A stretch of DNA of 36,127 bases, taken from a virus. The notes under the pieces are model-generated. The model did not search any database and was not told the origin of the DNA. It saw only the letters and a list, made by a program, of their open reading frames with translations. Made by a program: the position numbers and the translations under genes. This document shows, in pieces, positions 1 through 36,127 of this stretch. The stretch is taken from the IMG/VR virus record IMGVR_UViG_3300032285_000162, positions 1 to 36,127 of that record, one strand, 5' to 3'. How positions within the stretch are numbered: the first letter of the stretch is position 1; each line of letters opens with the position of its first letter.

Positions 1-123
1 ATGGCTACAGTTAAAGAAAATGCACACTATATTGCTATTGAAGATTTAAAGGGTGATTTAATCCCTGCAATCTATAAAGTATTAAAAACTTTCAGCGATT
101 ACGAAAACGCAGTAGACGCTTAA
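1..123. repeat. Left copy of 123-bp terminal direct repeat
   Basis: Bases 1-123 are identical to 36005-36127. The repeat equals the last 41 codons (with stop) of the 89-aa gene at 35858. It shows that the contig closes on itself. It may be an assembly overlap of a circular graph rather than a physical terminal redundancy. Confidence 0.95.
1..123 (+). CDS. 3' end of the 89-aa virion-region protein (duplicate of 36005-36127)
   Basis: This is the last 40 codons plus stop of the gene whose complete copy lies at 35858-36127. The ATG at base 1 is an internal methionine codon of that gene and has no ribosome binding site here. It should not be counted as a second gene, because on the circularised genome only one copy exists. 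Confidence 0.85.
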   Translation: MATVKENAHYIAIEDLKGDLIPAIYKVLKTFSDYENAVDA

Positions 124-135
124 TTAAGGCAAAAG

Positions 136-1929
136 ATGACCATCACAGCTAATTTCCCTAGTATTAGACCTACGCTATTACTAGACTTTGCTAATACAGA
201 AGTCTTAGACCCTCGTATTACCTTTAGCAGACCTACTACAGCTACTTATTATGATGCTAAAACAAGTGCAGTAGCAGAGCAGAATTTAACTACATATAGC
301 CAAGCATTTTCTAATACTGCTGGTTGGACAACAGGAAATTTGACTGTAACTGGTAATGCTACTACTGCGCCAGACGGAACAACAACGGCATCTTTGGCTG
401 TTCCTGATACTACATCAAACTATCATATTGTTTACAACGCTCCAGCAATTACAGTAGCATCAGGTTCTTTTACTGTCAGTTTTTATGCAAAACCATCATC
501 TTATAATTTTGTTTATATAAGAGAAAATTTAGACGGCACATATAGTAATACATTTTTTAATGTGTCTACAGGCGCATTGGGAACTGTGGCGGCTGGCAGA
601 ACTGCAACTATTACGGCTTCTGCAAACGGATATTATCGTTGTACTGTAACTGTAACTGCTACTGCTGGTTCAAGAGGATTTAACTTTGGAGTATGTTCTA
701 CGGATAACACACCAGTATTTACTGGAGATGGAACTTCAGGTGCATATCTATGGGGCGCACAAATAGAACAGCGCTCTGCCGTTACTGCTTACAACGCTAC
801 TACTACTACAGCAATAACTAACTACATTCCTGTATTACAAACAGCAGCTACTAATACAGCTAGATTTGACCATAACCCTACTACAGGTGAATCTTTAGGC
901 TTACTGATAGAGGAGCAGAGGACTAATTTAGTTACATACAGCTCTGATTTTAGTAATGTGGCATGGACTTCAGCAGCATCTAATGTGACATTAAATTCTA
1001 ATACAATTATTGCTCCTGATGGTACTTTAACTGGCGATACATTAATTTCCACAATTACTAATGGAAATCACTTTTTGCGTCAAGACATAAGCGGATTAAC
1101 AAACGCAGCTACTTACACAATTTCTTTATTTGCAAAAGCTGGCGGCTACAATAGGTTTGATTTGCTAGGCGGTTTCAGCAGCGCAACAGGTGGTGCGGCA
1201 TTTGACCTATCTACTGGAACTGTAACCTCAGGTACAGGTCAGATTAGTGCAGTAGGTAATGGTTGGTATCGTTGCTCAACACAAGTTGTGATGAGTGGAA
1301 CAACTATTTTTTTATTAATTCGTGGACTTACAAATGCTGGCGCAGCTTCTTTTGCTGGTGATGGTTATAGTGGAGTTTACATCTGGGGCGCACAACTAGA
1401 AGCTGGTGCATTCTCTACATCATATATCCCTACAGTAGCTTCTCAAGTAACTAGAAGTGCTGATAGTGCAAGCATGACAGGAACTAACTTTAGTAGTTGG
1501 TATAACCCGTCTGAAGGAACTTTGTATGCTGAAGCTAAAACTTCAAGTACAGCAGATAGCATTGAAAGAGTGGCACTACAACTACTTGAAAATGGTCAAG
1601 ATAACTTTGTAATAGTTGGCTCATACAACGGTCAAGGTCGTGTACGAGTATTTGATAATGGTTCAAATCAAGCTACTTTATCATTAGATAGCGTATCAGG
1701 ATTTTATAAAATTACAGGAACATATAAAACCAATGATGTTGCTGGTGTAGTCAATGGTGGAACTGTAAGCACAGATACTTCTGTAACTTTAGCTTCCTTT
1801 AATAGATTAAATACTGCAAACATTGGTCTTTACTATATTAGTTCTCGTTATATCAATGGCACTATTAAAAAGATAGCCTACTACCCAATTCGTGTAACTA
1901 ACGCACAACTACAAGGACTAACAGGATAA
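136..1929 (+). CDS. Tail/head spike or fibre protein with duplicated beta-rich domain
   Basis: A 597-aa protein. After a short N-terminus that probably attaches it to the virion come two copies of a beta-rich module of about 190 residues, roughly 50-235 and 262-440. Each starts with N-L-x-T-Y-S, continues through A-P-D-G-T, F-x-V-S or Y-T-I-S with F-A/Y-A-K, and N-G-Y/W-Y-R-C, and ends in S-G-x-Y-x-W-G-A-Q-x-E. A third, lectin-like segment follows (about 455-597). Such modules in phage spikes usually bind cell-surface glycans. The gene starts 12 nt after the upstream 89-aa gene, with a weak AAGGC ribosome site, and overlaps the next start by one base (TAATG). It is probably a host-recognition protein. 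Whether it sits on head or tail cannot be told. Confidence 0.7.
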   Translation: MTITANFPSIRPTLLLDFANTEVLDPRITFSRPTTATYYDAKTSAVAEQNLTTYSQAFSNTAGWTTGNLTVTGNATTAPDGTTTASLAVPDTTSNYHIVYNAPAITVASGSFTVSFYAKPSSYNFVYIRENLDGTYSNTFFNVSTGALGTVAAGRTATITASANGYYRCTVTVTATAGSRGFNFGVCSTDNTPVFTGDGTSGAYLWGAQIEQRSAVTAYNATTTTAITNYIPVLQTAATNTARFDHNPTTGESLGLLIEEQRTNLVTYSSDFSNVAWTSAASNVTLNSNTIIAPDGTLTGDTLISTITNGNHFLRQDISGLTNAATYTISLFAKAGGYNRFDLLGGFSSATGGAAFDLSTGTVTSGTGQISAVGNGWYRCSTQVVMSGTTIFLLIRGLTNAGAASFAGDGYSGVYIWGAQLEAGAFSTSYIPTVASQVTRSADSASMTGTNFSSWYNPSEGTLYAEAKTSSTADSIERVALQLLENGQDNFVIVGSYNGQGRVRVFDNGSNQATLSLDSVSGFYKITGTYKTNDVAGVVNGGTVSTDTSVTLASFNRLNTANIGLYYISSRYINGTIKKIAYYPIRVTNAQLQGLTG

Positions 1930-2249
1930 TGGCTACTCCATACTACTTAGCATTTACTGACGAAGCACAAGCTAATTCTGTGCTTTATACCACTACTCCA
2001 GCCGTAGTAGACGAAGATGGCGAAATAATTGCCGAAGAAACAGTAACCCCTAACTACTCTAATATTTCCACTATTGGCACAGTTTATGAGCCAGCACCTA
2101 TTCCTACACCCGAAGATTATGTTCCTGTGCCATACCCAGCACCGAATTATGGGGTTAATGTATTGGTATTAGAAAATGAAGATGCAGAGCCTTTAATGCC
2201 TTATGCTGTGATGCCTAGTCCTTTTCCACAAAGGGTATGGGCCATTTAA
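1929..2249 (+). CDS. Small acidic, proline-rich phage protein
   Basis: A 106-aa protein rich in P, E, D and Y, with no membrane segment or catalytic motif. The middle carries repeated P-x-P and Y-x-P patterns. It starts in a TAATG overlap with the spike gene and stops directly before the ATG of the next gene, so it is translationally coupled on both sides. The position after a fibre gene fits an assembly factor or chaperone for the spike, but that is inference; the family is not recognised. Confidence 0.6.
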   Translation: MATPYYLAFTDEAQANSVLYTTTPAVVDEDGEIIAEETVTPNYSNISTIGTVYEPAPIPTPEDYVPVPYPAPNYGVNVLVLENEDAEPLMPYAVMPSPFPQRVWAI

Positions 2250-2714
2250 ATGTTTGGATTTTCTAGCTTTTCTAGCTTACCTTTTTCATCGTTACAAATA
2301 ACGATAACGCCAACACCACCTGCTAGAGGCGGTGATGATGGTGGTTGGACTAGAGAAGAAAGAAAACGCTATAAAGTTCTGCAAAAGAAGTTAAGAATTG
2401 CAGAAGAAAAGCGTATTGAAGCAATTAAAGATGACGCTAAAAAGCGTAAGCAAACTATTGCTGATTTAATTGACCCACCAAGCAAACCAAAGAAAAATAA
2501 AGTAGAATTAAAACAAGAAGTTAGCGTTGATATACCGTCAAACCTAGCAAATATTGACCGTTACATCGCTAATCTTGTTAAACAACAACAAGACTTGCAA
2601 GCAGCAGTAGCCATTAGAGAAGCCAAACTTCGTTTAGAACAAGAATTGGCAATTTTAGAGGCAAAGCGCCAACAAGAATTAGACGATGAAGAGGCTCTAC
2701 TATTACTTATATAA
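2250..2714 (+). CDS. Coiled-coil, lysine/glutamate-rich phage protein
   Basis: A 154-aa protein. The N-terminus is F/S-rich and hydrophobic (about 1-20), followed by a glycine hinge (G-G-D-D-G-G), a long K/E-rich helical region (about 35-80), a linker, and a second Q/E-rich coiled coil (about 105-150) ending in an acidic-leucine tail. This type of small protein is commonly seen beside fibre and capsid genes in short-tailed phages; I know of no assigned function. Its stop (2712-2714) overlaps the frame of the glycosyltransferase that follows. Confidence 0.6.
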   Translation: MFGFSSFSSLPFSSLQITITPTPPARGGDDGGWTREERKRYKVLQKKLRIAEEKRIEAIKDDAKKRKQTIADLIDPPSKPKKNKVELKQEVSVDIPSNLANIDRYIANLVKQQQDLQAAVAIREAKLRLEQELAILEAKRQQELDDEEALLLLI

Positions 2715-3601
2715 ACCCACACGCACAATACAAACTAGCATACGAACACCTACACGCTGGCCGTTACGAAGCTGGCTTTCGGTTATTTGAGTACCGTTGG
2801 CATCCTGACATAGTGGCTAGACAAGCAGTTCCTTATGCCCCTGCCTTAAAGATGCCTGTGTGGAGAGGTGAACCCCTGATGGGTAAATCGATCACCGTGC
2901 AGATGGAACAAGGATTTGGTGACATTTTAATGTTTGCGCGATTCTTGCCAGCATTAAAAGCATTGGGCGCGAAGCAGGTAGTTGTGCTGCAAGAAGGCAC
3001 ATTACACTTTTTGTTAGGTCAAATCCATTCTGTAGATGTGTTTAGCAACGGTATAGAAGGTGTTGCCAACGAATCTGACTACTGGATCGGGTCAATGTCC
3101 CTGCCTTACTACATTTCTTTGTCACATCCGCTCGTAAAGGCAATGTTTCCAGTAACAAAAAACAAGATTATTGGCTCAGAAGGCTATCTACACGCACAAC
3201 CATCCAATATTCCACCCAAAATTGGGGTAAATTGGGAAGCATCCAAGCAAACTTTGTACTACATCAAGTCAATTGCCAACGAACACATGGAGCAACTGGT
3301 CGGTGATGACGCTTACAGCTTAAATCCAAACTCTGACGGGCTATTTCATCCACTTCCTGACGATGGATGGAAAAAAGATTGGGTTAAAACAGCCAGCCAC
3401 ATGATGGCCATGAAGGGTATCGTAACAGTAGACACAGGAACGGCTCATCTTGCAGGTGCATTGGGAGTTAAAACCATTGTCTTGCTGCCAAAAGAAGAAT
3501 TTGTGTGCTGGCGTTGGAAAAATGCCCGTTGGTACGACAGCGTAGTTTGTTTAAGACCACACGAATACGACCAAATACCCGATCTGATAAGGAGAATGTA
3601 A
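2711..3601 (+). CDS. TPR/GT9-type glycosyltransferase-like protein, start codon unclear
   Basis: The C-terminal part resembles family 9 (heptosyltransferase-like) GT-B glycosyltransferases fused to a TPR: Q-M-E-Q-G-F-G-D-I near the start of the Rossmann domain, and V-D-T-G-T-A-H-L-A-G-A-L-G followed by L-L-P and W-R-W. The first ordinary start is GTG at 2813. The frame is open from 2690, however, and bases 2714-2812 encode a typical TPR helix pair (key residues Y-K-L-A-Y-E-H, G-R-Y-E-A-G-F, Y-R-W). I therefore place the start near 2711 (AUA) or 2702 (AUU, with GAAGAGG upstream). It ends in TAATG with the next gene. It probably modifies a glycan of the virion or host surface; the substrate is unknown. 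If only the GTG is used, the protein loses its TPR. Confidence 0.65.
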   Translation: MNPHAQYKLAYEHLHAGRYEAGFRLFEYRWHPDIVARQAVPYAPALKMPVWRGEPLMGKSITVQMEQGFGDILMFARFLPALKALGAKQVVVLQEGTLHFLLGQIHSVDVFSNGIEGVANESDYWIGSMSLPYYISLSHPLVKAMFPVTKNKIIGSEGYLHAQPSNIPPKIGVNWEASKQTLYYIKSIANEHMEQLVGDDAYSLNPNSDGLFHPLPDDGWKKDWVKTASHMMAMKGIVTVDTGTAHLAGALGVKTIVLLPKEEFVCWRWKNARWYDSVVCLRPHEYDQIPDLIRRM

Positions 3602-3993
3602 TGGCTTTAGTAAAAGTCACCGTAACCTGCCCACATTGCAAGGTAGACCACCAAGAATACGATCAATCACAGTTTAATGACCGCGAAAAGTATCTTGCTT
3701 ACTGGAATATGCCGTTTGAAGGCCCTGAAGCTGATGCTGCTTGGGCTGAAAAAGAGAATATGTCCTACCGCCCTGCACCTACGGTTATCCCTGACATTGA
3801 AGGCCACATCAGTATGGCTGACGGGTCTTGGGTATCATCCCGCTCTAAACACCGTGAAAACTTAAAGCGTAATAACTGTATTGAAATTGGCAATGATGTG
3901 CCTATGAACCAAAAAGTGCATGAAATTTCAAGAAAAGACCAAGAAACCCGTAAGCGTCAAATTGCGGAATTAGCGTACGAAAAGTTAAGATAA
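3601..3993 (+). CDS. Phage protein with N-terminal zinc-ribbon-like Cys pair
   Basis: A 130-aa protein. The N-terminus has a C-P-H-C knuckle at about residues 10-13 followed by His, but no second Cys pair, so zinc binding is uncertain. The middle contains S-R-S-K-H-R-E-N-L-K, a sequence style I associate with small proteins upstream of scaffold genes in short-tailed phages; the C-terminus is a charged helix. The start overlaps the glycosyltransferase stop (TAATG), and the scaffold gene follows after 10 nt. A longer frame from 3505 exists, but this ATG is favoured by the coupling. Function unknown; a head-assembly role is plausible from position. Confidence 0.65.
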   Translation: MALVKVTVTCPHCKVDHQEYDQSQFNDREKYLAYWNMPFEGPEADAAWAEKENMSYRPAPTVIPDIEGHISMADGSWVSSRSKHRENLKRNNCIEIGNDVPMNQKVHEISRKDQETRKRQIAELAYEKLR

Positions 3994-4003
3994 GGAGCAT
4001 TAA

Positions 4004-5086
4004 ATGAGCGAAGAATTAGACCGTAGAGAGATGCTAGAAGCTGCAATTGAACAAGCTGAAGAAGGTACATTAGAAGCACCTATAGAAAAGGAGATTGAAG
4101 TAAATGACGATCCAATCCAAGCCGAAGAAAAAGCCAGCCCTGAAGAAAACCGTGACGAAAAAGGTCGCTTCAAAGGTAAGTCCGAAGAAACCACAGACGA
4201 TACCGATAAAGAACCTGAACTGGCTACAGAAGCTAGTGCTTCTAATGAAGAAGAAATAAAAAGACCCACCACATGGAAAAAAGAGTATGTGGAAATTTGG
4301 GACAAGATGGAAAAGGGCGAACCTTTAAAGAAAGAGGATTTTGCCAAGTTTGCTGAGTACGCTAACCAGCGCGAAGCTGAGTACAAGCGTGGTGTATCTG
4401 CCTACAAAGCAGAAGCAGACAATGCTCGCCAGTTAACAGAAGCTATTGGGCCATTTGTACCTGAATTACAAAAGCATGGCATCCATCCTGTTTCTTGGAT
4501 TCAGAATTTAGGCAGAGCGCACTACACCCTAGCAAACGGAACATACGAGCAAAAGGTGCAGATGTTTCATAGACTTGCACAAGACTATGGCGTACAATTA
4601 AACCAAGATGCACTTCAGATGCCTGAACAGGCGTATGTAGACCCGTATCAACAACAGTTAATGCAACAACTTCAAGCTACCCAGCAACAAGTTCAGCAAC
4701 TGTCAGCGATTCGGGAGCAGGAAGAAAATGCTCGATTGATGAATGAGATCAGTCGGGTAAGTAGTAACAAAGAGCGGTTTCCGCACTTTGATATGGTAAG
4801 GGAAGATATGGCTCAATTACTTGAGCGAGGTTTGGCCCAAGACCTAGAATCAGCTTATGCAAAAGCTGTGCGTATGAATGACGATGCCTACAAGCTAGAA
4901 CAGGAAAAACTCCTCAAGTCTGCAAGTACCCAAGCATCTAAGGCACAACAAGTAGCAAAAGCGAAGGCAACTGCTGTTAGTCCAAAATCTGTTACACCTA
5001 GCGGATTAGTGAAAAACACGGATGCAAAGGACAGACGCTCGGTGCTGATGGCTCAATTAGCCGAAGCCGAAAGCGGCAGGGTTTAA
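4004..5086 (+). CDS. Capsid scaffolding protein
   Basis: A 360-aa protein that lies directly before the major capsid gene, as scaffolds do. The first 90 residues are strongly acidic and disordered, with an E-N-R-D-E-K-G-R-F-K-G linker. The central helical part (about 90-195) carries R-P-x-T-W-K-K-E-Y and a P-x-S-W-I-Q-N-L-G patch. A Q-rich coiled coil follows (about 205-245) and then a basic C-terminal tail, the end that usually binds the coat protein. A good TAAGGAG site precedes the ATG by 6 nt. Predicted helices, acidity and position all fit a scaffold that guides prohead assembly and then leaves. Confidence 0.8.
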   Translation: MSEELDRREMLEAAIEQAEEGTLEAPIEKEIEVNDDPIQAEEKASPEENRDEKGRFKGKSEETTDDTDKEPELATEASASNEEEIKRPTTWKKEYVEIWDKMEKGEPLKKEDFAKFAEYANQREAEYKRGVSAYKAEADNARQLTEAIGPFVPELQKHGIHPVSWIQNLGRAHYTLANGTYEQKVQMFHRLAQDYGVQLNQDALQMPEQAYVDPYQQQLMQQLQATQQQVQQLSAIREQEENARLMNEISRVSSNKERFPHFDMVREDMAQLLERGLAQDLESAYAKAVRMNDDAYKLEQEKLLKSASTQASKAQQVAKAKATAVSPKSVTPSGLVKNTDAKDRRSVLMAQLAEAESGRV

Positions 5087-5109
5087 CTTAATTTAATAAA
5101 GGAAATATC

Positions 5110-6087
5110 ATGGCATTCGCAAATAGCGCAATCACCGATATTATCGCTACTACCATTCAAAGCCGTAGCGGAGTATTGGCAGATAACTTGACACAAAATA
5201 ACGCAATCCTACAAAGATTGAATTCTAAGGGCAATGTACGCCCATTCTCAGGTGGTAATGTGATTTTGGAAGAAATCATGTACAACGACCCAAATACTAA
5301 CAACGCTAACTCATACAGTGGCTACGAAGTATTGAACATCACTCCTGATAGCCCAATCTCTGCGGCTCAGTTCAGCATTACTCAGTACGCTGATTCTGTG
5401 ACAATGAGTGGTCTAGAAATGTTGCAAAACAGTTCTAAAGAACAAATCATCGACCTGTTAGATGGCCGTATGCAAGTTTCTGAAGCCCGTTTGCTAAACC
5501 GTATCTCTACTGACATCTATGGTGACGGTACAGGTAACGGTGGTAAGAACATTACTGGTTTGGCTGCTGCTGTTTCTACATCACCTACAAGCGGTACATA
5601 CGGTGGTATTAACCGTGCAAACTGGACATTTTGGCAGAATCAAGCAACAACTGGTGTAACTGGTTACGCTAACATTCAAGCTAAGATGACTGACGCTGCT
5701 ATCAAATCCGTTCGTGGAACAGACAAGGTTGACTTAATCGTTGCTGGTAACAACTTCTACTCTTACTATGTTCAATCATTGCAAGCAATTCAGCGTATCG
5801 CTGGTGTAGAAGAAGGTGCAGCAGGTTTTGCATCCCTCAAGTTCTATGGTGGTGGTATGTCTGCTGATGTGGTATTGGGCGGTGGTTATGGCGCACAAGA
5901 AAACACAAACTATATGTATTTGCTAAACACAAATTACATTTTCTTGCGTCCACACAAAGAGCGTAATTTCGTTCCAATCGGTGGTGAGCGTCAATCCATT
6001 AACCAAGATGCTATTGTTAAGTTGTATGGTTGGGCTGGTAATTTAACTTGCTCAAATGCATTCTTGCAAGGCGTTTTGACAACCTAA
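5110..6087 (+). CDS. Major capsid protein
   Basis: A 325-aa protein, probably of HK97 fold, which forms the head shell. It follows the scaffold gene by 23 nt with an AAAGGAAAT ribosome site. The N-terminal helix region (T-T-I-Q-S-R-S-G), the central D-L-L-D-G-R-M-Q-V-S-E-A-R-L-L-N spine-helix-like segment (about 115-135), G-D-G-T-G-N-G-G-K-N-I-T-G-L, and the late R-P-H-K-E-R-N-F-V-P segment resemble capsid proteins of environmental podoviruses. Codon use is the most regular in the window, as expected for an abundant protein. No protease gene is seen, so proteolytic maturation is unlikely to be phage-encoded. Confidence 0.85.
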   Translation: MAFANSAITDIIATTIQSRSGVLADNLTQNNAILQRLNSKGNVRPFSGGNVILEEIMYNDPNTNNANSYSGYEVLNITPDSPISAAQFSITQYADSVTMSGLEMLQNSSKEQIIDLLDGRMQVSEARLLNRISTDIYGDGTGNGGKNITGLAAAVSTSPTSGTYGGINRANWTFWQNQATTGVTGYANIQAKMTDAAIKSVRGTDKVDLIVAGNNFYSYYVQSLQAIQRIAGVEEGAAGFASLKFYGGGMSADVVLGGGYGAQENTNYMYLLNTNYIFLRPHKERNFVPIGGERQSINQDAIVKLYGWAGNLTCSNAFLQGVLTT

Positions 6088-6113
6088 TCCATTGATTTGA
6101 AAGGAAAATTATC

Positions 6114-6407
6114 ATGGCATATTCAGTTCTCCCAATCGCTGGCGTAGATTTGTACAACACAACTAATACAAATCCAAACTCTGCTGGCACAGCAATTGCA
6201 ACATTTGGCCCACTTGGTGCTGAAACTTTCGGTAGCGATGGCTTCCGTTATGTTTTTGCTCAAGCAGCCACAGCAATTGGCGCATCAACCGCTACTTGCG
6301 TAATCAACGCATCTACATTCCAAGTTACTTTGGGTGTAGGTACTTATGTTGCTGGTGCTTCTATGGCATCAGGTGACTATGGTTGGTTTGGCAAAGCTAG
6401 TGTTTAA
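6114..6407 (+). CDS. Small Ala/Gly/Thr-rich virion protein, possible head decoration
   Basis: A 97-aa protein rich in A, G, T and S, without charge clusters or membrane segments. It follows the capsid gene by 26 nt with a GAAAGGAAA site and is followed by a strong terminator, so it is probably made at high level with the coat protein. Size, position and composition fit a decoration or minor head protein. It is broadly similar in style to the 100-aa protein at 30729. The role is inferred only. Confidence 0.6.
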   Translation: MAYSVLPIAGVDLYNTTNTNPNSAGTAIATFGPLGAETFGSDGFRYVFAQAATAIGASTATCVINASTFQVTLGVGTYVAGASMASGDYGWFGKASV

Positions 6408-6427
6408 TAGCTTTTTGTAGTAAAAAT

Positions 6428-6463
6428 AGGGGGTTGGCTCAAAAGGCTGACCCCTTTTCTTTT
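6428..6463 (+). terminator. Rho-independent terminator after the capsid genes
   Basis: A GC-rich hairpin (GGGG at 6430-6433 with CCCC at 6451-6454, about 10 bp including G-U pairs, loop CAAAA) is followed by TTTTCTTTT. It lies 20 nt after the 97-aa gene stop and would lower transcription of the downstream tail genes relative to capsid. Confidence 0.85.
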
Positions 6464-6494
6464 AATTAACCCTAACTACTTAGGAGATTTAAAA

Positions 6495-7142
6495 ATGGCT
6501 TTACCTTCAGATGAACAAAACGCAGACAGTCGTTTACAGGTTCGTTTTTACAAACGACCAGTTAAACAAGAGCAAGAATCCATAGACGCTGGCAGACCAA
6601 TCTTTAAAGAGTTTGATTTTGTCCATATTTGCGTAGCTGGTGATACTCTTACCGAAATTGATACCTACGCCCTAGAAAACCACAAGCAGCGTTTTCCGAT
6701 CCAATGGGCAAACTACCAAAATCGCTTGGGTGCAGATGACCACGAAGTTATTGGTACACCCGTATCTGAATGGCCGTTGGTATCTAAATCACAGGCTGAA
6801 GAACTACGGGCTATGCGGTTTTACACCGTAGAATCTGTTGCAAATGCGTCAGATCAGCAGATTCAACGCATGGGTATGGCGGCAGGAATGTCACCCTACG
6901 CATTTCGCGACAAGGCAAAGGCATTTTTAAATCTAGCAACCAGTTCGGCAGAAACTGACAAGCGTGAACAAGAAATTAACGCATTAAAAGAAGAACTTGC
7001 CAAAAAAGAGTTAGAAACTGCTAAAATGAAGGCAGAAACAGATGCGAAGCTGGCTCAAATGCAAGATCAAATGGCCGCTATACTTGCTGCTGTTGGTGAG
7101 AAAAAACCCCGTAAAAAGACGGTAGCCACAGAGGAAGTCTAA
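6495..7142 (+). CDS. Phage structural-region protein with C-terminal coiled coil
   Basis: A 215-aa protein with a folded N-terminal part (about 1-150) containing F-Y-K-R-P and many aromatic residues, then a heptad-like K/E coiled coil (about 155-200) and a basic K-K-P-R-K-K tail. AGGAG precedes the ATG. It lies between the capsid terminator and the adaptor gene and stops one base before the latter's ATG. I have seen this type of protein in the same place in related podovirus-like genomes, but no function is known; a head or internal role is likely. Confidence 0.6.
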   Translation: MALPSDEQNADSRLQVRFYKRPVKQEQESIDAGRPIFKEFDFVHICVAGDTLTEIDTYALENHKQRFPIQWANYQNRLGADDHEVIGTPVSEWPLVSKSQAEELRAMRFYTVESVANASDQQIQRMGMAAGMSPYAFRDKAKAFLNLATSSAETDKREQEINALKEELAKKELETAKMKAETDAKLAQMQDQMAAILAAVGEKKPRKKTVATEEV

Positions 7143-7143
7143 T

Positions 7144-8049
7144 ATGTCATACACAATGCTCCAATTGGTTCAACAGACTACTGCTGAACTAAATTTGTCC
7201 GTACCATCTTATGTCATTGGAAATCAATCACAGGATGTGCAGCAAATTCTTGCGTTAATGAACGGTGCTGGTTACGACCTAGTAAAAGAGCATGATTGGC
7301 AAGCATTGGAGATTGAATATCGTTTTTACACAAATGCAATAACCACGACCTGCGACACTACAAATGGTACTTACTTATTAAATAACATTCCTAGTACCGC
7401 AGGTCTTGATAGCAATTACTCAATTGTTGGCACTAGCGTTCCACAAGATACCTATGTTGACAATGTTATTGACGCAAATAGCCTTACAACCACGCAGTTA
7501 TCTTCAGCAACATCCGTAGGTGGATCAGTTACATTTAGCCGTACCATTTACCCGTTGCCTGATGACTACGAAACCATCACAGATAACACGCATTGGGATA
7601 AGACCAAGCATTGGCAGATGTTAGGGCCTGTAGACGCTCAACAATGGCAATGGCTTAAATCAGGCTATATCTCAACTGGCCCTAGAGTGCGCTGGCGTAT
7701 TCTTGGCAACAAGTTTCAGATTTGGCCACCGTACAACACCCAAGAATATTTAGGTTTTGAGTACCGCTCTAAGGGATTTGTCAGAAGTGCTACCGATGAG
7801 GTAAAGAACAGTTTTACTGCCGATACTGACACAACCGTGTTTGATGATCGTTTAATGGTTTTGGCTACTAAACTTAAATACTTCCAAATTAAGAACTTTG
7901 ATACTACCGCCTTGTACCAAGACTATATGCGTTACCTGTCAGTTGTTAAGGCTAACGATAAAGGCTCTGCTACCCTCTCATTCGCGCCACAACCTAGTGC
8001 TGTGTTAATTGGCTGGGCAAATATTCCTGATACTGGCTACGGTAGTTAA
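7144..8049 (+). CDS. Head-tail adaptor / tail tubular protein A-like
   Basis: A 301-aa protein. The N-terminus is a helical bundle ending in L-V-K-E-H-D-W-Q, which is typical of gp4/gp11-like adaptors that bind under the portal. The middle (about 60-140) is a beta insertion. The second half has Y-P-L-P-D-D-Y (about 138-144), W-P-P-Y-N-T and L-G-F-E-Y-R-S-K-G-F, then helices that close the bundle, as in the family. It precedes the large nozzle protein, the usual order in short-tailed phages. It should form a dodecameric ring linking portal to tail. Confidence 0.75.
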   Translation: MSYTMLQLVQQTTAELNLSVPSYVIGNQSQDVQQILALMNGAGYDLVKEHDWQALEIEYRFYTNAITTTCDTTNGTYLLNNIPSTAGLDSNYSIVGTSVPQDTYVDNVIDANSLTTTQLSSATSVGGSVTFSRTIYPLPDDYETITDNTHWDKTKHWQMLGPVDAQQWQWLKSGYISTGPRVRWRILGNKFQIWPPYNTQEYLGFEYRSKGFVRSATDEVKNSFTADTDTTVFDDRLMVLATKLKYFQIKNFDTTALYQDYMRYLSVVKANDKGSATLSFAPQPSAVLIGWANIPDTGYGS

Positions 8050-8051
8050 TC

Positions 8052-9815
8052 ATGCCAGCACAAGGGCGTAAGGCTACAACAACTTCAGTTGCCGCCCCAC
8101 TTGGGGGTTGGAACGCTAGGGATTCTATTGCCGAAATGAATCCTATGGATGCAACGGTATTGGAAAATTTCTTTCCTACCCCATCTGATGTTAGTTTGCG
8201 TAAGGGCTATACACAACACGCCACAGGTATCACAGGCGAGGTTGAATCCTTGATGAGTTACAACGGCCCTGTAACCGAAAAGTTGTTTGCTATCGCTAGT
8301 GGCAAGATTTATGATGTAACCGCTACAGGAGCAGCTACCCAAGTCTATACGGGATTAAGTAATTCCAAGTGGCAACACATTAATGTGTCTACGGCTGGTG
8401 GCCACTTTTTGGCTATGGTTAACGGTACTGACCCTGCAATGATCTACAACGGCACAAGCTGGATCGTTGTGGCAAGCACATCAACCGCACAAACAATTAG
8501 TTCTATCACCCGTGTAGGAACGCTGGCAACATTAAATACCGCAGCCCCACACGGATTGGTTACTGGTAATCAGGTCACCGTAACAGGCGCAACACCGTCT
8601 GACTTTAACGGTACATACATCATTACCAAAACAAGCAATACCCAGTTTCAGTACACGATGGCCACAACCCCTGCCAGCAATGCTACGGTAGTTGGCACAT
8701 ATTCTGTAAACATAGCGGTTACTGGCGTTAACTCGAATACCTTTGTAAACATCAATTTATTTAAAAACCGCTTGTGGTTTGTCCAAGAAGATAGCCTAAA
8801 AGCGTGGTATCTAGACCCTTTAGCGGTTGGTGGCGCGGCTACAGCATTAGACTTAAGCGGTATTGCTAGTAGCGGTGGTTACCTGCAAGCTATGGGTACA
8901 TGGACACTTGACGCAGGTCAAGGCGCAGATGACTACGCTGTATTTGTTACCAGCATGGGTCAGGTCATCATTTATAACGGTACAGACCCTAGCGTAGCTG
9001 AAACTTGGCTGATGAAGGGTGTATGGCAGTTTGGTCAAACCTTTAACCGCAGATGCTTTTTCAAGTGGGCAGGTGACCTGCTTTTGCTAACTCAAGACGG
9101 ACTTGTGCCTTTATCGAGCGCACTCCAATCATCCCGTTTAGACCCTAGAATAAACCTAACTGACAAAATTTACTACGCTGTAAGTCAAGCGGCCACCAAT
9201 TATTATGACAACTTTGGTTGGCAGATCAACTATTTTGCTAGTGAAAATATGCTGATACTGAATGTGCCTATCTCAAGCGGTACACAGCAATTTGTCATGC
9301 ACACTATTACCAAGTCTTGGGGTCAGTTTACTGGCATCGAAGCCAATTGCTGGGAAGTACACGGCAAGGAAGGTATGTACTTTGGCGGTAACGGATTTGT
9401 GGGTAATTTTTATAACACCACATCCGACAATGGTTCAAACATCAACGCCAACTGCCAACAGGCGTATAGCTATTTTGATTCTAGGGGTACGCTCAAACGC
9501 TTTACTATGGTACGCCCTATCATCATTACTGATAATGCTTTGCCGACTGTATTGGCTGGTATTAGCACCGATTTTGACCCTGTTAGCCCTAACGGATCGG
9601 TAACCTTTAACCCTGCGCTTGTTTCAATTGGTGAGTGGGACACAGCCCTTTGGGATTACAGTATTTGGGGTGGTGGCGTGTATGTCAATAAACAATGGCA
9701 AGGTGTTACTGGGTTAGGCTACGCTGGCGGTATTAACCTGTCGGTAGCGTCACAGGGAGTAGATTTCCATTGGGCTAGTACCGATTATGTATTCGAAACT
9801 GGGGGCGTATTGTAA
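8052..9815 (+). CDS. Tail nozzle / stabilisation protein (tail tubular protein B-like) with FCCH-like insertion
   Basis: A 587-aa beta-rich protein. The N-terminal P-L-G-G-W-N-A-R-D and M-D-A-x-V-L-E-N-F-F-P are hallmarks of tail nozzle proteins of short-tailed phages, followed by propeller-like repeats. Residues about 148-220 form an extra module with H-G-L-V-T-G-N and F-N-G-T-Y, similar to the FCCH-type domain common in phage tail proteins; nearly the same module occurs in the fibre protein at 15654. The protein would form the distal tail tube that passes DNA. It starts 2 nt after the adaptor stop; the ATG of the next gene follows its stop directly. Confidence 0.75.
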   Translation: MPAQGRKATTTSVAAPLGGWNARDSIAEMNPMDATVLENFFPTPSDVSLRKGYTQHATGITGEVESLMSYNGPVTEKLFAIASGKIYDVTATGAATQVYTGLSNSKWQHINVSTAGGHFLAMVNGTDPAMIYNGTSWIVVASTSTAQTISSITRVGTLATLNTAAPHGLVTGNQVTVTGATPSDFNGTYIITKTSNTQFQYTMATTPASNATVVGTYSVNIAVTGVNSNTFVNINLFKNRLWFVQEDSLKAWYLDPLAVGGAATALDLSGIASSGGYLQAMGTWTLDAGQGADDYAVFVTSMGQVIIYNGTDPSVAETWLMKGVWQFGQTFNRRCFFKWAGDLLLLTQDGLVPLSSALQSSRLDPRINLTDKIYYAVSQAATNYYDNFGWQINYFASENMLILNVPISSGTQQFVMHTITKSWGQFTGIEANCWEVHGKEGMYFGGNGFVGNFYNTTSDNGSNINANCQQAYSYFDSRGTLKRFTMVRPIIITDNALPTVLAGISTDFDPVSPNGSVTFNPALVSIGEWDTALWDYSIWGGGVYVNKQWQGVTGLGYAGGINLSVASQGVDFHWASTDYVFETGGVL

Positions 9816-10247
9816 ATGCTTTGGGTTGCCAATACATTGGAATTAAAGGATATTGCGGCTAAAATACTATATAACGAGATAGGAGTTCAGCGTTGTGATG
9901 ATTTACAAGCCATATTTTGGGCTGATGAGAATAACAATGTTGAGTGGTGCGTTGGTTACACAGCATTTATAGGTAAAACCTGTCAGATTCATGTAGTTGC
10001 ATTAAAGGGTGGTTATACACCCAAGCAGTTTTTAAAAGCAGCATTTGATTACCCGTTTAATCAATGTGGTCTTGAAATGATTTTTGGCATAGTAAATAGT
10101 AAAAATGAAAAAGCTATGAAATATGACCAAAAACTAGGTTTTACAGAAGCAAAGCGTTTTGTAGGGATGCATGATGATGGCGGTGACCTTGTAGTTTTTG
10201 AAATGAATAAAGCTGATTGTAGATGGATCAGGGAGCGTAAAAAATGA
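9816..10247 (+). CDS. GNAT-like acetyltransferase-fold protein
   Basis: A 143-aa protein. The middle and C-terminal parts follow the GNAT pattern: a beta strand around the G-Y-T-A-F-I segment, a helix with C-G-L-E-M-I-F-G-I-V-N-S-K-N-E-K-A-M, then K-L-G-F and a final strand. The P-loop-like R/Q-x-x-G-x-G/A acetyl-CoA signature is not obvious, so it may be a structural relative. Small GNAT-fold proteins between the nozzle and ejection-protein genes are frequent in short-tailed phages. The start lies directly after the nozzle stop; the stop overlaps the next ATG by 4 nt. Confidence 0.6.
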   Translation: MLWVANTLELKDIAAKILYNEIGVQRCDDLQAIFWADENNNVEWCVGYTAFIGKTCQIHVVALKGGYTPKQFLKAAFDYPFNQCGLEMIFGIVNSKNEKAMKYDQKLGFTEAKRFVGMHDDGGDLVVFEMNKADCRWIRERKK

Positions 10248-11272
10248 GCATATTAAGAAGCAAACATTCGGGATGGACTTGGGATAACAAGCGCACACCA
10301 TTTGGCGGTGGTAAGGGCAGTTCAGCACCACCCCCACCTGATTATACTGGGGCTGCAAAGCAAACAGCAGCAGGTAATTTAGAGGCGGCCCGTGCTGCTG
10401 CATCTGCTAACCGTGTAAACCAAGTTACTCCCTACGGTAATTTAACCTATTCGCATAATCAAACGCCTACATTTAATTCTGAAGCCTATAGAACCGCTTT
10501 AGATGCCTACAATCAGGCAAGACAAAGCTATCAGCCATCTACCGATGAGTACGGCAATGTAATCAATGCCGCGCCAACAGCACCAAATTACGCTGATTTT
10601 ATGACTACCCCAAACCCTGACGAGGGATGGACTGCTACTACCCAATTAAGCCCCGAACAACAGCAACTGCTTGATATTCAAAATCAAACTAGCCTTCAGT
10701 TAGGTGGATTGCAGCAAAAGGGTCTTGGTTATGTTGAAAACATGATTAACAAGCCTTTTGATACAAGCACATTGCCACAGGTAGGTATCAATGCTGGTGA
10801 AAACTACTCTGACGCAATCATGCGTAGATTACAGCCACAGTTACAAATGGAGCAAAAATCATTTGACCAGCAAATGGCTAATCAGGGTGTTCCCGTTGGT
10901 TCAGAAGCGTACACCAACGCTAGACGAATTTTTGACATGAAGCAAAATGATCGACTTGTTGCGGCTCAAACTGGTGGTATTGGGGTTGGTTTACAAGCTA
11001 ATCAGCAAGGGTTTAACCAGCTTGGATATATCCGTAACGAGCCAGTAAACACATTAAACGCTATTCGTTCAGGCTCTCAGGTTACTAACCCTACTTTTCA
11101 GTCTGTTCCACAGCAAGCTACTACGCAGGGTGCTGACATCTTGGGCGCAACTCAGGCAGGGTACAACGCCCAGCTTGGTGCTTCTAACGCGTCAAATGCT
11201 GCAAGCGCAGCCAATACAGGTGGCTTGTACCAGCTAGGCGGTACAGCATTGATGGCTGGTGCATTCTTTTAA
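10244..11272 (+). CDS. Probable internal virion / DNA-ejection protein
   Basis: A 342-aa protein with many Q, N, A and G residues and little predicted globular structure. There is a P-P-P-P-P-D-Y stretch near residue 30 and T-P-Y-G-N-L-T-Y-S near 62-70. A helical, Q-rich central region (about 135-245) includes S-Y/F-D-Q-Q-M-A-N-Q-G-V-P-V-G-S-E-A-Y. The C-terminus is an Ala/Gly-rich segment ending L-M-A-G-A-F-F, which could insert in a membrane. This pattern and the site (after the nozzle, before other internal proteins) fit ejection proteins that leave the head with the DNA. It overlaps its neighbours on both sides (ATGA upstream, TAATG downstream). Confidence 0.65.
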   Translation: MSILRSKHSGWTWDNKRTPFGGGKGSSAPPPPDYTGAAKQTAAGNLEAARAAASANRVNQVTPYGNLTYSHNQTPTFNSEAYRTALDAYNQARQSYQPSTDEYGNVINAAPTAPNYADFMTTPNPDEGWTATTQLSPEQQQLLDIQNQTSLQLGGLQQKGLGYVENMINKPFDTSTLPQVGINAGENYSDAIMRRLQPQLQMEQKSFDQQMANQGVPVGSEAYTNARRIFDMKQNDRLVAAQTGGIGVGLQANQQGFNQLGYIRNEPVNTLNAIRSGSQVTNPTFQSVPQQATTQGADILGATQAGYNAQLGASNASNAASAANTGGLYQLGGTALMAGAFF

Positions 11273-12006
11273 TGAATGAGTTTTTAAGCCGCCACAAGAA
11301 GGTGGCTTTAATGTTTTCAGGTGGTAAAGATTCAGTAGCGTGTTTTGAGTTAATTAAGCCGTATTTAGATAAAATAGTGGTAATTTGGGTAAATACAGGT
11401 TCAAATTTTCCCGAAGTTGAAGAGTGTGTAACAAAAGTAGCTTTAGAAGTACCTAATTTTGTAGAAGTACCTACAAATCAGGCGTGGTCAGTTGAAATTA
11501 ATGGCTATCCTACTGATGTAGTACCAGTAAATTTTACAAAAATGGGTCAATGCTTTACTAAACCTAAAGACATTGTGCTCAGAAGCTATTTGGAGTGTTG
11601 TAACGAGAACATTTGGTCACCAGCCTATGCGAAAGTAAAGGAATTGGGGATCACAGGCGTGATTAGAGGGCAAAGGGATGACGAAAGTCACCGAGCAGCC
11701 GTAAAATCAGGCAATGTAGTAGATGGGATTGAATACTTTTTTCCATTGCAAGACTGGAGTGGCAACGATGTCAACGAATACCTGATAAAACAGGGCGTTG
11801 AGATGACCGAGCGTTTATTGATGCAAAGTCATACATCTTTGGACTGCTGGAATTGCACGGCTTTTACCGAAAACAGCGTAGAACGAATGGAATATATGAA
11901 AAAGCATCACCCAAACAAACATCAATCTGTTGTCAAATTACTGCAAAGAATCGATAATGCAGTTATGAGCGAAATGCTTGGAATCAAGCAAATTTTAAGG
12001 AAATAA
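11272..12006 (+). CDS. PP-loop ATPase of the PAPS/APS reductase family with Fe-S type cysteines
   Basis: A 244-aa protein. The PP-loop S-G-G-K-D-S is at residues 16-21, binding the pyrophosphate of a nucleotide. A Cys-Cys pair sits at 109-110 and C-W-N-C at 192-195, the CC-X(about 80)-CXXC pattern of family members with a 4Fe-4S cluster. R-G-Q-R-D-D-E-S (132-139) matches the family's arginine-rich substrate loop. The C-terminal E-C-G-L-H catalytic tail of true reductases is missing: no Cys follows 195. It might thus activate a substrate (sulfur transfer or nucleotide modification) rather than reduce sulfate. It starts in TAATG overlap inside the ejection-protein block. Confidence 0.75.
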   Translation: MNEFLSRHKKVALMFSGGKDSVACFELIKPYLDKIVVIWVNTGSNFPEVEECVTKVALEVPNFVEVPTNQAWSVEINGYPTDVVPVNFTKMGQCFTKPKDIVLRSYLECCNENIWSPAYAKVKELGITGVIRGQRDDESHRAAVKSGNVVDGIEYFFPLQDWSGNDVNEYLIKQGVEMTERLLMQSHTSLDCWNCTAFTENSVERMEYMKKHHPNKHQSVVKLLQRIDNAVMSEMLGIKQILRK

Positions 12007-12007
12007 A

Positions 12008-12391
12008 ATGCCAAACGACTATACATCTGCTTACGCCCCAATGCAATCAAATGCTCAATACAGCCAACCCCAAGTTATGGGTCAAGGCCAACAAGATGCT
12101 ATGCACCAAGCCATGTTACAGCAGCAGCAACAACATAACAACCAATCTGCCAATATTGCTGGCCAGCCTAACGGTTTAAGCCGTATGACAGCCCCTATGC
12201 AACAGATGATGTTAGCCCAAGCATTGCGTCAAGGTGGTACTGGAGCAAACTCTGTGGAACTCCCTAAACTAGACCCACAAATGAGTGGAGTAGCAGGAAT
12301 GGGTAATTCTACAGGCACAGGCGTTACTTACGGTGGCATTAATTTTGGGCAAATAGACCCTAATGCAACTGGCGGTTATGGTCTTAAATAA
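12008..12391 (+). CDS. Gln/Met-rich low-complexity virion-region protein
   Basis: A 127-aa protein with about a fifth Gln and many Met, Asn and Gly, including a short poly-Q run near residue 37. It is probably disordered, with no recognised domain. It starts one base after the PAPS-reductase-like gene (ribosome site AAGGAAAT) and lies 9 nt before the next internal protein. The composition is like that of the flanking ejection proteins, so a small internal virion protein is the best guess. Confidence 0.6.
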   Translation: MPNDYTSAYAPMQSNAQYSQPQVMGQGQQDAMHQAMLQQQQQHNNQSANIAGQPNGLSRMTAPMQQMMLAQALRQGGTGANSVELPKLDPQMSGVAGMGNSTGTGVTYGGINFGQIDPNATGGYGLK

Positions 12392-12400
12392 GGAATAAAT

Positions 12401-13606
12401 ATGGCACTTAATCCATTTACAGGTGGTGCAGCAGCTTTATCGGATATTCCAGTAGAGTTACAGCCACAATTTCAACAAGCTGGCCGTCAGCAGCAGATGG
12501 CTGATTTACTCATGCAACAAGGTTTGCAGGGTCAACCACAAGGTCAGATGGTTAGTGGCCATTATGTAAAGCCTAGTTGGGCGCAACAGCTTGCCCCAGT
12601 AGCCAATCAAGCATTAGGTCTTTACGCAGGTTACCAAGCGGACAAAGCACAGACAGACCTTGCAGCAGCTTTGCGTGGTAAGCAAGAAGAAATTATGACC
12701 AAGTGGGCTAACGCTACCCCTGCCGAGAAATTTGCTCTTGGTACAAGCCCGTATGCTCCTAAAGGATTACAGGCAGCTACATGGGAACGCCTTAAACCAC
12801 AAAATCTTCCTGAAGGCGCAACTATTGCTGAATATGACATTAACAAAGGTGCATATACACCTACTGCACAAGGTGGCCCTAAATTGTCTAACGACATTAA
12901 GTACGCTATTGCTGTTGGTGGTTTACCTGCTGATTATTCTTCATGGACACCTGCACAACAAAAATATGCACAAAGTCTTATTAAGGATAAAGAAGCATCG
13001 GGCGCGGCTCGTTATGACTTTACTAACCTTCTTGGTAAAAGCACGATTAATCAAATTGGCCCAATGCTTGAAACATCTAAGGGCGGTGCTATTGAAGCTA
13101 TTGACACCGCTAACGCTGCAGCCCGTGTTCTTGGCGCATTAAATACAGGAAAAGCGTTAACTGGCCCTGCTGCAAATCAACGCTTGGCAACAAACCAAGT
13201 AGGACAAATGCTGGGTATTTCAGGTACAAACGAAGAAGTATCTACACAAACCCGTGCCTTGATTCAAAACCTTGCTAAATTAACATTACAAGGCCGTAAA
13301 CAAATGAAAGGTCAAGGTGCTGTTAGCGAAACTGAAGGCGCATTGGCTGAAAAAGCAGAATCAGGAAACATCAACTTTACTCGGGGCGAAATTAAACAAT
13401 TGGCTGATGCCGCTTTGCGTACAGCTAAATGGAAATATCAGCAGCACGAAAATATGATGACACCGTTGCGTGAAGATGAACCAAAAGCATCAAGATATTA
13501 CGAAGTACCAGTAAATCCATCTATTTTTGAACCACCTGCACCTAAAACTGTAGGTGGATCACAAACAGTAAACGATGCTTTAGCTATTGTTCGGGGCAAT
13601 AGATAA
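12401..13606 (+). CDS. Probable internal virion / ejection protein
   Basis: A 401-aa protein, mostly helical and rich in A, Q and K. The first 80 residues are Q/A-rich with a small hydrophobic patch (L-G-L-Y-A-G-Y). The central region (about 200-320) has a long amphipathic repeat with T-L-Q-G-R-K-Q-M-K-G-Q-G and S-E-T-E-G-A-L-A-E-K-A, a sequence type seen in phage DNA-injection proteins; the C-terminus ends in a peptide like D-A-L-A-I-V-R-G. A TAAGGAATA site precedes the ATG. The stop overlaps the next ATG by one base (TAATG), so it is coupled to the larger ejection protein. Confidence 0.65.
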   Translation: MALNPFTGGAAALSDIPVELQPQFQQAGRQQQMADLLMQQGLQGQPQGQMVSGHYVKPSWAQQLAPVANQALGLYAGYQADKAQTDLAAALRGKQEEIMTKWANATPAEKFALGTSPYAPKGLQAATWERLKPQNLPEGATIAEYDINKGAYTPTAQGGPKLSNDIKYAIAVGGLPADYSSWTPAQQKYAQSLIKDKEASGAARYDFTNLLGKSTINQIGPMLETSKGGAIEAIDTANAAARVLGALNTGKALTGPAANQRLATNQVGQMLGISGTNEEVSTQTRALIQNLAKLTLQGRKQMKGQGAVSETEGALAEKAESGNINFTRGEIKQLADAALRTAKWKYQQHENMMTPLREDEPKASRYYEVPVNPSIFEPPAPKTVGGSQTVNDALAIVRGNR

Positions 13607-15657
13607 TGGGCGCAAATGCTGAAGAACTAGCACAATGGATCGTAAAACATCCTGACCTGAAAGGCACACCGCAATTTGAAACGGTGGCTAAAGGTTTGGA
13701 AGAAGCAGTCCAAGCTGAAAAGTTACAAGCTGGTCAAGGCGAATATGCTGGTGAAAATGTATTGTACGAAAAGCCACAGGTAGGTGTAGGCCGTAAATTG
13801 GCACAAAGTGCTGGCAAAGGTGTAGCTGGTGCATTAGATGTGCTTGTGGGGGCTATTCCTGCTGTTGGCAATATGTATCAATACGCAACCAACAAAGATA
13901 TGCCTTTAGTGCCTTATCCAGCACCAGTAACAACTTCATTAACTAAGGCTGGTGTATTTACACCTGAAGCTGAATTTAACACCCCTATCGGGCGCGTAGC
14001 CGATGTTGCAACTCAAATGTACACAGGCGGTGGATTTAATCCCCTTAAAAGCGCAAAGATTTTAACTACCAAGCCATTATTTGACGCTAGTAAAGAAATT
14101 GGTAAACAAGTTGCATTAACTGGAGCGCAAGGCATAACTGCTGGCGGTACTTCTGAATTTCTTAAAAGTTCAGGAATTGATAATCCACTAGCCCAGTTTG
14201 CCTTAACTGGCGGTGCAACAATGGCCGCAGGTGCGCCATTCGGTATTCGTAATACAGCTTCAGATATTGTCAATAAAGGTTTGCAAAATGTAACGCCTGA
14301 ACAAATCCGTATGGCTGATATGCTGATGAAAAAAGCAGAAAGCATGGGCGCGCCAATTACGGGTGCTGAAGCTATTGCACAGGTTACGGGTAACAAGTCA
14401 TTGTTAGGAACACAGCGTTTTGTAGAGAATGCACAAGCATCACAGCCAACAATGAATCAATTTATGGCTGGCAGACCGCAAGGCCAGCGTCAAGCATTCA
14501 AGTCTAGCGTTGATGTTATCGGATTGCCACCTAGTTCAGAAACACCATTTAACTTGCAACAAGCAGGTCAGCAAGTAGTTCGCGGTGCTGAACAAGGCGT
14601 TACCAATAAGGTTGCACCTTTTTATCAGCAGGGTGTTAATCAAATGCAAAACATACAGGGCGGCAAAGTCCTTCCTGTTATGCCTAACGAAGTTGCAGCA
14701 TTGCAGCGTAATCCTGCTATTGCAGACGCTATTGACCATGTAACCAAAAATTCTTACACAGGCGTTAAAGATTTACCACCAACAGACCCAAGAGTATTGA
14801 CTGCCGCCAAAGTTTATCTTGATGCCCAGTACAGCAACTTTTTAAACAAAACTGCTGGCAGCTTAGACAAGGCTAAGGCTGGTAATGCTTGGGGCGCAAG
14901 TCGTGAATTAGACAGTTATTTATCGTCTAAATCCCCTGCCTACGCACAAGGTAGTAAAAACTTTGAAACAGCCCAAAAGACCCAAATTGAGCCATTAAAA
15001 GCTGGCCCAGTAGGTCAGATTGCTGAAGGTAATGTTGGTGCTGATGTGTTAATGCCAAATAAACCTGTGTCCTTATACCCTGCCGACATTAAGCGAGCAG
15101 TTGACTTATTGCGTAGAAAAAACCCTGATGTAGTACCTACTTGGACACGCCAACAGTTAGAAGCCGTGTTTAACGAAAGCGCACAAAATCTGCAAGGTGG
15201 CCCTAACCAATTTGGTGGCCCTAAGTTTGCAGCCAATGTAACTGGGAATGAACAACAACGCAAAAATTTGCGTGAATTAGTTGTTCAAGGTAGCGGTATG
15301 CAAGCATGGAAAGGCTTTGAGGACTTCTTACAAGTTATGGAAGCACAAGGCCAGCGTATGCCAGCTAACTCGGCTACAACCTTTAACGAAATGGCTCGCC
15401 AAGAAATGGGCGGTGGTTTAGCTACCAAGTTGGCAACACCGTTAACACCATCACGCTTAACCAAAGGCTTAGAACAATGGCAAATGGGCAGTAATGCCCA
15501 AACATTAGCTAAAATGTTAACCGATCCTGATTCTGTCAAAAAGCTAGAAGAACTTGCTAGAACTGGCCCTAAATCAGCAAAAGGACAAGTGCTAGTCAAT
15601 TCCTTGATTGGTGGGTATGTATCGCAAAAACCTGAAATTACAGAGGAATCAAAATGA
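13606..15657 (+). CDS. Large internal virion / ejection protein
   Basis: A 683-aa protein. It begins with a helical domain (residues 1-45, A-Q-W-I-V-K-H-P-D-L-K-G-T style). Glycine/alanine-rich stretches at about 72-95 and 165-205, with V-G-A-I-P-A-V-G-N and G-A-T-M-A-A-G-A-P-F-G, look like membrane-active helices. The remainder is long helical sequence. This architecture suits a protein ejected into the host envelope to form a channel for DNA entry. No transglycosylase catalytic motif is evident. Its stop overlaps the next fibre gene (ATGA). Confidence 0.65.
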   Translation: MGANAEELAQWIVKHPDLKGTPQFETVAKGLEEAVQAEKLQAGQGEYAGENVLYEKPQVGVGRKLAQSAGKGVAGALDVLVGAIPAVGNMYQYATNKDMPLVPYPAPVTTSLTKAGVFTPEAEFNTPIGRVADVATQMYTGGGFNPLKSAKILTTKPLFDASKEIGKQVALTGAQGITAGGTSEFLKSSGIDNPLAQFALTGGATMAAGAPFGIRNTASDIVNKGLQNVTPEQIRMADMLMKKAESMGAPITGAEAIAQVTGNKSLLGTQRFVENAQASQPTMNQFMAGRPQGQRQAFKSSVDVIGLPPSSETPFNLQQAGQQVVRGAEQGVTNKVAPFYQQGVNQMQNIQGGKVLPVMPNEVAALQRNPAIADAIDHVTKNSYTGVKDLPPTDPRVLTAAKVYLDAQYSNFLNKTAGSLDKAKAGNAWGASRELDSYLSSKSPAYAQGSKNFETAQKTQIEPLKAGPVGQIAEGNVGADVLMPNKPVSLYPADIKRAVDLLRRKNPDVVPTWTRQQLEAVFNESAQNLQGGPNQFGGPKFAANVTGNEQQRKNLRELVVQGSGMQAWKGFEDFLQVMEAQGQRMPANSATTFNEMARQEMGGGLATKLATPLTPSRLTKGLEQWQMGSNAQTLAKMLTDPDSVKKLEELARTGPKSAKGQVLVNSLIGGYVSQKPEITEESK

Positions 15658-16532
15658 GTAGAAACGGATCGGGTACTTATACCCTGCCTGTCGGAAATCC
15701 CGTTGTATCTAATACTACAATTACTTCCGCATGGGCAAACAACACATTAAATGACATCGCAACAGCCTTAACTGGTTCAGTAGCGTCAGACGGTCAGACC
15801 CCAATGAACGGTACTTTTAACATGGGTACTAACCGCATTACCAACTTAGCCAACGCAACCTTGCCAACAGACGCGGTTAACTTATCCCAGTTAAGCGACC
15901 CAATTATTTCGGGTAACGCTGATATTGCAGGAACGCTTCATGTTGCTGGTGCTACAACCCTAGATTCCACATTATCTGTGGGCGGCAATGTCACTATCAG
16001 CAGCACAGGCGATATACAGATTCCAACAGGGACTACCGCGCAAAGACCTATTCCCGTACAGGGAATGATTCGTTTTAATACGACCTTAGGTCAGTACGAG
16101 GGCGCGTTTAATGTTACTGGTAAAACTATTGCATCGATTACCCGTGTTACGACTACAGCAACCTTAACAACTTCTGCTAATCACGGCTTAGTAACAGGTA
16201 ACTACATTACTGTTAGTGGTGCTACCCCAACAGAATTTAACGGCACATACGCTGTAACCGTTACTGGCAACACTACGCTAACCTACACAATGGCTACCGC
16301 ACCTGCTGGTAACGCATCGGTGGTAGGAAGTTATTACGCCACGATATGGACACAAATTGGCGGTGGTGCTACGGGCGGTGGTAACGATCAGGTATTTGTA
16401 CAAAATAGTTTAGTTGTATCAGTAAACTACACATTACCTACAGGTAAAAATGCTTCAAGCGTAGGCCCTATTACAATTAATTCGGGTATCTCGGTTACCA
16501 TTCCTAGCGGTCAACGCTGGGTTGTTCTTTAA
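15654..16532 (+). CDS. Tail fibre protein with FCCH-like module
   Basis: A 292-aa protein. The N-terminus (G-T-Y-x-L-P-x-G-N-P-V, then I-T-S-A-W-A-N-N-T-L-N-D-I) is the classical tail-fibre N-terminal attachment sequence of many phages, followed by M-G-T-N-R-I-T-N-L-A repeats and a triple-beta-helix-like stretch (about 85-125). Residues about 155-230 hold an FCCH-like module nearly matching one in the nozzle protein at 8052. The C-terminus is short, so this protein may be the base on which the next three proteins (or alternative tips) assemble. The start overlaps the upstream stop (ATGA). Confidence 0.7.
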   Translation: MSRNGSGTYTLPVGNPVVSNTTITSAWANNTLNDIATALTGSVASDGQTPMNGTFNMGTNRITNLANATLPTDAVNLSQLSDPIISGNADIAGTLHVAGATTLDSTLSVGGNVTISSTGDIQIPTGTTAQRPIPVQGMIRFNTTLGQYEGAFNVTGKTIASITRVTTTATLTTSANHGLVTGNYITVSGATPTEFNGTYAVTVTGNTTLTYTMATAPAGNASVVGSYYATIWTQIGGGATGGGNDQVFVQNSLVVSVNYTLPTGKNASSVGPITINSGISVTIPSGQRWVVL

Positions 16533-16541
16533 GGAAAATAT

Positions 16542-17183
16542 ATGTCATCAGTCGTAATTTCAGGTGATACAAGCGGTGCTATAACCTTAGCCGCGCCAAC
16601 GGTAGCTGGGGCTAATACTATTACCTTACCTGCTGTAACTGGTAATGCTGTTGTTGCTTCTTCTGCAGTTTCAGCCACAGGTCAAATACCATTTTCTACT
16701 GACGGGTCTACCTATACTCCTACAGCAAAAATTGTTCAAGGAACTGCACAAGCATCTACAAGTGGTACAAGCATTGACTTTACTGGCATACCTAGTTGGG
16801 TTAAGCGTATTACTGTAATGCTTCAAGGTGTTAGCACTAATGGTACTAGTGTTGTTCAAGTTCAATTAGGAACAGGTGGTACACCTACATATACAACTTC
16901 AGGATATTCTTCAAACGCAATTTATAACGGTGGTGCTTTAACTTCAACTAACGGTATGTTAATGGGTGGTATCGGTGCTAGTGATGCTAGAAATGGCGCG
17001 TGTCAAATTGTATACATGGGGTCAAATAACTGGGTTTCGTCTTCGGTTATATGCGTTGGAACAAATGGTTTTGCTGGCGGTGGTGGTGTTAGTTTAGCAG
17101 CAGCTTTAACAGCAGTTCGTATTACCACAGTAAACGGAACAGACACATTTGACGCTGGTTCTATTAACATCTTGTACGAATAA
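16542..17183 (+). CDS. Fibre tip protein, paralogue 1
   Basis: A 213-aa protein. The N-terminus has the I-S-G-D-T-S-G-A-I-T-L motif common to phage fibre proteins. From about residue 66 a beta-rich receptor-binding-type domain begins at A-S-T-S-G-T and contains I-P-S-W-V-K-R-I-T-V-M-L; it ends N-G-T-D-T-F-D-A-G-S-I-N-I-L-Y-E. The next gene carries a diverged copy of this whole domain. AAGGAAAAT precedes the ATG. Likely a distal fibre segment or adhesin. Confidence 0.65.
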   Translation: MSSVVISGDTSGAITLAAPTVAGANTITLPAVTGNAVVASSAVSATGQIPFSTDGSTYTPTAKIVQGTAQASTSGTSIDFTGIPSWVKRITVMLQGVSTNGTSVVQVQLGTGGTPTYTTSGYSSNAIYNGGALTSTNGMLMGGIGASDARNGACQIVYMGSNNWVSSSVICVGTNGFAGGGGVSLAAALTAVRITTVNGTDTFDAGSINILYE

Positions 17184-17191
17184 GGAATAAC

Positions 17192-17824
17192 ATGACAGCA
17201 ACAATAAACGCTTCTACAAGTTCAGGCATCGTACAAACAGCCGATACTAGCGGTAGTCTTGCATTACAAAGTGATGGCACTACTAAATTAACTGTGGCAT
17301 CTACTGGTGTAACAGCAATTAATTTAACCGCAACTGGCACAAGTTCTATTGCAAATTTAACTACAACAGGCACTTTTGGTGGCGGTGTAATTACTAGCGG
17401 CACTTCTCAAGCGTCTACAAGTGGAACTGCAATTACTTTTACGAGTATTCCTAGTTGGGTAAAACGCATTACTGTAATGCTTAATAATGTAAGCACAAAT
17501 GGCGGTGCGCTCTTATTATTTCAATTAGGAACTTCTAGCGGATTTCAAACAACTGGATATATTACTGGTGGCGGTACTACAACTGGTATAGCAATAGCAG
17601 GTTCAGTATCGGGTTCAGATAATAGATTTGGAAGTTGCACATTTTCTTTGCTTGGTTCTAATAATTGGGTTGCTTCAGGAAATTTTGTAATAAATGGAAG
17701 TTCCACAAGTGTCGCAACTGGCGGTGTAACACTTTCGGATGTATTAACTCAAATTCGCATGACTACAGTTAATGGTACAGACACATTTGACGCTGGCTCA
17801 ATCAATATTCTTTACGAAGGTTAA
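17192..17824 (+). CDS. Fibre tip protein, paralogue 2
   Basis: A 210-aa protein. The N-terminal part (about 1-60) is a beta-helix-like repeat of T/S/A residues; from about 66 it repeats the domain of the preceding gene, sharing I-P-S-W-V-K-R-I-T-V-M-L and the terminal N-G-T-D-T-F-D-A-G-S-I-N-I-L-Y-E-G. The middle of the domain, which would form exposed loops, is highly diverged, while both ends are nearly unchanged even at DNA level. This fits duplication followed by diversification of receptor-binding surfaces. TAAGGAATAAC precedes the ATG. Confidence 0.65.
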   Translation: MTATINASTSSGIVQTADTSGSLALQSDGTTKLTVASTGVTAINLTATGTSSIANLTTTGTFGGGVITSGTSQASTSGTAITFTSIPSWVKRITVMLNNVSTNGGALLLFQLGTSSGFQTTGYITGGGTTTGIAIAGSVSGSDNRFGSCTFSLLGSNNWVASGNFVINGSSTSVATGGVTLSDVLTQIRMTTVNGTDTFDAGSINILYEG

Positions 17825-17826
17825 TC

Positions 17827-18279
17827 ATGGCTATAACAATTTCAGGTGATTCACCCAATATTAGCGCTGCAACTATTACAACTGGAACAGTCACTACATT
17901 AACTGCACCTACAAGCACAATTACCACATTAAATGCTCCTAGCGGAGTTTTTGCCACGCAAAATGGAATGAATGGTATTGCTAAAGCATGGGTAAATTTT
18001 GTAGGCACTACAGCGTCTATTAATAGTTCATTTAATATAAGTTCAGTTACAAGAAATGGTACAGGAGATTACACAATAAATTTTACAACTGCAATGCCAA
18101 ATGCTAATTATGGTGTAGCAACTTCTTGTAGTCAAATAAGTACAACTCAGACAACTTCACTTGGAACTGGTGGAACATACTCTACAACCGCATTACAAGT
18201 TTATTGTAATTATTTTGGTGGTGGTTCAAATAATAGAGGTGACCCTTCTGTTGTTAGCGTGGCAATTTTAAGTTCATAA
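17827..18279 (+). CDS. Fibre C-terminal domain protein
   Basis: A 150-aa protein. It has an N-terminal I-S-G-D-S-P repeat region like its neighbours, then a C-terminal domain with A-W-V-N-F-x-G-T, F-N-I-S-S-V-T-R-N-G-T-G-D-Y-T-I-N-F, widespread at the ends of phage tail fibres. It starts 2 nt after the stop of the second paralogue. It is the third free-standing tip-like protein in a row, so the fibre may be a multi-subunit assembly or may have alternative tips. Confidence 0.7.
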   Translation: MAITISGDSPNISAATITTGTVTTLTAPTSTITTLNAPSGVFATQNGMNGIAKAWVNFVGTTASINSSFNISSVTRNGTGDYTINFTTAMPNANYGVATSCSQISTTQTTSLGTGGTYSTTALQVYCNYFGGGSNNRGDPSVVSVAILSS

Positions 18280-18288
18280 GGATAAATC

Positions 18289-18600
18289 ATGGCACAAGTA
18301 ATCATTTACACAAACGACAATGGTGGTGTATCTATGACTATACCAACTGGCGAACTTTCTATTGAGGAAGTGCAAGCTAAAGACACCCCTGCTGGTTCAA
18401 TTATTGTTGATGTTGCAGACTTACCTGATGGTGATTTTGACGCTTGGGAATTAATAGACGGTAAAGTTGTTGTTAACTTAGATAAAAAGAACGCTATTGA
18501 ATTACAAAAAGAATCTGCTCAATTAGCTAAAACTTCAGCATTAGCTAAATTATCTGCTATTGGTTTAACAGAAGATGAAATAAAAGCGTTAGTTGGCTAA
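18289..18600 (+). CDS. Small protein, possible fibre assembly chaperone
   Basis: A 103-aa acidic protein. The N-terminus is beta-like, and the C-terminal 45 residues form a K/A/L-rich helix ending in L-T-E-D-E-I-K-A-L-V-G, a terminal style found in small phage fibre-assembly or tail proteins. It follows the fibre cluster by 9 nt with a TAAGGAT site and ends 2 nt before the lysis genes. Function not established. Confidence 0.55.
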   Translation: MAQVIIYTNDNGGVSMTIPTGELSIEEVQAKDTPAGSIIVDVADLPDGDFDAWELIDGKVVVNLDKKNAIELQKESAQLAKTSALAKLSAIGLTEDEIKALVG

Positions 18601-18602
18601 TT

Positions 18603-18839
18603 ATGGATGACGGAAAAATAGATTTAGTTCGCTATGGCGCACTTTGGCAAAAAGTAGAAAACTACGAAGAAAAGTTTGATGCTATGAACGCAAAAATAGA
18701 CAAAATGGAATCCAAGCTGGAAACATTGTGCTATTTAGCGGAGCGTGGACGAGGTGGGTTTTGGATGGGGATGCTCGTTGTATCTGCCATCAGTACCGTT
18801 ACTGGCTGGTTTATACATTTATTTACTGGTAGGGGCTAA
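18603..18839 (+). CDS. Coiled-coil, single-membrane-segment lysis accessory protein (XhlA-like)
   Basis: A 78-aa protein with an N-terminal amphipathic coiled coil (about 15-45, heptads with Y-E-E-K-F-D-A-M-N-A-K-I) and one transmembrane segment at about 53-73, then a short basic tail. This is the layout of haemolysin XhlA-like or holin-accessory proteins. It stands directly before a 3TM-type holin and an endolysin, which supports a lysis role. The stop TAA (18837-18839) touches the presumed start of the holin. Confidence 0.6.
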   Translation: MDDGKIDLVRYGALWQKVENYEEKFDAMNAKIDKMESKLETLCYLAERGRGGFWMGMLVVSAISTVTGWFIHLFTGRG

Positions 18840-19210
18840 TCATCGATCCGTTAACCATCCTAGCTACATTTGCACCATTTGCCGTTGACTTAGGCAAATC
18901 GTTAATTAATCGGTTTATTGCTGGTGACACCTTTAAACCTGCCAACATTGACGAATACCTAAAGATGCGTAGCGTGGATTTAGACTTCTTTAAGGCAATG
19001 AATGACGCTGGTGGTACTAACCCCTCATATATGTGGGTTGAAGCCGTTGTGCGCCTTATGCGCCCCTCTGTAACGATCATTGTGTTAGGTACTTGGGCGT
19101 ACTTAGAGTTAAATCATCAATCATCACCAACTGTCACCAACTTTGCTAGTGCCGTAGGATTTTATTTGTTCGGTGATCGCACCTTATTTTATGCAAAGAA
19201 AGCAGGATGA
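18839..19210 (+). CDS. Holin-like protein (3TM holin type), apparent AUC start
   Basis: The frame is open from 18833. Bases 18839-18964 encode I-I-D-P-L-T-I-L-A-T-F-A-P-F, a hydrophobic N-terminus, and G-K-S-L-I-N-R-F, which look like the expected start of GTA_holin_3TM-type holins. The first ATG, at 18965, would remove this 42-residue part. The codon where neighbouring genes have TAATG is ATC (18839-18841), preceded by AGGGG. The rest has E-A-V-V-R-L-M-R-P, a second hydrophobic segment (I-I-V-L-G-T-W-A-Y), and F-Y-L-F-G-D-R-T-L-F-Y. It overlaps the endolysin start (ATGA). The family call is good; the start is uncertain (AUC start, mutation or sequencing error). Confidence 0.65.
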   Translation: MIDPLTILATFAPFAVDLGKSLINRFIAGDTFKPANIDEYLKMRSVDLDFFKAMNDAGGTNPSYMWVEAVVRLMRPSVTIIVLGTWAYLELNHQSSPTVTNFASAVGFYLFGDRTLFYAKKAG

Positions 19211-19794
19211 ACGCTGCACAAGCCAAATCTATCGGAATTGGTGAGGAGTGGGTAGAACCGCTAAACGAAGCATTTGAAAAGTACAACATCACGACTACCA
19301 AGCGACAGGCTTGTTTTATAGGTCAAGCCCTGCACGAATCAGGTGGTTTTAAGCACCTTGTTGAAAACTTAAACTATTCGGCTAAAGGTCTGATGGCCAC
19401 TTGGCCCAGCCGTTTTCCTGACATGGACATAGCAGAAAAATATGAATACCAGCCACTAAAGATAGCTGGCAAGGTTTATATTGGGCGCATGGGTAACCAA
19501 ACTGTAGAGGATGCCCAAAAATACATTGGTAGAGGTTTATTTCAACTTACTGGCAAGGAAAACTATGCAAACTGCGGACTTGGTATTGGTGTGGATTTGC
19601 TTGGGAATCCTGATTGGCTGGCTACTCCTAAATATGCGGCTTTGAGCGCGGCATGGTACTGGAATAAGAAAAGTTTAAATGCTTTAGCAGATGCCGATGA
19701 CATCACCACAATGACAAAACGCATTAACGGTGGCATCATCGGTTTGGTTGACAGAAAAGCTAAAATAAATATGGTCTTTAACCTTATCAGTTGA
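19207..19794 (+). CDS. Endolysin, GH19 chitinase-like lysozyme
   Basis: A 195-aa protein. Residues 36-48 (C-F-I-G-Q-A-L-H-E-S-G-G-F) contain the catalytic Glu (E44) of family 19 glycoside hydrolases, followed by N-Y-S-A-x-G-L-x-x-x-W-P-S-R-F and Y-I-G-R-G-L-F-Q-L-T-G-K-E-N-Y (about 106-120), the second conserved block, and later W-Y-W and T-x-R-I-N-G-G. It has no signal peptide, so release depends on the upstream holin. It should cleave peptidoglycan glycan strands at the end of infection. It overlaps the holin stop by 4 nt and converges with the minus operon (8-nt overlap of stops). Confidence 0.85.
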   Translation: MNAAQAKSIGIGEEWVEPLNEAFEKYNITTTKRQACFIGQALHESGGFKHLVENLNYSAKGLMATWPSRFPDMDIAEKYEYQPLKIAGKVYIGRMGNQTVEDAQKYIGRGLFQLTGKENYANCGLGIGVDLLGNPDWLATPKYAALSAAWYWNKKSLNALADADDITTMTKRINGGIIGLVDRKAKINMVFNLIS

Positions 19795-19975
19795 TTGTTC
19801 GCCAAAAACCATAAGCAAACACAGCTAGAAACAACATACCCCCACAAAACGCACCAAAACCATCGAAATCAGACGATTGAGGTCTTTGTATGGCGGTAGC
19901 ATAGTCGGCATCTTTAAACGCTTCAGAAGCCGTTTTATAGGTTTTACCTACCATTCCTAATGATCGTGTACTCAT
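19787..19975 (-). CDS. Small membrane protein at the end of the left operon
   Basis: A 62-aa protein with one C-terminal transmembrane segment (about 40-60, G-A-F-C-G-G-M-L-F-L-A-V-F-A-Y-G-F-W) and a short tail. The N-terminal half has an amphipathic segment with T-A-S-E-A-F-K-D-A-D-Y-A-T-A-I. The start overlaps the upstream gene by 4 nt (ATGA), so it is coupled. Its 3' end overlaps the endolysin's. It might act in lysis or at the membrane during early infection; function unknown. Confidence 0.5.
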   Translation of the reverse strand: MSTRSLGMVGKTYKTASEAFKDADYATAIQRPQSSDFDGFGAFCGGMLFLAVFAYGFWRTIN

Positions 19976-20202
19976 TTCTCTTGCGCCTTTCTTAGTATTG
20001 CTCTAGCAAATTCTTTTATATCTTTTGGGCTTGGTAATGCACTAAATTTATCCCAAACTAAAGCTATTTCCTCATCTGTTAGTGTCTTTGCTGGATGGGT
20101 GTAGAGTGGAATACCACGACCACTTACATTAAGGTCATAAACATCGGTAAATTCTAGGTAATCCATCCACGCTACTGGTTTATTGTTCATACTAAGAACC
20201 AT
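19972..20202 (-). CDS. Small phage protein with P-V-A-W / P-L-Y-T-H-P motif
   Basis: A 76-aa protein. The N-terminal part has K-P-V-A-W-M-D and P-L-Y-T-H-P-A-K, a pairing common in small early proteins of Proteobacteria phages. The C-terminal half, L-T-D-E-E-I and A-R-A-I-L-R-K, is a helical extension found in the same proteins. Function unknown. The start may be internal (M-N-N-K at codon 5). It overlaps its neighbours on both sides. Confidence 0.55.
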   Translation of the reverse strand: MVLSMNNKPVAWMDYLEFTDVYDLNVSGRGIPLYTHPAKTLTDEEIALVWDKFSALPSPKDIKEFARAILRKAQEK

Positions 20203-20507
20203 TCCCTTTCTTTGCGGTTTGAGCCGCTTTGAACAGTCTTGCCAGTTAAGCCAATAATTCCGCTTCTTTTTAATTCAATTAATCTTCTAGCTACTTGGTT
20301 ATGATCTAACCCAGCCCTTTCAGCAATCAAAGTTTTACCTGCTGCCGAAATCCTTAAAGCGTCAATAATTAAATCGTAATGAGCCGATGGGTTCATTGAC
20401 TTTGCTGCAAGATGCGATGTAAACGGATCACTATTTCTAGCTTGCGGCTCGTAACTAATAATGTAGTCACCGTTCTTCATCATTTCGTAGTCGGTCATCT
20501 GTTTCAT
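20187..20507 (-). CDS. Winged-helix DNA-binding protein
   Basis: A 106-aa protein. Residues about 44-85 form a winged-helix motif: D-L-I-I-D-A-L, K-T-L-I-A-E-R-A-G-L-D-H-N-Q-V-A-R-R-L (recognition helix) and L-K-R-S-G-I-I-G-L-T, then a wing. The N-terminal D-P-x-T-S-H-x-A-A-K-S motif is usual for small phage HTH proteins of this kind. It is the only predicted DNA-binding protein of this minus operon and may regulate phage or host genes. It overlaps the upstream gene by 4 nt and the downstream gene by 16 nt. Confidence 0.65.
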   Translation of the reverse strand: MKQMTDYEMMKNGDYIISYEPQARNSDPFTSHLAAKSMNPSAHYDLIIDALRISAAGKTLIAERAGLDHNQVARRLIELKRSGIIGLTGKTVQSGSNRKEREWFLV

Positions 20508-20815
20508 TGCATCACCCGTACGGACATTGGTGTTGGTGGGCTAGGCGGTACTGTGTAACCTGTATTACCAACTACACTTGTAGTAAAACCGCTTGGTGTT
20601 GCAATAACAACCTGATTAGGGTAGATCGTAGCGGTTTGTGTTGTGTAACCCATCGGGTTAACAAACTGGGCCGTGTTGCCCTGTACCTGAACCGTACCCA
20701 CATTGTAGCCACGAGCATCGGTCATGGGATAAGTTTGTGCTTTTGCTGGCACTCCGTAAGCAAACATACAACCCAGTAAAGCACCCAATAAACAACTTCC
20801 AATAAAGTCTTTCAT
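20504..20815 (-). CDS. Exported repeat protein with signal peptide, possible lipoprotein
   Basis: A 103-aa protein starting at 20815, where AAGGAG lies 6 nt before the ATG. A longer frame exists to 20887 but lacks this site. Residues 1-24 are a signal peptide (M-K-D-F-I-G, hydrophobic core, V-P-A-K-A-Q); L-L-G-C at 13-16 could be a lipobox. The mature part has irregular beta repeats of G-x-x-V-G/T-T/A with N-P-M-G-Y and A-T-P-S-G-F, ending in a proline-rich tail. An exported early protein could alter the host envelope, for example in superinfection exclusion; that is inference. Confidence 0.55.
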   Translation of the reverse strand: MKDFIGSCLLGALLGCMFAYGVPAKAQTYPMTDARGYNVGTVQVQGNTAQFVNPMGYTTQTATIYPNQVVIATPSGFTTSVVGNTGYTVPPSPPTPMSVRVMQ

Positions 20816-20825
20816 TATTTTCTCC

Positions 20826-21041
20826 TTAAATGTAGCAACCAGTTCTATAACAGTAAGCTGCGTAGTCAGCGTCTTTTTCAAACACATCCCAATTTAATTG
20901 GTGGATCATTTCGGTAACATCAATGTCGGTGTCAGAAATATAAACTTCTTCAACAGTACCGTCATAGCCGTGAATATCAACCCTTGTGTCACCAACATAA
21001 AGATGGCCCATGTACGGGGATTTTTTGATTTTTGCTTGCAT
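20826..21041 (-). CDS. Small acidic hypothetical protein
   Basis: A 71-aa protein rich in D, Y and V with a high share of aromatic residues. It has an N-terminal basic patch and a beta-like middle (G-H-L-Y-V-G-D-T-R-V-D-I). It ends in C-Y-R-T-G-C-Y-I, so two cysteines lie at the C-terminus. It is not a recognised family. It is part of the six-gene minus operon. Confidence 0.5.
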   Translation of the reverse strand: MQAKIKKSPYMGHLYVGDTRVDIHGYDGTVEEVYISDTDIDVTEMIHQLNWDVFEKDADYAAYCYRTGCYI

Positions 21042-21066
21042 TTTCTATCTCACTTTTTAAAAGTAT

Positions 21067-21080
21067 GCCCCCGTAGGGGC
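21067..21080 (-). terminator. Small GC hairpin between the first two left-operon genes
   Basis: GCCCC (21067-21071) pairs with GGGGC (21076-21080) around loop CGTA. On the minus strand the hairpin is followed by ATACTTTTAAAA, a weak U-run. It could be an attenuator that lets part of the transcription through to the next gene, or an RNA-stability hairpin. Confidence 0.35.
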
Positions 21081-21088
21081 TGGTTAAT

Positions 21089-21262
21089 TTATTTACGATC
21101 AGCCAACATTGCACGAACATCAGCTTCAGATTTGGCTTCGTAATCACGGCAAACTGGAAACTCGTCACCATTAACCAAAACAGCCATCCAAGCACCGCCA
21201 ACAGTAGCTTTAATGCGTGGGTTGTAACGGGCTTCTTGTTTGTAAATTTCTTGAACTTGCAT
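21089..21262 (-). CDS. First gene of the left operon, 57-aa hypothetical protein
   Basis: A 57-aa protein with a strong ribosome site (GGAGCAACAA before the ATG). The sequence begins M-Q-V-Q-E-I-Y-K-Q-E, passes through G-G-A-W-M-A-V-L-V-N-G-D-E-F and ends R-A-M-L-A-D-R-K. It looks like a small alpha/beta early protein that binds something; no family recognised. It is the first gene after the promoter/operator at 21306-21334 and is thus likely expressed early and under repressor control. Confidence 0.65.
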   Translation of the reverse strand: MQVQEIYKQEARYNPRIKATVGGAWMAVLVNGDEFPVCRDYEAKSEADVRAMLADRK

Positions 21263-21519
21263 TTGTTGCTCCTTTTTCTATATCACTCGCCAATCGAGTA
21301 ACTACAGTTTAGTTAAGCTAACTTAACAATGCAAGGATTATTTTATAGGGACATACCCTAATGTGCAAAAAAGCAACAGGGCTGTATTTGGCAGTTGATA
21401 GCTGTTAGGTGGAAAGCCGCAAAAACCCTAACTTACTGCATCCTACATTGGCGGCTTAACGCCCTAAAAGAAGTTGGGGTACTTGCTTCTTTACGCTTTC
21501 CCCCGTTCCCGTGAAGGAA
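21263..21519. other. Intergenic region between the two minus operons
   Basis: 257 bp without a coding frame. It holds the promoter/operator above. Close to the exonuclease stop, AAGAAG and CTTCTT (about 21468-21493) can form an imperfect hairpin that may terminate the recombination operon. GCCGC and GCGGC copies further along could pair over a long loop. No clear U-run follows, so the terminator call is weak. Confidence 0.45.
21306..21334 (-). promoter_or_regulatory. Promoter of the left small-gene operon with operator in its spacer
   Basis: Read on the minus strand: -35 TTGCAT (21334-21329), a 17-bp spacer, and -10 TAAACT (21311-21306). The spacer contains the perfect palindrome GTTAAG-CTAA-CTTAAC (21312-21327), which matches operators at 23123, 23179 and 23847. 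The start of transcription would be about 35 nt before the ATG at 21262. The promoter fit is moderate; the palindrome is certain. Confidence 0.7.
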
Positions 21520-22263
21520 TTAAAGATTATTCTTGATCTGATAGACCCTTAATAAATGTTGAAAGCACTCCCAGCCATTTTGTAGCTTGGATTCTTCAAC
21601 TTCCATTAATTTTACTTGGTTAGTCGTACCGTTGACAAATACTATAGCGCATCTTGCGTTAGGTACGCCTAGACCTTTGCGGTACGCTGCAAGCTGTAAC
21701 TCATGCTCAAAATAAATATCAACTTTATCGAGGTCGGTATCTTTGGTTTTGAAATCAACAATAAAACCCTTTTTAGCCATCAAGTCACATTTGCCACCAA
21801 ACCCTAGCGGATGCCCAAAAGACTTCTCAGGCAGCCATAGCTGGCTTCCAAACGCATTTTCTAACGCCTTATCAATCGCGTCTAAGTACGCTGGCTTTAT
21901 TGGCATATAAACCTGCTCAAAATAGCTTTCGATAATCGCGTGTATTGCAGTACCTCGTTCAGCAGCTTCCCTGCCAGTTGCTTTGGAATCCTGCATAACG
22001 CGTTTTAGCCATTCCTGCTCGGGTTCGTTTACTTCTCTAGGCAAGGTCAAGGCCGCAAGTAAAACCTGTTGCTGTTTCCAAGTATCAAGACCAGCCTTAG
22101 ACATCAAGTTAATGATGGTGGTTACGGATGGTAAAAGACCCTCTTTTCTTGCGTCACGCAAGGTTGTAGGCCTTTCCCCTGTCTTGCCAATGGTTGTGTA
22201 CGCTGGCACACCGTTCTTGGTGTACCAATGGCCCGTATCTTGTTGTTTGTCTTTAATTATCAT
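21520..22263 (-). CDS. PD-(D/E)XK exonuclease (Cas4/RecB-like)
   Basis: A 247-aa protein. R-G-T-A-I-H (103-108) is the RecB-type motif I, G-G-K-C-D-L (156-161) supplies Asp160, V-D-F-K-T-K (169-174) supplies Asp170 and Lys172, and Q-L-A-A-Y (190-194) is motif III. There are no four Cys for the Cas4 Fe-S cluster. It is probably the processive nuclease of phage recombination, resecting DNA ends for annealing, and it is paired with an SSB-like gene upstream (TGATG overlap). No annealase of the Erf, RecT or Beta type is visible beside it. Confidence 0.8.
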   Translation of the reverse strand: MIIKDKQQDTGHWYTKNGVPAYTTIGKTGERPTTLRDARKEGLLPSVTTIINLMSKAGLDTWKQQQVLLAALTLPREVNEPEQEWLKRVMQDSKATGREAAERGTAIHAIIESYFEQVYMPIKPAYLDAIDKALENAFGSQLWLPEKSFGHPLGFGGKCDLMAKKGFIVDFKTKDTDLDKVDIYFEHELQLAAYRKGLGVPNARCAIVFVNGTTNQVKLMEVEESKLQNGWECFQHLLRVYQIKNNL

Positions 22264-22877
22264 CAGAAGGGTATATCCGATAAGTCATCGTCAGCAATCT
22301 TAGGCGCATCCGCTTCGCGTTGCTTTTGACCGCGCCATTCAGATGATTCTGTGATCTTTTCTTTGTAATACTTTGGCAGCGCATCGTACTTAGCCTGATC
22401 GAACTCTGCTAACCAAAAATGGTTTGTAGGATTAATGCCTTCGGGCTGTACGGCTCGCAATGCGCTAGGAACAGGGCTGATGCCAGTAATGTTGGCGTAC
22501 TTGCCATCCTCGCTATGCGTAATGTTAACCATGCAAAATTTGCCTAACAAATTCTTAAGATCAAAATTCTTGCGATCTTCCGCAGTCATCTTCTTGTTTG
22601 ACCAGCTTTCTAAATCTTGACGCAATCTAGCCTGATCTCCCAATGACACGGTATAACGCTTAGAAACAATTAACGGTTTACCGTCATCGGTCTTGAGTGG
22701 CGCGCCAGCATCGTCATCGCCATGCAATTCCCAAGTAAATACAACCTTGTGCATGATCTTGGTTTCGCCAGCCCATTCGGTGGCTTGGTGACCCAAGTCA
22801 ATAATGCTGTACAAACGAGCCATATGCAGCCCTGCTGGGGCTATCTTAAATTCTTTGCTGGTATCTGAAATAATCAT
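22263..22877 (-). CDS. Single-stranded DNA-binding-like protein with acidic tip
   Basis: A 204-aa protein. The N-terminal part is beta-rich and OB-fold-like (about 8-130, with H-K-V-V-F-T-W-E-L and G-K-F-C-M-V-N-I-T-H). The protein ends D-D-D-L-S-D-I-P-F, very like the D-D-D-I-P-F tip with which SSBs recruit partners. It is coupled to the exonuclease gene and to the small upstream gene (ATGA overlap). It probably coats single strands during replication and recombination. Assignment to the phage SSB-like family rests on the tail, fold pattern and context, as no classical SSB signature is seen. Confidence 0.7.
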   Translation of the reverse strand: MIISDTSKEFKIAPAGLHMARLYSIIDLGHQATEWAGETKIMHKVVFTWELHGDDDAGAPLKTDDGKPLIVSKRYTVSLGDQARLRQDLESWSNKKMTAEDRKNFDLKNLLGKFCMVNITHSEDGKYANITGISPVPSALRAVQPEGINPTNHFWLAEFDQAKYDALPKYYKEKITESSEWRGQKQREADAPKIADDDLSDIPF

Positions 22878-23080
22878 TTTGCGCTCCTAAATATTTTGGA
22901 AAAATCGTTAATAACATCACGAAGTACTGGGTTTACTTGTGTATTACGAGCAGGTAGGTTACACGCGTAGCGTAGGTCGCCAATCTCATCTGCTGTTAAG
23001 AAAACCCCATCCTCGAGGTCTTTAAAGATGCGTTCCAAATGTTCTTGGAAGCTGTTGAAGTCTTGATCTTGCTCACTCAT
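22874..23080 (-). CDS. First gene of the recombination operon, 68-aa protein
   Basis: A 68-aa protein starting at the methionine at 23080, because CAGGAG lies 8 nt upstream of it; the longer frame to 23101 has no site. It is acidic at the N-terminus (M-S-E-Q-D-Q-D-F-N), helical throughout, and has no known motif. It is coupled to the SSB-like gene. It could be an accessory or modulator of recombination or an anti-host protein; not recognised. Confidence 0.5.
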   Translation of the reverse strand: MSEQDQDFNSFQEHLERIFKDLEDGVFLTADEIGDLRYACNLPARNTQVNPVLRDVINDFSKIFRSAK

Positions 23081-23119
23081 ACGAGTTCTCCTGATTAACA
23101 CGGCACATACCGTACTTAG

Positions 23120-23148
23120 ATATTAAGCCAGCTTAAAACATATTGCAA
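23120..23148 (-). promoter_or_regulatory. Promoter of the recombination operon with overlapping operator
   Basis: Minus strand: -35 TTGCAA (23148-23143), 17-bp spacer, -10 TAATAT (23125-23120). The palindrome TTAAG-CCAG-CTTAA (23123-23136) overlaps the spacer and -10. It diverges from the HTH-gene promoter about 40 bp away, giving the classical arrangement of a phage switch. The promoter elements are only a moderate match; the palindrome is exact. Confidence 0.65.
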
Positions 23149-23155
23149 GTAGTTC

Positions 23156-23192
23156 TTGAAAAATATGTTGTAAAAATGTTAAGATAGCTTAT
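23156..23192 (+). promoter_or_regulatory. HTH-gene promoter with operator over the start codon
   Basis: -35 TTGAAA (23156-23161), 18-bp spacer, -10 TAAGAT (23180-23185). Transcription would then start at or next to the ATG at 23191, giving a leaderless mRNA, which fits the absence of a ribosome site. The palindrome TTAAG-ATAG-CTTAT (23179-23192, one mismatch) covers the -10 and start codon, so the protein could shut off its own synthesis. Confidence 0.55.
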
Positions 23193-23418
23193 GGAAAATC
23201 AAACAAGAACAATGATTAAACTTTTGGGCGGCCCTACAAAAGTCGCAAACCTAGTCGGTGTAAGCGTTGCGGCTGTGTCTATGTGGCAAAACGGCAACAT
23301 TCCTTATGACAAGCTGGTGATCCTTGCCGCGACTTTAGAGAAAGAAAGTCATGGCTTGTGGTCAAGAAAAGAGTTGTTCCCACTTTCTTACAAAATGATA
23401 TGGCCTGAATTAAATTGA
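23191..23418 (+). CDS. Cro/CI-like helix-turn-helix repressor
   Basis: A 75-aa protein of the small Cro/YdaS-type HTH family: M-I-K-L-L-G-G-P-T-K-V-A-N-L-V-G-V-S-V-A-A-V-S-M-W (about 8-32) is a textbook helix-turn-helix, with the recognition helix around V-S-V-A-A-V-S-M-W-Q. It has no C-terminal dimer/cleavage domain, so it is of Cro rather than LexA-CI type. It sits between divergent promoters and is the best candidate to bind the TTAAG-N4-CTTAA palindromes. It has no ribosome site (see promoter). An internal start at the Met of M-I-K-L-L is possible. Confidence 0.75.
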   Translation: MENQTRTMIKLLGGPTKVANLVGVSVAAVSMWQNGNIPYDKLVILAATLEKESHGLWSRKELFPLSYKMIWPELN

Positions 23419-23437
23419 TGTATACTATGTCTGTCTA

Positions 23438-23542
23438 GGGTGGAACTTAGGCAGAATAAGACCTCATTCACATGGGTTGGTTTCGACACTTGTTTTATTA
23501 AAGTCTAAATTCCACCCCCAGCCCAGTTGAATGAGGTTTTTC
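23438..23542 (+). terminator. Terminator of the HTH gene with an extra pseudoknot arm
   Basis: AAGACCTCATTCA (23458-23470) pairs with TGAATGAGGTTTT (23528-23540), and TGGGTTGG (23473-23480) with CCAGCCCA (23518-23525), separated by a 2x2 internal loop; the run TTTTTCTTT starts at 23537. The hairpin loop contains TTCCACCC (23510-23517), the exact complement of GGGTGGAA (23438-23445), so an H-type pseudoknot is possible. A -10-like TATACT (23421-23426), with no good -35, could start a small RNA of about 110 nt here. Confidence 0.7.
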
Positions 23543-23839
23543 TTTGGGCGCGACCTAGCCCGTTCTCAAGCGTGTTGCAACGGTAAAGGCTGTAAATACT
23601 CTAGAAACTACTAGGTGCAATGCACCCTCATTTAGCTGTTATTGCTTGGCTATCTAAGAGAACCGTCCTGTATGGATAGACCGATGATGTGATAACGACA
23701 GACCTAGACACGCCAAAGACATCGAAGCAATATATACACCTCAGAACTAAGCAAGACTGATAAGCTATTCCTCATAGTAGGGATAGCTATGCCCTAAAAT
23801 CTTGCAATCCTGACAAAAAAACAACATTGCATAAAAATA

Positions 23840-23868
23840 TTTACTATTAAGATTACTTAACATATACT
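23840..23868 (+). promoter_or_regulatory. Right early promoter with operator in its spacer
   Basis: -35-like TTTACT (23840-23845), 17-bp spacer, -10 TATACT (23863-23868). The palindrome TTAAG-ATTA-CTTAA (23847-23860) fills the spacer. Transcription would start about 20 nt before the ATG at 23897. Same architecture as the left promoters. Confidence 0.65.
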
Positions 23869-23896
23869 TCACTTAGATTAACAGTTGGAGTACAAA

Positions 23897-24133
23897 ATGA
23901 CTTGGAATTTGCGTTTAGTAAATATGAGTAACCCGTACGAAGATTATTTAGAAATTCGTGAGGTTTACTACGACAACATGGGTAAACCCATTGGACACAG
24001 CAGGGCAGCTATTGGTGGCGAAGATCGACTAGAAATTGACAGATACATCGAGTTAGCTAAACTGGCATTAGATAAACCTATAATTAAATTTGCAAATCAT
24101 GAAGATACAAGTAAAGATTCTGAAAGAGAATAA
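23897..24133 (+). CDS. First gene of the right early operon, 78-aa protein
   Basis: A 78-aa protein starting at the ATG at 23897, with TTGGAG 6 nt upstream. A TTG-started frame from 23885 would begin inside that site and is rejected. It has alternating beta-like and charged stretches (Y-L-E-I-R-E-V-Y-Y-D and G-K-P-I-G-H-S), then a helix with R-L-E-I-D-R-Y-I-E-L-A-K-L-A, and an acidic end. This resembles small early proteins in other podovirus-like phages; function unknown. It overlaps the next gene by 35 nt. Confidence 0.6.
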   Translation: MTWNLRLVNMSNPYEDYLEIREVYYDNMGKPIGHSRAAIGGEDRLEIDRYIELAKLALDKPIIKFANHEDTSKDSERE

Positions 24134-24308
24134 AGATGGTTCAGCCAACGCTCAAGTTGACTTTGACAAAGAAGGACTTGAAGTCCTTGTCCAATGGGGT
24201 CTTGTTGCTCTGCTTACCAAAGCAATTGATGAATACAAGGTTAGAGATGACGAAGTTCCTTTCCCTGTGCCAAAGTCTAAAAGAAAACGATTAAAGGATG
24301 TGGCATGA
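24099..24308 (+). CDS. Small early protein
   Basis: A 69-aa protein with N-terminal beta strands (M-K-I-Q-V-K-I-L-K-E), a central helix (G-L-E-V-L-V-Q-W-G-L-V-A-L-L-T-K-A-I) and a basic tail K-S-K-R-K-R-L-K. I prefer the ATG at 24099 over a TTG at 24090. It begins inside the end of the upstream gene and overlaps the next gene by 4 nt. Its small size and basic end could allow DNA or RNA contact; not recognised. Confidence 0.55.
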   Translation: MKIQVKILKENKDGSANAQVDFDKEGLEVLVQWGLVALLTKAIDEYKVRDDEVPFPVPKSKRKRLKDVA

Positions 24309-24688
24309 CATTTGCCGTGTTTTATAGCTTGTACCCCCGTAAGATGGCGCGTAAAGACGCTGAAAAGGCTTGGAAGTCCATGACTACCGATGAACAAGAA
24401 AAAGCCATAGAAGCCCTGCCACAGCATCTTAAATATTGGAAGGTAAAAGAAACCGCTAAGGACTACATACCGTACCCTGCCAGTTGGTTACGGGCTGGTC
24501 GCTACGATGACGAACTTGACATCGAGCCAATACAAAACAAGAAACCCGAACTGCCCTTTTATGCCACAGAAGAACTGACATTAAAAAAAGCGCAAGAGGT
24601 AGGTATAACTCCCTATGCTGGAGAAGGCTGGCAACAGTTAAGATCAAGGATCAGTCAAAAGATTAAACAACTTGAAGAACAACTCTAA
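24305..24688 (+). CDS. Putative replication protein (C-terminal-domain type)
   Basis: A 127-aa protein. F-Y-S-L-Y-P-R-K-M-A-R-K-D-A-E-K-A-W (about 5-22), then L-P-Q-H-L-K-Y-W and Y-I-P-Y-P-A-S-W-L-R-A-G-R-Y-D-D-E (about 53-69), is the module found at the C-terminus of many phage replication-initiation/O-type proteins. Here it stands alone without the N-terminal DNA-binding domain. It probably recruits host replication enzymes; it is the only replication-like gene seen. It overlaps the flanking small genes. Confidence 0.6.
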   Translation: MTFAVFYSLYPRKMARKDAEKAWKSMTTDEQEKAIEALPQHLKYWKVKETAKDYIPYPASWLRAGRYDDELDIEPIQNKKPELPFYATEELTLKKAQEVGITPYAGEGWQQLRSRISQKIKQLEEQL

Positions 24689-24821
24689 ACAATACTTAGT
24701 TGATTGGTATATTGGTGTAGCAAAAAGGCGTGGCTGGGAAGTCGTGGTTAAACTTTTAAAAGAAAACCCCGAAACCGAAGCGGAAATGAAAATATTAATA
24801 AAGCAAAGACTAGGAAAATGA
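24672..24821 (+). CDS. Small basic/helical protein, TTG start
   Basis: A 49-aa protein that begins at a TTG inside the end of the replication-protein gene. The sequence has W-Y-I-G-V-A-K-R-R-G-W-E-V-V-V-K-L-L-K-E-N-P, a pattern like a small family found in early regions of related phages. Its TGA stop (24819-24821) overlaps the methyltransferase ATG (24818). Terminating ribosomes could therefore restart at either of the two ATGs that follow (24818 and 24822). Confidence 0.5.
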   Translation: MKNNSKQYLVDWYIGVAKRRGWEVVVKLLKENPETEAEMKILIKQRLGK

Positions 24822-25603
24822 ATGAGTTGGCTCTTTTCGCAGGTGCTGGTGGTGGAATACTTGGGGGAAAACTACTTGGATGGAGAACAGTTTGCGCTGT
24901 CGAATGGGAACAATACCCAGCAAGCGTACTTGCTTCAAGGCAAAATGACGGATTACTTGAAAGTTTCCCGATTTGGGATGATGTTCAAACCTTTGACGGA
25001 ACAAGCTGGCAAGGAATTGTTGATGTCATATCAGGCGGCTTTCCATGCCAAGACATATCTGCCGCAGGAAAAGGCGCAGGTATTGAAGGAGAACGATCAG
25101 GAATGTGGAAAGAAATGGCACGGATCATTTACGAAGTTCGACCAAAATTTGTCTTTGTGGAAAACTCACCAATGCTCACTCGTAGAGGATTGGGAACAGT
25201 TCTCGGGGATTTGGCCAAACTCGGGTTCGATGCTGAATGGGGAGTGTTGGGAGCGTCAGATATTGGAGCAAAACACCACCGAAAAAGAATATGGATTGTT
25301 GCCAGACAACGAGAAATTCTTTCATATTCCGACAACGGGAGCAAGCGGTGGAAGCAACAGTCGAAAAGCATTGAAGAAACGGAAAGAAGCAATATGGCCA
25401 ACACCAACAACTCCTTCGGGGGGGGCAATGCTGGCGGTTCGGGAGCGCACAAAAACGCACTCAAAAATGGGACTTACATACCATCTTCAATCAACCCGAA
25501 CCTGTACGAATGGCTGATGGGGTGGCCGCAAGGGTGGACAGACTTAAAGCCATTGGAAACGGACAAGTTCCACAAGTGGCAGCAATTGCATGGGAATTAT
25601 TGA
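24818..25603 (+). CDS. Cytosine-5 DNA methyltransferase, frame broken near its C-terminus
   Basis: Residues 1-200 are a C5-methyltransferase: S-adenosylmethionine motif I (F-A-G-A-G-G-G at 7-13), motif IV with the catalytic Cys (G-G-F-P-C-Q, 73-78), motif VI E-N-S (115-117), and motif VIII R-K-R-I-W-I-V-A (155-162). After the run of eight Gs (25418-25425) this frame no longer encodes methyltransferase motifs; its last 60 codons (Y-E-W-L-M-G-W-P-Q-G-W-T-D-L-K-P) look like the end of the overlapping companion protein. The proper motif IX/X end is one frame away (25426-25629). As read, the enzyme lacks motif X and may be inactive; with one more G or a -1 slip it would be a full-length 270-aa enzyme. 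Confidence 0.8.
   Translation: MNELALFAGAGGGILGGKLLGWRTVCAVEWEQYPASVLASRQNDGLLESFPIWDDVQTFDGTSWQGIVDVISGGFPCQDISAAGKGAGIEGERSGMWKEMARIIYEVRPKFVFVENSPMLTRRGLGTVLGDLAKLGFDAEWGVLGASDIGAKHHRKRIWIVARQREILSYSDNGSKRWKQQSKSIEETERSNMANTNNSFGGGNAGGSGAHKNALKNGTYIPSSINPNLYEWLMGWPQGWTDLKPLETDKFHKWQQLHGNY
24822..25517 (+). CDS. Overlapping companion protein in the +1 frame of the methyltransferase
   Basis: A 231-codon open frame starts 4 nt after the methyltransferase ATG and runs within it. It is not random-looking: from about residue 53 it has M-M-F-K-P-L, F-H-A-K-T-Y-L-P-Q-E-K-A-Q (74-86), E-C-G-K-K-W (94-99), S-L-W-K-T-H-Q-C-S-L (111-120), W-P-N-S-G-S-M-L-N-G-E-C-W (131-143), E-K-E-Y-G-L-L-P (154-161) and W-P-T-P-T-T-P (192-198). 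I recall similar strings in annotated phage proteins of unknown role. After the G8 run the frame drifts off; a -1 shift there continues it to the likely true end at 25603 (about 260 aa). No function known. Confidence 0.5.
   Translation: MSWLFSQVLVVEYLGENYLDGEQFALSNGNNTQQAYLLQGKMTDYLKVSRFGMMFKPLTEQAGKELLMSYQAAFHAKTYLPQEKAQVLKENDQECGKKWHGSFTKFDQNLSLWKTHQCSLVEDWEQFSGIWPNSGSMLNGECWERQILEQNTTEKEYGLLPDNEKFFHIPTTGASGGSNSRKALKKRKEAIWPTPTTPSGGAMLAVRERTKTHSKMGLTYHLQSTRTCTNG
25418..25425 (+). other. Run of eight Gs at which both overlapping frames break
   Basis: CTTC-G8-CAATG. Upstream of it the methyltransferase is read in the frame of 24818 and the companion in that of 24822. Downstream, methyltransferase motif X is in the frame of 25549, and the companion end is in the frame of 24818. 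Both changes equal one missing base or one -1 slip, which points to this site. It may be an assembly error, strain mutation, phase-variable tract or slippery site. Confidence 0.8.
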
Positions 25604-25629
25604 TAGAAAGATTAAATGAGAGAAATTGA
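25426..25629 (+). other. Displaced methyltransferase C-terminus (motifs IX/X)
   Basis: In the frame that includes 25549 the translation reads R-M-A-D-G-V-A-A-R-V-D-R-L-K-A-I-G-N-G-Q, then V-P-Q-V-A-A-I-A-W-E-L-L and stop at 25627-25629. This is the normal C-terminal end of phage C5-methyltransferases, including G-N-G-Q-V-P motif X that completes the cofactor pocket. It has no start of its own and must be reached by frameshifting from 24818. It overlaps the next gene's first 14 nt. Confidence 0.75.
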
Positions 25630-25945
25630 TCCAAATAAATGTATAGACTTTATACTAGAGAACGCAGGTAAATATGCACAAGCTAAAGGCGAATTGGCGC
25701 AACTTGAGGCGTTCAAAAGTTCCCTCAAAGCTATTAAAATGGCACAAACTACTGAAACTTCTCTCGGGGCGCAGGAGCGTGAGGCGTATCGAAGTCAAGA
25801 TTATCAAGACCTGTGTAAGGCCATTGGTGCGGCTACGGAGAACGCAGAGAAATTAAAATGGGAACTAGAAGCAGCCCGTTTACGCCACTCTACATGGCAG
25901 ACTTTAGAAGTATCAAACCGTAATCAAGATAGGATATTAAAATGA
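25616..25945 (+). CDS. Helical phage protein next to the methyltransferase
   Basis: A 109-aa protein, nearly all helical and rich in K, E, A and Q, with the pattern G-K-Y-A-Q-A-K-G-E-L-A-Q-L-E, E-R-E-A-Y-R-S-Q-D-Y and K-W-E-L-E-A-A-R-L-R-H-S-T-W-Q. Proteins with this pattern are often found near HNH/Ref-like genes in early regions of phages and may be accessory recombination factors; I know no proven role. It overlaps the displaced methyltransferase end and is coupled by ATGA to the next gene. Confidence 0.6.
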   Translation: MREIDPNKCIDFILENAGKYAQAKGELAQLEAFKSSLKAIKMAQTTETSLGAQEREAYRSQDYQDLCKAIGAATENAEKLKWELEAARLRHSTWQTLEVSNRNQDRILK

Positions 25946-26115
25946 CAACTCTCAAGCTAACCGAAGAATTTTTAATTCTTAAACTATTGTGCAAGATGTA
26001 TGACGAATCACTTAAATCTGCAAATCCAACACAGATGCTTGAATTAAGCGTAGACATTGCTGAATCAGCAGAAAAATTAGAACAGTTGACTGTAGACTAT
26101 TTGAATGGCCACTAA
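25942..26115 (+). CDS. Small helical hypothetical protein
   Basis: A 57-aa acidic helical protein (M-T-T-L-K-L-T-E-E-F, then L-K-L-L-C-K-M-Y-D-E-S). The start is coupled to the upstream stop by a 4-nt overlap, and its last 11 nt overlap the HNH gene. Similar in length and character to small accessory proteins of early operons; not recognised. Confidence 0.5.
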   Translation: MTTLKLTEEFLILKLLCKMYDESLKSANPTQMLELSVDIAESAEKLEQLTVDYLNGH

Positions 26116-26377
26116 ACTTGAGAAACAAAAATACAGAAAAATCGCTGAACTGGGATGCTCATTATGTAGGCATCTCCAGCTTGGTGAAACGCCAGCAGAA
26201 TTACATCACATTAGACGAACTGGCAAAAGAAGTAATGCCCCTGTTATCCCGTTATGCCCGTACCACCATAGAGGATCAAATACCAGTATTCACGGAATGG
26301 GTCGTAAGCGGTTCGAATTGGAATACCAAATCACGGAAGAAGAACTGCTTGAACAAACGGAGAAGCTAATTGAGTAG
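26105..26377 (+). CDS. HNH / Ref-like nuclease
   Basis: A 90-aa protein. Zinc ligands are C18-x-x-C21 and C51 with H54/H55; the catalytic core includes H-H-I-R-R (H34-H35), P-L-C-P-Y-H-H-R-G (49-57) and I-H-G (62-64). This combination (short, with C-P-Y-H-H-R-G and following I-H-G) resembles the RecA-dependent Ref nuclease family as well as small phage HNH proteins. It probably cuts DNA in recombination or host-takeover. The start ATG lies in the overlap with the upstream gene. The family call is good, the substrate unknown. Confidence 0.75.
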   Translation: MATKLEKQKYRKIAELGCSLCRHLQLGETPAELHHIRRTGKRSNAPVIPLCPYHHRGSNTSIHGMGRKRFELEYQITEEELLEQTEKLIE

Positions 26378-26513
26378 TTGGCTAATTATCGTTACTGGTC
26401 TTATATACGCTTACATCGGTTTAGAGCAAGCATTTAAAGGCAATATGCCTATGGCAGTTGTATATACAGGCTACGCTTTTTCTAATGTTGGTCTGTACAT
26501 CATGGCAAAATAA
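26370..26513 (+). CDS. Small membrane protein, TTG start
   Basis: A 47-aa protein starting with TTG (GGAG 7 nt upstream) inside the end of the HNH gene. Hydrophobic helix at about 4-17 (W-L-I-I-V-T-G-L-I-Y-A-Y-I), a short polar loop with E-Q-A-F-K-G-N, and a second hydrophobic stretch (M-A-V-V-Y-T-G-Y-A-F-S-N-V-G-L-Y). I have seen such two-helix micro-proteins with this style in other environmental phages; function unknown. Confidence 0.5.
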   Translation: MSSWLIIVTGLIYAYIGLEQAFKGNMPMAVVYTGYAFSNVGLYIMAK

Positions 26514-26552
26514 TGTAAAATGGTGCATTGCAACATTTAATAGGAGATTGCT

Positions 26553-26663
26553 ATGTACGAAGATCAATTTAAAAAGTTTGAAAAATTTACCGAACAAACC
26601 ATGCAAATTTATGAATATTGGATTGGTTTTTTTATTAAATCTTTAAAACACTTTAGCAAGTAA
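26553..26663 (+). CDS. 36-aa peptide with phasin-like pattern
   Basis: A 36-aa peptide with an AGGAG site 6 nt before the ATG, so translation is plausible. It is an amphipathic helix with F-K-K-F-E-K-F-T-E-Q-T and Y-E-Y-W-I-G-F-F. The first part is like the start of phasins (polyhydroxyalkanoate granule proteins), a very short match. It is the last gene of the plus early operon; its stop abuts the stop of the minus-strand SprT-like gene. Confidence 0.45.
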   Translation: MYEDQFKKFEKFTEQTMQIYEYWIGFFIKSLKHFSK

Positions 26664-27011
26664 TTAAAGTTCGTGTCCGTCAAACCCTAGTTCTTGGCCC
26701 ACAAGCATCTTTCTACGCTTAAATGTAGCATCATGCAATGTCCATTTTCCTGACTTATGTCTAGAACAATGGATCATTTCGTGGGCCATTGACCTAGTAA
26801 CCGTATCGTAATGACCGCATCTTGCCTTAGAAATACAGAAGATATGTGGCTTTGCTAATGATTCATCGTACTCGTAGGTTGCCATAACCGAGTGATCGTC
26901 TACTATCAAGAATCGACAAAGTTCACTAGGCGGTAAGTCCCATTTCAAAAATGGGTGACACTTGGCAAGCGTCAAGTAGATTCCTTCAAGCACCTTTGGC
27001 GTGATCTTCAT
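26664..27011 (-). CDS. SprT-like zinc metalloprotease-domain protein
   Basis: A 115-aa protein. H-E-M-I-H at 77-81 is the zinc-binding, catalytic-Glu motif, followed by H93, in the arrangement of SprT/SprT-like small domains. The N-terminal helices fit the family, but the C-terminal zinc ribbon is missing. It could process or remove DNA-bound proteins during infection; speculative. It is coupled to the upstream metallophosphoesterase (4-nt overlap). Confidence 0.65.
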   Translation of the reverse strand: MKITPKVLEGIYLTLAKCHPFLKWDLPPSELCRFLIVDDHSVMATYEYDESLAKPHIFCISKARCGHYDTVTRSMAHEMIHCSRHKSGKWTLHDATFKRRKMLVGQELGFDGHEL

Positions 27012-27967
27012 ACTGGGTGTATTTTTCCGCGAAATTCAATTTCATCTTCACCAAAAACCCTGATAATTTCAGGCTGCAATAATTGCCCACGCTCAAAGGT
27101 CAGCATTACAAATCCCGAGTTCCAGTCTTTTGGCGTATCTTCTGTGTACCGAAACTGTGGGCCATTAGGATCAGCTAAAGTACCTGTTTGTATGCCGTAT
27201 CTTGTACCGTTGTAGTCATTAAAAGGGATAACAGATAACACATGGGTATGACCTGTAGCCATAGATACACCAGCGTTGACTGTGTTATTTCTTCCACCAG
27301 TCCAGCCACCCTTCCAGCGATGCTTGATGATGACATCCTCGTTGCACCATACAGACCAACAACTTTGCCATGCAGGGAAATAATCTTTAAGACAAGTACC
27401 GCGCACACCTTCAAACGCAGGTAGGTTATTAACCACGCTGGCAAGCAATCGCTGGTCATGGTTACCCATAGGCCAAAACAATTTTGCGCCCCTTGCAACG
27501 GCTTCTATACCGCCTAGATAGTGCTGACAGGCTTCAAGTTCTTCTTTGACACTAGGTAGCTTATCAAAGTCCATACGAGGATGGCGGCTAATACCAGCAC
27601 CATCAAAGGCATCGCCATTACAAATAATAGCAGTCGGCTTAAATTCTTTAATAGATTCAATAAGAGCCTTGTAAGCTGTAGTAGTAATATCAGGCCAAAA
27701 ATGGGCATCACTAAAAACAATAACACGACCTTTTTCAACATCAATACCCCTTCTAGTATGGCCTTCAGTTTGTTCTATCTTTTTGACTATGTTAACTCGT
27801 TGGTCATTAAATGTAGGTAATTCAATGCCGTGCCGCGTTTCTATGGAACGCCTACGGTTATAAACAGACCTGACATCTTGCTTGTGCATTTCGGCAAACT
27901 TTTGAGGGCTACCTATCTTCTTCCATTCGCTAATAAAATCTTCATCAGACAAGTAATAAGAACCCAT
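27008..27967 (-). CDS. Calcineurin-type metallophosphoesterase with N-terminal HTH-like domain
   Basis: A 319-aa protein. S-D-A-H (86-89), N-G-D-A-F-D (117-122), G-N-H-D (168-171), K-H (215-216) and G-H-T-H (239-242) form the full di-metal phosphoesterase signature. The N-terminal 45 residues (S-P-Q-K-F-A-E-M-H and V-R-S-V-Y-N-R-R-R) look like a helix-turn-helix, so it may act on nucleic acids. Related phage enzymes occur in early regions as nucleases or phosphatases. It begins the short minus pair that ends with the SprT-like gene. Confidence 0.8.
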   Translation of the reverse strand: MGSYYLSDEDFISEWKKIGSPQKFAEMHKQDVRSVYNRRRSIETRHGIELPTFNDQRVNIVKKIEQTEGHTRRGIDVEKGRVIVFSDAHFWPDITTTAYKALIESIKEFKPTAIICNGDAFDGAGISRHPRMDFDKLPSVKEELEACQHYLGGIEAVARGAKLFWPMGNHDQRLLASVVNNLPAFEGVRGTCLKDYFPAWQSCWSVWCNEDVIIKHRWKGGWTGGRNNTVNAGVSMATGHTHVLSVIPFNDYNGTRYGIQTGTLADPNGPQFRYTEDTPKDWNSGFVMLTFERGQLLQPEIIRVFGEDEIEFRGKIHPV

Positions 27968-28024
27968 ACACAGCCTTTATAATGGTAAAGTTAGCCAATA
28001 CTAATCTATTTTAATTGAAAATCA
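27968..28024. promoter_or_regulatory. Divergent promoter region between metallophosphoesterase and VRR-NUC genes
   Basis: 57 bp of AT-rich DNA between two divergent genes. On the minus strand a -10-like TATAAA (about 27976-27981) is preceded at 17 bp by a poor -35. On + no clear promoter or ribosome site is seen before the ATG at 28025. No TTAAG-N4-CTTAA palindrome is present. Confidence 0.35.
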
Positions 28025-28309
28025 ATGACATACGCACGAATTGATACCAACCACAAAGAAATAGTTAAAGCCCTGCGTGAAGCTGGTGCTACAGTTGTTT
28101 CTTTAGCCGCAATGAAGCACGGTTGCCCTGATTTATTGGTAGGTTTTAATAACGAAACCATACTGATGGAAATCAAAAAAGACGCTAAAGCCAAATTTAC
28201 CCCCGATCAATTAGATTTTATTGGTAAATGGCGAGGTGGTGCTATATGTCGTGTGGATAGTGTGGATGCCGCGATAAGAGCGTTAGGAATTACTAGAAAA
28301 GTGTTATAA
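28025..28309 (+). CDS. VRR-NUC nuclease
   Basis: A 94-aa protein of stand-alone VRR-NUC type: G-C-P-D-L-L-V-G (33-40, catalytic Asp36), M-E-I-K (48-51, Glu49 and Lys51), and T-P-D-Q-L-D-F (59-65, Gln62), which together form the PD-(D/E)XK core. In phages these enzymes resolve branched DNA. It is the first gene of the group leading to the terminase genes, consistent with resolving concatemers before packaging. Confidence 0.75.
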   Translation: MTYARIDTNHKEIVKALREAGATVVSLAAMKHGCPDLLVGFNNETILMEIKKDAKAKFTPDQLDFIGKWRGGAICRVDSVDAAIRALGITRKVL

Positions 28310-28331
28310 AATAACGCAAAAGGAGCGTTTT

Positions 28332-28691
28332 ATGGAAAACTCGATGGCGTTGTTTCTTGCAACCTTGCTGCATTCAGGTACAAACGCACACTTTTTCCAT
28401 TGGGCTACCAAATCCTACGCTAAACACAAAGCACTTGGCCATTTTTACGAGAACATTATCGAAGCCACAGACCAGTTGGCGGAAACCTACTTTGGCATCT
28501 ACGGGCAGATAACCCAGTTTCCGTCTACCTACCATATGCCAACAGAGCCGCTAGCTTATATGCAATCATTACAGCGTTTCGTTAAAGAATCGCGCTCAGA
28601 CTTGCCACAGGATTCAGAAATTGTGCAATTAATTGACAATATTGCCCAAGAGATTGACACAACTATCTACCTACTTAAATTTAAGGCCTAA
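28332..28691 (+). CDS. Ferritin-like (DUF5856-type) protein
   Basis: A 119-aa protein, predicted as a four-helix bundle: L-H-S-G-T-N-A-H-F-F-H-W (13-24), then Y-A-K-H-K-A-L-G-H-F-Y-E-N-I-I-E-A-T-D (29-47) and a long C-terminal helix. His and Glu at these spots resemble Dps-like ferritin-fold proteins frequent in phages of aquatic bacteria. The metal site is incomplete by eye, so iron storage is not assured. AAAGGAGCG precedes the ATG. Confidence 0.65.
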   Translation: MENSMALFLATLLHSGTNAHFFHWATKSYAKHKALGHFYENIIEATDQLAETYFGIYGQITQFPSTYHMPTEPLAYMQSLQRFVKESRSDLPQDSEIVQLIDNIAQEIDTTIYLLKFKA

Positions 28692-28692
28692 T

Positions 28693-28872
28693 ATGTTAGA
28701 CAAATCAGGATCAGCCGAATCAGTCGGCAAAAACATTAAAACCGAAGAAAAAGCTGGCAAATCTAAGAAACAAGCCGTAGCTATTGCCTTGAATACTGAG
28801 CGTGAGAACGCTAAAGGTGGCCGTAAAGCCAAGCTAGAAGAGCAGTACGCAAAGTACATTGAGGAAAAATAA
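28693..28872 (+). CDS. Small basic/charged phage protein
   Basis: A 59-aa protein rich in K, E and A. K-S-K-K-Q-A-V-A-I-A-L-N-T-E-R (about 23-37) recalls proteins that occur before terminase genes in related phages. Starts one base after the upstream stop; overlaps the next ATG by one base (TAATG). Its charged helix suggests nucleic-acid contact; function unknown. Confidence 0.55.
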   Translation: MLDKSGSAESVGKNIKTEEKAGKSKKQAVAIALNTERENAKGGRKAKLEEQYAKYIEEK

Positions 28873-29021
28873 TGAAGCACATGGATCGCAAGTACCCAAA
28901 AGAAAATGCAATGCTGCGCGAGCATAAAGAAACTACTTTTGAAAAGAATCAGGCTGACCGTTTAGCCCGTAGGAAGATGATTGCTAACAAAGTCAAAGAT
29001 TTGGATAAAGAGGTTAAATAG
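28872..29021 (+). CDS. 49-aa charged hypothetical protein
   Basis: A 49-aa lysine/glutamate-rich helical peptide (M-K-H-M-D-R-K-Y-P-K start, K-V-K-D-L-D-K-E-V-K end), coupled to the upstream gene by TAATG. Its final codons hold the -35 and most of the spacer of the candidate promoter at 29001-29030. Confidence 0.5.
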   Translation: MKHMDRKYPKENAMLREHKETTFEKNQADRLARRKMIANKVKDLDKEVK

Positions 29022-29043
29022 TAGTAGAATTAACTTATCTTAA
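29001..29043 (+). promoter_or_regulatory. Candidate promoter for the terminase genes with degenerate operator
   Basis: -35-like TTGGAT (29001-29006), 18-bp spacer, -10 TAGAAT (29025-29030). TTAAC-TTAT-CTTAA (29030-29043) matches the operator consensus except for one base and lies at the expected transcription start. It may link late packaging genes to the switch, but both the promoter and operator are weaker than at the early sites. Confidence 0.4.
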
Positions 29044-29062
29044 TCAACTACTTGGATAAGGT

Positions 29063-29380
29063 ATGAGTAATAAACAACAAACAAATAATCCTAAAGGTAG
29101 ACCTAAAGGTAGCCCTAATAAGTCCACAGCAGCCGCTAGGGAAGCGATAGCACAGTTCGTTGATGGTAACGCACACAAGATGCAAGAGTGGCTAGAACAG
29201 GTCGCTATTGGCGTTAAAAACGATGACGATAAATACATTGTTTTACCTAACCCTGAAAAAGCATTTGGGATGCTTCAGTCTGTAATGGAGTACCACCTAC
29301 CGAAGTTAGCCCGTACCGAGCATTCAGGCGATGAAGATCAGCCAGTCAAGGTCATCCACGAACACAAGTTCCTAGATTGA
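29063..29380 (+). CDS. Terminase small subunit
   Basis: A 105-aa protein starting G-R-P-K-G-S-P-N-K-S-T-A-A-A-R-E-A-I (about 12-29), a characteristic N-terminus of phage small terminases and of a class of DNA-binding phage proteins. It is followed by helices and, near the end, acidic and H-E-H residues that may contact the large subunit. It stands directly before TerL (TTGA overlap). It should recognise the DNA for packaging; the cos/pac site is not identified. Confidence 0.65.
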   Translation: MSNKQQTNNPKGRPKGSPNKSTAAAREAIAQFVDGNAHKMQEWLEQVAIGVKNDDDKYIVLPNPEKAFGMLQSVMEYHLPKLARTEHSGDEDQPVKVIHEHKFLD

Positions 29381-30726
29381 AAGAGTTAGTTAAAAAGTAC
29401 GAGTACCCCTACAAGGCTAGGGAAGCGTTTTTAGACTTTCACAGGCGTAAGGAACGCTGGGCTGTGTTGGTTTGTCATCGTAGAGCAGGTAAGACCGTTG
29501 CTACCATCTGCGACACAATACGCAGGGCAATCACCGAGAACAAAGAGAGTGCAAGGTACGCTTATATTGCACCATATTATGCCCAAGCCAAGAATATCGC
29601 GTGGGACTATCTACTAAAATTTGCAGAGCCAGCTATTGTTAAGGCTAATCAATCAGAATTGTGGGTAGAACTTGTCAACGGATCAAAAATTAGACTGTTT
29701 GGTGCTGATAACCCTGACGCTTTGCGCGGCTTGTATCTTGATGGCGTGGTATTAGACGAGTACGCAGACATGAAACCCCGTCTGTGGGGTGAGATTGTTA
29801 GGCCATTACTTACTGATAGACAGGGCTGGGCTACCTTTATAGGTACACCAAAGGGCCACAATGCGTTCTATGAAATCTATAGCGAAGCGCAAAAGAACCC
29901 TAACTGGTATGTCAAGACGCTAAGAGCAGACCAATCAGGGCTACTGCCTGACGCTGAATTACGGGATGCCGAGCAGTCAATGTCTAGTAATCAGTACGAG
30001 CAAGAGTTTCTTTGCAGCTTTGAAGCAGCTATTTTAGGGGCATATTATGGACAAGAAATGCGTAGGCTTACTGATCTTGAGCGTATTACTACCGTTGATT
30101 ACGATCCTATGTTTCCTTGCCATACCGCTTGGGACTTGGGATTTAATGACAGTACAAGCATTTGGTGGTTTCAGGTTGTCTACGGGGAGATTCGGGTACT
30201 AGATCACCACTCATCTAATGGTCAGGCCATACCTTTTTACACAGGTTTGCTGGCACAAAAAGAAGATGAGTTTGGCTACAAATATGGCTTTCATTACCTG
30301 CCACATGACGCTAGGGCAAAAACACTAGCAAGTGGTGGCAAGAGCATAATCGAACAAATTGCGACAAAAATCGACATAAAACACCTAAAAATTGTTCCAA
30401 ATCTGTCATTACAGGATGGAATACAGGCAACAAGGCTTGCATTAACTAGAGCATGGTTCGATAATAGATGCGAAGAAGGCATTGAATGTTTGCGTCAATA
30501 TCAACGGGAATGGGATGATGACAAAAAAGTATTTCGGGATCGCCCAAAGCACGACTGGACATCACACTCTGCCGATGCCTTCCGTTATCTGTCTATTGTT
30601 TGGAAAGACGAGGACAGCCCTATTCTTAAGGACACACGCATCAAAGGACTTCATGTCGGTCAAACGGATGTAACGCTTGACGAAATGTGGAAAGAAACCC
30701 CAAAACAAACTTTTAAAAGGATTTAA
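29377..30726 (+). CDS. terL: Terminase large subunit
   Basis: A 449-aa protein. ATPase: Walker A with C-H-R-R-A-G-K-T (33-40), Walker B V-V-L-D-E-Y-A (124-130), coupling motif F-I-G-T-P-K-G (154-160). Nuclease: W-D-L-G (252-255, Asp253), P-H-D-A (309-312, Asp311) and H-S-A-D-A-F-R-Y (397-404, Asp400), the RNase H-like triad. Length and motifs are typical. It pumps DNA into proheads at the portal and cuts it. Starts at TTG overlapping the TerS stop. Confidence 0.9.
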   Translation: MKELVKKYEYPYKAREAFLDFHRRKERWAVLVCHRRAGKTVATICDTIRRAITENKESARYAYIAPYYAQAKNIAWDYLLKFAEPAIVKANQSELWVELVNGSKIRLFGADNPDALRGLYLDGVVLDEYADMKPRLWGEIVRPLLTDRQGWATFIGTPKGHNAFYEIYSEAQKNPNWYVKTLRADQSGLLPDAELRDAEQSMSSNQYEQEFLCSFEAAILGAYYGQEMRRLTDLERITTVDYDPMFPCHTAWDLGFNDSTSIWWFQVVYGEIRVLDHHSSNGQAIPFYTGLLAQKEDEFGYKYGFHYLPHDARAKTLASGGKSIIEQIATKIDIKHLKIVPNLSLQDGIQATRLALTRAWFDNRCEEGIECLRQYQREWDDDKKVFRDRPKHDWTSHSADAFRYLSIVWKDEDSPILKDTRIKGLHVGQTDVTLDEMWKETPKQTFKRI

Positions 30727-30728
30727 TT

Positions 30729-31031
30729 ATGTCAGGCGTAAATCAACCATTTGGCACATTCTACGAAACCGTAGCCGCATCACAGACTGCCCAAGTATTA
30801 GGCGTTACTGGTGCTGCTGGTGACACATTGATGCGTCTAGTTATTACTGTCGGAACTTCTGCCACATCTACAGTTAGCCTACTTGATAACGCTACATCCT
30901 ACGCAATCATGGCCGCTAACACCCCGATTGGTGTGTATGTCATTGAAATTAATGCAGTTTCAGTTAGTGGCGCATGGAAGGTCACTACTGGAGCAGGTGC
31001 AACTGTTTTGGCGGTAGGCAACTTTAGCTAA
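30729..31031 (+). CDS. Small Ala/Thr/Val-rich virion protein
   Basis: A 100-aa beta-rich protein between TerL and portal (2 nt after TerL, 8 nt before portal). The composition resembles head decoration or minor structural proteins (T-V-S-L-L-D-N-A and G-A-G-A-T-V-L-A-V-G stretches). Not recognised further. Confidence 0.55.
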   Translation: MSGVNQPFGTFYETVAASQTAQVLGVTGAAGDTLMRLVITVGTSATSTVSLLDNATSYAIMAANTPIGVYVIEINAVSVSGAWKVTTGAGATVLAVGNFS

Positions 31032-31039
31032 GGATTTAT

Positions 31040-33352
31040 ATGGATCATACATACGAAGATTGGTACAACACGATTGGCCAATATGAGCGCACTTTCAAGG
31101 AGTGGGAAGGGCGAGCAGACAAGATCGTTAAGCGATACCGCGATGACAACCGCACAAGGAATAATCCTAATGCCAAGTTCAACATCCTATGGAGCAATGT
31201 ACAAACCATTACCCCTGCGGTATTTGCCCGTTTGCCAAGACCCGATGTTTCAAGGCGGTTTCGTGATAATGATCCGATAGGCAGAGTGGCATCTATGATG
31301 CTAGAACGCGCCCTAGAGTATGAGATTGAGCATTACGGTGACTACGGTAGTGCGATGAAGCAAGCAGTCCAAGACCGTCTGTTAGGTGGTCGCGGTACGG
31401 CATGGGTTCGTTACGAGCCACACATCACTGGCGAAAAAGAGGCCGAGGGATCACCCGATGATGGCTGGCAGGTTACTGAAGATATTGATGAAGCTGAAAC
31501 CGAAGGCGGTATGTTCCGCGAGGATCAGGAGCGTATCGAATACGAATGCGCGCCCGTTGATTATGTACATTGGCGTGATTTTGGCTTAACTGTTGCCCGT
31601 ACATGGGAAGAAGTAACAGCAGTATGGCGTAAGGTTTACATGGGTAGACCAGCATTAGTTGAGCGTTTTGGTGAAGAACTGGGCGGTCAGATACCGCTTG
31701 ATACCAAACCCGAAACATCTAAATCGTTTAACGAGAAGATGGGCGAGGGCGCGAAAGAAGCTGTTATCTACGAAATTTGGGATAAAACTAGCGGTCAAGT
31801 CTTGTGGCTATCTAAGTCATTAGGCAAGATTCTTGATGAGCGTGATGACCCACTACAGCTTGAAAACTTTTGGCCATGCCCAAAGCCAATGTTCTCTACA
31901 TTGACTACAGACACGCTTGTACCTGTTCCTGACTATGTTTTGTACCAAGACCAAGCAAGACAGTTAGACACCCTTGCAGACCGCATTGATGGCTTTATCC
32001 AAGCATTGAAGGTTCGTGGCGTGTATGACGCTTCTGAGCCATCTTTAGCCCGTTTATTCTCCGAAGGTGAGAACAACGCATTGCTGCCAGTTAAGAACTA
32101 TGGCGCATTTAGCGAGAAGGGTGGACTGGTTGGTGCTATTAACCTAGTAGACATCAAGCCAATAGCCGAAGGTTTGAATATGGCTTACCAAGCTATGGAA
32201 CAAGTCAAGGCTCAAATCTACGAGATTATGGGTATCGCTGACATCCAGCGCGGTCAAACTGATCCTAACGAAACACTAGGCGCACAGATTATTAAGTCTA
32301 ACAATGCTTCAGGGCGTTTAAAGACTATGCAGCACGATGTGGTGAACTTTGCTACAGCCCTGCTTCAGATCAAGGCACAGATTATTTGCCAGCATTTCAC
32401 GGATGACACTATCCTAAAGATTAGTGGCGCGATGCAGTTATCACCGCAAGATCAAGCACTTATCCCACAAGCATTGCAACTTCTGAAAGACGAACCTGCC
32501 AAAAACTTCCGTATCGAAGTGACATCAGATTCCATGATCTATCAGGATGAGCAACAAGAAAAGCAAGACCGCATGGAGTTTTTGCAAGCTATGAGCGGAT
32601 TCTTACAGCAAGCCGTACCTGCCGCACAATCTACGCCTGAACTTACACCATTGATGATGGAGATGCTAAAGTTCGGTGTAACAGCATTTAAGGCTGGTAA
32701 AGGTCTTGAGGGTCTTATTGACGAAACAGCCGACAAGTATCGTCAGCAAGCTAAACAGATGGAAGGCCAACCCAAGCCACCGACACCCGAAGAACAAAAA
32801 ATGCAGATGCAGATGCAACTTGAGCAAGCTAAGATTCAGGCCCGTCAGGGTGAACTGCAAGCCCAAAGCCAGCTTGAACAACAGAAGATGCAGATGCAAG
32901 TTGAGTTGGAGAAAGCCAAGCAAGAATACCAAGCACAAGAGAACCAGCTTAAATTCCAGTTGGAAGACCAGCGCAATCAGCGTGAAGCCGAATTTACTGC
33001 ACAGCTTGAGCAAATGAAGATGATGGCAGACAAAAAACAAGCCGAATTGGACAACAACAAGGCTATTTTAGTGTCCTACCTTGATAACGCTACAAAACTA
33101 GAAACTGCTAGAATAGGCGCAGGGTTAGATGATGGTACTGCTGCTTATATTGAAGCAATCGAACAAGCTAAAATTCTACAAGATTCTATGGGGTACTCAC
33201 AAATGGCAGACCATCCACTTAAACCAGCATTAGACCAAATGCAACTCAGTAACCAACAGTTGACAGAAATGTTAGCCGCATTGATTACTAAGATGACACA
33301 ACCTAAAACAGTATTGCGAGATGAAAACGGTAAGATAGTGGGAGTTCATTAA
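31040..33352 (+). CDS. Portal protein (P22-like type)
   Basis: A 770-aa protein, a size as in P22-type portals. N-terminal wing with K-I-V-K-R-Y-R-D-D-N and N-I-L-W-S-N-V-Q-T-I-T-P-A-V-F-A-R-L-P-R-P-D (about 49-70), which is typical of this group; stem region around M-E-Q-V-K-A-Q-I-Y-E-I-M-G-I-A-D-I-Q-R-G (about 386-405). After about residue 570 a long Q/K/M-rich coiled coil of more than 100 residues may form an internal barrel. It would form the dodecameric DNA gate. Directly precedes the fibre gene. Confidence 0.8.
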   Translation: MDHTYEDWYNTIGQYERTFKEWEGRADKIVKRYRDDNRTRNNPNAKFNILWSNVQTITPAVFARLPRPDVSRRFRDNDPIGRVASMMLERALEYEIEHYGDYGSAMKQAVQDRLLGGRGTAWVRYEPHITGEKEAEGSPDDGWQVTEDIDEAETEGGMFREDQERIEYECAPVDYVHWRDFGLTVARTWEEVTAVWRKVYMGRPALVERFGEELGGQIPLDTKPETSKSFNEKMGEGAKEAVIYEIWDKTSGQVLWLSKSLGKILDERDDPLQLENFWPCPKPMFSTLTTDTLVPVPDYVLYQDQARQLDTLADRIDGFIQALKVRGVYDASEPSLARLFSEGENNALLPVKNYGAFSEKGGLVGAINLVDIKPIAEGLNMAYQAMEQVKAQIYEIMGIADIQRGQTDPNETLGAQIIKSNNASGRLKTMQHDVVNFATALLQIKAQIICQHFTDDTILKISGAMQLSPQDQALIPQALQLLKDEPAKNFRIEVTSDSMIYQDEQQEKQDRMEFLQAMSGFLQQAVPAAQSTPELTPLMMEMLKFGVTAFKAGKGLEGLIDETADKYRQQAKQMEGQPKPPTPEEQKMQMQMQLEQAKIQARQGELQAQSQLEQQKMQMQVELEKAKQEYQAQENQLKFQLEDQRNQREAEFTAQLEQMKMMADKKQAELDNNKAILVSYLDNATKLETARIGAGLDDGTAAYIEAIEQAKILQDSMGYSQMADHPLKPALDQMQLSNQQLTEMLAALITKMTQPKTVLRDENGKIVGVH

Positions 33353-33353
33353 G

Positions 33354-35846
33354 ATGGCTTTTATTCTTAAAGATAGGGTTCTTGAAACCTCAGTCACTAC
33401 AGGCACAGGGACAATTACCCTTGCTGGTGCGGTAACTGACTATCAAGGATTTACAAGTGCCATAGGTGCTGGCAATACAACTTACTACACAATTGAAAAC
33501 CCAAATACAGGTGAATGGGAAGTAGGACTTGGAACAGTCGGCACAAATACGCTGACTAGAGATACTGTTCTATCCTCAAGCACAGGTTCTAAGGTCAGTT
33601 TTACGGCAGGAACAAAGAATGTATTTTGTGATTACCCTGCAAGCAAAGCAGTAGCCTTTGATGCCAACGGAAACATTACGACTAACTGTTTATTTGAGGG
33701 TTATGTAAACCAAGCGGCAAGTGGAACTGCAATTGTTTTGACTGCTGCTTCTGCACAAAACTATCAGATAACAGGGTCAGGCGGTCAAACAATAAGACTG
33801 CCTAATGCCACGACTTTGCCTAATGGCGCAACATTTACCTTTAATAACAATCAATCGTCAGGTACGATTATTGTCCAAAACAATTCTTCTACAACCATTG
33901 CCACAATCAATTCAGGCGGCTATGTAACAGTCGTATTGCTTGATAATTCTACGGCAGCAGGTTCATGGGATAGGCACGATTCAACCCCTGCTAATGTGTC
34001 TTGGTCTACCAATACCTTAGACTACGCAGGGTCTATTACTTCAGCTACATGGAACGGCAATACTGTTGCTTACAACAGAGGTGGCACAGGCCAATCTTCA
34101 GCGTTTGTAGCTGGTGGCGTGGTTTATGGTGCTTCTACAACCGCAATGGGGGTTACTCCAGTTGGCACAGCAGGTCAAGTATTACAGTCTAATGGTGCTT
34201 CTGCTCCTACTTGGTCTACAAGCGCAGGTGTTACTCAATCTGATGTAGGCACAGCACCAAATCAAATTCCTTTAAATCAGTATCTTGGAACAATGGCTTA
34301 CCAAGATGAAGCTGGAGTTAATATCACTGGTGGAGTTGCTACATTAAGCACAACTTCTGTTGGACAATCTATTACCAATGTCAATTACATTAGAACTACT
34401 GGTGGTGCTACTGGTGTTGCCCCTGTTATTGCTTCACTAGGAACTGATGCCGATATTCCATTAGTTCTACAACCTAAAGGGACAGGTGCATTACAAGCAC
34501 AATTAACTGATTCTACTACTGCTGGCGGTAATGCTAGGGGTAGTAATGCAGTAGATTGGCAAACATCAAGAAACTCTGCTGCACAAGTAGCAAGTGGTGT
34601 AAGTAGTGCTATTGGTGGTGGATTAAGAAATACTGCATCAGGCGCACAATCAGCTATAGTTGGTGGCTCAACATCTACATCAAGTGGTGCTAATAGCTTT
34701 ATTGGTGGTGGTGGTTCAAATACTTCAAATGGTGCTTATTCGGTTATTGGTGGTGGTCAGTCTAATACTTCTGCTGGATTTTTTAACTATATTGGCGGTG
34801 GTTTTACAAACTCAGGAACAGCATCTGCCGCAGTAACTACGCAATCAGGAACAATGAATGGCACAACAGCCGTAACGCTATCAGGCAGCAATGCAAGTAT
34901 TAAAGTAGGACAATTAATTACTGGCACAAGTATAGCTTCATACACTTATGTTGCTGCAATCTCAGGAACTTCACTTACATTAAGCCAAGCCGCATCAGGT
35001 TCATCTACTTCAACTTTATCTTTTTATACCCCTCATGGAATAGTAGTAGGTGGTGGTAATAACCAAGCAACAGGCGCTTACTCATTTATTGGTGGTGGTG
35101 GCGATGCTGGTACTGCGACTAACCGAAATGTGGCTAGTGGGGATTGGTCAGTAGTTTGCGGTGGAGCTAAAAATACAGCATCAGGAATAGCTGCATTTAT
35201 TGGTGGTGGTGGTTTTGATAACACTACTACAAATGCTAATACTGCATCAGGCATTGCATCAGTAGTGTCAGGCGGTTTGTCCAATAATTCAGGTGGTTTG
35301 GGTGCAACTATTGTTGGTGGTAGAAACAATACCGCAGATGCAACTTGTGGAACAGTTATAGGTGCTTGGGGAAGCACTAGGTTAATAACTGGAAATACTG
35401 TTTTTGCATCATCTTATTCACCATTTGGGACATTTACTACAGGTCAAACACAATCTGCATTACTTTTATTAGGCAGACAAACAACTGATGCAACTGCTAC
35501 TGTATTAACTTCTACTACTTCTGCGGCTAGTGGAACAAACCAAGTAATCCTACCTAATAACTCTGCTTATTACTTTAAAGGAACTGTTATTGCTGGTGTT
35601 ACTGGTGCTGGCAATTCTAAAGGTTGGACTATTGAAGGTGTAATTAAGCGTGGTGCTGGTGTAGGCACAACGGCTTTAGTCGGCTCAACAGTTATGTCTG
35701 CATACGCTGACGCTGGTGCAGTAACTTGGACAGTAGCACTTTCAGCAGATACAACCAATGGCGGTTTAGCAGTAACAGTAACAGGACAAGCATCAACTAC
35801 TATTCGCTGGGTAGCAAAAGTAGAAACAACAGAAATGACTTACTAA
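33354..35846 (+). CDS. Long tail fibre with YadA-like head repeats
   Basis: An 830-aa protein. The N-terminus (about 1-100, F-I-L-K-D-R-V-x-E-T-S and T-L-x-R-D-T-V-L-S-S) is an attachment domain found in short-tailed phage fibres. Residues about 225-380 have T-beta-helix-like repeats with T-W-N-G, R-G-G-T-G-Q and T-P-V-G. Residues about 415-665 hold around ten copies of the 14-16-residue motif x-I-G-G-G-x-x-N-T-A-S-G-x-x-S as in the YadA/adhesin head, with one 55-residue insertion near 490-560. The C-terminus (about 710-830) is a beta-rich end domain. AGGAG for the next gene lies 8 nt before its ATG. Confidence 0.75.
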   Translation: MAFILKDRVLETSVTTGTGTITLAGAVTDYQGFTSAIGAGNTTYYTIENPNTGEWEVGLGTVGTNTLTRDTVLSSSTGSKVSFTAGTKNVFCDYPASKAVAFDANGNITTNCLFEGYVNQAASGTAIVLTAASAQNYQITGSGGQTIRLPNATTLPNGATFTFNNNQSSGTIIVQNNSSTTIATINSGGYVTVVLLDNSTAAGSWDRHDSTPANVSWSTNTLDYAGSITSATWNGNTVAYNRGGTGQSSAFVAGGVVYGASTTAMGVTPVGTAGQVLQSNGASAPTWSTSAGVTQSDVGTAPNQIPLNQYLGTMAYQDEAGVNITGGVATLSTTSVGQSITNVNYIRTTGGATGVAPVIASLGTDADIPLVLQPKGTGALQAQLTDSTTAGGNARGSNAVDWQTSRNSAAQVASGVSSAIGGGLRNTASGAQSAIVGGSTSTSSGANSFIGGGGSNTSNGAYSVIGGGQSNTSAGFFNYIGGGFTNSGTASAAVTTQSGTMNGTTAVTLSGSNASIKVGQLITGTSIASYTYVAAISGTSLTLSQAASGSSTSTLSFYTPHGIVVGGGNNQATGAYSFIGGGGDAGTATNRNVASGDWSVVCGGAKNTASGIAAFIGGGGFDNTTTNANTASGIASVVSGGLSNNSGGLGATIVGGRNNTADATCGTVIGAWGSTRLITGNTVFASSYSPFGTFTTGQTQSALLLLGRQTTDATATVLTSTTSAASGTNQVILPNNSAYYFKGTVIAGVTGAGNSKGWTIEGVIKRGAGVGTTALVGSTVMSAYADAGAVTWTVALSADTTNGGLAVTVTGQASTTIRWVAKVETTEMTY

Positions 35847-35857
35847 GGAGAATTAAC

Positions 35858-36127
35858 ATGGCTTTAAAACTTAACCTAGAGCAAACTCAATTTGGTGTAC
35901 CAGCACCAGAGGCTTATGCTCGCATTACTAATTTCTTTGGCACTAAAGACCAAATCCAAGTGCAAGTAGCTATTTACTTTAATGAAGATGCACGACATGG
36001 CAATATGGCTACAGTTAAAGAAAATGCACACTATATTGCTATTGAAGATTTAAAGGGTGATTTAATCCCTGCAATCTATAAAGTATTAAAAACTTTCAGC
36101 GATTACGAAAACGCAGTAGACGCTTAA
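35858..36127 (+). CDS. 89-aa virion-region protein, complete copy across the contig closure
   Basis: An 89-aa protein; ATG at 35858 with AAGGAG 7 nt upstream, which decides the start. Key sequence: F-G-V-P-A-P-E-A-Y-A-R-I-T-N-F-F, then a beta strand V-Q-V-A-I-Y-F-N-E-D-A-R. Small proteins of this type occur immediately after fibre genes in related phages; the function is unknown. Its last 123 nt are repeated at the start of the contig. Confidence 0.7.
   Translation: MALKLNLEQTQFGVPAPEAYARITNFFGTKDQIQVQVAIYFNEDARHGNMATVKENAHYIAIEDLKGDLIPAIYKVLKTFSDYENAVDA
36005..36127. repeat. Right copy of 123-bp terminal direct repeat
   Basis: Identical to bases 1-123. Joining the ends places the 89-aa gene at 35858 immediately upstream of the spike gene at 136 and gives a circle of about 36,004 bp. 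Confidence 0.95.

Follow-up and report, generated by a model that had tools for sequence, protein, structure and literature searches.

The gene for the small subunit of the C5-methyltransferase M.EcoHK31I reportedly lies in an alternative reading frame inside the gene for the large subunit, and the small subunit is said to be 176 aa long. In the accounts of this enzyme given by two later papers, M.EcoHK31I (YGGCCR) consists of a large polypeptide with motifs I-VIII and X and a small polypeptide with motif IX, and the predicted TRD is assigned to the large subunit (Lee, Kam, and Shaw, 1995, via PMC3404938 and PMC3439449). M.AquI (CYCGRG) is also a split C5-methyltransferase, in which catalysis and recognition are divided between two chains and the small subunit includes motifs IX and X. 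The phase-variable methyltransferases of Campylobacter, Neisseria, and Helicobacter carry a homopolymer tract in the coding region whose length differs between close relatives. In the open-access literature, no direct description was found of overlapping C5-methyltransferase genes like those analyzed here, or of homopolymer-tract phase variation in phage methyltransferases.

The DNA analyzed in this study (the window) is a 36,127-nucleotide IMG/VR-type virus record that encodes the terminase, portal, tail, and amidase genes of a tailed phage. It contains two overlapping open reading frames, named alpha and beta, which very probably encode the overprinted subunits of a split phage C5-methyltransferase, with motifs I-VIII and X in alpha and the recognition region and motif IX in beta. 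A switching role for the homopolymer tracts in the overlap is proposed with less certainty. While a C5-methyltransferase of two polypeptides is already known from M.EcoHK31I, the breadth of the distribution, the near-complete overlap, and the long G/C tracts are new here.

Compared by description, alpha and beta divide the motifs as the two polypeptides of M.EcoHK31I do, and a gene location like that of beta, in an alternative frame within alpha, is also reported for that enzyme. However, beta (about 230-340 aa) overlaps alpha almost end to end and starts 4 nt later, it appears to hold the recognition region as well, and the pair is found in phages and prophages, often with long G/C tracts. 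In contrast to M.AquI, motif X of the window is in alpha, and hence the locus is not of the AquI type. The phase-variable methyltransferases of the three bacterial genera are host genes read in a single frame, whereas here a phage enzyme would have both of its overlapping subunits switched by one tract. An earlier note on this DNA had recognized the overlap, but it missed both the recurring hypervariable G tract and the M.EcoHK31I precedent.

Overlapping reading frames in the window

The two open reading frames that the earlier note described as a methyltransferase and a +1-frame companion were both found (Table 1). As sequenced, alpha is 261 aa long, with a stop codon at 25601-25603, and it matched PF00145 (E 9e-34, aa 4-187) and phrog_363 (E 2e-59) in profile searches. 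The motifs I-VIII of a C5-methyltransferase were identified in alpha, including the catalytic PCQ and ENV/ENS, and the residues P76, C77, E115, and N116 were invariant across the alignment of relatives. The recognition domain and motif IX, expected on the same chain as motifs I-VIII, are absent from alpha in relatives and appear only when the alpha/beta pair is taken together. Beta is 231 aa long and occupies the +1 frame, which is open for 231 codons, and the third frame over the pair is full of stops. In a profile search, beta matched PHROG 1008, a family labelled DNA methyltransferase (E 7e-15, aa 60-215).

Table 1. Features of the alpha/beta locus, in positions of the window.
Feature	Position	Strand	Basis or remark
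Shared start region: AGGA (24812-24815), alpha ATG (24818), beta ATG (24822)	24812..24824	+	Sequence
Alpha as read: C5-cytosine methyltransferase motifs I-VIII	24818..25603	+	PF00145 and phrog_363 matches
Beta as read: putative companion subunit with its N-terminal part and the recognition-domain region	24822..25517	+	phrog_1008; truncated past the G8 tract
Alpha catalytic Pro-Cys-Gln, motif IV	25043..25051	+	Translation; P76 and C77 invariant in alignment
G8 homopolymer tract	25418..25425	+	One base short (-1) of close relatives
Motif IX-like segment of beta, YEWLMGWPQGW, YEWLMGWPQGWTDL	25505..25537	+	Frame 2 past the tract; phrog_26627 (E 2.5e-13), phrog_1008
Alpha motif X and C-terminus, GNGQVP, RLKAIGNGQVPQVAAIAWELL...	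25540..25629	+	Frame 1 past the tract; sequence

The start codons of the window lie within ATGAATG, four bases apart. The same spacing was nearly universal among relatives, as the beta ATG was located at +4 in 202 of 203. The start codon of alpha was ATG, GTG, or TTG in 177 of these relatives, and a Shine-Dalgarno core was identified in 116, with a median spacing of 4 nt from the alpha start and 8 nt from the beta start. We infer that a single ribosome-binding site serves both starts.

Coding evidence for the +1 frame

Among 127 distinct alpha relatives, the beta frame was without a stop over 570 nt in 125; of the 127, the beta ATG was at +4 in 126, and the +2 frame contained about 11 stops. 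The relatives share descent, and their contigs are metagenomic. Scattered stops in the +1 frame, named beforehand as the finding that would speak against the overlap, were not observed. The two exceptions with a stop in the beta frame, L070 and L076, both included a G tract just 5' of that stop.

An open +1 frame could also be a non-coding shadow of alpha, kept open by chance through codon usage and conserved only through alpha. The profile search of beta revealed no Pfam or NCBIfam family and the PDB search no relative, as this explanation would predict, but the codons of alpha leave little room for it: synonymous shuffling (196 relatives, 160 codons) predicted about 2.9 stops per gene, and a single stop was observed in all 196 genes together. 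The nearly constant position of the beta ATG also argues against a shadow, as does a beta homologue, gp5 of Mycobacterium phage Catdawg, which is overlapped only in part.

Additionally, the conservation of the two frames was compared by region over identical DNA, using 21 members that are in register and of similar length. Alpha was conserved at 87% in motifs I-VIII, 43% in the linker, and 81% in motif X, and beta was conserved at 71% and 64%, followed by 67% in the recognition region and 75% in the motif IX segment. Within the linker DNA, beta was thus more conserved than alpha (67% versus 43%), while the order was the opposite over the catalytic part. A mere shadow of alpha could not show such an excess, and we consider that explanation extremely improbable.

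The depressed synonymous-site variation that the overlap should impose on alpha was likewise detected. In comparisons of the same genome pairs (10-20% bin), the divergence at 4-fold sites was lower in alpha than in flanking genes (0.219 versus 0.329), and the divergence at first positions was higher (0.116 versus 0.097). The depression at 4-fold sites is genuine and of moderate size, among relatives that are not independent. Judged from these comparisons of sequence, the overlap is real and both frames are under selection. The cost of overprinting appears to be paid by alpha in its linker and by beta in its N-terminal half, and a long, conserved overprinted pair in which the labour is so clearly divided is a good case for examining how two proteins share one DNA.

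Division of motifs and distribution of the pair

In alpha-type genes, the Dcm profile TIGR00675 was matched at its positions 1-161 and, in some genes, also at 278-328. The stretch between 161 and 278, which is the site of the recognition domain and motif IX, was unmatched. Beta contained LLPTP or WPTP strings of variable length followed by a conserved EWLMGWP end. In relatives without a tract, motif IX was in the beta frame and motif X in the alpha frame wherever these motifs were found.

The same two proteins are encoded by gp6 and gp5 of Catdawg with an overlap of only 209 bp, where gp6 includes motifs I-VIII and gp5 includes the recognition region and motifs IX and X. Catdawg gp5 matched phrog_1008 (E 5e-59) and gave a 98% profile match to beta, from which it differs by the short overlap and by the presence of motif X. 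Motif X was also relocated to the beta frame, and absent from alpha, in the relatives L046, L383, and L386, and an AquI-like split is hence present in these three as well as in Catdawg. Wherever motif X is located, the motif set remains complete across the pair, as is predicted for a split enzyme.

The loci L046 (3005-4312), L383, and L386 represent an AquI-like rearrangement that arose inside the alpha/beta family. In L339 and L348, alpha is stopped right after motif VIII, and motif X stays downstream in the alpha frame with no obvious start; these copies may be decayed, or motif X may be translated on its own.

Beta might instead be an independent protein, such as an inhibitor or an anti-restriction factor, that merely shares its DNA with alpha, and indeed no counterpart of its N-terminal half was found among known C5-methyltransferases. 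We regard this as unlikely, since the recognition region and motif IX that are missing from alpha are present in beta, and since motif X may lie in either subunit and yet the set stays complete. The beta profile did not match any member of a set of single-chain C5-methyltransferases, as would be the case if the sequences of recognition domains are not conserved. AlphaFold models of the two subunits, built from 75-row alignments, were poor (pLDDT 48 and 50) and did not confirm a recognition-domain fold for beta. The evidence points to beta as the carrier of what alpha lacks, namely the recognition region and motif IX. Among the roles suggested in the earlier note (inhibitor, partner, or specificity factor), those of partner and specificity factor fit this division best.

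In the proposed mechanism, ribosomes starting at either ATG from one Shine-Dalgarno sequence would produce both chains, which would assemble into the active enzyme. Alpha would provide AdoMet binding and the catalytic Cys, and beta would set the target sequence. As is generally known of phage methyltransferases, the methylation could then shield the phage DNA from host restriction.

The pair was found to be widespread. A scan of GTDB genomes with the beta profile identified 80 loci across many bacterial phyla, which included Pseudomonas, Acinetobacter, Bradyrhizobium, Halomonas, and Chromobacterium, as well as representatives of the Verrucomicrobia, Planctomycetota, Spirochaetia, Nitrospirae, Omnitrophota, and Patescibacteria, among others. 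In these and in eight loci of annotated phages or plasmids, 88 in total, the best open reading frame for beta was always exactly +1 of alpha, and the overlap usually covered nearly all of alpha. The suggestion that the overlap is an old and shared one was thus borne out by both these loci and the relatives with an open frame. An extra scan with the N-terminus of beta identified no additional members of the window clade.

The annotated records that were inspected, from phages, plasmids, and bacteria, name alpha as 'DNA cytosine methyltransferase' and mostly omit beta. Both proteins are annotated in Catdawg and in Arthrobacter phage Chickaboom. The beta proteins matched phrog_1008 in 75 of 75 members. 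The alpha/beta overprinting is, as far as the sequences indicate, old, widespread, and mostly unannotated. Because beta is mostly unannotated, an enzyme cloned on the basis of these records would be missing its recognition part and look dead or orphan.

The +1 frame was also open in other subfamilies, for example in a Desulforhopalus gene (L429) and in Escherichia phage ESSI2 (L403). These frames contain LLPTP-type or WPTP-type recognition strings and have ends that resemble LNPEWVEWLMGFP or LWLMGLP. When E. coli genomes were searched at the DNA level with the gene of ESSI2, two partial relatives were found. In Chickaboom (L407), gp41 and gp42 are adjacent genes, each annotated as a DNA methyltransferase, and they appear to encode this same split enzyme, although the genes as annotated overlap little. 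The families phrog_26627 and phrog_35493 (71 and 68 positions, function unknown) matched the motif IX segment at the C-terminus of beta in 75 of 75 and 66 of 75 members, respectively, and are therefore probably fragments of beta called as separate small genes.

G/C tracts within the overlap

Throughout the 36 kb of the window, the G8 tract is the sole run of at least six G or C, and no A or T run of at least eight is present. Past the tract, frame 2 carries the motif IX-like segment and frame 1 carries motif X, so that both frames are shifted by -1 and the offset between them is equal on either side, as the earlier note had stated. Relatives that are 91-94% identical at the DNA level have one extra base at this site (G9, AG8, or G10), with an alpha of about 270 aa and a beta of about 260 aa. 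In the window copy, alpha runs past the tract into the motif IX segment of beta and ends without motif X, and beta terminates early. Neither subunit is therefore intact, because the tract is -1. The window and L085 (-1), together with L001 and L086 (+2), form one class in which alpha runs into motif IX and motif X is stranded. The G8 tract may result from true slippage or from a sequencing error, which look the same in the sequence, and the window copy would represent an 'off' class unless the latter applies.

The shifted genes might still yield alpha and beta at full length through programmed -1 slippage of the ribosome or of transcription at the tract, given that G8 is slippery in principle and the shift in the window is -1 in both frames. 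This is quite unlikely, as the relatives without a tract are in register (149 of 149) and need no shift, members of class (2,1) would require the opposite shift, and the tract lengths modulo 3 look random within a clade.

Similar tracts recurred among relatives. Runs of at least eight G or C occurred 32 times in 113 kb within these genes, compared to three times in 607 kb of flanking DNA. Counted from the start of alpha, they were located mainly at about 248-255, 491-511, and 597-607, and they included poly-C. Genes were classified as in register when motif IX was in the beta frame and/or motif X was in the alpha frame. By this definition, frame-shifted genes made up none of the 149 without a tract and 20 of the 43 with a tract (Fisher 1e-15; classifiable genes, which share descent). 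Relatives for the analysis of tract phase were collected with N-terminal queries only. In the tract-498 clade, where tracts range from G11 to G15, all three phases were present, and seven phase changes were counted among 15 rows, with no clustering of phase on the tree. An initial impression that this clade is always of class (0,2) was rejected; it reflected query bias, since the alpha frame of the window ends in the shifted frame, and it vanished with the N-terminal queries.

Alternatively, the G8 tract of the window could stem from an error in sequencing or assembly or from a single isolated deletion, with no switch involved and with the tracts of the family acting as neutral Gly-Gly-Gly linkers that encode Gly in both frames. 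The additional base in near relatives fits such an error, the tract near position 600 is mostly in frame (11 of 15 classifiable members), and Gly codons account in part for runs of at least eight G, of which synonymous shuffling predicted 13. However, the same shuffling predicted only 1.2 runs of at least 10, and 34 were observed. The recurrence of tracts at several distinct positions, poly-C among them, the three unclustered phases within one clade, and flanks of the same contigs that are nearly free of such runs also argue against it. We consider this explanation possible but less likely than not, and an error in the window contig itself is still conceivable.

As in known contingency loci, homopolymers of at least eight vary in length among close relatives here, with changes of frame. 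Slippage is the simplest account of the tract lengths, which were read as phase states from assembled contigs in which PCR or sequencing can mis-size long G runs, and homopolymer sizing errors in assembly may add noise. The variation probably represents phase variation of both subunits. In the less certain part of the mechanism, the long G/C tracts would slip at replication, and a single slip would break both subunits because both frames cross the tract. A mixture of on and off states could then hedge between the restriction of unmethylated DNA and methylation-dependent restriction. We tentatively propose, as a reading with somewhat less than even support, a phage contingency switch in which one hypermutable G/C tract toggles both subunits, such tracts arose repeatedly at different sites of the gene, and populations mix methylated and unmethylated genomes to hedge against restriction. 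If the tracts do switch, the modification would be controlled at the level of the population by a switch that the phage itself encodes.

Individual tracts differed in both length and composition. For example, the contigs L017 and L020 show no difference in the first 490 nt of alpha or at any of the 409 4-fold sites compared in flanking genes, and at about 498 nt into alpha they carry G14ACC and G12AC, respectively, in the same phase. In the separate relatives L147, L227, and L222, a poly-C of 11-13 replaces the poly-G at about 491-502 nt into alpha.
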